Assembly (NCBI GenBank): GCA_958295905.1
Contig: OY282382.1
Coordinates: forward strand, 930,001-994,000
Direction of reading: 5' to 3'
DNA from: an uncultured Vicinamibacterales bacterium
GTDB lineage: Bacteria > Acidobacteriota > Vicinamibacteria > Vicinamibacterales > UBA8438
DNA: 64,000 nucleotides
Part shown: positions 1 to 64,000 of the stretch, one piece after another
Layout of the letters: each line of letters opens with the position of its first letter
Position numbering within the stretch: position 1 is the stretch's first letter
Translations under genes and position numbers: made by a program
The notes under the pieces: generated by a model
Seen by the model: the letters and a program-made list of their open reading frames with translations, nothing else
The model's database searches: none
What the model was told of the DNA's origin: nothing

Positions 1-266
1 GCCGGACCCTGCGGTCGGCGATCGGCCCGGAAACGACCTGTCCCGCGTGCGGGTCGGCCCTCCACACCTGCGCGCAGTGCGCGTCCTTCGACAGCGGCAG
101 CCGTTTCGAGTGCCTCCAGCCGGTGAAGGTCCGCGTATTCCCCAAGGACGCCCGCAACGAGTGCGCCCACTTCGCCCCGCGGGTGACCGTCGAGCGCCGG
201 ACGCGCTCGGAGGCCGCCGCCGGTCCCCGCAGCGCCAAGCAGGCTTTCGAGGATCTCTTCAAGTAG
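1..266 (+). CDS. C-terminal part of a cysteine-rich zinc-ribbon protein (5' end outside window)
   Basis: The frame is open from the window edge to a TAG at 264-266 and gives about 87 residues. It contains CPACG, then CAQC, then a further Cys in FECLQP and another in NECAHF, the Cys pairs expected of a small zinc ribbon, followed by a charged tail ending AFEDLFK. No function can be assigned beyond probable zinc binding. The stop codon is the first three bases of an R2 repeat (TAGGCGTCTG), as also seen at the end of sufB. The N-terminus is missing because the gene begins upstream. Confidence 0.6.
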   Translation, partial: RTLRSAIGPETTCPACGSALHTCAQCASFDSGSRFECLQPVKVRVFPKDARNECAHFAPRVTVERRTRSEAAAGPRSAKQAFEDLFK

Positions 267-340
267 GCGTCTGCGCGGTGGAACGGCGCGGAGTCCGGTA
301 GGATGGTTGGGCGGCCGGCGGCGCCGCGGGGCGTCGATGT
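266..340 (+). repeat. R2 dispersed hairpin element, copy 1 (short)
   Basis: It starts at the stop codon of the preceding gene with GGCGTCTGCGCGGTGGAACG and continues through a GATGGTTGGGCGG block. It matches the elements at 18706, 18808, 20336, 22603, 27926, 37769 and the inverted copies at 31170 and 48314. Confidence 0.6.
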
Positions 341-375
341 CCGGGCCCGGTGAGAGAAGCTGCCATAATTGAGGC

Positions 376-1008
376 ATGGACGCCCGTACCCCGGCCGATC
401 TCGAAGCGGCGCTCGCCGATCTCGCGGCGCCGGTGAAACTCCTGTTCTTCACCCGGACGTTCGGTTGCGACACCTGCGGGTCCGCGCGGCGGATCGTGGA
501 CTCGATCGCGTCGCTGTCCGACCGCGTGACCGTCGAGGAGTTCAACCTGGTGCTCGACAAGGACGAGGTCCGGGACTACGGCATCCGGCGCGCGCCGGCG
601 ATTGCGGTGGTCGGCGAGGCCGATACCGGAATCCGGTTCTACGGCGCGCCCGACGGCCACGAGCTCGTCTCCCTGATCGACGCCATCGCCCTCGTCGCCT
701 CCCGCGACTCCGGTCTGAGCGGCGAGAGCCGCGCCCGGCTGGCGGAAGTGGAGCAGCCGATCGACATCCAGGTCTTCGTCACCCCCACCTGACCCCACTG
801 TCCCCAGGCGGTCAGCTTGGCCCATCGCATGGCTCTCGCCAGTCCCCACGTCACCGCCGCCGCGGTCGCGGCGGTCGAGTATCCGGACCTCGTGCGGCAG
901 TACCGGGTGACCGGGGTGCCGAAGACGGTGATCAACGGCCGCGTCGAGATTCTCGGCGCGGTGCCCGAGGCCGCGTTCGTCAGCCAGGTCGTGGAGTCGG
1001 TGGCATGA
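376..1008 (+). CDS. Putative selenocysteine-containing protein disulfide oxidoreductase (two glutaredoxin-like modules)
   Basis: The frame runs 210 residues from ATG 376 to TGA 1006-1008, with an internal in-frame TGA at 790-792 (residue 139). Module 1 has a CDTC redox motif (residues about 34-37). Module 2 reads VFVTPT-U-PHC, so the TGA replaces the first Cys of a CxxC site, and the rest of the thioredoxin fold follows in frame, including VPKTVING with the cis-proline. This two-module layout is that of the protein disulfide oxidoreductase family, a thiol-disulfide exchanger. A 6-bp hairpin with loop GGUCA lies 17 nt after the UGA, as in bacterial SECIS elements. The stop overlaps the start of the M61 gene (GCATGA), so the two are probably cotranscribed. 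The alternative is a nonsense mutation or sequencing error; the hairpin and UxxC position argue against it. Confidence 0.8.
790..820 (+). promoter_or_regulatory. UGA codon plus SECIS-like hairpin
   Basis: TGA occupies 790-792. The stem CCAGGC (804-809) pairs with GCTTGG (815-820), with one G-U pair, closing the loop GGTCA at 810-814. The loop begins 17 nt after the UGA. In E. coli fdhF the SelB-binding hairpin also presents GGUC in its apical loop at about this distance. No U bulge below the loop is evident. Confidence 0.7.
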
Positions 1009-2942
1009 CGGTGCGGGGCGGCGGGATCGCCGCGTTGCGGGTGGCCGGGCTGGTCGCTCTGGGACTTGCGGCGGCTTGGTTCATGCCGCGGGCCGGGGGG
1101 CAGACCGGCGTCGACGGCGGCGGGCCGTCCGTCGCCTACGAGCTGCGCTTTCCCGAGCCGGAGCATCGCTGGATGGAGGTCGCGGTGACGGCGGCCGGCC
1201 TCCCGCCCGCGCCGTTGAGCATGCGGATGAGCACCGCCTCGCCGGGGCGCTACGCGAGACATGATTTCGCGAAGAACGTGTTCGAGGTGCGGGCGTTCGA
1301 CGGCGCCGGCAACATCCTCGCCCCGGTCCGGTCCGCGATGGCGCGCTGGGACGTGGCCGGCCATGACGGGACGGTGCGGTTCGTCTACCGCGTGTACGGC
1401 GACCGGGTGGACGGCACGTATCTCGCGATCGACGATTCCCATGCGCACCTCAACATGCCCGCCGCCCTGATGTGGGGATCCGGGCTGGAGCAGCGGCCGG
1501 CCACCGTCCGGTTCGAGCCCCCGCCGGACAGCGGCTGGAGGGTGGCCACGCAGCTCTATCCGTCGGACGACCCGTTCGTCTACACCGCGCCGAACCTGCC
1601 GTATCTGCTCGACAGTCCGGCCGAGCTGAGCCGCTTCGCGGAGCGGTCGTTCACCGTCGCAGACCCCGCCGATGCCGGCCACCGGCCGGTGTTCCGGATT
1701 GCGATGCACCACGGCGGGGGCGATCGCGAGCTCGACCGGTACGCGCAGGACGTCGAACGGATAGTGCGCGAGATGGTGCGCGTGTTCGGCGAGTTCCCGC
1801 GGTTCGAGACCGGCCGCTACACGTTCATCGCCGACTATCTGCCGGCCGCCTCGGGCGACGCCATGGAGCACCGGAACAGCACCGTGCTGAGCGCGCCGGC
1901 GACGTTGCGGGCCCAGCGGCGGCGCCTGCTGGGTTCGGTGTCGCACGAGTTCTTCCACGTCTGGAACGTGGAACGGATTCGCCCCCGGTCGCTCGAGCCG
2001 TTCGACTTCGAGGACGTCAATCCGTCCGGCGAGCTGTGGCTGGCCGAGGGCTTCACCAACTACTACGGGGCGCTGATTCTGCAGCGGGCGGGGCTGGCCG
2101 CGCTGCCGGAGACCCTCGCCCGGTTCGCGTCGGCCATCGACACCGTCGAGCGCGGTCCGGGCCGGCGGTTCCGGTCGGCGGCGGACATGAGCCGTCTCGC
2201 CCCGTTCACCGACGCGGCGCGCGCCATCGACCGCACCAACTGGGGCAACTTTTTCATCTCCTACTACACGTGGGGCGAGACGCTCGGGTTGGGCCTCGAC
2301 CTGCTGCTGCGCACCCGCGCCGCCGACGGCATCGGACGCGCCGCCACCCTGGACGACTACATGCAGCTGCTCTGGCAACGGTTCGGGCGGGGCGGCGCCA
2401 CGGTCCCCGGGGTGGTGGACCGGCCCTATACGGCGGCCGACGCTCGGGCCGCGCTGGGCGATCTGACGGGAGACGAGACCTTCGCGGCCGAGTTCTTCGA
2501 CCGCTACGTCGACGGGCGCGAGGTGATCGACTTCGCCCCGCTCCTCGAATACGCGGGGCTGGTGCTGCGGCCGCGGACGCCCGGCCGCGGCTGGCTCGGC
2601 GCACCGGCGTTGCGGTTCGAGCGCGGCGGGGCGCGGGTCGTCGCCCCGGTGCCCTTCGGGACGCCGCTCTACGATGCGGGGGTGGCGCGGGACGACCTGG
2701 TCGTCGCGATCGACGGCCGCAGCCTGTCGTCGTCGGCCGAACTCGACCGCCTGCTCCGCGATCTCGGCGATCGAGGGCAGGTGACGGTTCGCTACGAGCG
2801 GCGCGGCGCGCCGATGACGGCCAGCCTGGCGGTCGTGGCCGATCCCGCCCGCGAGCTGGTGTCCCTCGAGCAGCTCGGCCGGCGTCCGACCCCGGCCCAG
2901 AGCCGATTCCGCGCGGCGTGGCTGGGCTCGAGGATGCCATGA
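1005..2942 (+). CDS. M61 family metallopeptidase (glycyl aminopeptidase type) with C-terminal PDZ domain
   Basis: The product has 645 residues. A hydrophobic segment (about residues 7-25, [16 protein letters not shown]) looks like an export signal or anchor. The peptidase core has HEFFH (His314, Glu315, His318) followed by WNVERIRP, and the third zinc ligand Glu348 in [12 protein letters not shown], the standard M61 signature. The last ~110 residues form a PDZ domain ([20 protein letters not shown]). It should cleave N-terminal residues in the periplasm. ATG 1005 overlaps the end of the oxidoreductase gene, and its TGA overlaps the ATG of the downstream ATPase gene, so the three form a tight operon. 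The long open frame upstream of 1005 is antisense-free shadow of the oxidoreductase and is not part of it. Confidence 0.9.
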
Positions 2943-5869
2943 AGGACGATGTCCGGGATCCGGTCTGCGGCATGCGGGTGGACCCGGCCCGGAGCCGGTT
3001 CAGCCAAGAGCATGACGGACGCCGGTACTATTTCTGCTGCGGCGGGTGCCATGCCGCTTTCACGGCGGACCCGACCCGGTTCGTGGCTGCCGCCCCCGCC
3101 GCCGAGGCGGCCGGGGACCTTCCCGAGACGGTGATCGATCCGGTGTGCGGGATGTCGGTGGACCCCGCCGGCGCCGCTCATTCCCACCCTCATCACGGGC
3201 AGACCTACTACTTCTGCGGTGCCGGCTGCCTGGCGAAGTTCGAAGCGGACCCGGACCGCTTCTTGGCGCCCGCCGCCCCCGTTGACGCGGCCGGGGACGT
3301 TCCCGAGATGGTGATCGACCCGGTGTGCGGGATGTCGGTGGACCCCGCCGGCGCCGCTCATTCCCACCCTCATCACGGGCAGACCTACTACTTCTGCGGT
3401 GCCGGCTGCCTGGCGAAGTTCGAAGCGGACCCGGACCGCTTCTTGGCGTCCGCCGCCGGTGGCTCGGCCGGGCCGGACGACGGGGGCGCCGCGGAGACCG
3501 GGGGGGCGGAGACCTGGTTCTCGTGCCCCATGGACCCCGAAGTGCGCGAGCTCGGGCCGGGGGTGTGCCCGAAGTGCGGGATGGCTCTCGATGCCGAGGT
3601 CGCGGCGGACGTCCTGCAGTCCGCCGTCGAATACACGTGCCCGATGCACCCCGAGGTCGTGCGCGACGAGCCGGGAAGCTGTCCGTCGTGCGGCATGGCC
3701 CTCGAGCCGCGGACGGTGGTTCCCGATGCCGCCAATCCCGAGCTGGAGGACATGACGCGGCGGTTCCGGCGGGCGGCCCTCGTCGGGGCGCCGGTTTTCG
3801 CGCTGGCGATGGGCGAGATGCTGTTCGGCGAGCGGGTCCAGATGGCCGTCGGCCGCGCCACGTCGAACTGGGTGCAGCTCGCGTGCGCGACCCCCGTGGT
3901 CTGGTGGGCGGGCTGGCCGTTCTTCGCACGCGCCTGGGCGTCGATCGTCAACCGCAGCCCGAACATGTTCACCCTCATCGCGCTCGGCGTGGGGGCGGCC
4001 TACGTCTACAGCGTCGCCGCGACCGTCGCTCCGGGCCTGTTCCCCGGCGGTTTCCGGATGGCGGACGGCGTCGAGCCCTACTTCGACACCGCGGTCGTCA
4101 TCGTCGTGCTGGTGCTGCTGGGGCAGGTCCTCGAGCTGCGGGCGCGCGGCCGGACCGGGGCGGCGCTGCGGGCGCTGCTGGGCCTGGCCCCGGCCACCGC
4201 CCGCCGGGTCTCCGGCGATCCCGGCGGGGCCGGCCATCGGGAAACGGACGTGCCGCTGGCCGCGGTCGAGGTCGGCGACCTCCTGCGGGTCCGCCCCGGT
4301 GAACGGGTGCCGGTCGACGGGGTCGTGGTCGAGGGCGCCAGCGCCGTCGACGAATCGATGATCACCGGCGAGCCGCTACCCGTGGAGAAGCGGCCGGGCG
4401 CGCGCATCGTCGGGGCGACCCTCAACGGGACCGGCGCGCTGCTCATGCGGGCCGAGCGCGTCGGGACCGAGACGCTGCTGGCGCAGATCGTCACCATGGT
4501 CGGCGAGGCCCAGCGCAGCCGCGCGCCGATCCAGCGCCTGGCGGACCGGGTCGCCTCGGTCTTTGTGCCCGCGGTGGTGGCGGTCGCGGGGCTCGCCTTC
4601 GCCGCCTGGTGGGTCTGGGGCCCCGAGCCGCGGCTCGCCCTGGCCCTCGTCAGCAGTGTCGCGGTCCTCGTCATCGCCTGTCCGTGCGCCCTCGGGCTCG
4701 CGACCCCGATGGCGGTCATGGTCGGCACCGGCCGGGGCGCGGGCGCCGGCGTCCTCATCAGAAACGCCGAGGCGCTGGAGACCCTCGAGCGGGTGGACAC
4801 CCTCATCGTCGACAAGACCGGCACCCTGACGGAGGGCCGCCCCGACGTGGCGGTGGTGATCTCCGCCGATTCCGGCATGGCCGCCGGCGCCGGCGGAGGC
4901 GCGGGCGGCCCCGCGGCGGCGAGCCGCCCCGCCCGCCCTGGTATGGCCGCCGGACGTCCCGAGCCGGCGACGGTCCTCCCCCCCGCCGACAGCGCGGGCG
5001 GGGCCGAATTGCTGCGGATGGCGGCGGCCCTGGAGCGCGGCAGCGAGCACCCCCTGGCCGACGCGATCGTTCGGGCCGCCGGCGGTCGGGGCCTGACCGT
5101 GCCCCCGGCCGCCGACTTCCGGGCCGAGATCGGACGCGGGGTCCGCGGAACCGTCGAGGGACGGGACGTGATTCTCGGCACCCCGGAGCTGCTCGAAGCG
5201 GCCGGCGTCGACACCGCGCCGCTCGCCGACCGCGCCGACGCCCTCCGCCGCGAAGGTCAGACGGTGGTGTTCGTCGCCGTCGGGAACGGACTGGCGGGCC
5301 TGATCGGGGTCGCCGACCCGGTGAAGGCGACGACGCCCGAAGCGGTGCGGCAGCTCCGCGGGGCGGGGCTGGACCTCGTCATGGTCACCGGCGACAACCC
5401 GGTGACGGCCGAGGCGGTGGCGGGCCGGCTCGGCATCCGCGAGGTCGTCGCCGGCGTCCTCCCGGCCGACAAGCGGCGCATCGTGGCCGAGCGCCAGGCG
5501 GCGGGCCGGGTGGTGGCGATGGCCGGCGACGGCATCAACGACGCGCCGGCCCTGGCGGAGGCGGCGGTGGGCATCGCCATGGGCACGGGGACCGACGTGG
5601 CGATGGAGAGCGCCGGCATCACCCTCGTGCGCGGCGACCTCCGCGCCATCGCCCAGGCGCGTCGGTTGAGCCGCGCCACCATGCGCAACATCCGCCAGAA
5701 CCTGTTCCTCGCCTTCGTCTACAACACCATCGGCGTGCCCGTCGCGGCGGGGCTGCTCTACCCCTTCTTCGGCCTCCTCATCAGCCCCATCTGGGCCAGC
5801 GCCGCCATGACCCTCAGCTCGCTGTCGGTCATCGCCAACGCGCTGCGGCTCCGCCGCGTCGAGCTGTAG
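2939..5869 (+). CDS. Heavy-metal (copper-type) P1B ATPase with three YHS and two CPM-type metal-binding domains
   Basis: The 976-residue product should pump Cu+ (or a similar soft metal) across the inner membrane. The N-terminus carries three YHS domains (DPVCGM, then YYFC), the last two nearly identical, and two CPM(D/H)PEV...CPKCGM/CPSCGM domains. No classical CxxC HMA domain is present. The P-type core follows: TGEPLP, the CPC metal site (Cys581) in [14 protein letters not shown], the phosphorylated Asp625 in [23 protein letters not shown] and [11 protein letters not shown] Gly/Ala/Pro-rich insert lies between DKTGT and the nucleotide-binding domain. ATG 2939 overlaps the M61 stop. CPC in the sixth membrane segment is typical of Cu+ pumps; substrate is inferred. 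Confidence 0.93.
3107..3448 (+). repeat. Near-identical tandem duplication of a YHS domain (180-bp period)
   Basis: Bases 3107-3268 recur at 3287-3448 with about three mismatches over 162 bp. Each unit codes for one YHS domain, so the gene has recently gained a domain by in-frame duplication. The first YHS unit (about 2950-3090) is clearly diverged. Confidence 0.9.
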
Positions 5870-5902
5870 GAGCCGGACCGCTCGTATGGTCTCCTGACCA
5901 GT

Positions 5903-6218
5903 GTGACCACCCGGCGACGTTCGACCTTGGCGGCGGCGCTGGTTGCCTTGGCGGTGGCCATCGCGCCGGCACTGATGCCGGCGGCACCCGCCTACACGAC
6001 GCGGAGGCGGTCCGACCGGACGCATCGGCCGCGCGGTTCATCCTGCCGGACTGGGCGACGGCGGTATCGATCCGCTCGGCGACAACCTGATTCCGCCGGC
6101 GGGCCATGGAGCAACCGCGGGAGTTGTCGGGATTGGATTGGTGTTGGCGTTACCCATCGGCGGCGGCACGCCGGCCGTTCCAAGATCCACGCCCGTTCAA
6201 GGAGTCAGGTCCGTCGTG
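5903..6218 (+). pseudogene. Decayed secreted-protein gene (signal peptide followed by frame breaks)
   Basis: From ATG 5903 a signal peptide-like start is readable (MTTRRRSTLAAALVALAVAI, ending near APAY). After it the sensible-looking sequence moves between frames: DAEAVRPDASAARFILPDW in one and DPLGDNLIPPAGHGATAG then GVVGIGLVLALPIGGG in another. No single frame gives a plausible mature protein. I read it as a gene broken by small indels; its family is not recognised. The whole interpretation rests on composition and could be wrong. Confidence 0.3.
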
Positions 6219-6762
6219 ATGTCGGCGCACACCAAGAGGCTGGTGATCCTGTTCGCGACGTGGTTCGTCCCCCCTGACGGCGCTGGATCTGGGGATCACG
6301 TGGTACGGTGAGCACTACGTCAGTTCGCCCGATAGACGGTGTTGTCATGAAATGAATCCTTTTACTGACTTCTCGTCGATTCCGGCGTATGTGGGGCCGG
6401 AGATCGTGGCTTTGATCGTCGTCGGAGCTATGGTTGCGGCGGGGGGGTGGTTGCGGGTGCGCGCGCTGACGAGAGAAGGCGTACGGATCGGGGATCTGCG
6501 CGGCCTCGCATTCCTGGCTTTCGGGAGACGATACAATGCGAAAGCAGGGTGGATTTCGCAGTTCTTGATCATCATACCCATGACGATCGCGGTCGGGCGT
6601 ATCTACCCCGTGATTAACAACCTCATGTTCCTCGCAATCGACTGGGGGCCTACGCTGTTGCTCACGGGACTGGTTTCACTGCTTATCGAAGCATTCCTCG
6701 TGGGTTCGTTCGCCTTCCTGTTCATGCATTATCTGATACACCGACATACGCTGGTCAGTTGA
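6219..6762 (+). pseudogene. Small membrane protein interrupted by a frameshift in a run of six C (DUF5658-like)
   Basis: ATG 6219 lies behind an AAGGAG at about 6199 and begins MSAHTKRLVILFATWFV. At a CCCCCC run (6269-6274) the frame must shift for the sequence to continue as PLTALDLGITWYGEHYV and on into the intact segment from ATG 6352. That segment has three or four hydrophobic helices (EIVALIVVGAMVAAGG, SQFLIIIPMTIAVG, SLLIEAFLVGSFAFLFMHYL). The LDLGIT...EMNPF pattern at the break resembles the D...T/E-x-NP layout of DUF5658 proteins. If the shift is a sequencing or assembly error the gene is intact; otherwise only the 136-residue product from 6352 is made. Base composition is less GC-rich than in neighbours, suggesting transfer. 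Confidence 0.45.
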
Positions 6763-6798
6763 AGTGGTCGACGAACGTCTGCCCGACGCGCGGCAGCG

Positions 6799-7386
6799 TC
6801 ACGCGCCGAAAATATCGTCCACCGCGAGACCGAGATCCGGAACGCGGGAGGCGGCCATCCGCTCGCCTCGCCGTCGGACCTGCTGCCGCGCGTATCCCTC
6901 CGGGCCGGGATCGGTGCACACCGTGACCGCGCCGGCTTCGACGTCGACCAGCCACGTCTCCGGAATGCCGGCCGCGGCGTACCGCGGCACTTTCTCCGCC
7001 CGGTCGTAGCGGAGGGAGGAATCGGCCACCTCGACGACGAGGAGGACGTCGCCGGGCTCGGGATGGCGATCGGCGTAGAAGTTCTCCCGGCGCCGGGCCA
7101 CCACGAGATCGGGTTGTGGCTCGGTGTGCCGGTCCAGGCGAATCGGATTCTGGACGATCACGTTCGCCCTGCCGGAAAGCCGCATGACCATCAGCTCCGT
7201 CAGGCGGTTCACCACCCCCGCATGGGGCGACCCTATCGGCGTCATTTCCCGGATCTCTCCGTCGATGAGCTCCACGCGATCGTCCTCGGTGAAGACTCCG
7301 GCTTCACCCATGCGCGCGAACTCGTCGACGTCGAATCGGTACCGCTGGACCTCCGCCCCGCAGTTCCGGTCTGCCGTTACGGCCAT
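6799..7386 (-). CDS. Uma2 family (DUF820) putative restriction endonuclease-fold protein
   Basis: The 195-residue product shows the Uma2 pattern: DRVELIDGEI near the N-terminus, SPHAGVVNRL, QPDLVVAR and LLVVEVADSS, the latter two carrying the Asp and Glu of the PD-(D/E)XK core, then YAAAGIPETWLVD. The cellular role of Uma2 proteins is not established; they are common in multiple copies in cyanobacteria and acidobacteria. ATG 7386 has GGAGCG just upstream. It is the second of two Uma2 genes in tandem on this strand and converges on the membrane protein ending at 6762. Confidence 0.85.
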   Translation of the reverse strand: MAVTADRNCGAEVQRYRFDVDEFARMGEAGVFTEDDRVELIDGEIREMTPIGSPHAGVVNRLTELMVMRLSGRANVIVQNPIRLDRHTEPQPDLVVARRRENFYADRHPEPGDVLLVVEVADSSLRYDRAEKVPRYAAAGIPETWLVDVEAGAVTVCTDPGPEGYARQQVRRRGERMAASRVPDLGLAVDDIFGA

Positions 7387-7429
7387 GGTGCGCTCCTGTC
7401 GAGTGCCGATCCGGTGCCGCGCTGGTTTT

Positions 7430-7978
7430 TCAAGACGAGAAGAAGTCGTCCACGTTGAGCTCCAAGCCGGCGAGCAGCGGCGAGCGCACCGTCTGCTCCC
7501 GGCCGAAGGTGTGGGTGACCGCGAGCACGCCGGCGCGCTGGCGATGAATCCAGACGGTCTCGGCCGCCGGATCGACCAGCCAGTACTCCGCCACGCCGTG
7601 TCTGCCGTAGAGCGCACGCTTGTAGCCCCGGTCCCGGTCAGGAGACAGTATCTCGACCACCAGATCGGGCGCACCCCGAACATTGTCGCCGCCGCTCAGC
7701 AGATGCCCGCGTTCCCGGGAGACGAACAGCAGGTCCGGTTGCACGACGTCGGTGTCGGACAGCACCACGTCGCAGGGGGCGAAGAAGAACTTCCCCAGCG
7801 CTCGTTCCTCGATGAACTGAGCCAGCCTTCGCCCCAGGCGGGACCGCACGTCCTGGTGCTTCAGGTTCGGCGCGGGAGCCATGACCAGATCTCCGTCCAG
7901 CAGCTCGTAGCGCTTGTCCGGCGGTGCGGTGCGGTAGTCCTCGTAGGTGAACTTGAAGACGGGTTGCGCCGTGGCCAC
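7430..7978 (-). CDS. Uma2 family (DUF820) protein, second copy
   Basis: The 182-residue product starts MATAQPVFKFTYEDYRTAP and has the family motifs KRYELLDGDLVMAP, HQDVRSRLGRRL, VVQPDLLFVSRER, APDLVVEILSPDR and GVAEYWLVDP. The D...E.L core fits a PD-(D/E)XK nuclease fold. It is clearly diverged from the copy at 6799-7386, so this is an old pair rather than a fresh duplication. ATG 7978 follows a GGGAGCACCCC stretch. Confidence 0.85.
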   Translation of the reverse strand: MATAQPVFKFTYEDYRTAPPDKRYELLDGDLVMAPAPNLKHQDVRSRLGRRLAQFIEERALGKFFFAPCDVVLSDTDVVQPDLLFVSRERGHLLSGGDNVRGAPDLVVEILSPDRDRGYKRALYGRHGVAEYWLVDPAAETVWIHRQRAGVLAVTHTFGREQTVRSPLLAGLELNVDDFFSS

Positions 7979-8031
7979 GTGGGGTGCTCCCCTCTTGTTC
8001 GCCGCTGATCGTGACGACCATCATAGCGAGT

Positions 8032-8094
8032 CTGGAGAAGATCCGCGCCTACCAAGTCTACCTGACCAACGAACGCCGCCTTGCGCCGAGCTCG
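8032..8094 (+). pseudogene. Fragment of a tyrosine recombinase (integrase N-terminal core-binding region)
   Basis: One frame reads LEKIRAYQVYLTNERRLAPS, which closely resembles the start of the SAM-like DNA-binding domain of phage-type integrases. The similarity stops after about 21 residues. Nothing of the catalytic domain is present nearby. It is a likely scar of a mobile element between the Uma2 genes and the next operon. Confidence 0.45.
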
Positions 8095-8110
8095 CTGCCC
8101 GGCGCCGGAC

Positions 8111-8521
8111 TCAGGCTTCCCACCGGCCGCCGCGGCCCCGCCGGACCTCGACCACCATCGAGCCCTGCGATCGGGGCCGCGTGCCGGTCAGACCCCCGAT
8201 GAACCACGAGACGAGTCCCACCGCCGCCGCCCCGAACACGGCCGAGAAGAACGACGCAACGCTGAACCCGGGGACGAGGAAAGCGGCGAGAGCGAACGCG
8301 ATACCGTTGACGATGAAGTAGAAGAGCCCCAGCGTCAGCAGCGTGAACGGCAGCGTCAGCAGGACCAGCAACGGCCGCACGATGGCGTTCACGAAGCCGA
8401 GGACGAGCCCCGCCAGGGCCAGCGAGAACAGGCCGTCGACCCGGACGCCGGGGAGGATCCACGCCGTCACCCCGAGGGCGACGGCGGTCGTCAGCCAGTG
8501 CGCGAGGAACAAGGTGCTCAT
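8111..8521 (-). CDS. Phage holin family 4 / YvlD-type membrane protein
   Basis: The 136-residue product has three to four hydrophobic helices: STLFLAHWLTTAVALGVTAW, FSLALAGLVLGFVNAIVRPL, LLTLPFTLLTLGLFYFIVNG and VASFFSAVFGAAAVGLVSWF. NAIVRPLL and LPFTLLTLGLFYFIVN are the hallmarks of PF04020 (YvlD). Function is unknown; YvlD homologues are linked to envelope stress. The start ATG overlaps the stop of the FAD oxidase gene upstream, so it is translationally coupled to it. Confidence 0.88.
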   Translation of the reverse strand: MSTLFLAHWLTTAVALGVTAWILPGVRVDGLFSLALAGLVLGFVNAIVRPLLVLLTLPFTLLTLGLFYFIVNGIAFALAAFLVPGFSVASFFSAVFGAAAVGLVSWFIGGLTGTRPRSQGSMVVEVRRGRGGRWEA

Positions 8522-10149
8522 GCCGATGCCTCTCCGCGGGCCGCGACCGGGAACAGCACCCCGGGGGCCAGCTTGTTCTCCGGGTCGAGCGCGCGCTTGA
8601 CCGCCCGCATCTGCTCGATGCCCGCCGCGCCGTGGAGCAGCTGCAGCAGCGACTGCTTGACCGGGTTGCGGCCCACGCCGTGCTCGGCCAGCGGACATCC
8701 TCCGAGCCGGATGACCTCGCGCCCGCACGCGAGAATCGCTTCCTTTCCCGCCCGCACGTCGTCCGCCGAGCGGGGAAGGACGTTGGGGTGCAGGTTGGCG
8801 TCCGACAGATGTCCCCACACCGCGTGATCGAGGCCCCGCGACTCGAAGGCGGTGCGAAAGAGGCGGACGCCGTCGGAGAGCTTCGCGAAAGGCACGATCA
8901 TGTCGGCGGCGGTCTTCTCGATTGTGCCATCCACGGTGTGCTTGGCGATAGCCACCTGCCGATTCACCGCTTCCGGCACCGCCTCCCGGAACGCGAGCAG
9001 CTCGGCCGCCCGGGTGGTGTCGCCGGGGCCCGCGAGCTCCGCGCGGTCGAGGAGCCCCTCGACCTCGAGCAGACGGCAGAGGTGGACGATCGGGCCGCCG
9101 GGCGGCCGAGCCGGATCCGCGAAACCGATCTGCTCGTGGACCTGGCCGGCGGTGGTGCCGGGGGGCAGCTCGATCTGGAGCAGGAGCACCGCCCCCGCCG
9201 TCTCCGGAATCGACACCCGGGCGCGCCGTCCGGGGCCTGCGGCGCGGACCAGCTCCAGCGAGCGCCGGTCCAGGTATTCGATGGCGATGACGTCGAGGCC
9301 GGCCGGATCGTGCCGGCGCCGGGTGTCCATCGACACGTCGCGCAGTCGGGCCGTGAGCGCCGCCGCCTGCTCCTCGTCGTCCAGGACGATCAGCACGACG
9401 CAGACTTCCGGGCGCCGGGGCAGGATGTCGAGGGTGACGGAGGTCACCACGCCCAGCGTGCCCTCCGATCCCACGAACAGGTCGATGAGATCCAGATCGG
9501 GGGCGGCGTGATACCCGGCCGAGCGCTTGGGCACCCGCGGAAGGCGGTACGTCGGCGCCGGCGCGACGACGGCGCCTCGTGACGTCTCGATCACGAACCG
9601 GCCGTCCGACGCGCGCACCTGTCCCCGCTCGATATCGAGCACCTCGCCGCAGGCGAGCACCACCGTCAGGCGGCGGACCCAGTCCCGCGTCGTGCCGTAC
9701 TTGAACGTCGCAGCCCCCGCCGCGTTCGTCGACACCACCCCTCCGACAGTCGCCCCCTCGAACGTGGGCGCCGGCGGGTACGACCGGCCGGCCGCATCCA
9801 GGGTCTCGCGCAGGGCGGTCAGGGTGACCCCCGGCGGCACGGTGATGCAGGTGTCCGCCATCTCTTCGACGGCGTTCATCCGTGACGAGCTCAGCACCAG
9901 CTCGCCCATCGGGGTCGCGCCTCCCGTCAACGACGATTGCGCGCCGACGGGCAGGACGCGGGCGGCGCCGCGGACGAGCGCGGCGCACTCCGCTTCATCG
10001 CGGGGAAACGCTACCGCCGGCGCATGGCCGCCGGGATAGTGCGCCGCGTCCTCGACGAAGCCGGAGGCGTCGTCGGTGACGGGGACCGGGGAGGACGCCC
10101 CCCGAGTGCCGGCACGCGGGGGGCGGGTACGGATGCGATTGGTCGCCAT
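8518..10149 (-). CDS. GlcD/D-lactate dehydrogenase-type FAD-linked oxidase
   Basis: The 543-residue product has an N-terminal FAD-binding PCMH domain (LPVGAQSSLTGGATPMGELV, VGGVVSTNAAGAATFKYGTT, GSEGTLGVVTSVTLDILPRR) and a C-terminal FAD-oxidase domain (HLSDANLHPNVLP, LAEHGVGRNP, DPENKLAPGVL). It should oxidise a 2-hydroxy acid such as D-lactate or glycolate. The start at ATG 10149 is chosen because the 20 codons upstream are low-complexity and lie before the conserved part. No GlcE/GlcF partners are adjacent, so a single-subunit enzyme is likely. Confidence 0.88.
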   Translation of the reverse strand: MATNRIRTRPPRAGTRGASSPVPVTDDASGFVEDAAHYPGGHAPAVAFPRDEAECAALVRGAARVLPVGAQSSLTGGATPMGELVLSSSRMNAVEEMADTCITVPPGVTLTALRETLDAAGRSYPPAPTFEGATVGGVVSTNAAGAATFKYGTTRDWVRRLTVVLACGEVLDIERGQVRASDGRFVIETSRGAVVAPAPTYRLPRVPKRSAGYHAAPDLDLIDLFVGSEGTLGVVTSVTLDILPRRPEVCVVLIVLDDEEQAAALTARLRDVSMDTRRRHDPAGLDVIAIEYLDRRSLELVRAAGPGRRARVSIPETAGAVLLLQIELPPGTTAGQVHEQIGFADPARPPGGPIVHLCRLLEVEGLLDRAELAGPGDTTRAAELLAFREAVPEAVNRQVAIAKHTVDGTIEKTAADMIVPFAKLSDGVRLFRTAFESRGLDHAVWGHLSDANLHPNVLPRSADDVRAGKEAILACGREVIRLGGCPLAEHGVGRNPVKQSLLQLLHGAAGIEQMRAVKRALDPENKLAPGVLFPVAARGEASA

Positions 10150-10423
10150 TCGGGTCAACGATCGCAGAGCGCGGATGTCCGGGCCTCCGTCCGGGGAGCC
10201 CGGTGGCAAGAGCCCCCGCGCATTCGACCGGCGCAGCCATCCCGCGTGGGTTGCGCCGCCCTACGGCCGGCGCCGCGTACGCCGACGGTGATGCTCCGCG
10301 GCCGCCCGCGCCCGGACCGGCGCCCCCGCGCCCTGCCGCGCGGGCCGCCGTGCCGCCCGCCGGCGCCTCGCTCCGGTTGGCGCACGCGGTTTCACCACGG
10401 GCTACCGGGCCCACCGCCAGGAG
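10150..10423. other. Intergenic DNA without recognisable features
   Basis: The 270-bp stretch between the FAD oxidase start and the first R1 repeat is GC-rich. I see no gene or hairpin worth naming. It must contain the oxidase promoter. Confidence 0.5.
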
Positions 10424-10653
10424 CATCCCACGCTGACTGCGCGTGACGGTCCGCCCGATTCAAGGGTCGCCACCGTCTTGCCGCCCGGCCGGCGCCGCGG
10501 GCACCACGCGCACGGCGGATGAGCCACGATCGGGGCGGTCGCCACCGTCTTGCCGCCCGGCCGGCGCCGCGGGAGACCCACGATTCCGCCCGGCTGGAAC
10601 CCCAGGACCCGCCACGATTCCGCCTGCGCCCGGCGGCGGCGGAGCGTGGGATG
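10424..10653 (+). repeat. R1 dispersed element, copy A (with internal duplication)
   Basis: It is bounded by CATCCCACGCT (10424-10434) and its inverted complement AGCGTGGGATG (10643-10653). It is longer than other copies because the block GTCGCCACCGTCTTGCCGCC occurs twice inside it (about 10468 and 10539). It is followed after about 22 bp by copy B. Confidence 0.85.
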
Positions 10654-10675
10654 ATCCCGGGCCCACCGCCAGGAG

Positions 10676-10834
10676 CATCCCACGCTGACTGCGCGTGACG
10701 GTCCGCCCGATTCAAGGGTCGCCACCGTCTTGCCGCCCCGGCCGGCGCCGCGGGAGACCCACGATTCCGCCCGGCTGGAGCCCCAGGACCCGCCACGATT
10801 CCGCCTGCGCCCGGCGGCGGCGGAGCGTGGGATG
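10676..10834 (+). repeat. R1 dispersed element, copy B
   Basis: It is a 159-bp unit bounded by CATCCCACGCT and AGCGTGGGATG, in direct tandem with copy A. The interior includes GAGACCCACGATTCCG and GCCACGATTCCGCC, shared with all copies. Confidence 0.9.
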
Positions 10835-10958
10835 GTCCCGGGCCGCCGCCCGACGGGCCGGATCGCGCTACGGGATCATGATAAAGTGGCTTGCTGGTTC
10901 CAAGACAGGCATCCTGGCACAAGGGGGGGCTACGACCCCATACGGAAAGGTATCTTCC

Positions 10959-11987
10959 ATGTTTCAGCGGCTCTGCGTTCTGGGCGCATTCCTCGCCGTC
11001 TCTGCGGCATGCGGCGCTCCGACGCATGCCCAGTCCGACGGTCAGGTGGTGGGGCGGGTCGGCGACCGCGCGGTCACCATGGCGGAGCTCGACGAGGCTT
11101 GGCGCAGCAACGACGCGGCGTCGCGCATGCGCATGCTGCAGGAGCTCTACGAGACGCGCAAGCGCACCCTCGACATCGTCATCGGGGAGATCCTCATTGA
11201 GCGGGAAGCGATCGCCGGGGGGACGTCCCGCGACGAGCTGCTGGCGCAGGAGCTGCCCGCGAGGACCCTGCCGATCACCGACGCGGACATCAGCCGCGTC
11301 TACGAGCAGAACCGGCGTTCCTTCCCCGGCCTGTCCGAGGAGGAGATGGCGCCGCAGATCCGGGCGTTCCTGGCCCAGCAGCGGCCGATGCAGGCGCTGC
11401 ATGCGTACATGGCGGAGCTGCGGGCCGCCGCCGGCGACGTGCGGGTGGAGCTCGAGCCGCCCCGCACCACCGTCGACATCGTCGCCGGCGACCCGGTGCT
11501 GGGTCCCGCCGGCGCGCCGGTCGAGATCGTGGAGTTCTCCGACTTTCAGTGTCCGTTCTGCGAGCGGCTGACCGGCACCCTCGACCGCTTGAAGGCGGAG
11601 TACGGCGACGACATCCGGCTGGTGTTCAAGGACTATCCCCTGCCCAACCATGCCCAGGCGTTCAAGGCGGCCGAGGCGGGGCTCTGCGCCAATGCGCAGG
11701 GTCGGTTCTGGGAGCTGCACGACACGATGTTCTCGAACCAGAACGAATTGCAGGTGGACGACCTGAAGCGCCACGCCGGCGAGATTGGAATGGACCAGGA
11801 TGCCTTCGACGCCTGCCTTGACAGCGGTCGGTTCGCCGAACAGGTGAGCGCCGACCTGCGGCTCGGACAGGCGCTCGGCGTCCAATCGACGCCCACCGTG
11901 TTCATCAACGGCCGGGCGGTGATGGGGGCGGCGCCGTACGAGGTGTTCGAGGAGATCGTGCGGGACGAGCTGGACCGTACCCGATGA
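10959..11987 (+). CDS. DsbA-family thiol-disulfide oxidoreductase with SurA-like N-terminal region, probable lipoprotein
   Basis: The 342-residue product begins with a signal peptide ending in a lipobox-like SAAC (Cys18). Residues about 30-165 form a helical region (VVGRVGDRAVTMAELDEAWR) like the N-terminal chaperone part of SurA/PpiC proteins. The thioredoxin fold follows with CPFC (Cys198, Cys201), FKDYPLPNHAQAFKAAEA and the cis-proline in STPTVFING. It should catalyse disulfide exchange in exported proteins. GGAAAGG precedes ATG 10959. It is transcribed towards the oxidase cluster and separated from it by a strong hairpin, so any link with CuA-site maturation is only positional. Confidence 0.88.
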   Translation: MFQRLCVLGAFLAVSAACGAPTHAQSDGQVVGRVGDRAVTMAELDEAWRSNDAASRMRMLQELYETRKRTLDIVIGEILIEREAIAGGTSRDELLAQELPARTLPITDADISRVYEQNRRSFPGLSEEEMAPQIRAFLAQQRPMQALHAYMAELRAAAGDVRVELEPPRTTVDIVAGDPVLGPAGAPVEIVEFSDFQCPFCERLTGTLDRLKAEYGDDIRLVFKDYPLPNHAQAFKAAEAGLCANAQGRFWELHDTMFSNQNELQVDDLKRHAGEIGMDQDAFDACLDSGRFAEQVSADLRLGQALGVQSTPTVFINGRAVMGAAPYEVFEEIVRDELDRTR

Positions 11988-11992
11988 AAGGT

Positions 11993-12022
11993 GGCGCGGC
12001 CGGCCGCCGGGCCGGCCGCGCC
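11993..12022. terminator. Bidirectional hairpin between convergent genes
   Basis: A perfect 13-bp inverted repeat, GGCGCGGCCGGCC (11993-12005) and its complement (12010-12022), encloses a 4-nt loop. It sits between the stop of the DsbA gene and the stop of coxB. There is no T tract on either side, so action as an intrinsic terminator is inferred from position and stability. Confidence 0.6.
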
Positions 12023-12039
12023 AAAGCTGAAGCGGGAGG

Positions 12040-12795
12040 TCAGTCCGCCGCCGCGTCGGCGATGCGGGCACCTTCTTCGGCGAGGAAGCCGTCGAAATCG
12101 GCGCGGTTCATGATGGATACGAACCCGCGCATCCGGTAGTGACCGAGGCCGCAGAGCTGCGAGCAGTTGACCTCGAAGTCCCCGGCGACCGTCGGCACCC
12201 ACCAGACCGGGATCTCCATGCCCGGGATCGCATCCTGTTTCACCCGCATCTGCGGGATCGCGAAGCTGTGGATGACGTCGAGGCTCGACAGGTACACGAT
12301 CACCGGCTCGTCGACCGGCAGGTTGAGCTGGTTGATGGTGTGAACGTCGTCGGCGCCGGCGGGGTCGTCCCGGTCGAGCCCCACCGCGTTGGTCGGCGTG
12401 ATCAGGCTGGCGTCGCGGTGCCCGAAGACGCCGTCGGGGCCGGGATAGACCGAATGCCATTCGAACTGCTTCGCGATGACGTGCACGACCGTCGCCCCCT
12501 CCTCGGGGGGGAACGCGTTGACGCGCACCGTCCACGCGGGGATGGCGAAGAACAGGAGAATGACGGCCTCGACGGCCGCCACCCCGACCTCGAGATAGCT
12601 CGACGTGTGGCTCTTGACGCCGGCATAGTCCGCCTTCGGGTTCGCGGACGCGCGGAAGCGGATCAAGGTGTAGACGAAGAATGCCGCCCAGCCGACGAAC
12701 AGCACCGCCATGAGCCAATGGACGATGACGATGATCCGGTCGATCTCCGCGGCGTGCGCCGAAGCCTGCAGCGGCAGTCCGAGAAATTCCTGCAT
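12040..12795 (-). CDS. coxB: Cytochrome c oxidase subunit II
   Basis: The 251-residue product has two N-terminal membrane helices (IIVIVHWLMAVLFVGWAAFF, AAVEAVILLFFAIPAW) and a periplasmic cupredoxin domain. The CuA ligands are visible in DVIHSF and CSQLCGLGHYRM (Cys211, Cys215, His219, Met222). The usual aromatic electron-entry patch is in the region of QFEWHS. No haem c domain is fused, so this is a plain aa3-type subunit II that takes electrons from a soluble cytochrome c. It is the last gene of the minus-strand cluster, unlike most clusters where it comes first. Confidence 0.95.
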   Translation of the reverse strand: MQEFLGLPLQASAHAAEIDRIIVIVHWLMAVLFVGWAAFFVYTLIRFRASANPKADYAGVKSHTSSYLEVGVAAVEAVILLFFAIPAWTVRVNAFPPEEGATVVHVIAKQFEWHSVYPGPDGVFGHRDASLITPTNAVGLDRDDPAGADDVHTINQLNLPVDEPVIVYLSSLDVIHSFAIPQMRVKQDAIPGMEIPVWWVPTVAGDFEVNCSQLCGLGHYRMRGFVSIMNRADFDGFLAEEGARIADAAAD

Positions 12796-12851
12796 CGATA
12801 CACTCCCTGGCCCGTCCGTGGACCCCGCACCCGACTACGGTGGTTGCGGGG

Positions 12852-13124
12852 TTACGAGGGGCTCCCAGCCTGCGACGATGGGTACAGATCGACGCGCTCG
12901 CCGACCGCCATCCTGGATCGCTTCAACAGATAGAGAAAAAAGCTCGCGAAGGCGGCCAGCACGCCGCCGGTGATGCCGAGCAGCAGCAGAATGCCCCAGC
13001 TCGCGCCGATCGACATCGACGAGTTCGGGTCCCCGAAACAGACCGGACAGGCCCACCCGGTCTGCGGTGCGGCCAGTACGACGCCCGCCGCCACCACCAT
13101 CGTCCGCAGCACTTGTCGCATCAT
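12852..13124 (-). CDS. Small exported membrane protein with CPVCFG motif in oxidase cluster
   Basis: The 90-residue product has a signal peptide (MVVAAGVVLAAPQTGWA), then CPVCFGDPNSSM directly after the cleavage site, one membrane helix (GILLLLGITGGVLAAFASFF) and a basic tail. I do not recognise a named family. The placement between coxB and subunit IV, and a CxxC exposed outside the membrane, suggest a role in oxidase assembly or copper handling; this is inference. ATG 13121 is an alternative start. Confidence 0.7.
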   Translation of the reverse strand: MMRQVLRTMVVAAGVVLAAPQTGWACPVCFGDPNSSMSIGASWGILLLLGITGGVLAAFASFFLYLLKRSRMAVGERVDLYPSSQAGSPS

Positions 13125-13151
13125 GATCTCAGCGCCTCGTCGCCCCGGGGT

Positions 13152-13361
13152 TCAACGCAGCCCCATCTCGCGTGTCTTCCGAATGAACCGTACTGCGTAG
13201 ACCGACAGCAGCCCCGCCGTCAACACCGATCCGGCGGCCGTCACGAGGTGCCAGCCGGTTCCGCGGTCGGACCCGTAGGTCACCCCGCCCCACACCGCCA
13301 TCATCAGCGTCAGCCCGATCGACGCGATGATGAAGAGGATGTGGAAGGCGCGCAACGACAT
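13152..13361 (-). CDS. Small two-helix membrane protein of the oxidase cluster
   Basis: The 69-residue product has two hydrophobic helices (FHILFIIASIGLTLMMAVWG and VTAAGSVLTAGLLSVYAVRF) joined by a short polar loop and ends in a basic tail. Its start overlaps the subunit IV stop by one base (TGATG), so the two are coupled. No family name is recognised; it is probably an accessory oxidase component. Confidence 0.7.
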   Translation of the reverse strand: MSLRAFHILFIIASIGLTLMMAVWGGVTYGSDRGTGWHLVTAAGSVLTAGLLSVYAVRFIRKTREMGLR

Positions 13362-13714
13362 CAGTGCGCCTCGTCCTCCGCATGCGCGGCGTCCGCATTC
13401 GGCAACGGCTTGTGGACACCGTAGGTATCCGAGATCGTCAGGAACGGCACCAGCATCAGCACGATCCAGAACACCACGGTCAGGGCCAGCGTGAAGATGA
13501 GGGTTCGGCTCCGCTCGTCGACCAGATGCATGAAGTAGCTCACCACCAGCGAGCCCTTGGCGGTGGCGATGATGACCGCGATGATGATCGCCAACGGCAC
13601 CGCGACGTCCAGATACGAGGCGAGGACGGTCAACACCGTGAGGACCGCCAGCGCGCCGGCGACCTTCATGTAGATGTCGACGTGTTTCTTGGTTTCTTCA
13701 GCGCTTCCACTCAT
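13361..13714 (-). CDS. Cytochrome c oxidase subunit IV family protein
   Basis: The 117-residue product has three membrane helices, including VLTVLTVLASYLDVAVPLAI, IIAVIIATAKGSLVVSYFMH and ALTVVFWIVLMLVPFLTISD. KGSLVVSYFMHL is the conserved signature of the bacterial subunit IV (COX4_pro / CtaF) family. It stabilises the subunit I/III core. It lies between coxC and the two small membrane proteins. Confidence 0.88.
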   Translation of the reverse strand: MSGSAEETKKHVDIYMKVAGALAVLTVLTVLASYLDVAVPLAIIIAVIIATAKGSLVVSYFMHLVDERSRTLIFTLALTVVFWIVLMLVPFLTISDTYGVHKPLPNADAAHAEDEAH

Positions 13715-13789
13715 GACGCCTCCGCAGTGTCCGGGAACCGGCCCAAGGGAGCCGCGGACAACGGCTCCCGCCGGGGCCGACGGCCTCCC

Positions 13790-14380
13790 CTACAGCAGGT
13801 AGAGCACCGGGAACAGGAAAATCCAGACGAGGTCGACGAAGTGCCAGTACAGGCCGGCGGCTTCCACGCGGTTCTCGAACATCTCGCGCTTGACGTGCCA
13901 CATCCGGCTGCCGGGACCCCAGAAATAGCCGTTCACGATGACCCCGCCCACGATGTGCAGCCCGTGCAGCGCGGTCATCGTCCAGTAGATGGCGAGGAAC
14001 GTGCTGTGCGAGGGCAGATGGTCGTGCGACACCTTCTCGTAGTACTCGAAACCCTTCACCGCCAGGAAGGTGAGCGCGAGCAGGATGGTCGCGCCCATGT
14101 ACATCCTGTACTTGGCGAAGTCGCCGAGCTTGAGCGAGGCGAAGCACATGACCATCGTCACGCTCGAGCCGATGAGGACCGCGGTGTTGAAGGCCCCGAT
14201 CGGAATGTTCAGGTACTCGGCGCCCAGCGGCCAGTCGACTCCGCCGATCCGCAGGATGACGTAGGTCGAAAACAGTCCGCCGAACAGCATCACCTCGGAG
14301 GCCAGGAACAGCCAGATGCCGAGCTTGACGTTGTTCAAGCCGGTGTCCGGCCGCGCGGCTACGGTATACGGAATTTCCAT
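13790..14380 (-). CDS. coxC: Cytochrome c oxidase subunit III
   Basis: The 196-residue product has five helices with family motifs: KLGIWLFLASEVMLFGGLFS (with the conserved Glu), FNTAVLIGSSVTMVMCFA, STFLAIYWTMTALHGLHIVG and LYWHFVDLVWIFLFPVLYLL. This is the short five-helix form lacking the first two helices of the mitochondrial protein. ATG 14380 is chosen because it starts the homologous region and lies 5 bp after the coxA stop. Confidence 0.95.
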   Translation of the reverse strand: MEIPYTVAARPDTGLNNVKLGIWLFLASEVMLFGGLFSTYVILRIGGVDWPLGAEYLNIPIGAFNTAVLIGSSVTMVMCFASLKLGDFAKYRMYMGATILLALTFLAVKGFEYYEKVSHDHLPSHSTFLAIYWTMTALHGLHIVGGVIVNGYFWGPGSRMWHVKREMFENRVEAAGLYWHFVDLVWIFLFPVLYLL

Positions 14381-14385
14381 CCTGG

Positions 14386-16176
14386 TTACACCTTCGCGGG
14401 TTCGGGCTCGGCGCCGGTCGCCTGACCCTGCATGGAGAAGTCGTTCGAGGCGCCGGGCACGCTGTACTCGTAGGGTCCCCGGTGCGCCTCCGGCGGCGTG
14501 GTGAAGTTGCCGTGCGGCGGCGGCGAGGGCGCCTGCCACTCGATGGTCGTCGCCCCCCACGGGTTGTCGCCGACCTTCTTGCCGTTCCTGATGCTCCAGA
14601 AGAAGTTGACGATGAAGAAGATCTGGAACAGTCCGAGCGCCCACGCGCCGTAGGACATGAAGGCGTTCCACTCCATCACTTCCTGGGCGTGCGCGTACTG
14701 CATGCCGCCGTCATACAGCCGCCGGTTCACCCCGACGAGCCCGGTGATGAACATCGGCGCGAACACGCAGTTGATGGCGATGAACGAGCCCCAGAAGTGG
14801 ATCTTGCCGAGGGTCTCGTTCATCACCCGGCCCGTCGCCTTCGGATACCAGTAGTAGAGGCCGGCGAACAGCGCGAAGATGGTGCCGGGCGCGACCACGT
14901 AGTGGAAGTGGCCGATCACGTAGTAGGTGTCGTGCAGGTGGATGTCCGGCGCGGACAGGCCCAGCGGCAGCCCCGTGAGCCCCCCGATGCCGAACATCGG
15001 CAGGAAGGCCAGCGCGAAGAGCATCGGCACGTTGTAGCGGATGGACCCGCCGTACAGCGTGATGAAGAACGCGGACAGAATGACCACCGACGGCACCGAG
15101 ATGATCATCGTCGTGGTCTGGAAGAAGGCGCTCATCGCCGTGCCCATGCCGGTCAGGAACATGTGGTGCGCCCACACGATGAACGACATGAACCCGAGGA
15201 AGATGACCGACGCGACGAGGACGCGGTAGCCCCAGAGCGGCTTCCGGGTGTTGTTGGCGAGGATCTCGGCGACGATGCCCATCGCCGGCAGAATCAGGAC
15301 GTAGACCTCGGGGTGGGCCAGGAACCAGAACAGGTGCTGCCACAACAGCGGGTTGCCGCCGCCGCTGATCTCGAGGGGGCCCTCGGTTGTGACCAGCCCG
15401 CTCGGCATGAAGAAGCTGGTGTCGGCCACGCGGTCCATCAACTGGAGGACGCCGGCCGCCTCGAGGGGCGGGAACGCCAGCAGCAGCAGGAACGCGGTGA
15501 CGAGCTGCGCCCACACGAAGAAGGGCAGGCGCATGAAGCTCAGCCCGGGGGCCCGGAGCTGCAGGGCCGTGACGATGAAGTTGATCGAGCCGAGCAGCGA
15601 CGAGGTGATCAGGAAGATCATCCCGATCAGCCACCAAGTCTGCCCTTCGAGCGCGATGATCGACAGCGGCGCGTAGGAGGTCCACCCGGAGTTCGCGGCG
15701 CCGCCCGGCACGAAGAAGCTGGCGAACATGACCACGCCGCCCCCGAAGAACGCCCAGTAGCTGGCCATGTTCAGCCGCGGGAACGCCATGTCGGGGGCGC
15801 CGATCTGCAGCGGCAGCACGTAGTTGCCGAAGCCCCCGACGGCCAGCGGCACGACCCCCATGAACACCATGATGGTGCCGTGCATCGCCCCGAGCTGGTT
15901 GTAGAACTCGGGCAGCATGATGCCGCCCGGTGCGTTCGCCTGCCCGAGGAAGTTGCCGATGATCGGAATCGGCGCGCCGGGATAGGCGAGCTGCCACCGC
16001 ATGAGCATCATCAGCGAGAAGCCGAACAGCAGGAAGAGCATGGCGGTGATCGCGTACTGGATGCCGATCACCTTGTGGTCGACCGAGAAGACGTACGCGC
16101 GCAGAAAGCTCAACTCGTGTTCGTCGTGGGCATGTTCGGCATGCGCGACATGTTCGGCGGTGGTCACGTTCTCCAA
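14386..16176 (-). CDS. coxA: Cytochrome c oxidase subunit I
   Basis: The 596-residue product has twelve helices and the haem/CuB ligands: His in YNQLGAMHGTIMVFMG, WQHLFWFLAHPEVYVLILPA (CuB His and the Tyr cross-link), VWAHHMFLTGMG, and HLHDTYYVIGHFHYVVAPG. YVLILPAMG places the cross-linked Tyr on helix VI, typical of A-type haem-copper oxidases. It reduces O2 to water and pumps protons. The start appears to be TTG 16176 behind AGGAG with an 8-nt spacer; GTG 16167 is an alternative. A C-terminal extension after helix XII is Pro/Gly-rich. Confidence 0.96.
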   Translation of the reverse strand: MENVTTAEHVAHAEHAHDEHELSFLRAYVFSVDHKVIGIQYAITAMLFLLFGFSLMMLMRWQLAYPGAPIPIIGNFLGQANAPGGIMLPEFYNQLGAMHGTIMVFMGVVPLAVGGFGNYVLPLQIGAPDMAFPRLNMASYWAFFGGGVVMFASFFVPGGAANSGWTSYAPLSIIALEGQTWWLIGMIFLITSSLLGSINFIVTALQLRAPGLSFMRLPFFVWAQLVTAFLLLLAFPPLEAAGVLQLMDRVADTSFFMPSGLVTTEGPLEISGGGNPLLWQHLFWFLAHPEVYVLILPAMGIVAEILANNTRKPLWGYRVLVASVIFLGFMSFIVWAHHMFLTGMGTAMSAFFQTTTMIISVPSVVILSAFFITLYGGSIRYNVPMLFALAFLPMFGIGGLTGLPLGLSAPDIHLHDTYYVIGHFHYVVAPGTIFALFAGLYYWYPKATGRVMNETLGKIHFWGSFIAINCVFAPMFITGLVGVNRRLYDGGMQYAHAQEVMEWNAFMSYGAWALGLFQIFFIVNFFWSIRNGKKVGDNPWGATTIEWQAPSPPPHGNFTTPPEAHRGPYEYSVPGASNDFSMQGQATGAEPEPAKV

Positions 16177-16479
16177 CGTCGTGACTCCTTTCTGGACCTG
16201 CCTGCGATCCGGTCGTCCGTCGCGGCCGACGGCGCCGGTCGGGCGTGAGGCAGTGACGTGACCGGCGTCGGCGCCCGGCGACTCCCGATGGCGCAGGCCG
16301 CCCCGCGATTCCCGTCGTGATTCAACGCTGGCGGCAGCACTGACGATGCCGGGTCGGTGAAAGTCCCGTCCACGTGCATCGCTTCACAAACGCTGACGCC
16401 CGCGCAATTCTATCGGCGCCGCCCCGCCCTTGCAACCCCGCCGCCGGCCGGCGGGTATACTGCTGAGAGGCCGGCACCC

Positions 16480-16623
16480 ATGACTCCGCAGCCCGATGAC
16501 GTCCGGCGCGTGCTCGACACCCGCGGGGACGAGCCCCTGGCCGCCACCTACGTCGCGGTGGTGGTGGTCGAGGCGGTCGTGCTCGCGGCGCTGTGGCTGT
16601 TCTCTCGACATTTCTCGGGGTAG
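16480..16623 (+). CDS. Small single-helix membrane protein upstream of the symporter
   Basis: The 47-residue product from ATG 16480 has a soluble N-terminal half (TPQPDDVRRVLDTRGDEPLA) and one hydrophobic helix (YVAVVVVEAVVLAALWLFSR). A GAGAGG lies upstream. It ends 32 bp before the symporter start and is probably its cotranscribed accessory peptide. No family is recognised. It is divergent from the coxA cluster. Confidence 0.55.
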   Translation: MTPQPDDVRRVLDTRGDEPLAATYVAVVVVEAVVLAALWLFSRHFSG

Positions 16624-16655
16624 ACGGTTCGGAACCGCGCCCCGGCGCCTTCACC

Positions 16656-18338
16656 ATGCATCCCCTCGACTGGATCATCATCGGCGGCTACCTCGTGTGG
16701 GTGGTGTACGACGGGCTGAAACGTGCCCGGGGAACCGACAAGGTCGAGGGGTACTTCCTCGCCGGCCGGTCGCTTCCGTGGTGGGCGGTCGGGTTGTCGG
16801 TCATGGCCACCCAGATGAGCGCGATCACCCTGGTCGGCACCACCGGGCAGGGCTACGCCGGCGGCCTGGGGCTGGTGCAGATGTACTTCGGCCTCCCCCT
16901 CGCGATGATCATCCTGTCGGTGACGCTGGTCCCGTTCCTCTACCGGGCCCGGGTGTTCACCGCCTACGAGTATCTGGAACGCCGGTTCGACCGGAAGACC
17001 CGGGCCCTGACGAGCCTGATTTTCCTCGTCTCGCGGGGGCTGGCGGTGGGGGTGATCATCTCCGCGCCGGCGGTCGTCCTCTCGGTGGTGCTCGGCTGGA
17101 ACCTGACCCTCACGGCCCTCGCCATCGGGGTTCCGACGACCTGCTACACGATGCTCGGCGGGGTGCAGGCCGTCGCGTGGGCCGACGTCAAGCAGATGGT
17201 CATCATCGTGGGCGGCCTGCTCGCGGTGGTCGCGGCCCTCGTCCTGGGGCTGCCGGGCGGGGTCGGCCTCGGCGACGCCATGCATCTGGCCGGCGCGGCC
17301 GGGCGGCTGACCGCCATCGACTTCACGCCGGATCTGAACCAGACCTACACGTTCTGGTCCGGTCTGTTCGGCGGCCTGTTCCTCATGCTCGGGTACTTCG
17401 GGTGCGATCAGAGCCAAGTGCAGCGTCATCTGACCGCCGACTCGGTCGACGCGGCCCGCCGGTCGTTGCTGATGAGCGCGTACTGGAAGATTCCGCTGCA
17501 GGCGCTGATCCTGCTGACCGGCGTGCTGGTGTTCGTGTTCCATCTGTTCCAGGCGCCGCCGATGCTCTTCAACCCCGTGCGGGACGCCGCCGCCCGCACC
17601 GGCGGCGGGGCGGCGGAGTACGCGGGGCTCGAGAGGGAGTTCGAGGAGGCGTTCGCGGCGCGCCGTACCGCGGCCGGCGAGATGGTCGCGGCCCGCCGGG
17701 GCGGGAGCGCCGGGGGCATCGCGGAAGCCCGGGCCGCGTTCGCGGCCAGCCAGCAACGGGTCGGGGCGGTGCGCGGGCGGGCGGCGGGGCTGGTGGAGGA
17801 GGCCACCGGCGAGGAGTACTCCGACGTCAACTACGTGTTTCCGACCTTCATCATCACGCATCTGCCGGTCGGGCTCGTGGGCCTGCTGATCGCGGCCATC
17901 TTCGCGGCGGCGATGTCGAGCGCCGCGGCCGAACTGGCCGCGCTGTCCACCACCAGCGTCATCGACTTCTACCGGCGGTACTTGAACCGCGGAGCGGCGG
18001 ACCGCCACTATCTGCGGGCGTCGAAGGTGGCGACGGCGCTGTGGGGGGTGGTGGCGACCGTCTTTGCGGTGTTCGCGGCCAACCTCGGATCGCTGATCGA
18101 GGTCGTCAATCAGGTCGGCTCCTATTTCTACGGGTCGCTGCTGGGGGTGTTCGTGCTGGCCCTCGGGTTTCGCCGGGCCACGGCCAACGGCGCCTTCCTG
18201 GGGCTGTTCGCGGGCATGGGGTCGGTCGCGCTGGTCGAGAGCGTCGCCGACGTGTCCTTCCTCTGGAACAACGTGGTCGGCACGGCCGCGGTCGTGCTCG
18301 TCGGACTCGCCGTGAGCTGGCTCCAGCCCGCCGACTGA
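16656..18338 (+). CDS. Sodium:solute symporter (SSS family)
   Basis: The 560-residue product has about thirteen helices with SSS signatures: IIIGGYLVWVVYDGLKRARG, then YFLAGRSLPWWAVGLSVMAT, QMSAITLVGTTGQGYAGG, FTAYEYLERRFDRKTRALTS, GGVQAVAWADVKQMVIIVGG and IFAAAMSSAAAELAALSTTS. It couples solute uptake to Na+. Substrate cannot be read from the sequence. An Ala/Arg/Glu-rich insert at about residues 305-390 between helices is probably a cytoplasmic coiled-coil loop and is unusual. ATG 16656 is chosen over the upstream in-frame ATG 16593 because it starts the first helix. Confidence 0.9.
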   Translation: MHPLDWIIIGGYLVWVVYDGLKRARGTDKVEGYFLAGRSLPWWAVGLSVMATQMSAITLVGTTGQGYAGGLGLVQMYFGLPLAMIILSVTLVPFLYRARVFTAYEYLERRFDRKTRALTSLIFLVSRGLAVGVIISAPAVVLSVVLGWNLTLTALAIGVPTTCYTMLGGVQAVAWADVKQMVIIVGGLLAVVAALVLGLPGGVGLGDAMHLAGAAGRLTAIDFTPDLNQTYTFWSGLFGGLFLMLGYFGCDQSQVQRHLTADSVDAARRSLLMSAYWKIPLQALILLTGVLVFVFHLFQAPPMLFNPVRDAAARTGGGAAEYAGLEREFEEAFAARRTAAGEMVAARRGGSAGGIAEARAAFAASQQRVGAVRGRAAGLVEEATGEEYSDVNYVFPTFIITHLPVGLVGLLIAAIFAAAMSSAAAELAALSTTSVIDFYRRYLNRGAADRHYLRASKVATALWGVVATVFAVFAANLGSLIEVVNQVGSYFYGSLLGVFVLALGFRRATANGAFLGLFAGMGSVALVESVADVSFLWNNVVGTAAVVLVGLAVSWLQPAD

Positions 18339-18349
18339 TGCGCCAGGAG

Positions 18350-18507
18350 CATCCCACGCTGACTGCGCGTGACGGCCCGCCCCCGATTCGAGGGGGCGCC
18401 ACCGTCTTGCCGACCAGTCGGCGCCGCGTGAGACCCACGATTCCGCACCTCCGGAGCTCCAGGACCGGCCACGATTCTGCCTGCGCACGACGGCGGAGCG
18501 TGGGATG
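18350..18507 (+). repeat. R1 dispersed element, copy C
   Basis: It is a 158-bp unit between CATCCCACGCT (18350-18360) and AGCGTGGGATG (18497-18507), starting 12 bp after the symporter stop. Confidence 0.9.
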
Positions 18508-18562
18508 GTCCTGACGGATGCGCGTACCGGCGTTGTCGGCCGGTCCCGCCCCGTGATATGTT

Positions 18563-18588
18563 GATATACGACCATTCTGGTCGGTAAT
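18563..18588 (+). promoter_or_regulatory. Palindromic operator candidate upstream of the suf operon
   Basis: CGACCA-TTC-TGGTCG (18569-18583) is a perfect 6-bp inverted repeat, and partly symmetric flanks extend it (ATATA left, GTAAT right). The AT-rich TATGTTGATATA just before it could supply a -10 region. The size and spacing fit an Rrf2-type (IscR/SufR-like) iron-sulfur regulator site. No regulator gene is nearby. The distance to sufB is about 310 bp, filled with R2 repeats. Confidence 0.45.
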
Positions 18589-18705
18589 CCGATCGGGCCG
18601 GCCGGCGCCCGCCGCGCCATTGCCGGCCGTGATCGACAGACCATCGGCGGGCGGCGGCCGATTCGGACCGGCGGGCCGCGCCGGCCATCTGTTCGTCACG
18701 TGCCG

Positions 18706-18806
18706 GGGGTCTGCGCCGTGGAACGGCGCCGCCCGGCGGCGGCGGCCGATTCACGGGCAGGGTTGGCGGGCGGCATCGGAGCCGCCGGACGGCGATTTTC
18801 CGGGGC
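18706..18806 (+). repeat. R2 dispersed hairpin element, copy 2
   Basis: It starts GTCTGCGCCGTGGAACGGCG, whose GCGCCG/CGGCGC arms form a hairpin, and passes through GGGTTGG and GGCATCGGAGCCGCC to GGCGATTTTCCGGGG. It is directly followed by copy 3 in the sufB leader. Confidence 0.75.
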
Positions 18807-18807
18807 A

Positions 18808-18891
18808 GGAGTCTGCGCCGTAGAGCGGCGCGGACTTCTGGAGGGTTGGGCGGCCATCGGAGCCGCAGGCGGCGATTTCCAGGCCAGGGAG
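18808..18891 (+). repeat. R2 dispersed hairpin element, copy 3
   Basis: It starts GTCTGCGCCGTAGAGCGGCG and includes GGAGGGTTGGGCGGCC, ATCGGAGCCGCAGG and GGCGATTTCCAGGC. It ends within a few bases of the sufB start codon and so supplies or abuts its ribosome-binding site (CCAGGGAGCGTC before ATG 18896). Confidence 0.75.
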
Positions 18892-18895
18892 CGTC

Positions 18896-20338
18896 ATGAG
18901 CACCGCGATCCAGACCGTCGAAGAGCTTGCGAACCAGGAGTACAAGTACGGTTTCGTCACCGACGTCGAGACCGACGCGATTCCGGTCGGCCTCAACGAG
19001 GGGGTCATCGAGCTGATCTCGGCCAAGAAGGACGAGCCGAAGTGGCTGCTCGACTGGCGCCTGAACGCCTTCCGGGCCTGGTCGAAGATGACCGAACCGG
19101 CGTGGCACAACGTGCGCTATCCGCCCGTCGACTATCAGGCGATCAGCTACTACGCGGCGCCCAAGAAGAAGGCGCAGCTCGACAGCCTGGACGAGGTCGA
19201 CCCGGAGATCCGGGCCACCTTCGACAAGCTGGGGATCTCGCTCGACGAGCAGAAGCGTCTGTCCGGCGTGGCCGTCGACGCCGTCTTCGACAGCGTGTCG
19301 GTCGCCACCACGTTCAAGGACACGCTGGCCAACCTCGGCATCATCTTCTGCTCGTTCTCCGAGGCGGTGCGCGACCATCCCGAGCTGGTCCGCCGGTATC
19401 TGGGCAGCGTCGTGCCGCATACCGACAACTTCTTCGCCGCCCTCAACTCCGCCGTGTTCAGCGACGGGTCGTTCGCGTACATCCCCAAGGGCGTGAAGTG
19501 CCCGATGGAGCTCTCGACCTACTTCCGCATCAACGCCGCCAACACCGGCCAGTTCGAGCGGACCCTGCTCGTGGCCGACGAGGGCGCGGAGGTGAGCTAT
19601 CTGGAGGGCTGCACGGCGCCCCGGCGCGACGAGAACCAGCTCCACGCGGCGGTGGTCGAGCTGGTGGCGCTGGACGACGCGACCATCAAGTACTCGACCG
19701 TGCAGAACTGGTACCCCGGCGACAAGGACGGCCGGGGCGGGATCTACAACTTCGTGACCAAGCGGGGCAAGGCGTTCGCCAACGCCAAGGTGACGTGGAC
19801 CCAGGTGGAGACCGGCTCCGCAATCACCTGGAAGTACCCGAGCTGCATTCTCCAGGGCGACCACGCCGTCGGCGAGTTCTACTCGGTCGCGGTGACCAAC
19901 AACCGCCAGCAGGCGGACACCGGGACGAAGATGGTGCATCTGGGCCGGAACACCCGCAGCACCATCGTCTCGAAGGGGATCTCCGCCGGACACGGCCAGA
20001 ACACCTACCGCGGCCTCGTGCGCATCGGCAAGGGGGCGCGCGGCGCCCGCAACTTCTCGCAGTGCGACTCGCTGCTGATCGGCGACCGCTGCGGTGCGCA
20101 TACCTTCCCGTATCTCGAGGTGAAGAACACGTCGTCGCAGGTGGAGCACGAGGCGTCCACGTCGAAGATCGGCGAGGACCAGATCTTCTATTGCCGCCAG
20201 CGCGGACTGTCGACCGAGGACGCGGTCAACCTGATCGTCAACGGGTTCTGCAAGGAGGTTTTCCGGGAGCTGCCGATGGAGTTCGCGGTCGAGGCCCAGA
20301 AGCTCCTGGGCGTCAGTCTCGAAGGCAGCGTCGGCTAG
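18896..20338 (+). CDS. sufB: Fe-S cluster assembly scaffold SufB
   Basis: The 480-residue product matches SufB throughout: [43 protein letters not shown]-like [58 protein letters not shown] and the C-terminal ARGLSTEDA-like [20 protein letters not shown]. SufB forms the SufBC2D scaffold on which Fe-S clusters are built. Conserved Cys in GAHTFP and NFSQCDSLL regions are present. It is the first gene of the operon. Confidence 0.97.
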
Positions 20339-20426
20339 GCGTCTGACGCCGGGGAATGGCGCGGACTTCCAGAGGGTTGGTTGGGGGGCAAGCGGAGCGC
20401 GGCGACGCTTCCGGCGGGGACGGGGG
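20336..20426 (+). repeat. R2 dispersed hairpin element, copy 4 (sufB-sufC spacer)
   Basis: It starts at the sufB stop (TAGGCGTCTGACGCCGGGGA) and includes GGAGGGTTGG-like AGAGGGTTGGTTGGGGGGCA and AGCGGAGC. It fills nearly the whole sufB-sufC gap. Confidence 0.7.
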
Positions 20427-20430
20427 AACG

Positions 20431-21192
20431 ATGCTCGAGATTCGCGATTTGCAGGCCGGGGCCGGGGAGCGCCGGATCCTGAACGGGATCGATCTGGTGG
20501 TGAACCCCGGCGAGGTTCACGCCGTCATGGGGCCCAACGGCTCCGGCAAGAGCACCCTGGCCGGAGCGCTGGCCGGCCGGGACGGCATCGAGGTCACCGG
20601 CGGGTCGGCGACGTTCAAGGGGCAGGATCTGCTGGATCTCGACCCCGAAGTGCGGGCGCGCGAGGGCCTGTTCCTGGCGTTCCAGTACCCGGTCGAGATT
20701 CCCGGCGTCAACAACGCCTACCTGCTCAAGGCGGCGCTGAACGAGGTGCGGAAGCATCGGGGAGAGCCCGAGCTCGACGCGATGGACTTCATGACCCTGG
20801 CCCGGAAGCGCATGTCGCTGCTGGACATGGACGACGCCCTGCTGAACCGCCCCGTCAACGACGGGTTCTCCGGGGGCGAGAAGAAGCGGAACGAGATCTT
20901 CCAGCTCGCGGTGCTCGAGCCGTCGCTCGCCATTCTCGACGAGACCGACTCGGGGCTGGACATCGACGCGCTCAAGACCGTCGCCGCCGGGGTCAACGCC
21001 ATGCGGAGCCCCGAACGCTCGCTGATCGTGGTGACCCACTATCAGCGGCTGCTGCACTACATCGTTCCCGACTTCGTGCACGTGCTGTACCGGGGGCGGA
21101 TAGTGAAATCGGGCGGCAAGGAACTCGCGCTCGAGCTCGAGGAGAAGGGCTACGGCTGGCTCGACGCCGAGCCTGCGGCCGCGACCGCCTAG
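20431..21192 (+). CDS. sufC: Fe-S cluster assembly ATPase SufC
   Basis: The 253-residue ABC-type ATPase has Walker A GPNGSGKSTLAG, a Q-loop in LAFQYPVEIPGVNN, the signature FSGGEKKRNEIFQ, Walker B LAILDETDSGLDIDAL and the switch His in VVTHYQRLL. It powers the SufBCD complex. The motif LDETDSGLD is diagnostic of SufC. ATG 20431 follows a GGGGGAACG, the spacing being set by the R2 repeat before it. Confidence 0.97.
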   Translation: MLEIRDLQAGAGERRILNGIDLVVNPGEVHAVMGPNGSGKSTLAGALAGRDGIEVTGGSATFKGQDLLDLDPEVRAREGLFLAFQYPVEIPGVNNAYLLKAALNEVRKHRGEPELDAMDFMTLARKRMSLLDMDDALLNRPVNDGFSGGEKKRNEIFQLAVLEPSLAILDETDSGLDIDALKTVAAGVNAMRSPERSLIVVTHYQRLLHYIVPDFVHVLYRGRIVKSGGKELALELEEKGYGWLDAEPAAATA

Positions 21193-21213
21193 ACCGCACG
21201 ATACGGAACGTCA

Positions 21214-22542
21214 ATGCCCCAGATTGCCATCAGCGCTGACAGCTACGCCGCCCAGTTCGCGGCCGTGAAGCGGACGGCGCCGCTTGCCGGACCGCTCGCA
21301 TCGTTGCGCGACGACGCGTTCCATTGCTTCGACCGGCTCGGGTTCCCCACCACCCGGCTCGAGGAGTGGCGGTTCACCAACATCGCCCCGATCGTCGAGG
21401 TCCCGTTCCAGGCGCCGGCCGCGTCCGGCGGGCTCGACCGGGAGGTCCTCGACGCGCTGCCTCTGCCCCGGTCCGGCGCCCCCGAGTTCGTGTTCGTGAA
21501 CGGGAGCTTTTCTCCGGATCTGTCGGACCCGTCCGGCCTGCCGCCGGGGGTGCGGGTGCGCAGCCTCGCGGCCTCGGCCGCCGGCGGGGCCGGCGGTCTC
21601 GATGTGCTCACCGCGCATCTCGGGCGCCTCGCGCGGTTCCAGAACCACGCGTTCACGGCGCTCAACACCGCCTTCCTCCGGGACGGCGCGGTCATCGAGG
21701 TGGACGGCGGGGTCGTGAGCGAACGGCCCATCCATCTGCTCTTCGCGTCGTCGAGCGCGCCGGCGCCGGTGCTCAGCCAGCCGCGGGTGCTGATCGTGGC
21801 CGGGGCCGGCAGCGAGGTCCGGATTGTCGAGAGCCATGCCGGCGCCGGGGACGTCCCGTATCTGAGCAACGCCGTGACCGAGGTCTCGGCCGCCGACCAT
21901 GCGGTCGTGGACCACTACACGGTGGTGCGGCAGGCGGACGCCGCGTATCACGTGGGCAACTTGGCCGTCCGGCTCGGCCGGGCGAGCAACTTCTCGTCCC
22001 ACACCATCACCGCGGGCGGGGCCATCGTGCGGAACGAGGCCGGCGTCGTCCTCGGCGGCGAAGGGGGCGAGTGCACGCTGAACGGGCTGTATCTGGGGAA
22101 CGGCCGGCAACTGGTGGACAACCAGACCACCATCGACCACGCCATGCCCCACTGCGACAGTCACGAGCTGTACAAGGGGATTCTGGACGGGCGGAGCCGC
22201 GCGGTGTTCAACGGCAAGATCATCGTCCGCCTCGATGCCCAGAAGACCGATGCCAAGCAGTCGAACAAGGCCCTGCTGCTGTCCGAGGATGCGCAGATCA
22301 CCACCAAGCCCCAGCTCGAGATTTTCGCCGACGACGTGAAGTGCACGCACGGGGCCACCATCGGTCAGCTCGACCCGGATGCGTTGTTCTATCTCCGGTC
22401 GCGCGCCCTGTCGAAAGCGCAGGCCCGGCAGCTTCTGATTCATGCGTTCGCCGCCGATCTGCTCGGGCACATCAAGGTGGAGGCGATCCGCCGCGGGCTC
22501 GACGCGCTGCTGCTGGAACGGCTCCCGATGAGCGGCGAGTGA
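21214..22542 (+). CDS. sufD: Fe-S cluster assembly protein SufD
   Basis: The 442-residue product has the SufD pattern: LEEWRFTNIAPI near the N-terminus, the central beta-helix, then TTIDHAMPHCDSHELYKGIL, AVFNGKIIVRLDAQKTDAKQ, NKALLLSEDAQITTKPQLEI and CTHGATIGQLDPDALFYLRS. The conserved His/Cys for cluster handling lie in CTHGATIG. It pairs with SufB and SufC. ATG 21214 is 21 bp after the sufC stop. Confidence 0.97.
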   Translation: MPQIAISADSYAAQFAAVKRTAPLAGPLASLRDDAFHCFDRLGFPTTRLEEWRFTNIAPIVEVPFQAPAASGGLDREVLDALPLPRSGAPEFVFVNGSFSPDLSDPSGLPPGVRVRSLAASAAGGAGGLDVLTAHLGRLARFQNHAFTALNTAFLRDGAVIEVDGGVVSERPIHLLFASSSAPAPVLSQPRVLIVAGAGSEVRIVESHAGAGDVPYLSNAVTEVSAADHAVVDHYTVVRQADAAYHVGNLAVRLGRASNFSSHTITAGGAIVRNEAGVVLGGEGGECTLNGLYLGNGRQLVDNQTTIDHAMPHCDSHELYKGILDGRSRAVFNGKIIVRLDAQKTDAKQSNKALLLSEDAQITTKPQLEIFADDVKCTHGATIGQLDPDALFYLRSRALSKAQARQLLIHAFAADLLGHIKVEAIRRGLDALLLERLPMSGE

Positions 22543-22602
22543 CCGCGGCCGGGGTGCAGGGACGGGAATCGGTCGGGGCGGTGGAAGCCGCCGGCGATCA
22601 AG

Positions 22603-22688
22603 GACTCCGCACCGGAGAACGGCCCGGACTGCCGGAGGGTTGGTTGGTGCGGCGCCGCAAGCGGCGGTTTCCGGGCCGGGTTCGGGGG
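22603..22688 (+). repeat. R2 dispersed hairpin element, copy 5 (sufD-sufS spacer)
   Basis: It runs from GACTCCGCACCGGAGAACGG through GGAGGGTTGGTTGGTGCGGC to AAGCGGCGGTTTCCGGGC. It is the most diverged of the suf copies; the hairpin arms have compensating-looking changes (CCGCACCGG). It ends just before the sufS start at 22694. Confidence 0.65.
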
Positions 22689-22693
22689 TGTCG

Positions 22694-23941
22694 ATGACCA
22701 GCGTGACCGCATCGGAGCCTGCCGTGCTCGACGTGGCCCGGATCCGCGGGCAGTTTCCCATTCTCGCGCAGACCGTCGGCGGCAAGCCCCTGGCCTATCT
22801 CGACAACGCCGCGACCACCCAGAAACCGCAATCGGTGCTCGACGCGCTGGCGCGGTACTACGCGGCCGGCAACGCCAACATCCACCGCGGCGTGTACGCG
22901 CTGAGCCAGGACGCGACGCGGGCCTACGAGGCCGCCCGCGGCAAGGTGGCGGCCTTCCTCAACGCGGCCGAACCGGCCGAAATCGTCTTCACCCGCAACG
23001 CGACCGAGGGCATCAATCTGGTCGCGCAGACGTTCGGCCGCCGCCGCATCGGGGCCGGAGACGAGGTGGTGATCTCGGGCATGGAGCACCACTCGAACAT
23101 CGTGCCGTGGCAGATCGTGTGCGGGGAGAAGGGCGCCCGACTGCGGGTGGCGCCGTTCTCCGACACGGGAGAGCTGCTCGTCGACGAGCTGGCCGCCCTG
23201 CTGGGGCCGCGGACCCGGCTCGTGTCGATCGTGCACATGTCGAACTCGCTGGGGACCGTCAATCCCGTCGAGCGGGTGGTCGATCTGGCCCATCGGCAGG
23301 GCATTCCGGTTCTCGTCGATGGGGCGCAGGCGGCGTATCACATGCCGGTCGACGTGCAGGCGATCGGTTGCGACTTCTACGTCGTCACCGGGCACAAGCT
23401 GTACGGCCCGACCGGGATCGGCGCCCTCTACGGCCGCCGCGCGCTGCTCGAAGCGATGCCTCCCTACCAGGGCGGCGGCGACATGATCAGCTCGGTGACC
23501 TTCGAGCGCACGACCTACAACGAGGTCCCGCACCGGTTCGAGGCGGGCACGCCGCACATTGCGGGCGCGGTCGGGCTCGGGGCGGCGTTGGACTTCATCA
23601 CCGGGGTCGGGTTCGACGCTATCGTGGCGCACGAGCGGCGCCTCCTCGACTACGCGACGCGGGCGCTGTCCGCGGTGCCCGGACTGCGGCTTGTCGGGAC
23701 CGCCGCCAACAAGGCGAGCATTCTGTCGTTCGTGCTGGAAGGGGTGCATGCCCACGACATCGGGACCATCGTGGACACCGAGGGCGTCGCGATTCGCACC
23801 GGCCACCACTGCACCCAGCCGGTGATGGACCGGCTCGGGGTGCCGGCCACCGCCCGCGCCTCGCTCGCCCTGTACAACACGACCGGCGAGATCGACCAGT
23901 TGGTGGCGGCGTTGACCAAGGTCAGGCAGCTGTTCGGGTAG
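22694..23941 (+). CDS. sufS: Cysteine desulfurase SufS
   Basis: The 415-residue PLP enzyme converts cysteine to alanine and supplies sulfane sulfur to SufU. Motifs are AYLDNAATTQKP, NIHRGVYALSQ, FTRNATEGINLVAQ, SGMEHHSNIVPWQ, the PLP lysine in VTGHKLYGPTGIGALYGR, and the catalytic loop RTGHHCTQPVMDRLGV. Class II (SufS/Csd) is indicated by RxGHHC. ATG 22694 gives the usual length. Confidence 0.97.
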   Translation: MTSVTASEPAVLDVARIRGQFPILAQTVGGKPLAYLDNAATTQKPQSVLDALARYYAAGNANIHRGVYALSQDATRAYEAARGKVAAFLNAAEPAEIVFTRNATEGINLVAQTFGRRRIGAGDEVVISGMEHHSNIVPWQIVCGEKGARLRVAPFSDTGELLVDELAALLGPRTRLVSIVHMSNSLGTVNPVERVVDLAHRQGIPVLVDGAQAAYHMPVDVQAIGCDFYVVTGHKLYGPTGIGALYGRRALLEAMPPYQGGGDMISSVTFERTTYNEVPHRFEAGTPHIAGAVGLGAALDFITGVGFDAIVAHERRLLDYATRALSAVPGLRLVGTAANKASILSFVLEGVHAHDIGTIVDTEGVAIRTGHHCTQPVMDRLGVPATARASLALYNTTGEIDQLVAALTKVRQLFG

Positions 23942-23945
23942 GAGC

Positions 23946-24065
23946 AAGGCGCAGGCATTTCGCGTCAGCGAACTCCCGCGCGACCGCAAGATCGCGCCGG
24001 GATTTAAGGCGCAGGCGTTTCGCGCCGGCGAGACTCCCAACGCGGCCGAAGGTCGGCGCCCGCGC
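23946..24065 (+). repeat. R4 tandem repeat (60-bp period) in the sufS-sufU spacer
   Basis: AAGGCGCAGGC(A/G)TTTCGCG begins at 23946 and again at 24006; each unit goes on with (C/G)(G)CGA(G)ACTCCC and a GC-rich hairpin tail. A single related unit in the other orientation forms the hairpin at 28036-28059. Confidence 0.7.
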
Positions 24066-24089
24066 CGACGCAGGAATTACGGAGACGAC

Positions 24090-24539
24090 ATGTCCGATCT
24101 GCGGGACCTCTATCAGGAGGTCATCCTCGACCACAACCGCAGCCCCCGCAACTTCGGGCGGCTCGACGATGCCGACCTCCAGGCCGACGGCCACAATCCG
24201 CTGTGCGGAGACAAGCTCTCCATTACCGTCAAGCTGACGGGGGACCGCGTGACCGACCTGCGTTTCGAGGGGTCCGGCTGCGCCATCTCGAAGGCGTCGG
24301 CGTCCCTCATGACGGAGGGCGTCAAGGGCCGGACCCTCGACGATCTCGGCCGGCTCTTCGAGCGGTTCCACCGGCTGGTCACCGATCAGACGGCCCCGGT
24401 GGACGAGGCCGGGTTGGGGAAGCTGGCGGTGTTCGCCGGGGTCCGAGACTATCCGGCCCGCGTTAAGTGTGCGATCCTGGCGTGGCACACCCTGCGGGCC
24501 GCGGTGGACGACCGCCATGACGTCGTGTCGACGGAATAG
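24090..24539 (+). CDS. sufU: SufU-type Fe-S scaffold / sulfurtransferase
   Basis: The 149-residue product has the IscU-like fold: DLYQEVILDHNRSPRNFG, the first metal-binding Cys in HNPLCGDKL, the second in GSGCAISKASASLM, and the third in ARVKCAILAWHTL. The spacing between the second and third Cys and the ALISxAS-like motif fit SufU, the Zn-dependent sulfurtransferase partner of SufS. It is placed right after sufS. Confidence 0.95.
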   Translation: MSDLRDLYQEVILDHNRSPRNFGRLDDADLQADGHNPLCGDKLSITVKLTGDRVTDLRFEGSGCAISKASASLMTEGVKGRTLDDLGRLFERFHRLVTDQTAPVDEAGLGKLAVFAGVRDYPARVKCAILAWHTLRAAVDDRHDVVSTE

Positions 24540-24586
24540 CCCGATCCCCGCCGCGGGTGACCATCCGTATCCGGGAGACAGCGCCA

Positions 24587-25087
24587 GTGGGAATCTTCAA
24601 CTTCGATGCCTCGCCTCCGGGCGACCAGCCGGCCGGCGCCGCGAAGACGCCGGCGTCGTCCGCGGAGGCTCCGGCCGCCGCGGGCTCCCCGCGTCCGGAG
24701 CCTCCGCGGCCCATTCTGCCGAGCGAGCCGCCCGCCCCGCCGCCGGCCACCCACGACCCGATAGAGCCGGACCCGCTGAAGACGCTCGAGCTCAAGCCGA
24801 AGCTCATCGAGGCGTTGTCGACCGTCTATGACCCGGAAATCCCGGTCAACATCTACGAGCTGGGGCTCATCTACGATGTCGACGTGAATGCGGCCGGGCT
24901 GGTGGGGATCCGCATGACCCTGACCTCGCCGGGATGTCCCGCCGCCCAGACCCTGCCGGTCGAGGTGAAGGCGAAGGCGAGGGGGGTGCCCGGGGTCAGC
25001 GATGCCTGGGTCGACGTCGTCTGGGAGCCGCAATGGGACATGAACAAGATGTCCGATGCGGCCAAGCTGCAGCTCGGACTCCTGTAG
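24587..25087 (+). CDS. sufT: DUF59 / SufT-type Fe-S assembly protein with Pro/Ala-rich N-terminus
   Basis: The 166-residue product has a disordered Pro/Ala-rich first 65 residues, then a MIP18/DUF59 domain: LIEALSTVYDPEIPVNIYEL, GLIYDVDV and TLTSPGCPAAQTLP, with the conserved Cys. SufT-type proteins assist Fe-S protein maturation. GTG 24587 is preferred because GGGAG lies 9 nt upstream; GTG 24557 is in frame and possible. It is the last gene of the suf operon. Confidence 0.88.
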   Translation: MGIFNFDASPPGDQPAGAAKTPASSAEAPAAAGSPRPEPPRPILPSEPPAPPPATHDPIEPDPLKTLELKPKLIEALSTVYDPEIPVNIYELGLIYDVDVNAAGLVGIRMTLTSPGCPAAQTLPVEVKAKARGVPGVSDAWVDVVWEPQWDMNKMSDAAKLQLGLL

Positions 25088-25141
25088 GAGCCCGCAAGCA
25101 GACGCGATTTCGTTCCGGACTCTTGCCGGCGGAGCCGCCCT

Positions 25142-25510
25142 TCATGACTGTCTCCCGGCCATCCGCCGGCGGGTCCGACGGGTCTGCAGCCGGATTAAGG
25201 CGTACCACGCGGGCCAAGCCGCCGCAGCGACTGCGAGCAGGGCCGCCGGCGACCGCCAGTCGAGTATCAACGCGATGAGGAGGGTTGCGACGGCCGCCAG
25301 CACCGTTGCGTTGAACACCTCCGTCGCGCTGGTATGCATCGGGCCGCGTGTGGTCGCCTGCGCAACCGCCAACCCCGAGGGAGGGAGGAGCAGGGGCCAC
25401 AGCCAGAACTCGGTGTGCACCGCCAGTATGCACCCCAAGGTGAATCCTCCGAGGGCGCTGGACTTGGCGGCCTCGGCGAACGTCTGATGAGTGCGCAGCG
25501 TGAATCTCAC
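25142..25510 (-). CDS. Hypothetical membrane protein
   Basis: The 122-residue product has about three hydrophobic stretches: SSALGGFTLGCILAVHTEFW, LWPLLLPPSGLAVAQ and VFNATVLAAVATLLIALILD followed by LLAVAAAAWPAWYALI, and a strongly basic C-terminus. I do not recognise a family. It converges on the suf operon with a 54-bp gap. Confidence 0.5.
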   Translation of the reverse strand: MRFTLRTHQTFAEAAKSSALGGFTLGCILAVHTEFWLWPLLLPPSGLAVAQATTRGPMHTSATEVFNATVLAAVATLLIALILDWRSPAALLAVAAAAWPAWYALIRLQTRRTRRRMAGRQS

Positions 25511-25525
25511 GGGCCGCCTCCACGT

Positions 25526-25810
25526 TCAGTGAGCGGAGGGGCTGTCCATCAAGACGACCCTCCAGCCAGCGTCAAGGTAGCAGATCAGAGCCATGGCTGG
25601 CCAGATCCCCACGAGCAGCCCTCCCTGCGGCCCGAACCCTACGGCGAGCGCTCCCGTCACGAGGTCCCGGCAGAGTAACGCGCCGAGAACCCGCGGCGTG
25701 CTACTTGCGTAACCGTCCACGCGGGGACGGCGACCGACGACGGGATCATCAGTCGCTGGAACCGAGGGATGCGAGCCCGCTCCCCGAGCTGATCCGCGCG
25801 GAGGCGGCAA
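25526..25810 (-). CDS. Possible short membrane protein, doubtful
   Basis: The frame is open for 94 residues. Only the second half looks protein-like (LGALLCRDLVTGALAVGFGP then GLLVGIWPAMALICYLDAGW, a likely helix pair). The N-terminal half is Pro/Arg-rich and may be non-coding, so a start near 25690 is possible. It could be a decayed partner of the preceding membrane protein. Confidence 0.3.
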   Translation of the reverse strand: MPPPRGSARGAGSHPSVPATDDPVVGRRPRVDGYASSTPRVLGALLCRDLVTGALAVGFGPQGGLLVGIWPAMALICYLDAGWRVVLMDSPSAH

Positions 25811-25984
25811 ACAGAATCACCGGCAACCTCCTTGAAGGTCCTCCGGGCTCAGTATGGCCATCGGTTGCGATCGCCTGTCCGAGTTCCAGCCGGGGATCAG
25901 CAGGGGCAAGGCGCACGGGCGCATCGAGCAACGACCGTCGGCCGAGCCGCGGATGCGTCGGAGCGTGGGATTGTCCTGCAGGGG
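25811..25984. other. Intergenic DNA with a lone R1 end
   Basis: No gene is seen. GAGCGTGGGA at about 25961-25970 is an extra R1 terminal sequence that faces the start of R1 copy D, giving a GAGCGTGGGA...TCCCACGCT inverted pair across about 17 bp. Confidence 0.4.
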
Positions 25985-26144
25985 CATCCCACGCTGACGG
26001 CGCGTGACGGCTCGCCCCCGATTCGAGGAGTCGCCACCGTCTTGCCGACCGGCCGGCACCGCGTGAGACCCACGATTCCGTACGTCCGGAGCCCCAGGAC
26101 CGCGACGATTCTGCCTGCGCACGGTGGTGGCGGAGCGTGGGATG
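25985..26144 (+). repeat. R1 dispersed element, copy D
   Basis: It is a 160-bp unit between CATCCCACGCT (25985-25995) and AGCGTGGGATG (26134-26144). Confidence 0.9.
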
Positions 26145-26289
26145 GTCCTGGATTGTCCTGGGCCCCCGGTTGCGCCCCCTGCCGGGTTTGGGACAGAATG
26201 CCCCCTGGATCTGGAAAGTCGTCAGCTGCGGCAGGCGTATTCGACCCGGTTGCGCCGCAAGTCCGTTGCGGGTCCGTGCGCCTTGGCGG

Positions 26290-26303
26290 GACCACTTGTG
26301 GTC
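26290..26303 (+). promoter_or_regulatory. Short palindrome before the MBL-fold gene
   Basis: GACCACTTGTGGTC is a perfect 6-bp inverted repeat with a 2-nt centre, 32 bp before the start of the MBL-fold gene and just before its AAGGAG. It might be an operator; nothing else supports this. Confidence 0.25.
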
Positions 26304-26335
26304 TTCCCGTTCGTGGGCGAAAGGAGTGCGCACTC

Positions 26336-27799
26336 ATGAAGAGGCGGAAGTACCTTCCGATCGTATCGTGCGTCCTGTTCGTCGGCTGTGGAGCGGCAAC
26401 GCCCGAGCTGCAGCTCATCGAAGATGCGGCCGAGGCCATGGGGAGCCTCCGCGCGGTGAGTGAGACGACCGGCGTGGTCCTCGAGGGGTCGGGGCGGACG
26501 TATCGGGTCGGTCAGAACCAGACCCCGCGGGCCGACCTGCCGTACTACGAGATCGAGAACTACCGCCTGCAGCTCGATTTCGCCAACCAGCGGTGGCAAC
26601 TGCGGCAGGACCGCACCACGACGTTCCTCACCGGGAGTCCCCTCTTCGGGGTGCGCCAGACCTACGGCCTCGACGGCGGCGTCGCCTACGACGAGGGGGA
26701 CGGCGGGATGGTGCAGGCGTCGGACCGGGTGGCCGCCGAGCGTTGGGCCGAGCTGTACCACAACCCCCTCGGCATCGTGCTGCTGGGGCTCGACGAGACC
26801 TCGACGGCGAGCAATCTGCGCGAGGAGGACGGGGAGCAGGCCGTCGACATCGTGGCCGCCAACGGCACCCAGTTCACGCTGTACGTCGACGGGGAGACCC
26901 TGCATCCCAGCCGGGTGGCGTCCGCCCGGTACGACTCCATGCTGGGTGACGTGACCTACGAGACGATTTTCGAGGACTACGCGGAGTCCGGCGGCCTCGG
27001 CGGGTTCCAGGCGCGTCTGACGCTGCCGCGCCAATACACGATCAATCTCGGCGGCGACACGATCGCCGAGTATCGGGTGACCAGCGATACCCAGGCGCAG
27101 ATCGGCGACCTGTCGGTCTCCGCCGAGCCGGCGTCGGATGAGGTGATGGTCGAGGCGGAGGAGGTGGCCGACGGGGTCTGGCATCTCAAGGGCGGCTCGC
27201 ATCACAGCGCGCTGATCGAGTTCGACGAGTTCCTCGCCCTCATCGAGGCGCCCCAGAGCGAAGCCCGGACGCTGGCCGTGATCGAGCACGCCCGCGGCCT
27301 CCAGCCGGACAAGCCGCTGCAGTACGTGGTCAACACGCACCACCACTTCGACCATTCGGCCGGCATCCGGGCTGCGGTCTCCGAGGGGCTGACGGTGATC
27401 ACCCACGAGATCAACCAGACGTTCTTCGAGGATCTGGTGGCCCGGCAGCACACGATCGAGCAGGACGCCCTGGCCCGCAACCCGCAGCCGCTCGCCATCG
27501 AGACGGTGGTCGGCGACGACGTTTACGAGCTGAGCAGCGGGCGCCGCACCCTGGAGATCTCCCGCATCGTGGGCGATCGGCACTCCGACGGCATCGTGAT
27601 GGCGTATCTGAGGCGGGAGCGGATCCTGTTCGAGGTCGACGCGTTCTCGCCGGGGGCGTCGGCGTCGCCGTTCGCGGCCGCCCTGCTCGAGAACATCCAA
27701 GAGAAGCGGTTGCGCATCAACACCATCGTTCCGCTGCACGGCCCCGGCGTCGCCACCCTTGATGACCTCGAGGAGATCGTGGAGAGGGAGGGACGCTAG
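26336..27799 (+). CDS. MBL-fold metallohydrolase, putative lipoprotein
   Basis: The 487-residue product starts MKRRKYLPIVSCVLFVGCGA, a lipoprotein signal with LFVGC lipobox. Residues about 25-270 are a beta-rich domain of outer-membrane lipoprotein-carrier style (YYEIENYRLQLDFANQRWQL). From about residue 275 a metallo-beta-lactamase fold follows: GVWHLKGGSHHSALIEF, NTHHHFDHSAGIRAAV with the HxHxDH-type motif as HHHFDH, and a later His in IVPLHGPG. It may be a hydrolase or sulfatase-like enzyme acting outside the cytoplasm; the substrate is unknown. AAGGAG lies 10 nt before ATG 26336. Confidence 0.85.
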   Translation: MKRRKYLPIVSCVLFVGCGAATPELQLIEDAAEAMGSLRAVSETTGVVLEGSGRTYRVGQNQTPRADLPYYEIENYRLQLDFANQRWQLRQDRTTTFLTGSPLFGVRQTYGLDGGVAYDEGDGGMVQASDRVAAERWAELYHNPLGIVLLGLDETSTASNLREEDGEQAVDIVAANGTQFTLYVDGETLHPSRVASARYDSMLGDVTYETIFEDYAESGGLGGFQARLTLPRQYTINLGGDTIAEYRVTSDTQAQIGDLSVSAEPASDEVMVEAEEVADGVWHLKGGSHHSALIEFDEFLALIEAPQSEARTLAVIEHARGLQPDKPLQYVVNTHHHFDHSAGIRAAVSEGLTVITHEINQTFFEDLVARQHTIEQDALARNPQPLAIETVVGDDVYELSSGRRTLEISRIVGDRHSDGIVMAYLRRERILFEVDAFSPGASASPFAAALLENIQEKRLRINTIVPLHGPGVATLDDLEEIVEREGR

Positions 27800-27801
27800 T
27801 G

Positions 27802-27890
27802 GTCCGTCACGTCATAAGTTTCGGACAGACGGACTTGGGTCGAACGACGTATTTCTTCCGCATAGGGCTCTTGCGGTTCGAGGTGAGTGC
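27802..27890 (-). repeat. R3 dispersed element, copy 1
   Basis: Read on the minus strand it gives CTCACCTCGAACCGCAAGAG, then TACGTCGTTCGACCCAAG and TCCGAAACTTATGACGTGAC. It matches the plus-strand element at 39154-39236 along its length and the short element at 48210-48245 over its last 23 bp exactly. One frame is open across it (SPMRKKYVVRPK...PKLMT). Confidence 0.65.
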
Positions 27891-27925
27891 TCCGGCGACC
27901 CTGTTTTTAGTCGTGGCGATGCACT

Positions 27926-28022
27926 AGGCGTCTGCGCCGTAGAACGGCGCCGCTTCCCGCCAGGAGGCGCCGATCCCCTGGAGGGTTGGTTGGGCGGCAA
28001 TCGGAGGCCGCAGCGCGACCTT
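27926..28022 (+). repeat. R2 dispersed hairpin element, copy 6
   Basis: It is a full-length copy: AGGCGTCTGCGCCGTAGAAC, then GGCGCC repeats, GGAGGGTTGGTTGGGCGGCA and ATCGGAGGCCGCAGCG. GCGCCG-TAGAA-CGGCGC is a perfect hairpin here. Confidence 0.8.
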
Positions 28023-28035
28023 GACGGTCGTGTTC

Positions 28036-28059
28036 GGAGTTTCGTTGGCGCGAAACTCC
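28036..28059. repeat. R4-type hairpin
   Basis: GGAGTTTCG and CGAAACTCC form a perfect 9-bp stem around TTGGCG. Its complement carries TTTCGCGCCAACGAAACTCC, closely matching the R4 units between sufS and sufU. It lies in the 437-bp gene-free stretch before the homoserine kinase gene. Confidence 0.6.
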
Positions 28060-28236
28060 TACGGCGACGATTGCCGGGCTGGGAATCTGCGCCGCCGTGA
28101 GGGGGCCGGAAGCGGTCCCCTCCGCCCGCATCCCTCCGCCGGTCAGGGAACCTGCGTCCGCTTCCGGCTCGACCCTCGGGGGCGGCGCACCCCGGCCTCG
28201 TCACGCCCATCGCATCGGCCCAGCCTCCGCCTGCAC

Positions 28237-29214
28237 ATGTCCATGCCCCTGCGGGACCGCGTTCGCGTGTTCGCCCCCGCGACCCTGTCGAATCTCGGGC
28301 CCGGCTTCGACGTGCTCGGGCTGGCCATCGAGCAGCCGGGCGACTGCGTGGACGCGGAGTGGTCGGATCGGCCCGGGGTCGAGATCGCCGGCATGCGGGG
28401 GAACGCCGATCGACTGACGACGGATCCGACCCGGAACGTCGTCGGCATCGCCGCCGCGGCGGCTCTGCGCTTGGTCGACGCCCGCGCGCCGGGACAGCGG
28501 CCGTCCGGCGTGAAGTTGTGGCTGGACAAGCGGATGCCGCTCGCGAGCGGGCTCGGCAGCTCGGCCGCGAGCAGCGTCGCCGGGGCCCTCGCGGTGAGCG
28601 AGCTGCTCGGAGGAGCGCTCGGTCGGCGCGAGCTCATCGCGAGCGCGCTGGAAGGGGAGCGCGCGGTCTCGGGAGGCGTCCACGCCGACAACGTCGCGCC
28701 CTGCGTGACCGGCGGATTCGTCCTGATTCGAAGCTATGCTCCGATGGAGTTGCTGTCGCTGCCGGTGCCCGAGGCGTTGCGCGTCGCCGTCGTGCACCCC
28801 CACACCTCGGTGTCGACGGCCGAGGCGCGTCGCTTGGTGGCGGAGCGGCGCTTCGCGATCGCCGACGCCGTCGCCAACCTCGGCCAGCTCGGGGCGATGA
28901 TCACCGCCCTGCACCGCTCCGACCTCGAACTGCTCGGCCGATCGATCAGCGATGCCCTGGTCGAGCCCGTCCGCGCGCGGCTGGTGCCGGGGTTCGCGGA
29001 GGTCAAGCGGGCCGCCCTCGAGGCGGGCGCCCTCGGATGCTCGCTGTCGGGGTCCGGTCCGTCGGTCTTCGCGTTCGCCAAGTCCGACGATCAGGCCCGG
29101 GCTCTGGCCGCCCGCATGTCCGAGCGGTTCCGCGAGGCGGCCGGTCTCGAGTGCGACCGCTATGCCGGCGGGGTGAACGTGCGGGGCGCCTGCCGCGTGG
29201 ACGCCGGCGCGTGA
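28237..29214 (+). CDS. thrB: Homoserine kinase (GHMP family)
   Basis: The 325-residue product phosphorylates homoserine in threonine synthesis. It shows VRVFAPATLSNLGPGFDVLG at the N-terminus, the GHMP ATP loop PLASGLGSSAASSVAGALA, and the C-terminal GCSLSGSGPSVFAFAK. ATG 28237 (MSMPLRD) or 28243 may be the start. It stands apart from other thr genes and is followed closely by the nuclease gene, which is unrelated. Confidence 0.95.
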   Translation: MSMPLRDRVRVFAPATLSNLGPGFDVLGLAIEQPGDCVDAEWSDRPGVEIAGMRGNADRLTTDPTRNVVGIAAAAALRLVDARAPGQRPSGVKLWLDKRMPLASGLGSSAASSVAGALAVSELLGGALGRRELIASALEGERAVSGGVHADNVAPCVTGGFVLIRSYAPMELLSLPVPEALRVAVVHPHTSVSTAEARRLVAERRFAIADAVANLGQLGAMITALHRSDLELLGRSISDALVEPVRARLVPGFAEVKRAALEAGALGCSLSGSGPSVFAFAKSDDQARALAARMSERFREAAGLECDRYAGGVNVRGACRVDAGA

Positions 29215-29239
29215 GCGCGCCGCGGGGAGGACGGCTGCC

Positions 29240-32200
29240 GTGGGTGCGGTGACGCTTCATCGGTCCGCGAGCGCGGCGGCGCGCCTCGCCGCCGCGCACG
29301 GTTTCGTCGAGAGCCTGCCGCCGGGGTCCGAGGCGCTGATCGTCGGGGCCGCCCGGGACGCCGTCGACGATTTCGCGCGGGAGGGCGCGGTCCGCCGCGG
29401 CGCCACGTTCGGTCTCCACCGCTTCAGCCTCCGCCGGCTGGCCACCCGCATCGCGGCGCCGCGTATGGCCGGCCGCCGGTTGGCCCCCGCCACCCGGCTC
29501 GGGGCCGAAGCGGTCGCCGCCCGCGCCGCCTTCGAGGAGGTCGGTCGGGGCGGACTCGGGTATCTCGCGCCCATCGCCCAACTGCGCAGCTTCGGCCGGA
29601 CCCTGGCGTCGACCCTCGAGGATGTGCGCCTCGGCGGCGTCCAGACCGAAGATCTGTCGGCCTGCGGCGCGGTCGGGGCCGACCTCGACGCGCTGTCCCG
29701 GGAATACGCGCGCCAGCTTCGTCAGGCCCATCTCGTCGACATCTCCGAGCTGTATCGACTGGCGACGGGGGTGGTCGCGGCCCGCGAGCCGGTCGATGTG
29801 CCCCTCGAGGCTCCGGTGGTGCTGTTGGACGTGCCGGTTCACGACCGGGCCGCCCGCGGTTTCGTCGCGGCCCTCGCCGGGCGGTCCGGGCGGCTTCTCG
29901 CGACGGTTCCGCAGGGGGACGACCGGACGTGGGCGGCGCTCTCCCGGTTGCCGCATTCGGAGGCGGCGCCGCAGGGCGATCCGGCCGAGCCCGACACCCC
30001 GCTGGCCAGGGTCCGCACCCGGCTCTTCGAGCCGATCGCGCCGCCGGAGCGGGAGGCCGCCGGTCCCGCCGGCGGCGGGGTCTCGCTCTTCTCCGCGCCG
30101 GGGGAGTCGCGCGAGTGCGTGGAGATAGCCCGGTTGGTGCAAAAGGAAGCGGCCGCCGGCGTGCCGTTCGACCGGATGGCGGTGGTGCTGCGGTCGCCGC
30201 AGGTCTACAGCGGGTTGCTCGAGACCGCCCTGCGGCGGGCCGGCGTCGAGGCCTGGTTCGTCCGGGGGACCCGGGCGCCGGATCCGGCCGGCCGCGCGTT
30301 CCTCGCGCTGCTGGCGTGCGCGGCCGAGCGCCTGTCCGCACGGCGGTTCTCGGAGTACCTCTCCCTGGCGCAGGTGCCGCAACCCGATCCGGAAGGCGCG
30401 CCCCCCGCCCGCCGCGCGCGCTGGGTGCCTCCCGCCGAGGCCGACCAAGTGCTGCCGGGGCCCGCCCTGCCGGTGCAGGGGTCGTTGTTCGACGTTGCCG
30501 ATCTCGATCCGGATCACGACGGCCGTGACGCGGGGGATCCGCCCGACGCCGACGACCGGCCGGTCGTCGAGGGGGCGCTGCGCGCGCCCTGGCACTGGGA
30601 CCGGCTGCTCGTCGAGTCGGCGGTCATCGGCGGCCTCGACCGCTGGGTCCGCCGGTTGACGGGGCTCGAGCGGGAGCTTCGCCTGCGGTTCGACGAGTGC
30701 GCCGGCGACGATCCCCAGTCGCCGCAGGCGCGGCGGATCGAGCGCGACCTGATCGATCTCGGTCATCTGCGCCGGTTCGCGCTCCCGGTGATGGACCTGC
30801 TCGACGCGCTGCCGCGCGAGGCCCGCTGGGGAGACTGGCTCGACCGGTTCGAGACCCTGGCCCCGATGGTCCTGCGGCGGCCCGACCGGGTGCTGGCGAC
30901 CCTCGGCGAGCTGCGTCCCATGGCCGGCATCGGTCCCGTTCCCCTGACCGAGGTGCGGGACGTGCTGGCGGAGCGGCTCACGGAGCTGCAGGCGGAGCCG
31001 CCCCCCCGGCGCCATGGCCGGGTCTTCGTGGGCGGGCCGGATCACGTGCGGGGCCGCCTGTTCGACGTCGTGTTCGTGCCGGGACTGGCCGAGCGCATGT
31101 TCCCGCAGAAGCCCCGGCAGGACCCCATCCTCCTCGACGAGGCCCGCCGGCGCCTGAACGCGCCGGCCGCGTCCGGAAACCGTCGCCCTGCGGCTCCGCT
31201 TGCCGCCCCACCAACCCTGCCCGCGGGTCGGCGCTTCCCGCCGGAGGCGGCGCCGTTCCGCGGCGCGGATTCCCCGCCCCTGGGTCTGCCGGTGCTCGAC
31301 GATCGCGCGGCCGGGGAACGTCTGCTGCTGCGGCTGGCCGTCGGCGCCGCCGCCCGCCGGCTCCATCTGTCGTACCCGCGCCTCGAGCTCGGCGAGTCGC
31401 GCCCGCGGGTGCCTTCCTTCTATGCCCTTGATTTGGAACGCGCCCGCACCGGCCGGGTGCTGGACTTCCGGATCACCGAGCGCGAGGCGTTCGAGCGCGT
31501 GCAGTCGCGGCTGGCGTGGCCGGCCCCGAAGAAACCCGGCGACGCCATCGACGACACCGAGCACGATCTCGCCGTCCTGGGGCCGCTGCTGCGGCAACAG
31601 GGGGTGCCCGAGCCGACGGGGCGCGCGCGGTACCTCCTGGCCCTGGAGCCGGCCCTGCGCCGGTCGCTGCTGACCCGCTGGGCGCGCTGGACGACGCGGG
31701 CCTGGAGCCGGTTCGACGGCCTCTATCGGCCGGACGCGGGGGCGCGGGCCGCCCTCGACGCGCAGCGTCTGACGGCGCGGCCCTACTCGGTGACGGCGTT
31801 GCAGCGCTTTGCCGCCTGTCCGTACCAGTTCCTGCTGTCAGCCGTCTACCGCCTGCGGCCGCGGGAGGAGATCGCGCCGCCGGAGCGGCTCGATCCGCTG
31901 ACGCGCGGGCGGATGTTCCACGAGGCGCAGGCCGAGTTGGTGCGTCTGCTCGAAGCCCGCCGGCGGCTGCCGGTGACCCGGGACCGAGTTGCCGAGGCCT
32001 GGGCCCTCCTTGATGAGACCCTGGACGCGCTCGCCGCCCGCTACCACGAGGAGCTGGCCCCGGCCATCGACCGGGTGTGGACGGACGAGATCGAGAAGCT
32101 GCGCCTCGATCTGAAGGGCTGGCTGCAGCAGGTGGCGGACGAGGATGGCGGGTGGGTGCCGATTCGGGCCGAGCTCGGGTTCGGCTTGGCGCCGGGTGCG

Positions 32201-32707
32201 GGGCGCGACCCCCGGAGCACGGCCGACCCGGTGCTCGTCGACGGCGCCTGGAGGCTGCACGGCGTCGTCGATCTCGTCGAGGCGCGGGCCCGGCCGACGG
32301 CGGCCGGCGAGCTGCGGGTGACCGACCACAAGACGGGGCGGAACCGCACCGCGGATCGGATGGTGGTCGGGCACGGCGAGGTGTTGCAGCCGGTGCTGTA
32401 CGGGCTGGCCGTCGAGCAGGCGCTGGGGCGTCCGGTGCACGAGTCGCGACTCTTCTTCTCGACCCTGGCGGGGGGGTACGACGTTCGGTCGGTCCCCCTC
32501 GACGACACCGCGCGGCGATACGGCATCGAGGCGCTCTCGATCATCGATCGCGCCATCGAGGACGGCGTGATCCTGCCCGCGCCGCGCCGGGACGCCTGTG
32601 CCTGGTGCGACTACCGCGTGGTGTGCGGACCCTGGGAGGAGACCCGGGCGCGGCGCAAGGACGACACGAAGCTGGTCGATTTGCAAGCGTTGCGGAGATT
32701 GCCGTAG
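29240..32707 (+). CDS. addB: AddB-like helicase-nuclease subunit (inactivated helicase plus RecB-type nuclease)
   Basis: The 1155-residue product from GTG 29240 has an N-terminal UvrD-like region ([20 protein letters not shown]), a central part ([20 protein letters not shown]) and a C-terminal RecB-type nuclease with [10 protein letters not shown] (catalytic Lys) and an Fe-S cluster motif: CPYQFLLS near residue 855 and [10 protein letters not shown] at the end. It should work with AddA in processing double-strand breaks. Residues about 644-680 are encoded by an R2 repeat read in antisense, an in-frame insertion into a surface loop before [20 protein letters not shown]. Its stop is 19 bp before addA. 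Confidence 0.85.
31170..31275 (-). repeat. R2 element, copy 7, inserted in frame within the addB-like gene
   Basis: On the minus strand the segment carries CGCCGCGGAACGGCGCCGCC, GGGCAGGGTTGGTGGGGCGG and AAGCGGAGCCGCAGGGCGAC, matching R2. The reading frame of the host gene stays open across it, giving a Pro/Ala/Arg-rich stretch. Confidence 0.75.
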
Positions 32708-32726
32708 ACGGGCGGGCTCGCGAGTC

Positions 32727-35700
32727 ATGACCGAACCCGAGCTGGTCGACGCGGCGGCGCGGCGGCGCATCCGGTCCTCGCTCGACGAGAACCTCCTCGT
32801 CGAGGCGGCGGCCGGCACCGGGAAGACCTCGGAGCTGGTGACCCGGATCGTCAACGTGCTGGCGGCCGGGGTCGCGCAGGTCGACGGGATCCTGGCCGTG
32901 ACGTTCACCGAGAAGGCCGCCGGCGAGCTGAAGCTGCGCCTTCGGGAGGGGCTCGAGCGCGCGCGCCGCACGCCGCCTCCCGGCGGCGGCGCGGAGAGGG
33001 GCGCCGCCCGCCCCGCGAACGTCGAGCACGCCATCGCCCATCTCGAAGAGGCCCAGGTCAGCACCATCCACGGGTTCTGCGCGGACCTGCTGCGCGAGCG
33101 GCCGGTGGAGGCGGGGGTCGACCCCCGGTTCGAGGTGTTGGCGGACCCCGCGCCGGTCTTCGGACAGGCCTTCGACGCTTGGCTTCAGCAGACCCTGACG
33201 GATCCGCCGGAAGGGCTGCGGCGCGCGTTGAGCCGCCGGGCCGCGGGCGGCTTCGGCGGGCCGGGGGCCAAGGAGCGGCCTACCGAGCGGCTTCTCGCCG
33301 CGGCATCGAGCCTCGCCGAGTGGCGCGACTTCCAGGCTCCGTGGCGCCGCGAGCGGTTCGATCGGCCCGCGATCATCGATCGGATCGTCACCCACCTGAT
33401 CGATTTCGCCGAACTGGCGGAACGGGTCACGAACCGCGGCGACCGTCTGTATCTGGACCTGCGCCCGGCCGTGCTGCTGGCGCGCGAGATCCGGGGGCAG
33501 GATGCGCTGCGGCCGGCCCGCCGCGACCATGACGGCATCGAGGCGGCCCTGGTCGAACTGGCCGGGGTCCGCCAGTTCACCAATCCCCGGCGGGGATCGG
33601 GGGCCCGCTACGGCGAGGGCGTCGCGCGCGGGACGGTGATCGAGCAGCACGGCCGGATCGTGGACGTGCTGAAGGACTTCCGGCGGGTGGCCGATGCGGA
33701 CCTGGCCGCGCTCCTGCGGGACGAGCTGCAGGCGCCGATCGCCGCTTTCGGCACGCTGAAGCGGGACGCCGGCCGGCTCGACTTCGTCGACCTGCTCATC
33801 AGGGCGCGCAACCTGGTGCGCGACCACGACGCCGTCCGCGCCGACTTCCAGCGCCGGTTCACGCGCATCTTCGTCGACGAGTTCCAGGACACCGACCCCC
33901 TGCAGGCGGAGATCCTTCTGCTGCTGGCCGCCGGCGATCCGGCCGAGCGGGACTGGCTGCGGGTGTGGCCGGCGCCGGGGAAGCTCTTCATCGTCGGCGA
34001 TCCCAAGCAGTCGATCTACCGGTTCCGTCGAGCGGACGTCGGGGTGTACTGGCAGGTCAAGCGCCGGCTGGAAGCGGCCGGGGTGCCCGCCCTGGCCCTC
34101 ACCACCAGCTTCCGCGCCGTGCCCGGCATCCAGCGTCTCGTGAACCGGGCCTTCGCCCCGGTGATGTCCGGCTCCGGCCGCCCGGAGGGCGGGGCGGGTC
34201 CGCACCAGGCCGACTACGTGCCGCTGTCGCCGCATCGGGACGACCCGGAGCGGCAGCCCGGAGTCGTCGTGCTGCCCGTCCCCCGCCCGTACGGCCTGCG
34301 GCGGGTCGCGGCCTCCGCCATCGAGCGCTCGTTGCCGGACGCGGTCGGCGCGTTCGTCCGATGGCTCGTCGCCGAGAGCGGCTGGCGGGTGACGGAACGG
34401 CGGTCGTCCGGGGAGGAGGAGTCCGGCGATTCCGGGGCGGCGGGGGTCCCGGTGGCGGCGCGGCACGTCTGCATCCTGTTCCGGCGTTTCGAGAGCTTCG
34501 GCACCGATATGACCCGCCCCTACGTCGAGGCCCTCGAGGCCCGCGACCTGCCGCATCTGCTCGTGGGCGGCCGGGGGTTCCACGGCCGGGAAGAAGTGAC
34601 GACGATGCGCGCGGCCCTCGCTGCGGTGGAGTACCCGGACGACGAGCTCTCCGTGTTCGCCACCCTTCGAGGGTCGCTGTTCGCGGTCGAGGACGCCGCC
34701 CTGCTGGAGTATCACCAGCGGTTCGGCCGGCTGCATCCCTTCCGCGTTCCCCCCGCCCTCGCGGCCGGGGCCGGCGGCGACCCCGGCCTGCGGGAGCGGC
34801 TCGGTCCCATCGCCGAGGCGTTGGCGGTGCTGCGCGAAGCCCACCGGCGGCGGAACGTCGTGCCGGTCGCGGAGACCGTCGGCCGGCTGCTCGAGGCGAC
34901 CCGCGCCCACGCCGGATTCGTCCTGCGGCCGGGGGGGGAGCAGACCCTCGCCAACGTGCTGCTGATCGCCGATCTGGCGCGGCGTTACGAGTCGGGGGGA
35001 GGGCTCTCGTTCCGGAGGTTCGTCGAGCAGCTCGAGGACGAAGCGTTGGCCGGGCAGGCGGGGGAGGCGTCCATCTTGGAGGAGGGGAGCGACGGCGTGC
35101 GGATCATGACCGCGCATCGGGCCAAGGGGCTCGAGTTTCCGGTGGTGGTCCTCGCCGATCCGACGTGCCGGCTCCACCGGAAGACGGCGGGGCGCTTCAT
35201 CGACACCGCCCGCCGGCTGTGCGCGCTGCGGCTCGCCGGCTGGCCCCCCCTGGATCTCCTCGACCATGAGGACGTCGAGGTGGAGCGGGATCGCCAGGAA
35301 GGCATCCGGCTTGCCTACGTCGCCGCGACGCGGGCCCGCGATCTGCTGGTGGTGCCGGCGGTCGGCGACGGACCCTACGAGGGGGGATGGCTCGATCCGC
35401 TCAACGCGGCGATCTACCCCCCGGCGGCCGAGCGCCGCGACCCGGGGCCGGCCCCCGCCTGCCCCCGCTTCGGCCGCGACAGCGTGCTCGAGCGGCCGGA
35501 CGGCGATCCCGCCGGCCCCGACACCGTCGCTCCGGGCGGGTACCGGTTCGACGAGGACGGCGCCGGGGGCGCCGCCGTGGTGTCCTTTCCCGCCCCCGGC
35601 CCGCCGCCGGGGGCGTCCGCATCGCGGGACGGCGCCGGCGGGACGCCCGGGTACCAGGTCGTGTGGTGGGACCCCCAAGCGCTGGCGCTCGACATCGAGG

Positions 35701-36383
35701 CGCGGTTCGGCATCCGGCAGGCGGAGCTGCTGTCGAAGAACGTCCCGCAGGACATCGTCGATGGGGATCTCGACCGCTACCGCACCTGGCGGGCGCGGCG
35801 GGACCGGATCGTGGCGGAGGCGGCGGCGCCGAGCGTCGAGGTGGTCACCGTGACCGAGCTGGCCCGCCGCCAAATCGCGGACTTCGTGCCGGTGTCGATG
35901 GCCGAGCCCGAGTTGCTGGAGCTCGAACGCCGCGGCCGCCGCCCCGCCGGCCCCCGCTTCGGCGCCCTCGTGCACGCGGTGCTCGCGGCGGTTCCCCTGG
36001 ACGCCGGCCCGGACGGCATCGAGCAAATCGCCGCGCTGCAGGGCCGGCTGCTCGGGGCGGTCGAGCGCGAGGTCCACGCGGCGGCGGAAGCCGCGGCGGC
36101 GGGGCTCGCCCATCCTTTCTTCGATCGCGTTCGGCGCGCCGCGGCGGCGGGCGAATGCCGGCGCGAGGCGCCGGTGACGATGCGGGGCGATGACGGGGTG
36201 CTGGTCGAAGGCGTGGTCGACCTTGCGTTCCGCGACGGCGGCGTCTGGGTCGTGGTGGACTTCAAGACCGACCAGGAACTGGAATCGGCCCTCGACGTCT
36301 ATCGGCGTCAGGTGCAGTTGTACGCCGACATGGTGGCCCGGGCGACGGGCAGCCCGGCGCGGGCGGTGCTCATGCGGGTGTGA
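32727..36383 (+). CDS. addA: AddA-like UvrD/REP helicase with C-terminal nuclease domain
   Basis: The 1218-residue product has the SF1A helicase motifs in order: [18 protein letters not shown] (Walker A, about residue 30), [48 protein letters not shown] (Walker B), [55 protein letters not shown] and [16 protein letters not shown]. At the C-terminus [11 protein letters not shown] and [23 protein letters not shown] form the RecB-type nuclease. It is the motor and one nuclease of an AddAB-type break-processing complex. Start ATG 32727 overlaps nothing; addB is 19 bp upstream. Confidence 0.92.
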
Positions 36384-36451
36384 GGGCGCCGCGTCACCCC
36401 GCGGTCCGCGCCGGATTCGGGTCTGCGGGCGGCCGGGCGCCGGGTCAGGAC

Positions 36452-36612
36452 CATCCCACGCTTCGCCACCGCCGTGCGCAGGCGGAATCGTGGCGGGTCC
36501 TGGGCCTCCGGAGGTGCGGAATCGTGGGTCTCACGCGGCGCCGGCCGGTCGGCAAGATGGTGGCGGCCCCTCGAATCGGGGGCGGGCCGTCACGCGCAGT
36601 CAGCGTGGGATG
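36452..36612 (-). repeat. R1 dispersed element, copy E (inverted)
   Basis: It is a 161-bp unit with the same terminal CATCCCACGCT/AGCGTGGGATG, but the interior is the reverse complement of copies A-D. It begins 68 bp after the addA stop. Confidence 0.9.
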
Positions 36613-36638
36613 CCCCTGGGCGCCGGGTCCGGCACCGT

Positions 36639-36667
36639 GATGGAGCGGCCGATACCCGGCATATAAT
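36639..36667 (+). promoter_or_regulatory. Candidate promoter with TATAAT -10
   Basis: TATAAT at 36662-36667 stands out in this GC-rich DNA. The hexamer 17 bp upstream (GATGGA) is a poor -35 box. It would drive the glutaminyl cyclase-like gene with a leader of about 165 nt. Confidence 0.3.
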
Positions 36668-36836
36668 CGGGCGTTGCCGGACCGGGGCGTTTGCGCGGCG
36701 GCTCGGCGAGGATGTCCGGAGGATCGACGGGAAGCAGCGCCGAAGGCGTTTCGCGGGATGGCCCGCCGCCCCGGGGGCATTCGGGCGGGGGGCGCCGGGG
36801 CGGAAGGCTGTCTCAGGTCAGGGACTGGAGGCGCAC

Positions 36837-37745
36837 GTGGGCAGGAAACGACGCACGAAGCACGGACCGGCGCGGGGACGCGCTCCCGAGCCGGCCGTCC
36901 CGGCGCGGTCATCGCGGGTTTGGGTCGCGGCGGCGGTGTTGCTGGCCCTCGGCGTCGGCGTCCTCTTGTGGCGCTCGCCGCCGGCGTCGCAGGCGTCCCC
37001 CGGCGAGCCCGCCGCCGAGGCATCGGCGCCGGCCGCCGCCGCGCCGGCGCCGGACGTCCGCCTGCGGCGCGTCGAGGTGCTGCGGGAGCTCCCGCACGAG
37101 CGGGACGCCTATACGCAGGGGCTGGTGTGGTGGAACGGCGTACTCTTCGAGAGCACCGGCCGGGAGGGCGAATCCACCCTGCGCCGGCTCGACCCGCGGA
37201 CGGGCCGGGTCGAGCAGCGCATCGACATCCCTGCGCAGTACTTCGGCGAGGGGCTGAGCCTCGTCGACCGGCGGCTGATCATGCTGACGTGGCGGGCGCA
37301 GCGCGCGTTCACCTACGACCGCGACTCGTTCGAGCTGCTCGACACGTTCCGCTACCAGGGCGAAGGCTGGGGCCTCTGCCACGACGGCGGCCGGCTGATC
37401 ATGAGCGACGGCTCCGACCGGCTGACCTTCCGCGACCCGGTCACCTTCGCGCCGATCGGCGGGCAGCGGGTCCGGCTTCGCGGACAGCCGCTGCACGAGC
37501 TGAACGAGCTCGAGTGCGTCGACGGGGCGGTGTACGCCAACGTCTGGCAGACCGACTTCATCGTCCGCATCGATCCCGAGAGCGGCCGGGTCACCGACCG
37601 CATCGATGCTGCGGGGCTGCTGCGGGGCCCCGACCTCCTCGGGGCCGAGGTGCTCAACGGCATCGCCTACGACCCCGACGCCGACACCTTCTACATCACC
37701 GGCAAATGGTGGCCGAAGATGTTCGAGGTGCGCTTCGTCGAGTGA
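36837..37745 (+). CDS. Glutaminyl-peptide cyclotransferase-like protein (Glu_cyclase_2), membrane anchored
   Basis: The 302-residue product has one N-terminal helix (VWVAAAVLLALGVGVLLWRS), an Ala/Pro linker and a five-bladed beta-propeller of plant/bacterial glutaminyl cyclase type: ERDAYTQGLVWWNGVLFEST, FGEGLSLVDRRLIMLTWRAQ, GEGWGLCHDGGRLIMSDGSD, NELECVDGAVYANVWQTDFI, and LNGIAYDPDADTFYITGKWW. It would form N-terminal pyroglutamate on exported proteins. GTG 36837 is chosen for GGAGG 6 nt upstream. Confidence 0.9.
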   Translation: MGRKRRTKHGPARGRAPEPAVPARSSRVWVAAAVLLALGVGVLLWRSPPASQASPGEPAAEASAPAAAAPAPDVRLRRVEVLRELPHERDAYTQGLVWWNGVLFESTGREGESTLRRLDPRTGRVEQRIDIPAQYFGEGLSLVDRRLIMLTWRAQRAFTYDRDSFELLDTFRYQGEGWGLCHDGGRLIMSDGSDRLTFRDPVTFAPIGGQRVRLRGQPLHELNELECVDGAVYANVWQTDFIVRIDPESGRVTDRIDAAGLLRGPDLLGAEVLNGIAYDPDADTFYITGKWWPKMFEVRFVE

Positions 37746-37768
37746 GGGGGCGACCGCGCGGGGCCGGG

Positions 37769-37884
37769 CGTCTCCGCGGTAGAACGGCGCCGCCCCGCGC
37801 AAGGCGGCGCCGGCTCTCCGGAGGGCCGGTCGGCGGCAATCGGCGCCTCGGCCGCGGCGGTTTCCGGGTCGGGAGCCTCGTGGC
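37769..37884 (+). repeat. R2 dispersed hairpin element, copy 8
   Basis: GGCGTCTCCGCGGTAGAACG leads into GGCGGCGCC blocks, GGAGGGCCGGTCGGCGGCAA and GCGGCGGTTTCCGGGTCGGG. It is more diverged than copy 6. Confidence 0.65.
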
Positions 37885-38266
37885 GGATCCCGCGCCGCTC
37901 CGGGGGCGCATCGCCGGCCGTCGTCGCGGGGCTGCTCAACGAGGGTTCCCGGGGGGCGCACGTCAGGCAAGTGAGACGTCGCCGCCGGAGGTATCCGGCT
38001 CGACCGTCCCCCGAGGCGCCCGTTGGCGCCAAAGCCCGGAAAGGCCCGTTCGGAAGGTCTCGAGGCCGAGAACGAGACCGAAATCGCCAACGCTGATAGT
38101 TTCAGGAGCAGTGGTCTCACAAATCTGACGTGCGCCCGTTCCCGGGGGATGGATCGCGGCTGTGCTATGCTCCATTCAGGCTGAGCGCCTCTGTAACCGC
38201 CCGAGAGGTTCCACGGCCAACGGATTGCGCGGGTCGCGACGGGCCACTCTAATCTGGAGCAGTCGA
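37885..38266. other. Gene-free leader before the DUF4159 cluster
   Basis: The stretch from the R2 copy to the start of the first DUF4159 gene holds no recognisable gene. TATGCT at about 38166-38171 is a possible -10 box, which would put the promoter of the cluster about 100 bp before the GTG start. Confidence 0.35.
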
Positions 38267-39121
38267 GTGCGGCTACGGATACTGGCGCGCGTCGGCGTGG
38301 CGGCGACGGTTCTCGCCGCCGCCGCGTGGGGAACCCTGTGGGCGGCCGAGCGCCTCGCGGCACCGGCCGGCCCCGAGCCGGCCCGCCCCGCCGGGGGTCC
38401 GCCGGCCGCGCAGGTCCAGCCCATCTTCCGGCGCAGTGACGTCCGGCCGTCCCTCCGGAACCCCAGCGCCGACGCCCGCGAGTTCTTCTTCACGCGGGCC
38501 GTCTACAACAGCGGCTACCGCTGGAGCTCCTGGGCCACCGACTACCCCAAGGCCGATCGCCAGTTCCTGATCATCCTCGAGCGGTTGATCGACCTCGACG
38601 CCTACGAGGCCGAGAACGCGATCCGGCTCGACGATCCCAACGTGCGCCGGTTCCCGTTCCTGTACGCGCTCGAAGTCGGCGACATGTACATGAGCGAGGC
38701 GGAGGCCCAGGGGCTCCGCGACTACCTGCTCGCGGGCGGGTTTCTCATGATCGACGACTTCTGGGGGACCTGGGAATGGTCGAACTTCGAGGCCGAGATC
38801 CGGCGCGTGCTGCCGGAGCATCCGATTGTGGACATTCCGCTCAGCCACCCCATCTTCAACACGGTCTACAACATCGACGAGATCGTGCAGGTGCCCTCGA
38901 TCGGCAACGCGCAGGGCGGTCCGACCTGGGAGCGCGACGGGTACGAGCCGCAGGTGAAGGGAATTTTCGATGACGACGGCCGGTTGATGGTCATGATCAA
39001 CTGGAACACCGACATCGGCGATGCGTGGGAGTGGGCCGAGAGCCCCTACTATCCGTTGCGGTACTCGACCTACGCCATCGAAATCACCATCAACATCATC
39101 GTCTACGCGATGAGTCACTAG
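38267..39121 (+). CDS. DUF4159 domain protein, copy 1
   Basis: The 284-residue product has a signal or anchor helix (ARVGVAATVLAAAAWGTLWA) and one DUF4159 domain, an inactive GATase1-like fold. Motifs shared by all three copies here are WATDYPKAD, IRLDDPNVRRFPFLY, GLRDYLLAGGFLMIDDFWG, HPIFNTVYNIDEI, MINWNTDIGDAWEW and a C-terminal NIIVYAMSH. The function is unknown; such genes travel with MoxR and VWA genes. GTG 38267 is chosen over ATG 38162 because GGAG lies 8 nt upstream and the anchor helix follows directly. Confidence 0.85.
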   Translation: MRLRILARVGVAATVLAAAAWGTLWAAERLAAPAGPEPARPAGGPPAAQVQPIFRRSDVRPSLRNPSADAREFFFTRAVYNSGYRWSSWATDYPKADRQFLIILERLIDLDAYEAENAIRLDDPNVRRFPFLYALEVGDMYMSEAEAQGLRDYLLAGGFLMIDDFWGTWEWSNFEAEIRRVLPEHPIVDIPLSHPIFNTVYNIDEIVQVPSIGNAQGGPTWERDGYEPQVKGIFDDDGRLMVMINWNTDIGDAWEWAESPYYPLRYSTYAIEITINIIVYAMSH

Positions 39122-39153
39122 GGTGTCGCGGGCAGATATCAGGGTTGTCGGGG

Positions 39154-39236
39154 AACTCACTTCGAACCAAGAAGAGTCCCCCATGTCGGAGAATTACATC
39201 ATTCGACCCAAGTTCTTCCATCCGAAGATGATGACG
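39154..39236 (+). repeat. R3 dispersed element, copy 2
   Basis: It reads CTCACTTCGAACCAAGAAGA, then TACATCATTCGACCCAAGTT and TCCGAAGATGATGACG, aligned over its length with the minus-strand element at 27802-27890. The same open frame is kept (SPMSENYIIRPKFFHPKMM). Confidence 0.65.
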
Positions 39237-39284
39237 GGCGGGCGGCAAGCGGAGCCGAAGGCGATCCTTTTCCGGGCTGGGTAG
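39237..39284 (+). repeat. Partial R2 element, copy 10
   Basis: GGGCGGCAAGCGGAGCCGAA and GGCGATCCTTTTCCGGGCTG match the right half of R2. It directly follows the R3 element and ends at the start of the VWA gene. Confidence 0.6.
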
Positions 39285-41549
39285 ATGTACGAGTTCCTTT
39301 TCAAGTATCGGCCCCTGGCGTTCGAGGAAGGCGTGTTCGCCTTCCGGCCGACGGCGGCGACCTACGCGGCGACGGTCCTGGTGGTGATTGCGGCGGTGGT
39401 CACTCTGCGCACCTACCGGCAGGTCCGGGCGAACAGCCGTCCCGTCGATCGCCGCATCCTCAGCGGGATCCGGCTGGCCGTCTTGGCGTTGCTGGTGGTC
39501 TGCCTGTGGCGGCCGGTGCTGGTGCTGTCCCAGGTGGAGCCGCAGCAGAACTTCCTCGGGGTTCTCTTCGACGACTCGCGCAGCATGCGGATCGCGGACG
39601 TCGACGGCGAGTCGAGGGCCGACGTGATCCGGCGGCAGCTCGGCGACGAGAGCCCGCTGCTGGCCGCCCTCGCGGACCGGTTCGCGCTGCGGCTCTTCGG
39701 GTTCTCGTCGCGCACCGAGCGCATCGACTCGGTCGGCGAGCTGGCGCACGACGGCACCCGGACCGACGTCGGCCAAGCGTTGACCCGGGCCTGGGAGGAG
39801 CTCTCCGGCGTGCCGCTGTCCGGTCTCGTCGTCGTCACCGACGGGGCCGACAACGCCGACGCGTCGATTGAAGAGACCTTGCTGCCGTTGCAGGCGGCGG
39901 GCGTCCCGGTGTTCACGGTCGGGCTCGGGCGCGAGGCCTATTCCCGGGACATTCAGCTCAGCCGGGTCGATACCCCGCGGTCCGTCCTCAAGGGCGCGGC
40001 CCTGGTGGTGGACGTCGTCGTGGCGCAGACCGGATACCGGGGAGAGCGGGTCAATCTGGTGGTCGAGGACGAAGGACGGATCGTGGCCGACGAGGTGGTC
40101 ACGCTGCCGGCCGACGGGGAGCCGACCACCGTGCGCGTCCGTTTCACGGCGGCCGACGCGGGGCCGCGGCTCTTCAGCTTCCGCATCGCCCCGCAGCCGG
40201 ACGAGATGGTGACCCAGAACAACGAGCGGAACGTGCTCATCGTGGTGGAGGACACCCGCGAGAAGGTGCTCTACTTCGAGGGCGAGCCGCGCTGGGAGGT
40301 GAAGTTCCTGCGCCGCGCGGTCTCCGGCGACGAGAACCTGCAGCTCGCCGTGCTGCAGCGCACCGCCGAGAACAAGTTCATGCGGATGGGCGTCGAGGAC
40401 GCCGAGGATCTCGTCGGCGGCTTCCCCCGCACCCGCGCCGAGCTCTTCCAGTATCGGGCGCTCATTCTGGGGGGCATCGAGGCCAACCACTTCACGCCCG
40501 ACCAGCTCCGGATGATCGCGGACTTCGTGGGCGAGCGCGGCGGGGGGCTGCTGATGCTCGGGAGCCGCCGTTCGTTCGCCGAGGGGGGCTATGCGGGCAC
40601 CCCGGTGGCGGACGTCCTTCCGGTGGTGATCGATCCGGCGTCGGTGGACGACGAGAGCCGCTTCTTCGTCGAGACCGACGTCCGGCCGACCCGGGCGGGG
40701 CAGACCCATCCGGCGACCCAGATCGCCGAGACCGAGCAGGCGTCGAGCGCCCGCTGGCTCGAGCTGCCGCCGATCACGCTCGTCAACGCGGTTCGGGACG
40801 TCAAGCCGGGGGCGACCACCTTGCTGACGAGCGGGGACGAGTCGCTCGTGGTGCTGGCGTTCCAGCGCTACGGCGCCGGCAAGGTCCTCGCATTTCCGAT
40901 ACAGGACTCGTGGATGTGGCAGATGCACGTCGACATCGACGTCGAGGACCAGACCCACGAGACCCTGTGGCGGCGCCTGCTGCGGTGGATGGTCGACGGC
41001 GTGCCCGATCAGGTGGTGGCGGACGTGCCGGCCGAGCGGGTGGAGTTGGACGAGCCGCTGACGCTGGGGGCCGAGGTCGACGACGCCAACTACGAAGAGG
41101 TCAACACCAGCCAAGTGTCGGCCTGGATCACCGATCCGGACGACGAGCTCTTCGAGGTGCCGATGGACTGGACCGCCGACCGCGACGGCGAGTACCGGGC
41201 CGGCCTGACCCCCCGCAAGGAGGGCCTCTACGAGGTGCGGGTGGAAGCCACGCAGGACGGCGAGCTCCTGGGCAGCGACACGACCTACGTGCGGGTGGCC
41301 CCGAGTGACGCCGAGTACTACGACTCGACGCGGCGCACCGCGCTTCTCGAGCGGATCGCCGCCGAGACCGGGGGACGGTTCTATACGCCCGACTCGATCG
41401 ACGGGCTGGCCGACGACGTGCAGACGGTGGGCGGCGGCGTCACCGTCATCGAAGAGCGCGACCTGTGGGACATGCCCGCGGTGCTGCTGCTGTTCCTGGG
41501 GCTGGTGGTCGGGGAATGGGGATACCGGCGCGCACGGGGGCTGGCATGA
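39285..41549 (+). CDS. Large VWA-type membrane protein with GATase1-like domain
   Basis: The 754-residue product has two N-terminal helices (AATVLVVIAAVVTLRTY, ILSGIRLAVLALLVVCLW), then a VWA domain (VLFDDSRSMRI with a D-x-S-x-S MIDAS-like site, VVVTDGADNAD), an Ig-like segment, a GATase1-like domain (ALILGGIEANHFTPDQ, RGGGLLMLGSRRSFAEGGYA) and a C-terminal helix (MPAVLLLFLGLVVGEWGY). It should sit in the inner membrane with its domains in the periplasm. It belongs to the MoxR-associated cluster and its stop overlaps the next start (ATGA). Confidence 0.85.
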   Translation: MYEFLFKYRPLAFEEGVFAFRPTAATYAATVLVVIAAVVTLRTYRQVRANSRPVDRRILSGIRLAVLALLVVCLWRPVLVLSQVEPQQNFLGVLFDDSRSMRIADVDGESRADVIRRQLGDESPLLAALADRFALRLFGFSSRTERIDSVGELAHDGTRTDVGQALTRAWEELSGVPLSGLVVVTDGADNADASIEETLLPLQAAGVPVFTVGLGREAYSRDIQLSRVDTPRSVLKGAALVVDVVVAQTGYRGERVNLVVEDEGRIVADEVVTLPADGEPTTVRVRFTAADAGPRLFSFRIAPQPDEMVTQNNERNVLIVVEDTREKVLYFEGEPRWEVKFLRRAVSGDENLQLAVLQRTAENKFMRMGVEDAEDLVGGFPRTRAELFQYRALILGGIEANHFTPDQLRMIADFVGERGGGLLMLGSRRSFAEGGYAGTPVADVLPVVIDPASVDDESRFFVETDVRPTRAGQTHPATQIAETEQASSARWLELPPITLVNAVRDVKPGATTLLTSGDESLVVLAFQRYGAGKVLAFPIQDSWMWQMHVDIDVEDQTHETLWRRLLRWMVDGVPDQVVADVPAERVELDEPLTLGAEVDDANYEEVNTSQVSAWITDPDDELFEVPMDWTADRDGEYRAGLTPRKEGLYEVRVEATQDGELLGSDTTYVRVAPSDAEYYDSTRRTALLERIAAETGGRFYTPDSIDGLADDVQTVGGGVTVIEERDLWDMPAVLLLFLGLVVGEWGYRRARGLA

Positions 41550-42580
41550 CCCGGAGCCTTCCCGGCATCCGGCGGGCGTTGCCGGCCGCGCTGACCCTGT
41601 TCGCGCTGGCGGGTCCCGCCGCCGCGCAGCAGACCCACATTCTCGTCGTCACCGGCCTCAGCGGCGATCCCGCCTATGCGGAGCAGTTCCACGGGTGGGC
41701 GGCGACGTTGATCGACGCGGCGGCCGAGCGGTACGAGCTGCCCGCCGGCAACGTGACCTGGCTGTCGGAGAAGGCCGACGTCGACCCGGACCGGATGGAC
41801 GGCCGGTCGACGCGCGAGAACGTCGATGCGGCGGTGGCGGACATCGCGGACCGGGCCCAGCCGAACGACCACGTGCTGATTCTGCTGATCGGGCACGGCA
41901 GCTATCGGAACGGCGAGTCGCGGTTCAACCTGCCGGGGCGCGACCTGACCGCCGAAGACTACGATCTGCTGCTCGAACGGCTGCAGGCGCAACGGGTCTC
42001 GTTCGTCAACACCGCCACGTCGAGCGGCGGTTTCATCGCCGCCCTCTCCGGTGAAGGGCGGACGGTGGTCACCGCGACCCGCAGCGGCGGGCAGTGGAAC
42101 GAGACCGTCTTCGGGGGCCATTTCGTCGCCGCGTTCGCGGAGGGCGCGGGGGAGTCGGACCAGAACCGGGATGACCGCGTCTCGGTGCTCGAGGCGTTCG
42201 AGTACGCCGTCGCCCAGGTGAGCCGGGTCTACGAGGCGGACGGGCGGCTGCAGACGGAGCACGCGCTGCTCGACGACAACGGCGACCGGGAAGGCACCCG
42301 CGAGCCCGACCCGGTGAGCTCGGACGGGGCGCTGGCGCGGACCCTGTTCATCAGCGCCGGCGCTGGCGCGGGCATCCCCGGATGGCCGGAAGACCCGGCG
42401 TTGCGGGCCCTCTACCAGGAGCGGCTGGAGATTCAGGAGCAGATCGAGGCGCTGCAGGCGACCCGGGGCGGGACCGACGAGGCGATCTACCAGGCGGAGC
42501 TGGAGAAGCTGCTGGTGGCGATCGCCCTGAAGGGCCGCGAGATCCGGGAAGCGGAGGCGGCGGCCGGGGCGTCCCGTTAG
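41546..42580 (+). CDS. Caspase-fold (C13/C14-like) protein lacking the catalytic cysteine
   Basis: The 344-residue product has a signal peptide (PAALTLFALAGPAAAQQ), a caspase-like core (THILVVTGLSGDP, DHVLILLIGHGSY with the general-base His, and VSFVNTATSSGGFIAALSG where the nucleophile Cys would be expected) and a C-terminal coiled-coil (ERLEIQEQIEALQATRGGTD, then a Lys/Glu helix). No cysteine occurs anywhere in the protein, so it is presumably not a Cys peptidase; a Ser nucleophile or a binding role are the options. It is exported and coupled to the VWA gene before it and to the second DUF4159 gene after. Confidence 0.7.
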   Translation: MTRSLPGIRRALPAALTLFALAGPAAAQQTHILVVTGLSGDPAYAEQFHGWAATLIDAAAERYELPAGNVTWLSEKADVDPDRMDGRSTRENVDAAVADIADRAQPNDHVLILLIGHGSYRNGESRFNLPGRDLTAEDYDLLLERLQAQRVSFVNTATSSGGFIAALSGEGRTVVTATRSGGQWNETVFGGHFVAAFAEGAGESDQNRDDRVSVLEAFEYAVAQVSRVYEADGRLQTEHALLDDNGDREGTREPDPVSSDGALARTLFISAGAGAGIPGWPEDPALRALYQERLEIQEQIEALQATRGGTDEAIYQAELEKLLVAIALKGREIREAEAAAGASR

Positions 42581-42614
42581 CGGGGCGGAGGCGGCGCAGG
42601 CGGATGAACGGGTG

Positions 42615-43379
42615 ATGCGTACACGGGCGGGACGAGCGTGGCTGGCGCTGGCCGTGCTGATGACCGGCATGGTGGTCGAGGCCGGGGACGATCCCCCGCC
42701 GGTTTCCGGCCCCGCCACCTTCGACGGGCGGTTCGTGTTCGCCCGGATCCGCTACGCCGACGGATACGCCGGCGGCGGGTTCGCCTTCCGTCAGGACCTG
42801 CCGTGGGCCCACGATTATCCGCGGGCCGAAGCCAACCTGATGCGCATCCTGGAGGCGATCACGTTCGTCAACCCCTATCTGGGGGCGGACGGCGGAACGA
42901 TTCTGAAGCTCGACGATCCGAACCTGTTCAAGTATCCGTTCGCGTACATGTCCGAGCCGGGGTACTGGAGCATCTCCGACGACGAGGCGCGCGGGCTGCG
43001 GAACTACCTGTTGAAGGGCGGTTTCCTCATCTTCGACGACTTCCGGGGCGACTGGCACTGGGAGAACCTGGAGACGCAGATGCGGCGGGTCGTGCCCGAG
43101 CTGCGATGGCTGCCCCTCGACGCGACGCATCCGGTGTACCACTCGTTCTTCGACATCGACTCGCTCGAGTACCGGCAGGCCTATCCCGGGTACGACCCGA
43201 TCTTCTTCGGGCTGTTCGAGGACAACGACCCGAACGGCCGGCTGCTGGCGGTGGCCAACCACAACAACGACATCGGCGAGAACTGGGAGTACTCGATGAC
43301 CGGCTGGCTGCCGATCGACCTGTCGAACGAGGCGTTCAAGCTCGGTGTGAACTACATCATGTACGCGTTGACCCACTGA
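42615..43379 (+). CDS. DUF4159 domain protein, copy 2
   Basis: The 254-residue product has a signal peptide (AWLALAVLMTGMVVEAG) and a DUF4159 domain: WAHDYPRAEANLMRILEAIT, LKLDDPNLFKYPFAYM, GLRNYLLKGGFLIFDDFRGD, HPVYHSFFDIDSLEY, ANHNNDIGENWEY and NYIMYALTH at the end. It shares less than half its residues with copy 1 by eye. GTG 42612 directly before ATG 42615 is an alternative start. Confidence 0.85.
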   Translation: MRTRAGRAWLALAVLMTGMVVEAGDDPPPVSGPATFDGRFVFARIRYADGYAGGGFAFRQDLPWAHDYPRAEANLMRILEAITFVNPYLGADGGTILKLDDPNLFKYPFAYMSEPGYWSISDDEARGLRNYLLKGGFLIFDDFRGDWHWENLETQMRRVVPELRWLPLDATHPVYHSFFDIDSLEYRQAYPGYDPIFFGLFEDNDPNGRLLAVANHNNDIGENWEYSMTGWLPIDLSNEAFKLGVNYIMYALTH

Positions 43380-43479
43380 TCGCCGCGCCACCGCAGGTCC
43401 CCGCCGGTTCGCGGCGCGGCGGCGGGCGGCCGGAGACTCTGAAGACACCCGCTGCGACGGCCCGTTGCGGCCGAGGAGA

Positions 43480-44523
43480 ATGTCCGCCGTGAACGAATTC
43501 GCCGATCAACCGACCGACCTCGAAGACCCCGACGACATCGCGCTGGCCGACCGCATGAAGGCGGGGCGCGAGCAGATCCTGACCGAGATCCGCAAGAAGA
43601 TCATCGGTCAGCAGCAGGTCATGAACGAGACCCTGCTGACGTTGTTCGTCGGCGGCAACAGCCTCGTCATCGGGGTGCCCGGGCTGGCCAAGACCCTGCT
43701 CATCCAGACGATGGCGCAGGTCCTCGACCTGAAGTTCTCGCGCATCCAGTTCACCCCCGACCTGATGCCGTCCGACATCACCGGCACCGACATCATCCAG
43801 GAGGACGCCGCGACCGGCGGGCGCAAGATGGTGTTCGCACCCGGTCCGGTGTTCACCAACGTGCTCCTCGCCGACGAGATCAACCGGACGCCGCCGAAGA
43901 CCCAGTCGGCCCTGCTCGAAGCGATGCAGGAGCACCGGGTCACGGTGCAGGGCCGGACCTATACGCTGGACGAGCCGTTCTTCGTCTTCGCGACCCAGAA
44001 CCCCATCGAGCTCGAGGGGACCTATCCCCTGCCCGAGGCCCAGCTCGACCGGTTCATGTTCCACATCGTCATCGAGCACCCCCCGGAGGACGAGGAGATC
44101 GAGGTCGTCCGCACCACCACCGGGCTCGCCGAGCCGGAGTACAAGCACGCGGTCACCGGGGCCGACCTCGTGGAGTTCCAGAGGCTGGTCCGGAAGGTGC
44201 CGGTGTCCGAGCCGGTCATGCGGTACGCGCTGGGCCTGGCGCGGACGAGCCGGCTGAAGGGTGGGGGCGCCCCCGACTTCAGCAAGTGGATCGCCTACGG
44301 GGCCAGCGTGCGCGCCGCGCAGTATCTGACCTTGGGCGGCAAGGCCCGCGCCCTGACGGAAGGCCGCTACCACGTCAGCTTCGAGGACATCCGGGCGCTC
44401 GCCCATCCGGTGATGCGGCACCGCGTGCTCCTCAACTTCCACGCCGAGTCGGAAGGCATCACCACCGACCAGATCATCGACCAGTTGATCGAGGTGGTTC
44501 CCGTCCCCGTCTCGCAGATGTAG
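43480..44523 (+). CDS. MoxR-type AAA+ ATPase
   Basis: The 347-residue product has the MoxR motifs: KIIGQQQVMNETLLTLFVGG, Walker A as GVPGLAKTLLIQ, FTPDLMPSDITGTDI, Walker B as VLLADEINRTPPKTQSALLE, sensor 1 ATQNPIELEGTYPLPEAQLD-RF and the C-terminal helical lid. MoxR proteins act as chaperones or activators for VWA-domain partners; the DUF58 and VWA genes downstream are the obvious partners. GAGGAG is 4 nt before ATG 43480. Confidence 0.95.
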   Translation: MSAVNEFADQPTDLEDPDDIALADRMKAGREQILTEIRKKIIGQQQVMNETLLTLFVGGNSLVIGVPGLAKTLLIQTMAQVLDLKFSRIQFTPDLMPSDITGTDIIQEDAATGGRKMVFAPGPVFTNVLLADEINRTPPKTQSALLEAMQEHRVTVQGRTYTLDEPFFVFATQNPIELEGTYPLPEAQLDRFMFHIVIEHPPEDEEIEVVRTTTGLAEPEYKHAVTGADLVEFQRLVRKVPVSEPVMRYALGLARTSRLKGGGAPDFSKWIAYGASVRAAQYLTLGGKARALTEGRYHVSFEDIRALAHPVMRHRVLLNFHAESEGITTDQIIDQLIEVVPVPVSQM

Positions 44524-44525
44524 CC

Positions 44526-45443
44526 ATGGCGACCCACGCCCCCCCCGCGTCGCCCGGCGCCCGCTTCATCGATCCGAAGGTGCTGGCCCGCGTCGGCAGC
44601 CTCGAGCTGGCGGCGCGGTTCGTGGTCGAGGGGTTCATCAACGGCCTGCACAAGGCCCCGTATCTGGGGGTCTCCATCGACTTCGCGGAGCACCGCGGCT
44701 ACATGCCGGGCGACGACATCCGGCGGGTCGACTGGCGGCTGTACGCCCGGACCGACCGGTTCTACGTCAAGCAGTTCGAGGCCGACACCAATACCAACTT
44801 CTCGGTGCTCTTCGACGTCTCGAAGTCGATGAGCTTCGGCAGCCGCGGCCTCACCAAGCTCGACTACGGCCGGTTCCTCGCCGCCTGCCTCAGCTACCTC
44901 AGCACCAAGCAGCGGGACCGGGTGGGCATCGTGACCTTCGACGACGACATCGTCGACCGGGTGCCGCCGTCCGCCAAGCACTTCGAGGTGGCCCTGCACA
45001 CCCTCGACCGGATGGTCGCGGGCCGGCCGGGCGCACTGGGGCCGCCGCTCTACAAGGCGACGGAGTTCTTCAAGCGGCGCAGCATCCTCGCCGTCATCTC
45101 CGACTTCTACGAGGAGCCCGACAAGGTGATCGAGGCCGTCAAGCCGCTGCGCTTCGCCGGCAACGACGTGATCCTGTTTCACATCCTCGACCCGGCGGAG
45201 GTCGACTTCCCCTACGACGACTCGACCAGCTTTCAGGATCTCGAGACCGGCCGGAAGGTCCCGGTGGTGCCGGACAAGCTTCGGGATCAATATCGCCGGC
45301 TCGTGCTGGATCACATTGAGGCGATCACCCGGCTCTGCAGCCAGAACCGGATCGACTACCACTTCATGAACACGAAGGTTCCGCTCGACCACGCGCTGTT
45401 CCGGTACCTGGCGATGCGGCACAAGCTCACCAAGGTGCGCTGA
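44526..45443 (+). CDS. DUF58 domain protein (VWA-like)
   Basis: The 305-residue product has the DUF58 core AEHRGYMPGDDIRRVDWRLY and RTDRFYVKQFEADTNTNFSV, with a MIDAS-like LFDVSKSMSFGS and an ISDFYEEPDKV segment. DUF58 proteins are the constant partner of MoxR ATPases. ATG 44526 is 3 bp after the moxR stop. It has no membrane helix, so it is probably cytosolic. Confidence 0.93.
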   Translation: MATHAPPASPGARFIDPKVLARVGSLELAARFVVEGFINGLHKAPYLGVSIDFAEHRGYMPGDDIRRVDWRLYARTDRFYVKQFEADTNTNFSVLFDVSKSMSFGSRGLTKLDYGRFLAACLSYLSTKQRDRVGIVTFDDDIVDRVPPSAKHFEVALHTLDRMVAGRPGALGPPLYKATEFFKRRSILAVISDFYEEPDKVIEAVKPLRFAGNDVILFHILDPAEVDFPYDDSTSFQDLETGRKVPVVPDKLRDQYRRLVLDHIEAITRLCSQNRIDYHFMNTKVPLDHALFRYLAMRHKLTKVR

Positions 45444-47518
45444 TGGGTTTTCTGACTCCGTTGTTCCTCGCCGCCCTCGCGGTGCTCGGGGCGCCGGTGC
45501 TGCTGCACATGATCCAGCGCCAGCGGACCGAGGTCGTCGAGTTCCCGTCGCTGATGTTCGTGCGCAAGATTCCGTTTCATTCGCTGCGGCGGCAGCGCAT
45601 CCGGCACTGGGTGCTGCTGCTGCTGCGGTGCGCGGCCGTCGCCCTGCTGATCGCGGCCTTCGCGCGGCCGTTTCTCCGGTCGACGGCCCTCGCGGTGGCC
45701 GGCGGCGGGCGCGAGGTCGTCATCCTCCTCGATCGATCCTGGAGCATGGCCTACGGCGACCGGTGGGACCGCGCGCGCGCCGCCGCCCGCGGCGTCGTGC
45801 GTGACCTCGGGCCGGACGATCGGGCCACCGTCGTCCTGTTCGACAGCGGCGCGCAGTCCGGGACCCGCTCGACCAACGACCGGGCCAGCCTGCTGGCGGC
45901 CATCGACGGCGCCGGCGTCGGCGCGGGGACGACCCGCTTCGGCCCGGCCCTGCAGCTCGCCCAGGGCATTCTGGAAGATTCCGACCAGCCGCAGCTCGAG
46001 GTCGTGTTCATCAGCGACCTCCAGCAGACGGGCATCGACAGCGCCGCGAACACGCTGCTGCCCCCCGGAACCGTGCTGACCCCGGTGGCGGTGGCCACCG
46101 AGGCGGAGACGCCGAACGTCAGCGTGGTCGGCGTATCGGTGCAGCGCGACACGTTCGCCGGCGCGGAACGCGCCACCGTGACCGCGCGGCTCGCCAACCG
46201 CGGGTCGCGGCCGGTCGAGCAGATGCGGGTGGCCTTGGAGCTGAACGACTATGAGCTCGAGGCGCTCGCGGCCGCGGCCGGGGCCGAGAGCGTGGCCAGC
46301 GTCACCTTCGCCCCGTTCACCGTCGAGGACACCGCCATGCCGGTCTCGGTCCGCGCCCAGGCCGACGCCCTGCCCCATGACGACGTCTTCCACTTCCTCG
46401 TCTCGCCCGGAGATGTCGTGTCGGTGCTGGTCGTCGGCAGTCCCGGCGCCCCGGAGGCGAGCCTGTACCTGGAGCGGGCGCTCGCCATCGGGGAGAGCCC
46501 GTCGTTCGCCCCGGTGGTGCGGTCCGTGGACGAGCTGACGGTCGAGGACGTTGCGGCGGCGTCGGTGGTGGTGCTCAACGACGTGGGGCTGCCGTCGGGT
46601 CCGCTCGGGACCGCGATCACCAGGTTCGTCCGGGACGGCGGCGGGCTCTGGATCGTGCTCGGGGAACGGGCGCGGTGGCCGGGCGGCAACTTCGAGGTGC
46701 TGCCGGGGGCGATGGACGAGCCGGCCGACCGGGACGGGCGCGGCGGCGTGCTGGGGTTCGTCGACTACAGCCATCCCGTGTTCGAGTTGTTCGGCACCCC
46801 CCGCAGCGGCGATCTCACCACCCCGCGGTTCTTTCGCTACCGGCCCATCGATCTGCAGGCGGATGCGGCGGTGCTGGCGCGGTACGACAACGGCGCCGTC
46901 GCCCTCGCCGAGCGCCGGATCGGCGGGGGCCGGGTGCTCGTGTGGACGTCGACCCTCGACAGCTTCTGGAACGACGTCGCGCTCAAGCCGATCTACCTGC
47001 CCCTCGTCCACAAGACCGTGGAGTACCTGGCGGCCTACCGCCCGCCCACGCCGTATCTGACGGCGGGGCAGGTGCTCGACCTCGCCCAGTATCCGGGCGC
47101 GGACGGGCTCGACCTCGCCGGCGGCAACTTGGTGGTGAGGAACCCGTCCGACGACCGCGTGCCGATCGGCTCCGGCGGGCGCGACGGCCGGTCGGGGTTC
47201 GTCGACCTCGTCGAGCCGGGGTTCTACGAAATCCGCGACGTCGACGCGGCGGACGTCTCGGTCATCCGGGTGGCGGTCAACGTCGATCCGGCGGAGTCGA
47301 ACCTCGCCCGGGCCGACTCGCAGGAGCTGGTGGCGGCGGTCACCGGCCGCGCCGGCGGCGACCGGTCGGTGGCCACGCAGCGCGAGCTGCCGCCGGAGGA
47401 CCTGGAGCGCCGCCAGACTCTGTGGTGGTACCTGATGATCGGGGCGCTGGGATTCCTCGCCGCCGAGACCGTCGTCTCGAACCGCCTGTCGCGCCGGGCG
47501 CTCGATCCGGACGCGTGA
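45443..47518 (+). CDS. BatA-type N-terminal / VWA membrane protein
   Basis: The 691-residue product starts with the BatA N-terminal signature (MGFLTPLFLAALAVLGAPVL then LHMIQRQRTEVVEFPSLMF), a second helix (HWVLLLLRCAAVALLIAAFA), a VWA domain (VVILLDRSWSMAYGDRW with D-x-S-x-S, VVFISDLQQTGID), Ig-like and GATase1-like parts, and a C-terminal helix (WWYLMIGALGFLAAETVVSN). It starts at the last base of the DUF58 stop, so the two are coupled. With MoxR and DUF58 it makes a Bat-like (aerotolerance-type) membrane complex. Confidence 0.9.
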   Translation: MGFLTPLFLAALAVLGAPVLLHMIQRQRTEVVEFPSLMFVRKIPFHSLRRQRIRHWVLLLLRCAAVALLIAAFARPFLRSTALAVAGGGREVVILLDRSWSMAYGDRWDRARAAARGVVRDLGPDDRATVVLFDSGAQSGTRSTNDRASLLAAIDGAGVGAGTTRFGPALQLAQGILEDSDQPQLEVVFISDLQQTGIDSAANTLLPPGTVLTPVAVATEAETPNVSVVGVSVQRDTFAGAERATVTARLANRGSRPVEQMRVALELNDYELEALAAAAGAESVASVTFAPFTVEDTAMPVSVRAQADALPHDDVFHFLVSPGDVVSVLVVGSPGAPEASLYLERALAIGESPSFAPVVRSVDELTVEDVAAASVVVLNDVGLPSGPLGTAITRFVRDGGGLWIVLGERARWPGGNFEVLPGAMDEPADRDGRGGVLGFVDYSHPVFELFGTPRSGDLTTPRFFRYRPIDLQADAAVLARYDNGAVALAERRIGGGRVLVWTSTLDSFWNDVALKPIYLPLVHKTVEYLAAYRPPTPYLTAGQVLDLAQYPGADGLDLAGGNLVVRNPSDDRVPIGSGGRDGRSGFVDLVEPGFYEIRDVDAADVSVIRVAVNVDPAESNLARADSQELVAAVTGRAGGDRSVATQRELPPEDLERRQTLWWYLMIGALGFLAAETVVSNRLSRRALDPDA

Positions 47519-47526
47519 CCTGTACC

Positions 47527-47616
47527 GTCCGCCGCCACCCGCAGCCGCTCGTCCTCGGCGTCGCCGCCACCTCGGGGCGGCCCTCCGTCAGGGGGCCGGT
47601 CTTGTCGACGACGGCG
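47527..47616 (-). pseudogene. Scrap of a P-type ATPase gene (DKTGTLT region)
   Basis: On the minus strand one frame reads AVVDKTGPLTEGRPEVAA and, after a shift of one base, [24 protein letters not shown] is the phosphorylation site of P-type ATPases, and the DNA matches positions about 4808-4856 of the ATPase gene in this window with only about three differences over 47 bp. The Thr after Gly is changed to Pro. The scrap begins where the truncated HepT gene loses its homology. Confidence 0.65.
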
Positions 47617-47776
47617 CGCCGTAGAGGTTGTGCAACTGGTATCCCAGGCTGTCGACCTCCTCGGCGAGTTCGGCGAACGTTGTCCGGCGCGCCTCGACGC
47701 GATCCGCGATGCGGTTGACGTCCAGGAGGCGCGCCCGCAACTCCGCCTCCAGGACCGCGAACGCTCCCTCATCCAT
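47588..47776 (-). pseudogene. HepT-like toxin, C-terminally truncated
   Basis: The 62-residue frame has an amphipathic start (LEAELRARLLDVNRIADRVE) and VDSLGYQLHNLYGA, which matches the centre of HepT-like (MNT-associated) RNase toxins. After that residue the frame runs into the P-type ATPase scrap and ends in PSSTRPAP. The RX4-6H catalytic segment of HepT is absent, so the toxin should be inactive. It overlaps the antitoxin gene by 8 bp. Confidence 0.6.
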
Positions 47777-48125
47777 CGCGTCCGTACACCTTGATTCCGG
47801 ATCGGGTGAAGAACTCCGGGAACGGGTGCCGGTCGAGGTCGATGACGTCGACCGCTCTGCCGGTCGCGTCCTCTATCGCCTTCATGACGTCGAGCACTGC
47901 ATGGGAACAGCCCCCCACCGCCACGTCGACGTCAGAGCACTCCCGCCAGCGGTCGGCCGACCGCAGCGAGCCGACGATGTAGGCGCTCCGCACGCCGAGT
48001 CGATCCCGTAGTTCCAGCAAGGCTCGTTGAACACCCCGGCGCAACTCGGCCTGCTCGTCGGCCAGCCTCCGTCGCCGCTCCCGCTGCGCCCGGTCGAGGG
48101 TGCTGGTGTCGTACACGAGTTTCAC
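47769..48125 (-). CDS. MNT-type nucleotidyltransferase antitoxin
   Basis: The 118-residue product has the minimal nucleotidyltransferase motif AYIVGSLRSADRWRECSDVD-VAV (GSxR...SDxD) with a third acidic residue in VDVIDLDRHPFPEF. Such proteins AMPylate HepT RNase toxins. The cognate HepT gene next to it is truncated, so this is probably an orphan. A basic helix at the N-terminus (LDRAQRERRRRLADEQAELR) is typical of the version paired with HepT of this sort. Confidence 0.8.
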   Translation of the reverse strand: MKLVYDTSTLDRAQRERRRRLADEQAELRRGVQRALLELRDRLGVRSAYIVGSLRSADRWRECSDVDVAVGGCSHAVLDVMKAIEDATGRAVDVIDLDRHPFPEFFTRSGIKVYGRDG

Positions 48126-48209
48126 CCGTGGTTACCGCCTTCTCGGCGATTCCCGCGCGAACGTCTTCTCCTCATGCGGCCCGACGGCTTCCCGGAAATC
48201 GTCGCCTAC

Positions 48210-48245
48210 TGGTTCGTCACGTCATAAGTTTCGGACACGGACATC
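48210..48245 (-). repeat. R3 element fragment, copy 3
   Basis: CGTCACGTCATAAGTTTCGG and the next three bases are identical to 27806-27828. Only the right end of the element is present. Confidence 0.65.
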
Positions 48246-48313
48246 GGCTTACGGCGTGCAATCGTCGACGAATCACAGCACCGCACACCCGAACGTTTAG
48301 TCATGGCGCAGCA

Positions 48314-48396
48314 CTACGGCTCCGATCGCCGCTCAACTAACCCTCCGGGGAGTCGGGCCTCCGGGGGGAAGCGGCGCCGTTCTACGGCGCAGACTC
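48314..48396 (-). repeat. R2 dispersed hairpin element, copy 9 (inverted)
   Basis: On the minus strand it reads GTCTGCGCCGTAGAACGGCG, then GGAGGCCCGACTCCCCGGAG, GGTTAGTTGAGCGGCGATCG and GAGCCG. The hairpin at its start is perfect. Confidence 0.7.
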
Positions 48397-48507
48397 CTGG
48401 CGACGGCCGTCGCCTTCTCGGCGATTTCCGCCGTGAACGTCTCCTCCGCTCCGTCTCCCGACCGTGGAGTCAGCCGGTCCAACCGGACGCCGAAGCCGCG
48501 GCCGAGC

Positions 48508-48606
48508 GTGTCGATGACGCTCGATCGGGCCGAGTCGATGACGCCACCACCCAACGTCAAGTCTCGCGGAGAAACATCCGTGTCGATGACGCTCGATCGG
48601 GTCGAG
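48508..48606 (+). repeat. 27-28 bp direct repeat pair
   Basis: GTGTCGATGACGCTCGATCG followed by GG(C/T)CGAGT occurs at 48508-48535 and 48580-48606, a 72-bp spacing. It lies just downstream of the iorB-like stop codon. Confidence 0.6.
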
Positions 48607-48647
48607 TTGACGAACGCCGGGCTTGCGCCGGTATCTGCGGGGCGGGC

Positions 48648-50813
48648 TCAGATCGGCGCCGACAGATCCTGCTTCTCGATCGGCAGATCCCGCACTCGGA
48701 TACCGGTCGCGGCGAAGACGGCGTTCGTGACGGCCGGCGCCACCGGCGGCACCCCCGGCTCGCCGAGGCCGCCCGGCCGGTGGTCCGAACGGATGAACTC
48801 CACCCGGACGTCCGGCGCGTCGGCCATGCGGATCATCCGGTGGTCGTTGAAGTTGCTCTCGACGACGCGGCCTCCGGCGATGGAGATCTCGCCGACCATC
48901 GCGGCGGAGAGGCCGAAGATGACGCCGCCCTCGATCTGCGCGGCGGCGCTGTCGGGGTTGACGACGTCGCCGCAGTCGACGGCCGCGTGGACGTTGCGGA
49001 CGCGGACCCTGCCCTCGGGCGACACCGCCACGTGCGCGACCTGGGCGACGATGGAGCCGAAGCTCTCGGCGACGGCGATGCCCCGGCCCTCGCGCTCGGG
49101 CAGGGGGCTGCCCCAGTGGGCCATCTCCGCCGCCCGGTCGAGGGCGGCGCGGAACCGCGGGTGCCCGCCCATCAGGTTGCGCCGGAACCGGTAGGGGTCC
49201 CGGCCGGCGGCGTGGGCCATCTCGTCGATGAACGACTCCTTGAAGAAGCCGTGCTGCGAGTTCAGCACCGACCGCCACGCGCCCTCGCGGACGTGGTGCG
49301 GCGCACGCCTGCCGTCGAACCGCTGGTCGGGGATGGAGTAGGGCATGAACAACGACTCGCCGTCGCCGCCCCCGGCGTAGTGGGCGGCCACGGCGAGGGG
49401 ACGGCCGTCGGGGTCGAGCGCGCCCGCGTAACGGCACATCGCGGCGGGCCGATAGTAGTCGTGCTGGATGTCGTTCTCGCGGCTCCAGACCAGCTTGACC
49501 GGCGCCGGGGACATCGCCTTCGCGATGCGCACCCCGAGGTCGACGTAGTCGAAGCAGAACGGGAGCCGGCGGCCGTAGCCTCCGCCGAGCATCAGATTGG
49601 TGAGCTGGACCTGATCGGCGTCGAAGTCGAGGGCGCCGGCGGCGATGGATCGGGCGTTCAGCGGGTCCTGGGTGCCCGCCCACACCTCGGCGCGGTCCCC
49701 CTCGACGCGCGCCGTGCACGCCATCGGCTCCATCGTGGCGTGGGCGAGGAACGGCACGCGGTAGTCGGCGGTGACGACCTTGGCCGCCTCCGCCGGCATC
49801 TCGGGGGCGTCGCCGAGCGCCTCGTCGAACGCCGCGAAGATCGTCGCGCTGGAGACGCCGCCGTGGCCGGCGTCGTCGTAGGCGGGGCGGAGCGCGGCCA
49901 GCGCCTTGCGGGCGCGCCAGTAGCTGTCGGCGACGACCGCGACCGCGTTTTCCAGCTCCACGACCTCCTGCACGCCGGGCATCGCCTTCGCCGGCGCCGG
50001 GTCCACCGACACCAGCCTGCCGCCCTCGACCGGCGCGATGTCGACGGCCGCGTGGAGCATGCCGGGCAACGTGAAGTCGATGCCGTAGCGGACGCTCCCG
50101 TCGACCTTCGGGGGGATGTCGAAGCGCGGCTTGGAGGTGCGCCGGATGACGAAGGTGTCCGGATCCTTGAGGGGGGGATCCGCCGGCGCCGGGATCGCCG
50201 CCGCGGCCTTCGCCAGCCCGCCGAAGCCCGCGCTCTGGCGGGACCAGGCGTGGGTGATGCGGGACCGCGCCGCCGCGCACTCGTGGGCGGGGACGCCGAA
50301 GCGCTCCGCCGCCGCCGCGAGCAGCATCTCCCGCGCCGCTGCGCCGGCCACGCGCATGCCGTAGCCGGTGCCGCGGACGGCCAGCGAGCCGCCCGTCGCC
50401 TGGGTGCCGAACCAGCGGGCCAGGCGGTAGGCGCCGTAGTCGATGGCGCGGCCGAGGGGGGCGGGCATCGCATCGCCGGTGAACGCGCGCAACATGTAGG
50501 CGTTGGCGTAGGCGTCGAGGGCCGGCGCTTCCTCGATGCGCACCCGGTCCCAGTCGGCCTCCATTTCCTCGGCCGCCATCATCGCGAGCCCGGTCTGCGA
50601 TCCCTGTCCCATCTCGCAGTGCGGCACGAGGATGGTGACGAAGTCGTCGGGGGTGACGGTGATCCAGGTCGTCAGCCCGCCCTTGTCGGCCGCGTCGGCC
50701 GAGACCACGCCGTGGCGGCCCGGCGCGAACGCGACCCCGGCGACGCCGAGGACGAACCCGCCTCCGACGAGGCTCCCGGCGCCGATGAAGGCGCGTCGCG
50801 TCCACTTACCCAT
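48648..50813 (-). CDS. iorB: Molybdopterin-binding oxidoreductase subunit (isoquinoline 1-oxidoreductase beta / xanthine oxidase family)
   Basis: The 721-residue product begins with a Tat signal ([20 protein letters not shown]), so the folded enzyme is exported. The Mo-binding core shows [20 protein letters not shown], the duplicated Ald_Xan_dh_C2 domain with [20 protein letters not shown] and [12 protein letters not shown], and the base Glu in [20 protein letters not shown]. It oxidises an aldehyde or N-heterocycle by hydroxylation; the substrate is not readable. The 2Fe-2S subunit gene overlaps its start by 8 bp. Confidence 0.93.
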
Positions 50814-51282
50814 GACGCCCCTCCTGCTTTCCGCCGTCCGCGATGGCGTGAATCGCGCGCCGCACCCGGACGAACGTGCCGCAGCGGCAGATGTTGGTGA
50901 CGGCGGCGTCGATCTGCGCGTCGTTCGGATCGGGCCGCTGCGCGAGGAGGGCCGAGACGGCCATGATCATGCCGGACTGGCAGTACCCGCACTGCGGCAC
51001 CTGCTGGTCGATCCAGGCGTGCTGCACCGCGTGCAGCGCGCCGTCGGGGGCGAGGCCCTCGATGGTCGTGATCGACATTCCTTCGGCCGCCGAGACCGGC
51101 AGGGTGCAGGTCCGGACGGCCCGGCTGTCGAGGTGCACGGTGCAGGCTCCGCAGGCCGCGATGCCGCACCCGAACTTCGTGCCCGTCAACCCGAGCGTAT
51201 CCCGCAGAACCCACAGCAGCGGCGTGTCCGGCTCGACGTCCACCGTGCGGGTCTCACCGTTCACCGTAAGCGCGATCGGCAT
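50806..51282 (-). CDS. iorA: 2Fe-2S subunit of molybdenum hydroxylase (isoquinoline 1-oxidoreductase alpha)
   Basis: The 158-residue product has a ferredoxin-like N-terminal domain with [19 protein letters not shown] and an all-helical second domain with [19 protein letters not shown] and [15 protein letters not shown], so all eight cluster cysteines are present. No FAD subunit is fused or adjacent, matching the two-subunit IorAB arrangement. It has no signal and would be carried out with IorB by the Tat system. Confidence 0.95.
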
Positions 51283-51368
51283 CACGACCTCCCGTCGGAC
51301 GATGTCATGAAGCCATCGTAACGCATGCCGGAGCACGGGCGCTTCGTGGGCCGGATGCGCGGGCCTGC

Positions 51369-52802
51369 CTATTCCTCCCGCAATATCCTCGCGGCGGGTC
51401 CGTCGAGAAACCCGGTCGGCGTCCCGCCTCCAGCCGCCTGCCAGCGCTCGATCGCCGTCCGCGTGCGGGGCCCGAACAGCCCGTCCGCGGGGCCGGGGTC
51501 GAAGCCCCGCGCCTGCAGCCCCCGCTGAATCCGACGCCGCGCCTCCCGGTTCAATCCCAGCGCCCTCTCGGCCGCCTGCCCGCGCAGCACCGCCGCCTGA
51601 TTCTCCGCCAACGCCCGGAAGGCGCCGTTCGGATAGCGCTCCAGATAGGCCTCGAAGTCCACCGGATCCGGGCTGTTCACGATCGACCGCCAGTACGCAC
51701 GCTCCCCCGGCGTCCGCACCGGGGTCTGCTCCGCCGACGGACGGCGCGCGTCTCCGGCCGCCGCGTTCTCGACGAGCGGGACGTCGTTCGCTGCCGCTAC
51801 CGCTTCCCGCCGCGTGAAGGAGAACCAGCCCGTGACGGCGTTGACAATGCCGCCGGCCACCAGCTCGGACCCGTGACGGCTGAGATGCATCCCGTCGGCG
51901 GCGTGAACGACCCGAAGCCTGCCGTCCACCTCGGCGCGTCCGAGGGGGTTCCCGGCCGCGTCCGCGGTCATCGCGAAGGTGTCGACGAAATGCGCCCCGG
52001 CCCGCGCGCACGCGGCCCTCGTGACCGCGTTGATCCGGGCCATCTTGCTCTGGTGGAAGTCGTTCCGCATCGCCGGCATGCCCAGAATCACCACCGGCAC
52101 CCCCGCGTCCGAAAAGACGTCCACGAACGCCTCCAGCCGGGCGCCGTAGACCGCGTCCCAGTCGTCCGTGAAGAAGGGGGCGACGGCCCGGCCGGTATCT
52201 CGATCCGTCAGCCCCTGGCCATCGTTTCCGCCGAACTGCCCGATGACGAGATCCGGCTCGAACGACGCCTTCAGCGCCCGCGCGTTCGCGTGCCAGTCGA
52301 AGTAGTCGGGGCGCGCCAAGCCCGTGGAGTGCCGTCCCTGCCGCAGCACCTCCACGCCCCGAAAGACCTCGAATCGCCGCTCCAACGCGCGTCCGAGGTC
52401 GAGCTGGATCGAAGAAGCGCCCACGATCATCACCCGCCGCGGCGCGGGGACGGCGGGTTCGGGTTCGACCGGGGCCGCCGCCCGCGAGGCCGGTGGAGAA
52501 GGCGGCGGCCGGCGGCCGCCCACCGTGAACGGCGCCTCGTAGAACGCGCGCTTGCGCACGTGCAGCATCGCCCGCAGATTCGCCAGCCCCGTCACCTCGC
52601 CGATGCCGGCCAGCGTTCTCGCCGCTTCGACCTGCCACCGCGTCCCTTCGCCGAGCACGAGGTTGCGTTCAGCGTCGGCGTGAAGCTCGCGGCCGACGTG
52701 CGCGCCCAAGCCAAGCGCCAGACTCCAGCAGAGCGCCAGCAGGGTCCAAGGCGAATGCGACGTTCCGCGGCGGGGGGGGGCGGAAGGAGGTGTTCGCGGC
52801 AT
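51369..52802 (-). CDS. SGNH/GDSL-type protein (DUF459) with C-terminal peptidoglycan-binding domain
   Basis: The 477-residue product has one N-terminal helix ([19 protein letters not shown]), a disordered linker, an SGNH hydrolase domain ([20 protein letters not shown] block with the Ser, [10 protein letters not shown] with the Gly/Asn, and DGMHLSRHG with the Asp-His pair), an Ala/Arg helical linker and a C-terminal peptidoglycan-binding repeat ([20 protein letters not shown]). In DUF459-MBOAT pairs the SGNH protein transfers or removes acyl groups on exported polymers together with the MBOAT protein. ATG 52802 gives the helix near the start. Confidence 0.85.
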
Positions 52803-53149
52803 GGGTTCGGCTCTCCCGAACACGGCGCTGCGGTCCGCCCGGTCTGGCGGCGGGGAATGCGACCGAGCCGCATTGTAGCAGATGGCCGCCGTGGCGGACC
52901 CCCGGCTTCCCCCGGCTTTCGCCCGGCGCCAGCGCTTCCGCGCCGCCCGCGTTGCCGCCCGCGGCGGCGTCTCGCGCGCACCGGCGGGCGGCGGCCTCAC
53001 CAGGCGTCGAGGAGGGCGCAGGCCGGCGGACTGCGGCCGCGGACCGAACGCGGTCCGACGGACAACGCCTGTCAGGCGGATGCATCGCCGCTCGATGCGC
53101 CGGGATTTCGCCGACGGGCTGCTCGACCGGTGTTCGTGGGACCGTCGGA
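52803..53149. other. Gene-free stretch between the SGNH and MBOAT genes
   Basis: The 347 bp contain long open frames on both strands typical of GC-rich DNA, but none shows protein-like composition. I see no repeat or hairpin of note. Confidence 0.5.
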
Positions 53150-54577
53150 TCAGAACCGGAAGTAGGTGTTCGGCAGTACGCCGAGGGGACGCACCGCCAG
53201 CAGAAGGTAGAACATCGCCAGCCAGAACGCCCAACGCAGCCCCAGCGGCAGCGCCTCGCTCCCGCGGACGAAGCGGGCGCGAACGGCGTCTCCGACGAAA
53301 TTGAGACCGAAACCGGCCAACGTCAACGGCAGCAGGAGCAGCGGGAAACCGGCGCCGTGCAGACCCGGCGTGCACATCCGGACGAGGAAGGTCCCGGCCA
53401 CCCGCAGGTCGGAGCACACGAAGAACACCCGCGACGCGCTCGCCACGAGCAGGGTCCACGACCAGCCCCGCAGCCACGCCATCGCGGTCAACCGCCGCTT
53501 CACGTCTTCACCGCGCGCCCGGCGCACATCGAGCCGGTACTTGTGCGACACGAGCGCGGCGCCGTGGAGCGCGCCCCACACGACGTAGCCCCAGGTCGCA
53601 CCGTGCCAGAGCCCGCAGAAGACCATGGTCGCGAACAGGTTGAGCAGGGCGCGGCGCCGGCGGCAACGCGACCCCCCGAGCGGGTAGTAGATGAAGTCCC
53701 TCAACCACCGGCTGAAGGTCATGTGCCAGCGCCGCCAATAGTCTCCGACGCTGGCGGCGGAATACGGGTTGTTGAAGTTGTCGGGGATCTCGAAGCCGAA
53801 CAGCAGGGCGCAGCCGCGCATCAGGTCCACGTAGCCGGAGAAGTCGCAGTAGATCTGCGCCGTGTACCCGAACATCGCCATCCACAGCGCCGCCGCGGTG
53901 TAGTTCTCCGGCACTTGGAAGATGTCGCTGACACCGAGGTCGAACAGGAGCGAAGCGAGCACCATCCGCTTGAACAGACCGGACAGGATGAGCGAGATGG
54001 CGAGCGGCAGCTTCTCGATGCGGGCCGGCGCCGGCTTCTCGATTTGCGGCAACAGATCGCGTCCCCGGCAGATCGGACCGATCAGCAACTGGGGAAAGAA
54101 CGACACGAACAACGCGAAGTCGCCGAGGGTCTTCGCCTTCGGACCCGACCCGCGGCGCACTTCGATCAGGTAGGCGATCGTCTGGAACGTGTAGAACGAG
54201 ATGCCGATCGGCAGGACGACCTGCGGGATCGGCAGGCCGGCGCCGAGCCCCAGGGCGAAGGACGCATCGTTCAACGTCTCGGCGAAGAAGCCGGAGTACT
54301 TGAACCACGCCAGCGCAACGAGGTTGGCCGCCACCCCGAAGGCGAGCCACCGGTGTCGCGGAAGCCCCGCCCGCCGGTCGATGAGACCGGCCACCAGGTG
54401 GTTGCCGGCGATGGAGAGCGCCAGCAGTCCCACGAACTCCCACCGGTAGCTGCCGTAGATCCAGGCGCTCGCGGCGATGAGCAGCAGCTTCTGCGCCGGG
54501 CGTGACCGCTGGAGGGCCCAGAAGGCGGTCAACGTCACGAGCAGGAACAAGAGGAACTCGGCGGACTCAAAGGGCAT
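53150..54577 (-). CDS. MBOAT family O-acyltransferase (AlgI/DltB-like)
   Basis: The 475-residue product has about ten helices. Motifs are MPFESAEFLLFLLVTLTAFW at the start, IGISFYTFQTIAYLIEVRRG, FFPQLLIGPICRGRDLLPQI, WRRWHMTFSRWLRDFIYYPL and the catalytic His in CGLWHGATWGYVVWG. It transfers an acyl group across the membrane to an extracellular polymer such as an exopolysaccharide. ATG 54577 is chosen because upstream codons are Arg-rich. The SGNH gene 350 bp downstream on the same strand is its expected partner. Confidence 0.95.
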   Translation of the reverse strand: MPFESAEFLLFLLVTLTAFWALQRSRPAQKLLLIAASAWIYGSYRWEFVGLLALSIAGNHLVAGLIDRRAGLPRHRWLAFGVAANLVALAWFKYSGFFAETLNDASFALGLGAGLPIPQVVLPIGISFYTFQTIAYLIEVRRGSGPKAKTLGDFALFVSFFPQLLIGPICRGRDLLPQIEKPAPARIEKLPLAISLILSGLFKRMVLASLLFDLGVSDIFQVPENYTAAALWMAMFGYTAQIYCDFSGYVDLMRGCALLFGFEIPDNFNNPYSAASVGDYWRRWHMTFSRWLRDFIYYPLGGSRCRRRRALLNLFATMVFCGLWHGATWGYVVWGALHGAALVSHKYRLDVRRARGEDVKRRLTAMAWLRGWSWTLLVASASRVFFVCSDLRVAGTFLVRMCTPGLHGAGFPLLLLPLTLAGFGLNFVGDAVRARFVRGSEALPLGLRWAFWLAMFYLLLAVRPLGVLPNTYFRF

Positions 54578-55052
54578 CGAACGGCCAAGGGGTGAGACCC
54601 GGACACGCCGGGGCGTCGGCCGGCCGCGGGCAGAGAACGCGGCCCTCGATACCGGTCGGCGGCTTCCTACCCGCCAGTGTACGGCCAACCACACCGTGTG
54701 CGGACCCTGACGCGGCTTCGCGCGGCCGACGGAAGCCGTGTGGGGCCGTCACTTCGGCCGCCGAGGACGGCGCGTGCGGGGTGGCGGTCGGCGATCTGAC
54801 GAATTCGCCGCGGAGCTTCGGCGTCAGCACTGTATCGACTACCGAGCGCTCGGGAACGAGGTCCCTGGTGGCCGCGAACCCCCGTTTCGCCGGTGTTTCG
54901 GGGTTCCTGCCGCATCGACCGTTATCGGCGAAGTGGTGGCCGCGAACCCCCGTTTCGCCGGTGTTTCGGGAGATTTACGATTCCACTGTGGACGCCGGTG
55001 TTTTTGGGAGTAACATGGGCAGCCAGTGCGTCCGTAGATGGAGAGGGCAACC
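54578..55052. other. Gene-free stretch before the DUF4175 gene
   Basis: The 475 bp hold the divergent promoters of the MBOAT and DUF4175 genes and a tandem repeat near 54866-54970. No gene is recognisable. Confidence 0.5.
54866..54970 (+). repeat. Tandem direct repeat (37 bp units, 68-bp period)
   Basis: TGGTGGCCGCGAACCCCCGT followed by TTCGCCGGTGTTTCGGG occurs at 54866-54903 and 54934-54970. It ends about 80 bp before the DUF4175 start. Confidence 0.8.
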
Positions 55053-58000
55053 ATGTTGAGCAGCTTCTGGTCATCCGGCGCCCCCGACGATCTGGTCGGC
55101 GTAATTCGCCGCGTGCGGAACCGGTGGAGGGTGCGTGTCGCTCTGCGCGGTTCCGCGATCGTGCTGGCGGCCGGTCTTGCCGCGTTTCTCGTCTCGTCGT
55201 ACGGTCTCGAGTTCTTCCGATTCTCTTCCGGGTCGGTCATCGCGTTCCGGGCCCTGACCTGGCTGACGCTGGCCGGGCTCGGGTTCCGGTACCTGTTCCG
55301 GCCGCTGGCCCGGTCGGTGTCGGACGAGCGGGTGGCGTTGTATCTCGAGGAGCACGAGCCCTCACTCGACGCCTCCGTGCTGAGCGCGCTCGAGGAAACC
55401 AAGCGGGGGGCCCGGACCGAGAGCCCCGACTATTCGCCGGCCCTCGTCGACCGGCTCGTGCGCTCGGCCGTGGAACGGTGCCAGGACCTCGATCTGGGGT
55501 CGGCGGTCGAGCGGGAGAAGATCCGGCGGTCGTCGAGCTGGCTCGCGCTCGTCTCCGCCGCCGCCCTCCTCACCTTCATTCTGGCCCCCTCGTACCTGCA
55601 GCACGGCGCGGCGGCGCTGATGGCGCCCGCCGGGAGCCTCGACGAAGCCAGCCCCTACAGCATCGTGGTGCAACCGGGTGACGTCACGATCGCCCGTGGG
55701 GCGGATCTCACGGCGACGGCCGAGCTCCTGGGGTTCGAGACCAACGACGTCAACCTGTTCATGCGGAGCAGCCCCGCCGCGCCCTGGGAGCCCGTCCCGA
55801 TGATTCCGCAGGGCGCCCTCGACGGAGAACCGCCGCCGCTCGGCGCGTTCGAGACGGTCCTGTTCGACATCCGGGAGGAGACGGACTACTACATCGATGC
55901 GTCCGGCGTGCGTTCGGAGACGTTCACCGTGGACGTCATCGACCTGCCGTACGTCGATCACCTGGAGCTCGAGTTCCACTTCCCCGCCTATACCGGTCTC
56001 GAGCCGCGTCTGATTCAGGACGGCGGGGACATCGCCGTCCTGCGGGGGACCGAGGTGCGCGTGCGGGTGTTTCCGACCATGAGCACCCCGGCCGGCCGGC
56101 TGGTGTTCGACGAGACGACCGACGCCGACCTGAGCCGCCGCGATGATGGGGTCCTGACGGCCAGCTTCCCGATCGAGGAGGACGGCTTCTACCAGGTCGA
56201 GCTCGAAGGTCCGAGCGGCGAGCTGGTGGAGGCGTCCCCGCGGTACACCATCGACGTGCTCACCGATCAGGCCCCTTCGGTCATGTTCGTGAAGCCGGGG
56301 CGCGACACCACCGCCAACGCCATCGAAGAGGTGTTCCTGGAGGCCCGCGCCGACGACGATTTCGGGGTCCGGTCGCTCAGCCTGACCTACTCGGTGAACG
56401 GCGGCCCGGAGGAGACGGTCGAGCTGTTCGACTCGGAAGAGGGCGGGCTGCGGGAGATCTCCGCCGGACACACCCTGTTCCTCGAAGAGTTCGAGCTCGA
56501 TCCGGGTGACTTCATCTCGTACTACGGCAGCGCCGGAGACAACCAGGGAGACACCGGCCGGATCGTCAAGAGCGATCTGTACTTCGTCCAGATCCGGGCG
56601 TTCCGGCGCGACTTCCGCGCGGCCCAGTCGCAGGGCGGCGGGGGCGGCGGAGGCGGCGGGGGCGGGGGCGATGCCCGCGCCCTGTCCGAGGCGCAGCGTC
56701 AGGTGATTTCGGCGACCTTCAACGTCATCCGTGATCGGGACACGTTCGACGACGAAGAGTTCCGCGAGAACCTCGTCTTCCTGACGTTGGCCCAGGGACG
56801 GCTGCGCGAGCAGGTGGAGACCCTGGTGCGGCGGATGAACAGCCGCGTCATGCCCGCCGACCCGGCGTTTCGTTCGATCCTCGCGGTTCTACCGCGGGCC
56901 GCGGAAGAGATGCGGGCGGCCGAGGGCGCGCTCCAGGAGCAGGACGTCGATGCGGCGTTGCCGGCCGAGCAGCGCGCCCTGCAGCAGTTGCAGCGGGCCG
57001 AAGAGGCCTATGACGAGGTCCGCGTGCAGCAGGGCGGCGGCGGCGGCGGAGGCGGCGGCGGGCAGAGCGCGGCCGAGGATCTGGCCGATCTGTTCGAGCT
57101 CGAGCTCGACAAGCTGCAGAACCAGTACGAGACGGTGCAGCGCGGAGAGCAGCAGGCCGCCGACAACGAGGTCGATGCGTTGATGGAGCGGCTCCGGGAG
57201 CTGGCGCGCCGGCAGGAGCAGGAAGCGGAGCGGCAGCGCCGGCGGGCGCGGGGCGGCCAGACCGCGCGGGCCGGCGGCGGGGCGTCGCAACGCGTGCTCG
57301 CCGACGAAGCGGAGGAAGCGGCGCGGCGGCTCGAGCGGCTGGCGCGCGAGCAGCAGTCGCCCCAGATGATGCAGGCCGCCCGGCGTCTGCAGGAGGCGGC
57401 CGACGCGATGCGCCAAGCGGCGGCGAACGCCGACAACGAGGGGTTCGCGGAGGCGGCGGCCGCCCTCGACCGCCTGCGCGAGGTGCAGCGCCAGTTGCAA
57501 GGGCAGCAGAGCGAGCGTCTCGCCCGGGACATCGAGGACTTCCGGCGGCGGGCGGAGGCGCTGTCGGCGGAAGAGGCCGAGGTCGGCGACCAGGTGTCCG
57601 GTCTCGGCGACCTCGCCGATCAGGAGCGTATCGACCGCATCATGCGCCTGACCGAGCGCAAGAACGAGATGGAGTCGCAGGTGGCCGATCTCGAGCGCGA
57701 CATCGACTCCACCTCGGCCGAGTTCCGGCGCGAGGAGCGCGGGGCGTCCACGGAGCTCCAGGAAGCCGCCAACGGCATTCGCGAGAGCAAGCTCAAGGAG
57801 AAGATCCGCTACTCGCGCGGTCTCATCCGCGCCCGGTCGCCGGCCTACGCCGAGCAGTTCGAGGCGGAGATCGGCAACGACATCCGCGATCTCGAGCAGC
57901 AGCTCGCCGAGGCGGGCGAGGCGGTCGGCAGCGCCGGAGGGACCGGGCTCGAGCAGGCCCTCGATCAGACGCGCGACCTCATGCGGGGGCTCGAGTCGCT

Positions 58001-58610
58001 CGATCAGCGGATACGCCAGGGTCGGGCCCGTGCCGACCGCGGGGCGGGCGAGCCCGGTGAGGAGGGCCGGCCCGGGCAGAATCAGGAAGGGCAGCCGGGG
58101 CAGTCCAGCCAGCCGGGACAGGCGGGTCAGGGCGGGCAGGGGCAGAACGCGCAGTCGGGCGGTCAGGCCGGAGGCGCGGTCGCGGACGGCGCCGGCGGCA
58201 ACCGTTTCGGGAGCCCGTTCGGCTGGGGCGGCCCCGGCGACGCGCGGCCCGGCGACTGGGCGTTCGACCCCCGGGACGTGCGCCAGTGGCAGCGCGAGTT
58301 CCGCGAGCGCGGGGCCGACGCGCAGGAGCTGCAGCGGATGCTGCGGGCCGAGAACTTCGGCGGCGTGGGTGACCTCGCCGAGATCATCCAGGCGATGCGC
58401 AACCTCGACGACCCGCGGGTGTACGAGAGCGCCGAGGCGATCGCGGGCATGCAGTCGTTCGTCATCGAGGAGCTGAAGCGTTTCGAGTACCGCCTGCGCC
58501 GCGAGGTCGACGGCGACCGCGGGGACCTGTTTCTGGCCAGCAGCGACGAGGTTCCGGACGGGTTCCGCGATCTGATCGACGAGTACTTCAGGGCGCTGGC
58601 CGAGGAGTAG
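55053..58610 (+). CDS. DUF4175-type large membrane protein with coiled-coil and Gly/Gln-rich regions
   Basis: The 1185-residue product has helices near the N-terminus (LRGSAIVLAAGLAAFLVSSY, SVIAFRALTWLTLAGLGFRY and a third near WLALVSAAALLTFILAPSYL), Ig-like beta domains (about 190-500), a poly-Gly run near residue 527, a second one near 659, a long Glu/Arg/Gln-rich coiled coil (about 560-990) and a Gln/Gly-rich low-complexity tail (about 1000-1046) before a final helical part. This matches DUF4175 proteins of MoxR/BatA-type clusters. ATG 55053 is preferred to ATG 55038 because AGAGGG precedes it at good spacing. Confidence 0.85.
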   Translation: MLSSFWSSGAPDDLVGVIRRVRNRWRVRVALRGSAIVLAAGLAAFLVSSYGLEFFRFSSGSVIAFRALTWLTLAGLGFRYLFRPLARSVSDERVALYLEEHEPSLDASVLSALEETKRGARTESPDYSPALVDRLVRSAVERCQDLDLGSAVEREKIRRSSSWLALVSAAALLTFILAPSYLQHGAAALMAPAGSLDEASPYSIVVQPGDVTIARGADLTATAELLGFETNDVNLFMRSSPAAPWEPVPMIPQGALDGEPPPLGAFETVLFDIREETDYYIDASGVRSETFTVDVIDLPYVDHLELEFHFPAYTGLEPRLIQDGGDIAVLRGTEVRVRVFPTMSTPAGRLVFDETTDADLSRRDDGVLTASFPIEEDGFYQVELEGPSGELVEASPRYTIDVLTDQAPSVMFVKPGRDTTANAIEEVFLEARADDDFGVRSLSLTYSVNGGPEETVELFDSEEGGLREISAGHTLFLEEFELDPGDFISYYGSAGDNQGDTGRIVKSDLYFVQIRAFRRDFRAAQSQGGGGGGGGGGGGDARALSEAQRQVISATFNVIRDRDTFDDEEFRENLVFLTLAQGRLREQVETLVRRMNSRVMPADPAFRSILAVLPRAAEEMRAAEGALQEQDVDAALPAEQRALQQLQRAEEAYDEVRVQQGGGGGGGGGGQSAAEDLADLFELELDKLQNQYETVQRGEQQAADNEVDALMERLRELARRQEQEAERQRRRARGGQTARAGGGASQRVLADEAEEAARRLERLAREQQSPQMMQAARRLQEAADAMRQAAANADNEGFAEAAAALDRLREVQRQLQGQQSERLARDIEDFRRRAEALSAEEAEVGDQVSGLGDLADQERIDRIMRLTERKNEMESQVADLERDIDSTSAEFRREERGASTELQEAANGIRESKLKEKIRYSRGLIRARSPAYAEQFEAEIGNDIRDLEQQLAEAGEAVGSAGGTGLEQALDQTRDLMRGLESLDQRIRQGRARADRGAGEPGEEGRPGQNQEGQPGQSSQPGQAGQGGQGQNAQSGGQAGGAVADGAGGNRFGSPFGWGGPGDARPGDWAFDPRDVRQWQREFRERGADAQELQRMLRAENFGGVGDLAEIIQAMRNLDDPRVYESAEAIAGMQSFVIEELKRFEYRLRREVDGDRGDLFLASSDEVPDGFRDLIDEYFRALAEE

Positions 58611-58618
58611 ACCCTGCG

Positions 58619-59434
58619 GTGAGGCGGATTGCTGCGGCCGTCATCGCGGCGGTGCTGCTCGGCGGATCGACCGTGGCCGTCGCGCAGTGGGGCTGGCGGC
58701 GCATGCCCCCGCGCTATCCGTCCGCCGAGCCGACCCACCGGCTGTTCACGTTCGCCCGTGGGCTGTATCAGAGCACCCACCGCGAGCGGGGGGGCCAAGG
58801 CTGGCATACGGACTATCCCGACGCCGACATCAACTTCACGCTCCGGCTCTCGGAGCTGACCCACGCGCCGGTGGGGGTCGACCGGCGGAACGATCCGGAC
58901 CACGTCGTGGTCCGGCTGACGGATCCCGCGCTGTTCGACTATCCGTTCCTGTTCATGTCGGACGTCGGCACCCTCTGGCTCGACGCCGCGGAGGCGGAGG
59001 GGCTCGGCGCCTACCTGCGGAAGGGCGGCTTCCTGTGGGTCGATGACTTCTGGGGGCCGCACGCCTGGGAGCAGTGGGCGGCCGAGATCGGCAAGGTCCT
59101 GCCGCCGGGCCAGTACCCGATCGTCGACATTCCGATCTCCGATCCGATTCACCACGGGATGTTCGACATCGACGAGGTGCCGCAGGTGCCGTCGATTCAG
59201 CACTTCCGGCGGGTCGGGGGGATGACCACCTCGGAGCGCGGCTCGCTGAGCGACGAGGTGCACGTGCGGGGCATCTACGACGAGCACCGCCGGTTGATGG
59301 TGTTGATGACCCACAACACCGACATCGCCGACGGCTGGGAGCGGGAAGGGGAGGACTACGAGTTCTTCTACCGGTTCTCGGTGACGTCGTACGCCGTCGG
59401 CATCAACTTCCTGCTGCACGCGATGACCCATTGA
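58619..59434 (+). CDS. DUF4159 domain protein, copy 3
   Basis: The 271-residue product from GTG 58619 has a signal peptide (AAAVIAAVLLGGSTVAVAQ) and a DUF4159 domain: WHTDYPDADINFTLRLSEL, VRLTDPALFDYPFLFM, GLGAYLRKGGFLWVDDFWGP, HHGMFDIDEVPQVPSIQ, MTHNTDIADGWE and NFLLHAMTH. It is closer to copy 1 than to copy 2 (shared IDEV/IVQVPSI segment). It starts 8 bp after the DUF4175 stop, so the pair is one operon. Confidence 0.88.
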   Translation: MRRIAAAVIAAVLLGGSTVAVAQWGWRRMPPRYPSAEPTHRLFTFARGLYQSTHRERGGQGWHTDYPDADINFTLRLSELTHAPVGVDRRNDPDHVVVRLTDPALFDYPFLFMSDVGTLWLDAAEAEGLGAYLRKGGFLWVDDFWGPHAWEQWAAEIGKVLPPGQYPIVDIPISDPIHHGMFDIDEVPQVPSIQHFRRVGGMTTSERGSLSDEVHVRGIYDEHRRLMVLMTHNTDIADGWEREGEDYEFFYRFSVTSYAVGINFLLHAMTH

Positions 59435-59479
59435 CGGCCGGGCGGGACCGTCGCGCCGCCGGCCGCGATTCAGCCCTCA

Positions 59480-60187
59480 TTGACGGTGAGCCGACTCGTG
59501 ACCATCACCCAACCCTGTCTCGAAACGGTCGAGCAGCATCCGGATCGCACGGCTGACGCCGCGGTGATCTGGCTGCACGGACTCGGCGCCGACGGGCACG
59601 ACTTCGCCGCGCTGCCGCCGCAGTTGGGCCTTCCCCCGGGCGCGGCGGTACACTACGTCTTCCCCCATGCGCCGGAGATGCCCGTCACGCTGAACCAGGG
59701 CATGCGCATGCGGGCCTGGTACGACATCGTCAGCCTCGATTCGCGCGGGCACGACGAGGCCGGCATCCGGCGATCCGCCGCGGCCGTCGGGGCGCTGATC
59801 GCCCGGGAGATCGAACGCGGCGTCCCGTCCCCGCGCATCGTGCTCGCCGGCTTTTCGCAGGGGGCGGCGATGGCGCTCTTCACGGGGCTGCGGTATCCCG
59901 AGCCTCTGGGCGGCATCATCGCGTTGTCGGGGTATCTGCCCCTGGCCGACGCGCTGGCCGGCGAGGCGGCGTCGGCGAACCGGCGGATCGAGGTCTTTCA
60001 GGCGCATGGGCGGCACGACGGGGTCGTGCCCCACGCCCTGGGCCACGGCAGCGCCGAGCGGTTGCGGGCGGCGGGGTACCCCGTCGACTGGCGCGAGTAT
60101 GCGATGGCCCACGAGGTGTGTCTCGAAGAGGTGCGGGACATCGGGCGGTGGCTCACCCGGCGGCTGCATCCGCAGGGGGCCGCCTGA
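59480..60187 (+). CDS. Alpha/beta-hydrolase carboxylesterase (phospholipase/carboxylesterase family)
   Basis: The 235-residue product has AAVIWLHGLGADGHDFAALP, the nucleophile elbow GFSQGAAMALF, the Asp in HGRHDGVVP and the His in YAMAHEVCLEEV, the complete triad of the family 2 (EstB-type) esterases. It would cleave short acyl esters or depalmitoylate-like substrates. The start is uncertain: TTG 59480, GTG 59486 and GTG 59498 are in frame. Confidence 0.92.
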   Translation: MTVSRLVTITQPCLETVEQHPDRTADAAVIWLHGLGADGHDFAALPPQLGLPPGAAVHYVFPHAPEMPVTLNQGMRMRAWYDIVSLDSRGHDEAGIRRSAAAVGALIAREIERGVPSPRIVLAGFSQGAAMALFTGLRYPEPLGGIIALSGYLPLADALAGEAASANRRIEVFQAHGRHDGVVPHALGHGSAERLRAAGYPVDWREYAMAHEVCLEEVRDIGRWLTRRLHPQGAA

Positions 60188-60328
60188 CGGCGGCCGGCGC
60201 CGCGGCGGTTCGACGGGATGGAGGACACCGCCGGCTCTCCGCTCCGGCGGTTGGCGCGGCGGCGGGGCCGGCTTTTCCCGGAATCCGGAACTGGAGACCC
60301 GCGCCCGCCGCGGGTCGGGAGGAAGAGT

Positions 60329-61963
60329 GTGCACAGGTGGGGTGCGGTGGGGGGAGTGCTTGCTTGCATCGGGTGCGGGGGCGCATCGGACGATCCGGGA
60401 TCCGTCGCGGCCGGCATCGGCGGCGGGACGCTGCTGGCCGGGATCGAGCGGCTGGCCTCGGACGAGTTCGGCGGGCGGTCGCCGGGGTCGGAAGGGGAGG
60501 CCCTCACCGTCGCCTATCTGATGGAGCAGTTCGCGGCGCTGGGGCTCGAGCCGGGCAACCCCGACGGCACCTGGGTGCAGGACGTCCCGCTCGTCGGCAT
60601 CACGCCGCTGCCGGGTGACGGACTCGTCGTCGCCGGAGGGGGCGGGACCCGGACCCTGGAGCCCGGCGCCGACTACGTCGCGGCGACGAAGCACGTCGTC
60701 GACGCGGTGAGCGTGTCGGACGCCGAGTTCGTCTTCGTCGGCTACGGCGCGCGCGCGCCCGAGTACGACTGGGACGACTTCGGGGACACCGACCTCGGCG
60801 GCAAGATCCTGCTCTTCCTGGTCAACGACCCGCCGCTCGACGACGCCTTCGGCGGGCCGGCGATGACCTACTACGGGCGGTGGACCTACAAGCACGAGAT
60901 CGCGGCCGAACTCGGCGCGGCCGGATCGCTCGTCATCCACGAGACCGGCCCCGCCGGCTATCCCTGGGAGGTGGTCGGCGGCACGCCCTACGCGGAGTCG
61001 TTCGACCTCATCGCGGCCGACGACAACCTGAGCCGCGCGACTGTCGAGGGGTGGGTGCAGCGCGCGACGGCCGAGATGCTCTTCGAGCGGGCCGGGCTCG
61101 ACTTCGAAGCGGCGAAGGAGCAGGCCGCGGACCGGGCGTTTCAGCCGATCCCGCTCGGCGTGACGGGGAGCGTGGAGATCCGGAACGAGCTCCGGACCAT
61201 CGACTCGCAGAACGTCGCGGCGCGGCTGCCGGGGACCGACGCCCCCGACGAGGTCGTGATGTACGTCGCGCACTGGGACCATCTGGGGCGGGACGAGAGC
61301 CTCGCCGGCGACCAGATCTACAACGGGGCCGCCGACAACGCCACCGGCACCGCGGGGCTGATCGAGATCGCCCGCGCGTTCACCGAGGGAGAGCCGCCCC
61401 GCCGGTCGGTGCTGTTTCTGGCCGTCACGGCCGAGGAGCAGGGGCTGCTCGGGTCCCGCTACTACGGCGAGCAGCCGTTGTATCCGGCCGCCCAGACCGT
61501 CGCCGCCATGAACATGGACGTGCTCAACCAGTGGGGGCGCACGCGGGACCTGACCATCGTCGGGATGGGGCAGTCCGAGCTCGACGACGTCGCGGGGGAG
61601 ATCGCGGTCCGGCTCGGCCGGGTGCTGACCCCGGATCCCGAGCCCGAGAAGGGGTTCTACTACCGCTCGGACCATTTCTCGTTCGCGCGGGTCGGCATTC
61701 CCGCGTTCTACGCCGATCCGGGCGTGGACTACCTGGACAAGCCGGCCGGCTACGGCATCGAGAAGCGGAACGAGTACACCGCCAACGACTACCACGCGGT
61801 GTCCGACGAGGTGAAGCCGGACTGGGACTTGTCCGGCGCCCTCGATGACCTGACGTTCATGTACCACATGGGGGCGCGGCTCGCCGCCACCGGCGAGTGG
61901 CCGGCCTGGAGCGCGACCAGCGAGTTCCGGGCCATCCGCGAGGAGCAGCGGCCGGGGGGGTAA
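60329..61963 (+). CDS. M28 family zinc peptidase, putative lipoprotein
   Basis: The 544-residue product starts with a lipoprotein-like signal (WGAVGGVLACIGC) and has a PA-domain insert (about residues 110-270). The zinc site is readable: YVAHWDHLGRDE (His, Asp), GAADNATGTAGLIEIA (Asp), LAVTAEEQGLLGSRYYG (catalytic and bridging Glu), MNMDVLNQWG (Asp) and YYRSDHFSFARVGIPAFY (His). It should be an aminopeptidase of the outer face of the membrane. GTG 60329 is preferred because GGAGGAAG lies just before it and the lipobox follows. Confidence 0.9.
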   Translation: MHRWGAVGGVLACIGCGGASDDPGSVAAGIGGGTLLAGIERLASDEFGGRSPGSEGEALTVAYLMEQFAALGLEPGNPDGTWVQDVPLVGITPLPGDGLVVAGGGGTRTLEPGADYVAATKHVVDAVSVSDAEFVFVGYGARAPEYDWDDFGDTDLGGKILLFLVNDPPLDDAFGGPAMTYYGRWTYKHEIAAELGAAGSLVIHETGPAGYPWEVVGGTPYAESFDLIAADDNLSRATVEGWVQRATAEMLFERAGLDFEAAKEQAADRAFQPIPLGVTGSVEIRNELRTIDSQNVAARLPGTDAPDEVVMYVAHWDHLGRDESLAGDQIYNGAADNATGTAGLIEIARAFTEGEPPRRSVLFLAVTAEEQGLLGSRYYGEQPLYPAAQTVAAMNMDVLNQWGRTRDLTIVGMGQSELDDVAGEIAVRLGRVLTPDPEPEKGFYYRSDHFSFARVGIPAFYADPGVDYLDKPAGYGIEKRNEYTANDYHAVSDEVKPDWDLSGALDDLTFMYHMGARLAATGEWPAWSATSEFRAIREEQRPGG

Positions 61964-62086
61964 GCCGAGCTCGATCGTTCGGTCCCATGACCTGGACGGA
62001 CTGACCGCGACGGAGATTTCCACGGTCGAGGGGCGGCTTGAAGGGTAGTCGCCGCTCCGCGGCGAGAAACAGAAATCGCCACCGCG

Positions 62087-63682
62087 ATGCGCCGATTCTC
62101 CTCGTACGGTCCCGTCGATACCGACCTGCACTTCCACGCGGCGAGGACGGCGCTGGTCGACCGGGTTCTAGCCGCCCTCACGGGCGGCGGAGGTCCGGAG
62201 AACGGCGGGGGGTACATCACCGTCTGGGCGCCCCGACAGCGCGGCAAGTCGTGGATCGTGGGACAGGTGGTGCGGCGGCTGCGCGGCGATCCGCGGCATG
62301 GGGGGATCGAAGTCGTCGCGACCAGCGTGGAGCACCTGAAGACGGTGCGGGACGCGGGCGTGGTGATTCGGCGGATCGCGGCCGACGTTGCCGGCGCGCT
62401 GGGCATCGACGCGGGGCCGATCCGTTCGGCGGACGAATTCGACGCGGTGTTCAGGGCGGAACGGGGGGCGAAGCCGCTCATCCTCGTGCTCGACGAATTC
62501 GACGCGCTGCCCGGGGAGGCCATCGACGGCATCGTGGGGGTGTTCCGGAAGATCCACGGCCATCGGCGGCTGCAGGCAGGCCGACCGGCGGGCGGGATGG
62601 ACTACCGGTTGCACGGCGTCGCGTTGGTCGGGGTACGCGGTGCCCTCGGCGTCGACAGCGCCACGGGTTCGCCGTTCAACGTTCAGCAGAGCGTGCACGT
62701 GCCCAACCTGACCGAGGCGGAAGTCCGCGGCATGTTCGCGTGGTACGAACGGGAGAGCGGGCAGGCGGTGGAGCCCGCCGTCGTCGGGCGGGTGTACCGC
62801 GAGACCGGCGGTCAGCCGGGTCTGACCTCGTGGCTCGGCGAGCTTCTGACCGAGACGCACAACCGGCGGGGTCCGAGCATCACGATGGAGGACTTCGACG
62901 CCGCGTACGCCGATGCGGTCGACGCGCTGCCGAACGCGAACGTGCAGCACCTGATCGGCAAGGTCAGGGAGGCGCCGTACCGGGACGTGGTTCTCGACTT
63001 CTTCCAGACCGGGGAGAGGCAGCCGTTCCGCTTCGACGAGCCCCACGTCAATTTCTTGTATCTGAACGGCGTCATCGACCGCGAACCCGCGGCGGACGGC
63101 CGGCAGTACGTCCGGTTCTCCTGCCCGTTCGTGCAGAAGCGGCTGTTCAACTACTTCTCGTCGACGCTGGCCGGCTACACCGGTTCGGTGTTCACCGCCT
63201 TCGAAGACCTGTCCGATACGATTACCGACGCGGGGCTCGACGTCCGGCGACTCCTGCGGCGCTACGAGCGGCACCTGCGGGCGAACCGCGGCTGGCTGCT
63301 GAAGGATGCGCCGCGCCGCCGCGACCTCCGGGTGTTCGAAGCGGTCCACCACTTCGTCCTGTACTCCTTCCTGGATCGGTTCCTCCAGCCGCGGGGGGGG
63401 CGGGTCCACCCGGAGTTTCCGGCCGGCAACGGCACGATCGATCTGCTGATCCAGTACGCGGGCGAGGTCTACGGCCTCGAAGTCAAGAGCTTCACCGATG
63501 CGTACGGGTACCGCCGGGCGCTCGGACAGGCGGCGCGGTACGCCCGGCAGCTCGGACTGGCCAGGGTCACGCTGGTCTTCTTCGTCGACGCTGTCGACGA
63601 CGCCAACCGCGGCGCGTACGAGGCCGTTCACGTCGACGAGACGGGGGTGACCGTCGATCCGGTCTTCGTCGAAACCGCCTGA
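62087..63682 (+). CDS. AAA-like ATPase fused to a PD-(D/E)XK nuclease-like domain
   Basis: The 531-residue product has an AAA-type NTPase part: VWAPRQRGKSWIVGQVVR (Walker A with Ala in place of the first Gly), PLILVLDEFDALPGEAIDG (Walker B) and a winged-helix-like region (VGRVYRETGGQPGLTSWLGE). The C-terminal ~120 residues have GNGTIDLLIQYAGEVYGLEV-KSF, the D...ExK core of PD-(D/E)XK nucleases. This resembles AAA_35/AAA-ATPase_like proteins with a nuclease tail, which are common in genomic islands and of unknown role. It converges on another ATPase-like gene at 63879. Confidence 0.75.
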   Translation: MRRFSSYGPVDTDLHFHAARTALVDRVLAALTGGGGPENGGGYITVWAPRQRGKSWIVGQVVRRLRGDPRHGGIEVVATSVEHLKTVRDAGVVIRRIAADVAGALGIDAGPIRSADEFDAVFRAERGAKPLILVLDEFDALPGEAIDGIVGVFRKIHGHRRLQAGRPAGGMDYRLHGVALVGVRGALGVDSATGSPFNVQQSVHVPNLTEAEVRGMFAWYERESGQAVEPAVVGRVYRETGGQPGLTSWLGELLTETHNRRGPSITMEDFDAAYADAVDALPNANVQHLIGKVREAPYRDVVLDFFQTGERQPFRFDEPHVNFLYLNGVIDREPAADGRQYVRFSCPFVQKRLFNYFSSTLAGYTGSVFTAFEDLSDTITDAGLDVRRLLRRYERHLRANRGWLLKDAPRRRDLRVFEAVHHFVLYSFLDRFLQPRGGRVHPEFPAGNGTIDLLIQYAGEVYGLEVKSFTDAYGYRRALGQAARYARQLGLARVTLVFFVDAVDDANRGAYEAVHVDETGVTVDPVFVETA

Positions 63683-63878
63683 AGGTCCGCGCAAAAAACA
63701 ACTCCTTCAGAGGCCGTCATCACGCCGTCATGGGATCGACGCCGAATGCGACAGATGCGCAGCATGGAGGCGGCCGAAGTGAAATTGCGCCACCCCGCCC
63801 GCCTGACGCGGACCGACTACCTCGGCGCGACGGAGTAGCGCGCGGGGGGGCACGGTCGGCTCGGGTCGACCACCGGAA
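63683..63878. other. Spacer between convergent ATPase-like genes
   Basis: It holds a 30-codon open frame (63748-63840) with weak coding character and an A-rich run (GCAAAAAACAACTCC) shortly after the first stop. Nothing else is recognised. Confidence 0.35.
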
Positions 63879-64000
63879 TCACGTTGCGTGCTCCCGGATC
63901 CACGCCGCGAACTCCGGGTCGACGAGCGCCCAGCGGCCGGTGTAGGTGTCGGCGAGTCCCGTCCGTTCCAGGCGGCGCAGCGCCGCCTGGACACGTCCCG
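63879..64000 (-). CDS. C-terminal end of an ATPase-type protein (5' part outside window)
   Basis: On the minus strand the last 39 residues before a stop at 63879-63881 read VQAALRRLERTGLADTYTGR, WALVDPEFAAWIREHAT. This winged-helix end with LVDP.FA.W is typical of the C-terminus of prokaryotic AAA ATPases of the COG1672 type. The rest of the gene lies beyond the window. It may be related in type to the AAA-like gene at 62087. Confidence 0.55.
   Translation of the reverse strand, partial: GRVQAALRRLERTGLADTYTGRWALVDPEFAAWIREHAT

Follow-up and report, generated by a model that had tools for sequence, protein, structure and literature searches.

A two-hairpin repeat, mostly intergenic elsewhere, lies in frame within an addB-like gene of an uncultured acidobacterium

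Results

The addB locus and its repeat

The window is the whole stretch of 64,000 nt analysed here, from an uncultured Vicinamibacterales bacterium (contig OY282382.1 of assembly GCA_958295905.1, whose three contigs total 6.3 Mb). It contains a gene encoding an AddB-like subunit and, directly 3' of it, the ORF of an addA-like partner (Table 1). Translation of addB was predicted to start at 29240, or at 29249 by coding score. PF12705 was detected in its product with an E value of 4e-31, and the profile match to Bacillus subtilis AddB (3u44_B) had an E value of 2e-11. In addition, the predicted fold matched 3u4q_B, 3u44_B and 4cei_B with Z scores of 28-29 over 880-926 aligned residues, at an rmsd of about 18 A (domain positions differ). 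The iron-sulphur cluster cysteines C860, C1120, C1123 and C1129 were invariant in 19 homologues. The addA-like product scored 216 bits against the TIGR02785 AddA model, which is below the family cut-off.

Table 1. Genes and R2 copies of the window discussed in the text
Feature	Coordinates	Strand	Remarks
R2 copy, followed by short-form copy 18805-18887	18703..18808	-	terminal four bases common to both
R2 copy, intergenic	27924..28031	-	upstream of kinase-like gene 28243-29214
addB-like gene (PD-(D/E)XK nuclease / inactivated UvrD-like helicase subunit)	29240..32707	+	1155 aa; PF12705, AddB profile, fold
R2 long-form copy in addB	31168..31276	+	nhmmer, covariance model, consensus alignment, pLDDT
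addA-like helicase-nuclease gene, partner of addB	32598..36383	+	PF00580, PF13361, PF12705; called start 32727
R2 copy, intergenic	37764..37872	-	downstream of gene 36936-37745
R2 copy, intergenic	48289..48400	+	

R2 is a two-hairpin repeat that occurs in a long form of 107 nt and a short form of 87 nt, the long form carrying an extra GGCGCCTCC...GGAGGC hairpin. Both forms have a degenerate CTAG, C-[TC]-[AG]-G, at either end. Adjoining tandem copies have these four bases in common, so that repeat periods are near 83 and 103 nt. When R2 was examined for the terminal inverted repeats and target-site duplication of a MITE, the motif at the two ends was an exact duplicate in copies L002, L004 and L016 and not in copies L003, L006 and L012. 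Assignment of R2 to a known RNA family was rejected, as no Rfam 15 match above the gathering score was found anywhere in the window. A second dispersed repeat (10405-10860, 18331-18520, 25966-26151 and 36426-36619), which comprises families D1-D3 and D5 plus inverted pairs I1-I5, is unlike R2 in sequence and has its own GCATCCCACGCTGAC motif.

The addB gene stays open throughout a long-form R2 copy, which is read in frame as AddB residues about 643-678 (G000:C1:961168-961276 in contig coordinates, by the covariance-model match). This copy was detected by nhmmer in a search of 2 Mb (E 8e-18, 65 bits) over model positions 4-104 of 107, an end-to-end family match. The covariance model covered positions 1-107 with 82.7 bits (E 4e-14), and blastn aligned the copy to the window copy at 27931-28019 with 74/90 identities. 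The first-pass annotation, which had placed an inverted R2 copy in frame at 31170-31275 of the AddB-like protein, was thus confirmed, with slightly wider bounds: the copy lies on the plus strand, as does that at 48289-48400, whereas those at 18703-18808, 27924-28031 and 37764-37872 are inverted relative to it. Relative to the consensus, two 1-nt insertions bring it to 109 nt, or 105 nt net, and both terminal TAG triplets are altered. Extra bases of these kinds were also present in a few other R2 copies.

Absence of the insert from AddB homologues

The insert was present in none of 53 aligned AddB homologues, including those of R2-carrying genomes. When the 200 residues around the site were searched in 28 genomes of the family, both flanks were found in most genomes having addB, and the insert was found in none but the source genome, where the only other match of its residues was another R2 copy. 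R2 models also gave no match in 82 loci of other genomes that had been retrieved through AddB searches. These loci include the AddB of R2-bearing G003, G010, G012, G017, G018, G022, G023 and G026, and they cover genera g2 and g9, whose genomes hold dozens of R2 copies; thus, absence of the insert is not due to absence of R2. The named homologues were mostly labelled Acidobacteria. The congeneric assemblies G001 and G002 had no AddB match (the addA contig of G002 begins within addA), so the empty site is known from other genera only. Alignment of AddB homologues without the insert, which had been proposed as a check of the insertion, came out in its favor for these other genera. No homologue from an R2-free genome with the same residues, the finding that would speak against an insertion, turned up among the 53 homologues or the 28 genomes.

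The distance from the FPQ motif to LLLRLA is 240 nt in this gene and 138-171 nt in seven family homologues, implying a gain of about 105 nt, or 35 codons; removal of the insert leaves 135 nt. The first-pass annotation had put the gain at about 36 Pro/Ala/Arg-rich residues.

A disordered, length-variable loop

In the AlphaFold model of AddB, pLDDT fell below 50 precisely at residues 643-678, between a helix ending near residue 640 and a helix starting at residue 686, predicting disorder of the insert. The two sides of the site are linked by about ten residues in B. subtilis AddB, and other family members carry unrelated stretches of 0-28 residues in this length-variable loop. One homologue of the same order (L024) carries an unrelated linker of its own there, about 28 residues long, which shows that the loop accepts long additions. 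AddB with the insert probably still works.

The first-pass annotation had described the insert as a natural domestication of a non-coding repeat, a view that codon usage does not favor. The insert had a codon-pair score of -7.2; equal-length windows of genes averaged 15.9 (sd 7.1), and 0.4% of them scored as low. Differences from the R2 consensus were distributed 8:7:4 over the three codon positions, with no excess at the third. Since its codon usage is not gene-like, the insert fits toleration rather than visible domestication, and a function is still compatible with the data. Under adaptive domestication, the R2-derived loop would have been selected and would be active in AddB, e.g., by contacting AddA, DNA or a regulator. 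Such a history would agree with a frame that is open across the whole gene, with conserved residues intact on both flanks, and with a copy that lacks both terminal TAG stops and has a net length divisible by three. However, an open frame is equally expected if selection acts only on the rest of AddB, and the codon usage, the even spread of changes and the predicted disorder of a loop where relatives hold unrelated residues make adaptive domestication improbable.

Distribution of R2 in the genome

The census of R2 elements (E <= 1e-3) covered 2.45 Mb including the window, or 39% of the genome, with genes called by a codon-pair model that used addA and addB as seeds. Among 233 elements, 203 were intergenic, 29 overlapped gene ends and one, the addB copy, was internal to a gene. 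The coding share of the surveyed DNA was about 81%, and random placement would be expected to yield well over 150 internal copies. The search for other protein-internal copies that had been suggested earlier was therefore negative in this part of the genome. R2 density was about 95 elements per Mb, which extrapolates to roughly 600 per genome.

R2 was antisense to the gene in 20 of 21 overlaps at 3' ends. The overlap lengths suggest that the stop codon is usually the TAG in an R2 hairpin loop, in which case R2 would add a few residues to the C-terminus. About 20 genes seem to end within R2, including those at G000:C1:794268-794345 and 176799-176882. We also considered R2 as a common splitter of genes. 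Ten pairs, drawn from 20 R2 copies hugged by genes on the same strand, were tested with Pfam; no family was common to both sides, which gives no indication that gene splitting by R2 is common. Where both members of a pair had a match, they were plausible complete genes belonging to different families (HemA/CcsA-like, MutL/methyltransferase, YidC/R3H and LeuS/LptE).

It had been proposed that R2 insertions can leave frames intact, given a length close to a multiple of three. The statement about length holds for a minority of copies: 49 of the 134 complete ones had a net length divisible by three, which is close to the third expected by chance and shows no design of R2 for frame neutrality. The modal net lengths were 83, 84 and 103 nt, and the long consensus, 107 nt or 103 nt with the shared four bases counted once, is not a multiple of three by either count. 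The broader proposal, judged by these lengths and by the single internal copy, was not upheld. If R2 were a frame-compatible, protein-invading element like the Rickettsia palindromic elements (RPE), addB would be one of many cases. One copy does lie in frame inside a gene, and on each strand of the long consensus one frame in three has no stop at all; however, the modal lengths, a share of frame-compatible copies at the chance level and one internal element in 233 stand against nearly half of first-reported RPE copies located inside genes (PMC10969869). From the 39% of the genome surveyed, we regard frequent protein invasion by R2 as very improbable.

Among relatives, R2 was present in G001-G003, G010, G012, G014, G015, G017, G018, G020, G022, G023 and G026, which represent several genera, with a single match each in G014 and G015. 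It was not found in g8 (G009, G016, G021, G025 and G027) or g5.

Orientation and structure of R2

R2 often occupied spacers between adjacent genes on the same strand. Between genes of the same direction, R2 was oriented opposite to the genes in 122 cases and along them in 17 (p 9e-21), at a median position 47 nt past the upstream stop codon. This bias suggests a role of R2 in messenger RNA. The RNAalifold structure used in the covariance model missed a better two-hairpin structure, which was tested separately. On the gene-sense strand, this structure was kept in 92.4% of cells, and cells changed on both sides numbered 27, compared with 10.2 (sd 2.5) in shuffles and 3-7 in slid versions, although related copies inflate such counts. 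An excess of G-U over A-C cells (63 vs 23) is the pattern expected under selection on gene-sense RNA; counted pair by pair, it was 12 to 7 and not significant. The addB copy is in the minority orientation, and the R2 segment of the addB mRNA is therefore complementary to the usual R2 RNA. These observations suggest that R2 has a role at the level of mRNA elsewhere but not in addB.

Discussion

The addB insert is very probably an R2 copy captured in frame in a variable loop, a rare and tolerated event. R2 copies, of 87 or 107 nt, are dispersed and normally intercistronic and can form two hairpins; in the scenario that we favor, one long-form copy inserted in addB. The insertion point would be the loop that separates one helix from the motif-VI-like helix in the helicase-like domain, a place where the length of homologues varies freely. 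By chance, the net insert of about 105 nt is divisible by three and contains no stop in the addB frame, leaving AddB with a loop of about 35 Pro/Ala/Arg-rich residues that is predicted to be disordered. The two extra bases presumably make the length a multiple of three, and their gain before insertion looks the same in the sequence as their gain afterwards. Elsewhere, selection may have removed insertions in genes, or insertion itself may avoid them. The probability that the stretch is instead an ordinary lineage-specific linker, GC-rich and R2-like by chance, is negligible: although the site is variable by nature and L024 has an unrelated linker of similar general size there, the profile score excludes chance resemblance, the match covers the whole element and begins and ends where the extra residues do.

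In-frame capture of repeats came as a surprise in Rickettsia, and few clean examples are available elsewhere. Here the capture can be counted, and one internal copy in 233 shows that persistence is rare and occurs in a disordered, length-tolerant loop. The census thus corrects a tempting generalization from a single case and gives no evidence that R2 makes proteins. The part that deserves more work is the R2 family itself, with its orientation bias and paired structure. Tentatively, and with somewhat less than even confidence, we propose that R2 is an undescribed structured intercistronic RNA family of one acidobacterial family that may act in gene-sense mRNA, with two hairpins flanking a G-rich linker, GGAGGGUUGGUUGGG, a possible two-layer G-quadruplex. 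The addB copy, RNA-silent in its opposite orientation, would then be a by-product surviving as a protein loop.

Short repeats located in frame within genes have been documented for RPE, ERIC and the 107-bp Correia element (PMC2229807, PMC10969869), and R2 shares features with several known systems. Like R2, RPE are short, hairpin-forming dispersed repeats (105-146 bp) with a copy in frame within a conserved housekeeping gene, and the inserted residues are likely tolerated, as was demonstrated for the gmk product of Rickettsia (PMC2229807). Unlike R2, RPE are very often inside genes and have conserved open frames; their hallmark, frequent in-frame location in unrelated genes, is not seen in R2, and sequence and phylum also differ. 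ERIC (127-bp form) and the Correia element are similar to R2 in size and are mostly intergenic with some in-frame fusions (PMC2229807), but they have terminal inverted repeats, TA ends and target duplications, whereas R2 ends are a degenerate C-Y-R-G common to adjacent copies.

The Caulobacter CcrM-associated intergenic repeats (CIR) resemble R2 in having about 100 bp, two stem-loops joined by a linker and intergenic locations. GANTC is enriched in R2 (12.7 vs 3.0 per kb); however, it lies at the loop in CIR and in the stem of hairpin 1 in R2, is absent from 71 of the 233 R2 copies, and CIR are not known to lie in genes. REP/BIME share with R2 many intergenic hairpin copies, tandem arrays and preference for the 3' side of genes, but REP occur with RAYT transposases, and R2 is 87-107 nt long with two hairpins. 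A REP/RAYT origin of R2 was rejected because the Y1/RAYT transposase PF01797 is missing from its own genome and most R2-bearing relatives (among them G001-G003, G010, G012 and G017), and PF01797 is present in several relatives that lack R2. Across relatives, presence of R2 does not track these transposases. R2 thus falls outside the RPE, REP/RAYT and CIR families, for each of which a diagnostic trait was looked for in R2 and not found. No acidobacterial counterpart was found in the open papers searched, which is weak evidence of novelty. The capture itself works like the RPE, ERIC and Correia cases, and is a new instance of such events in Acidobacteriota.
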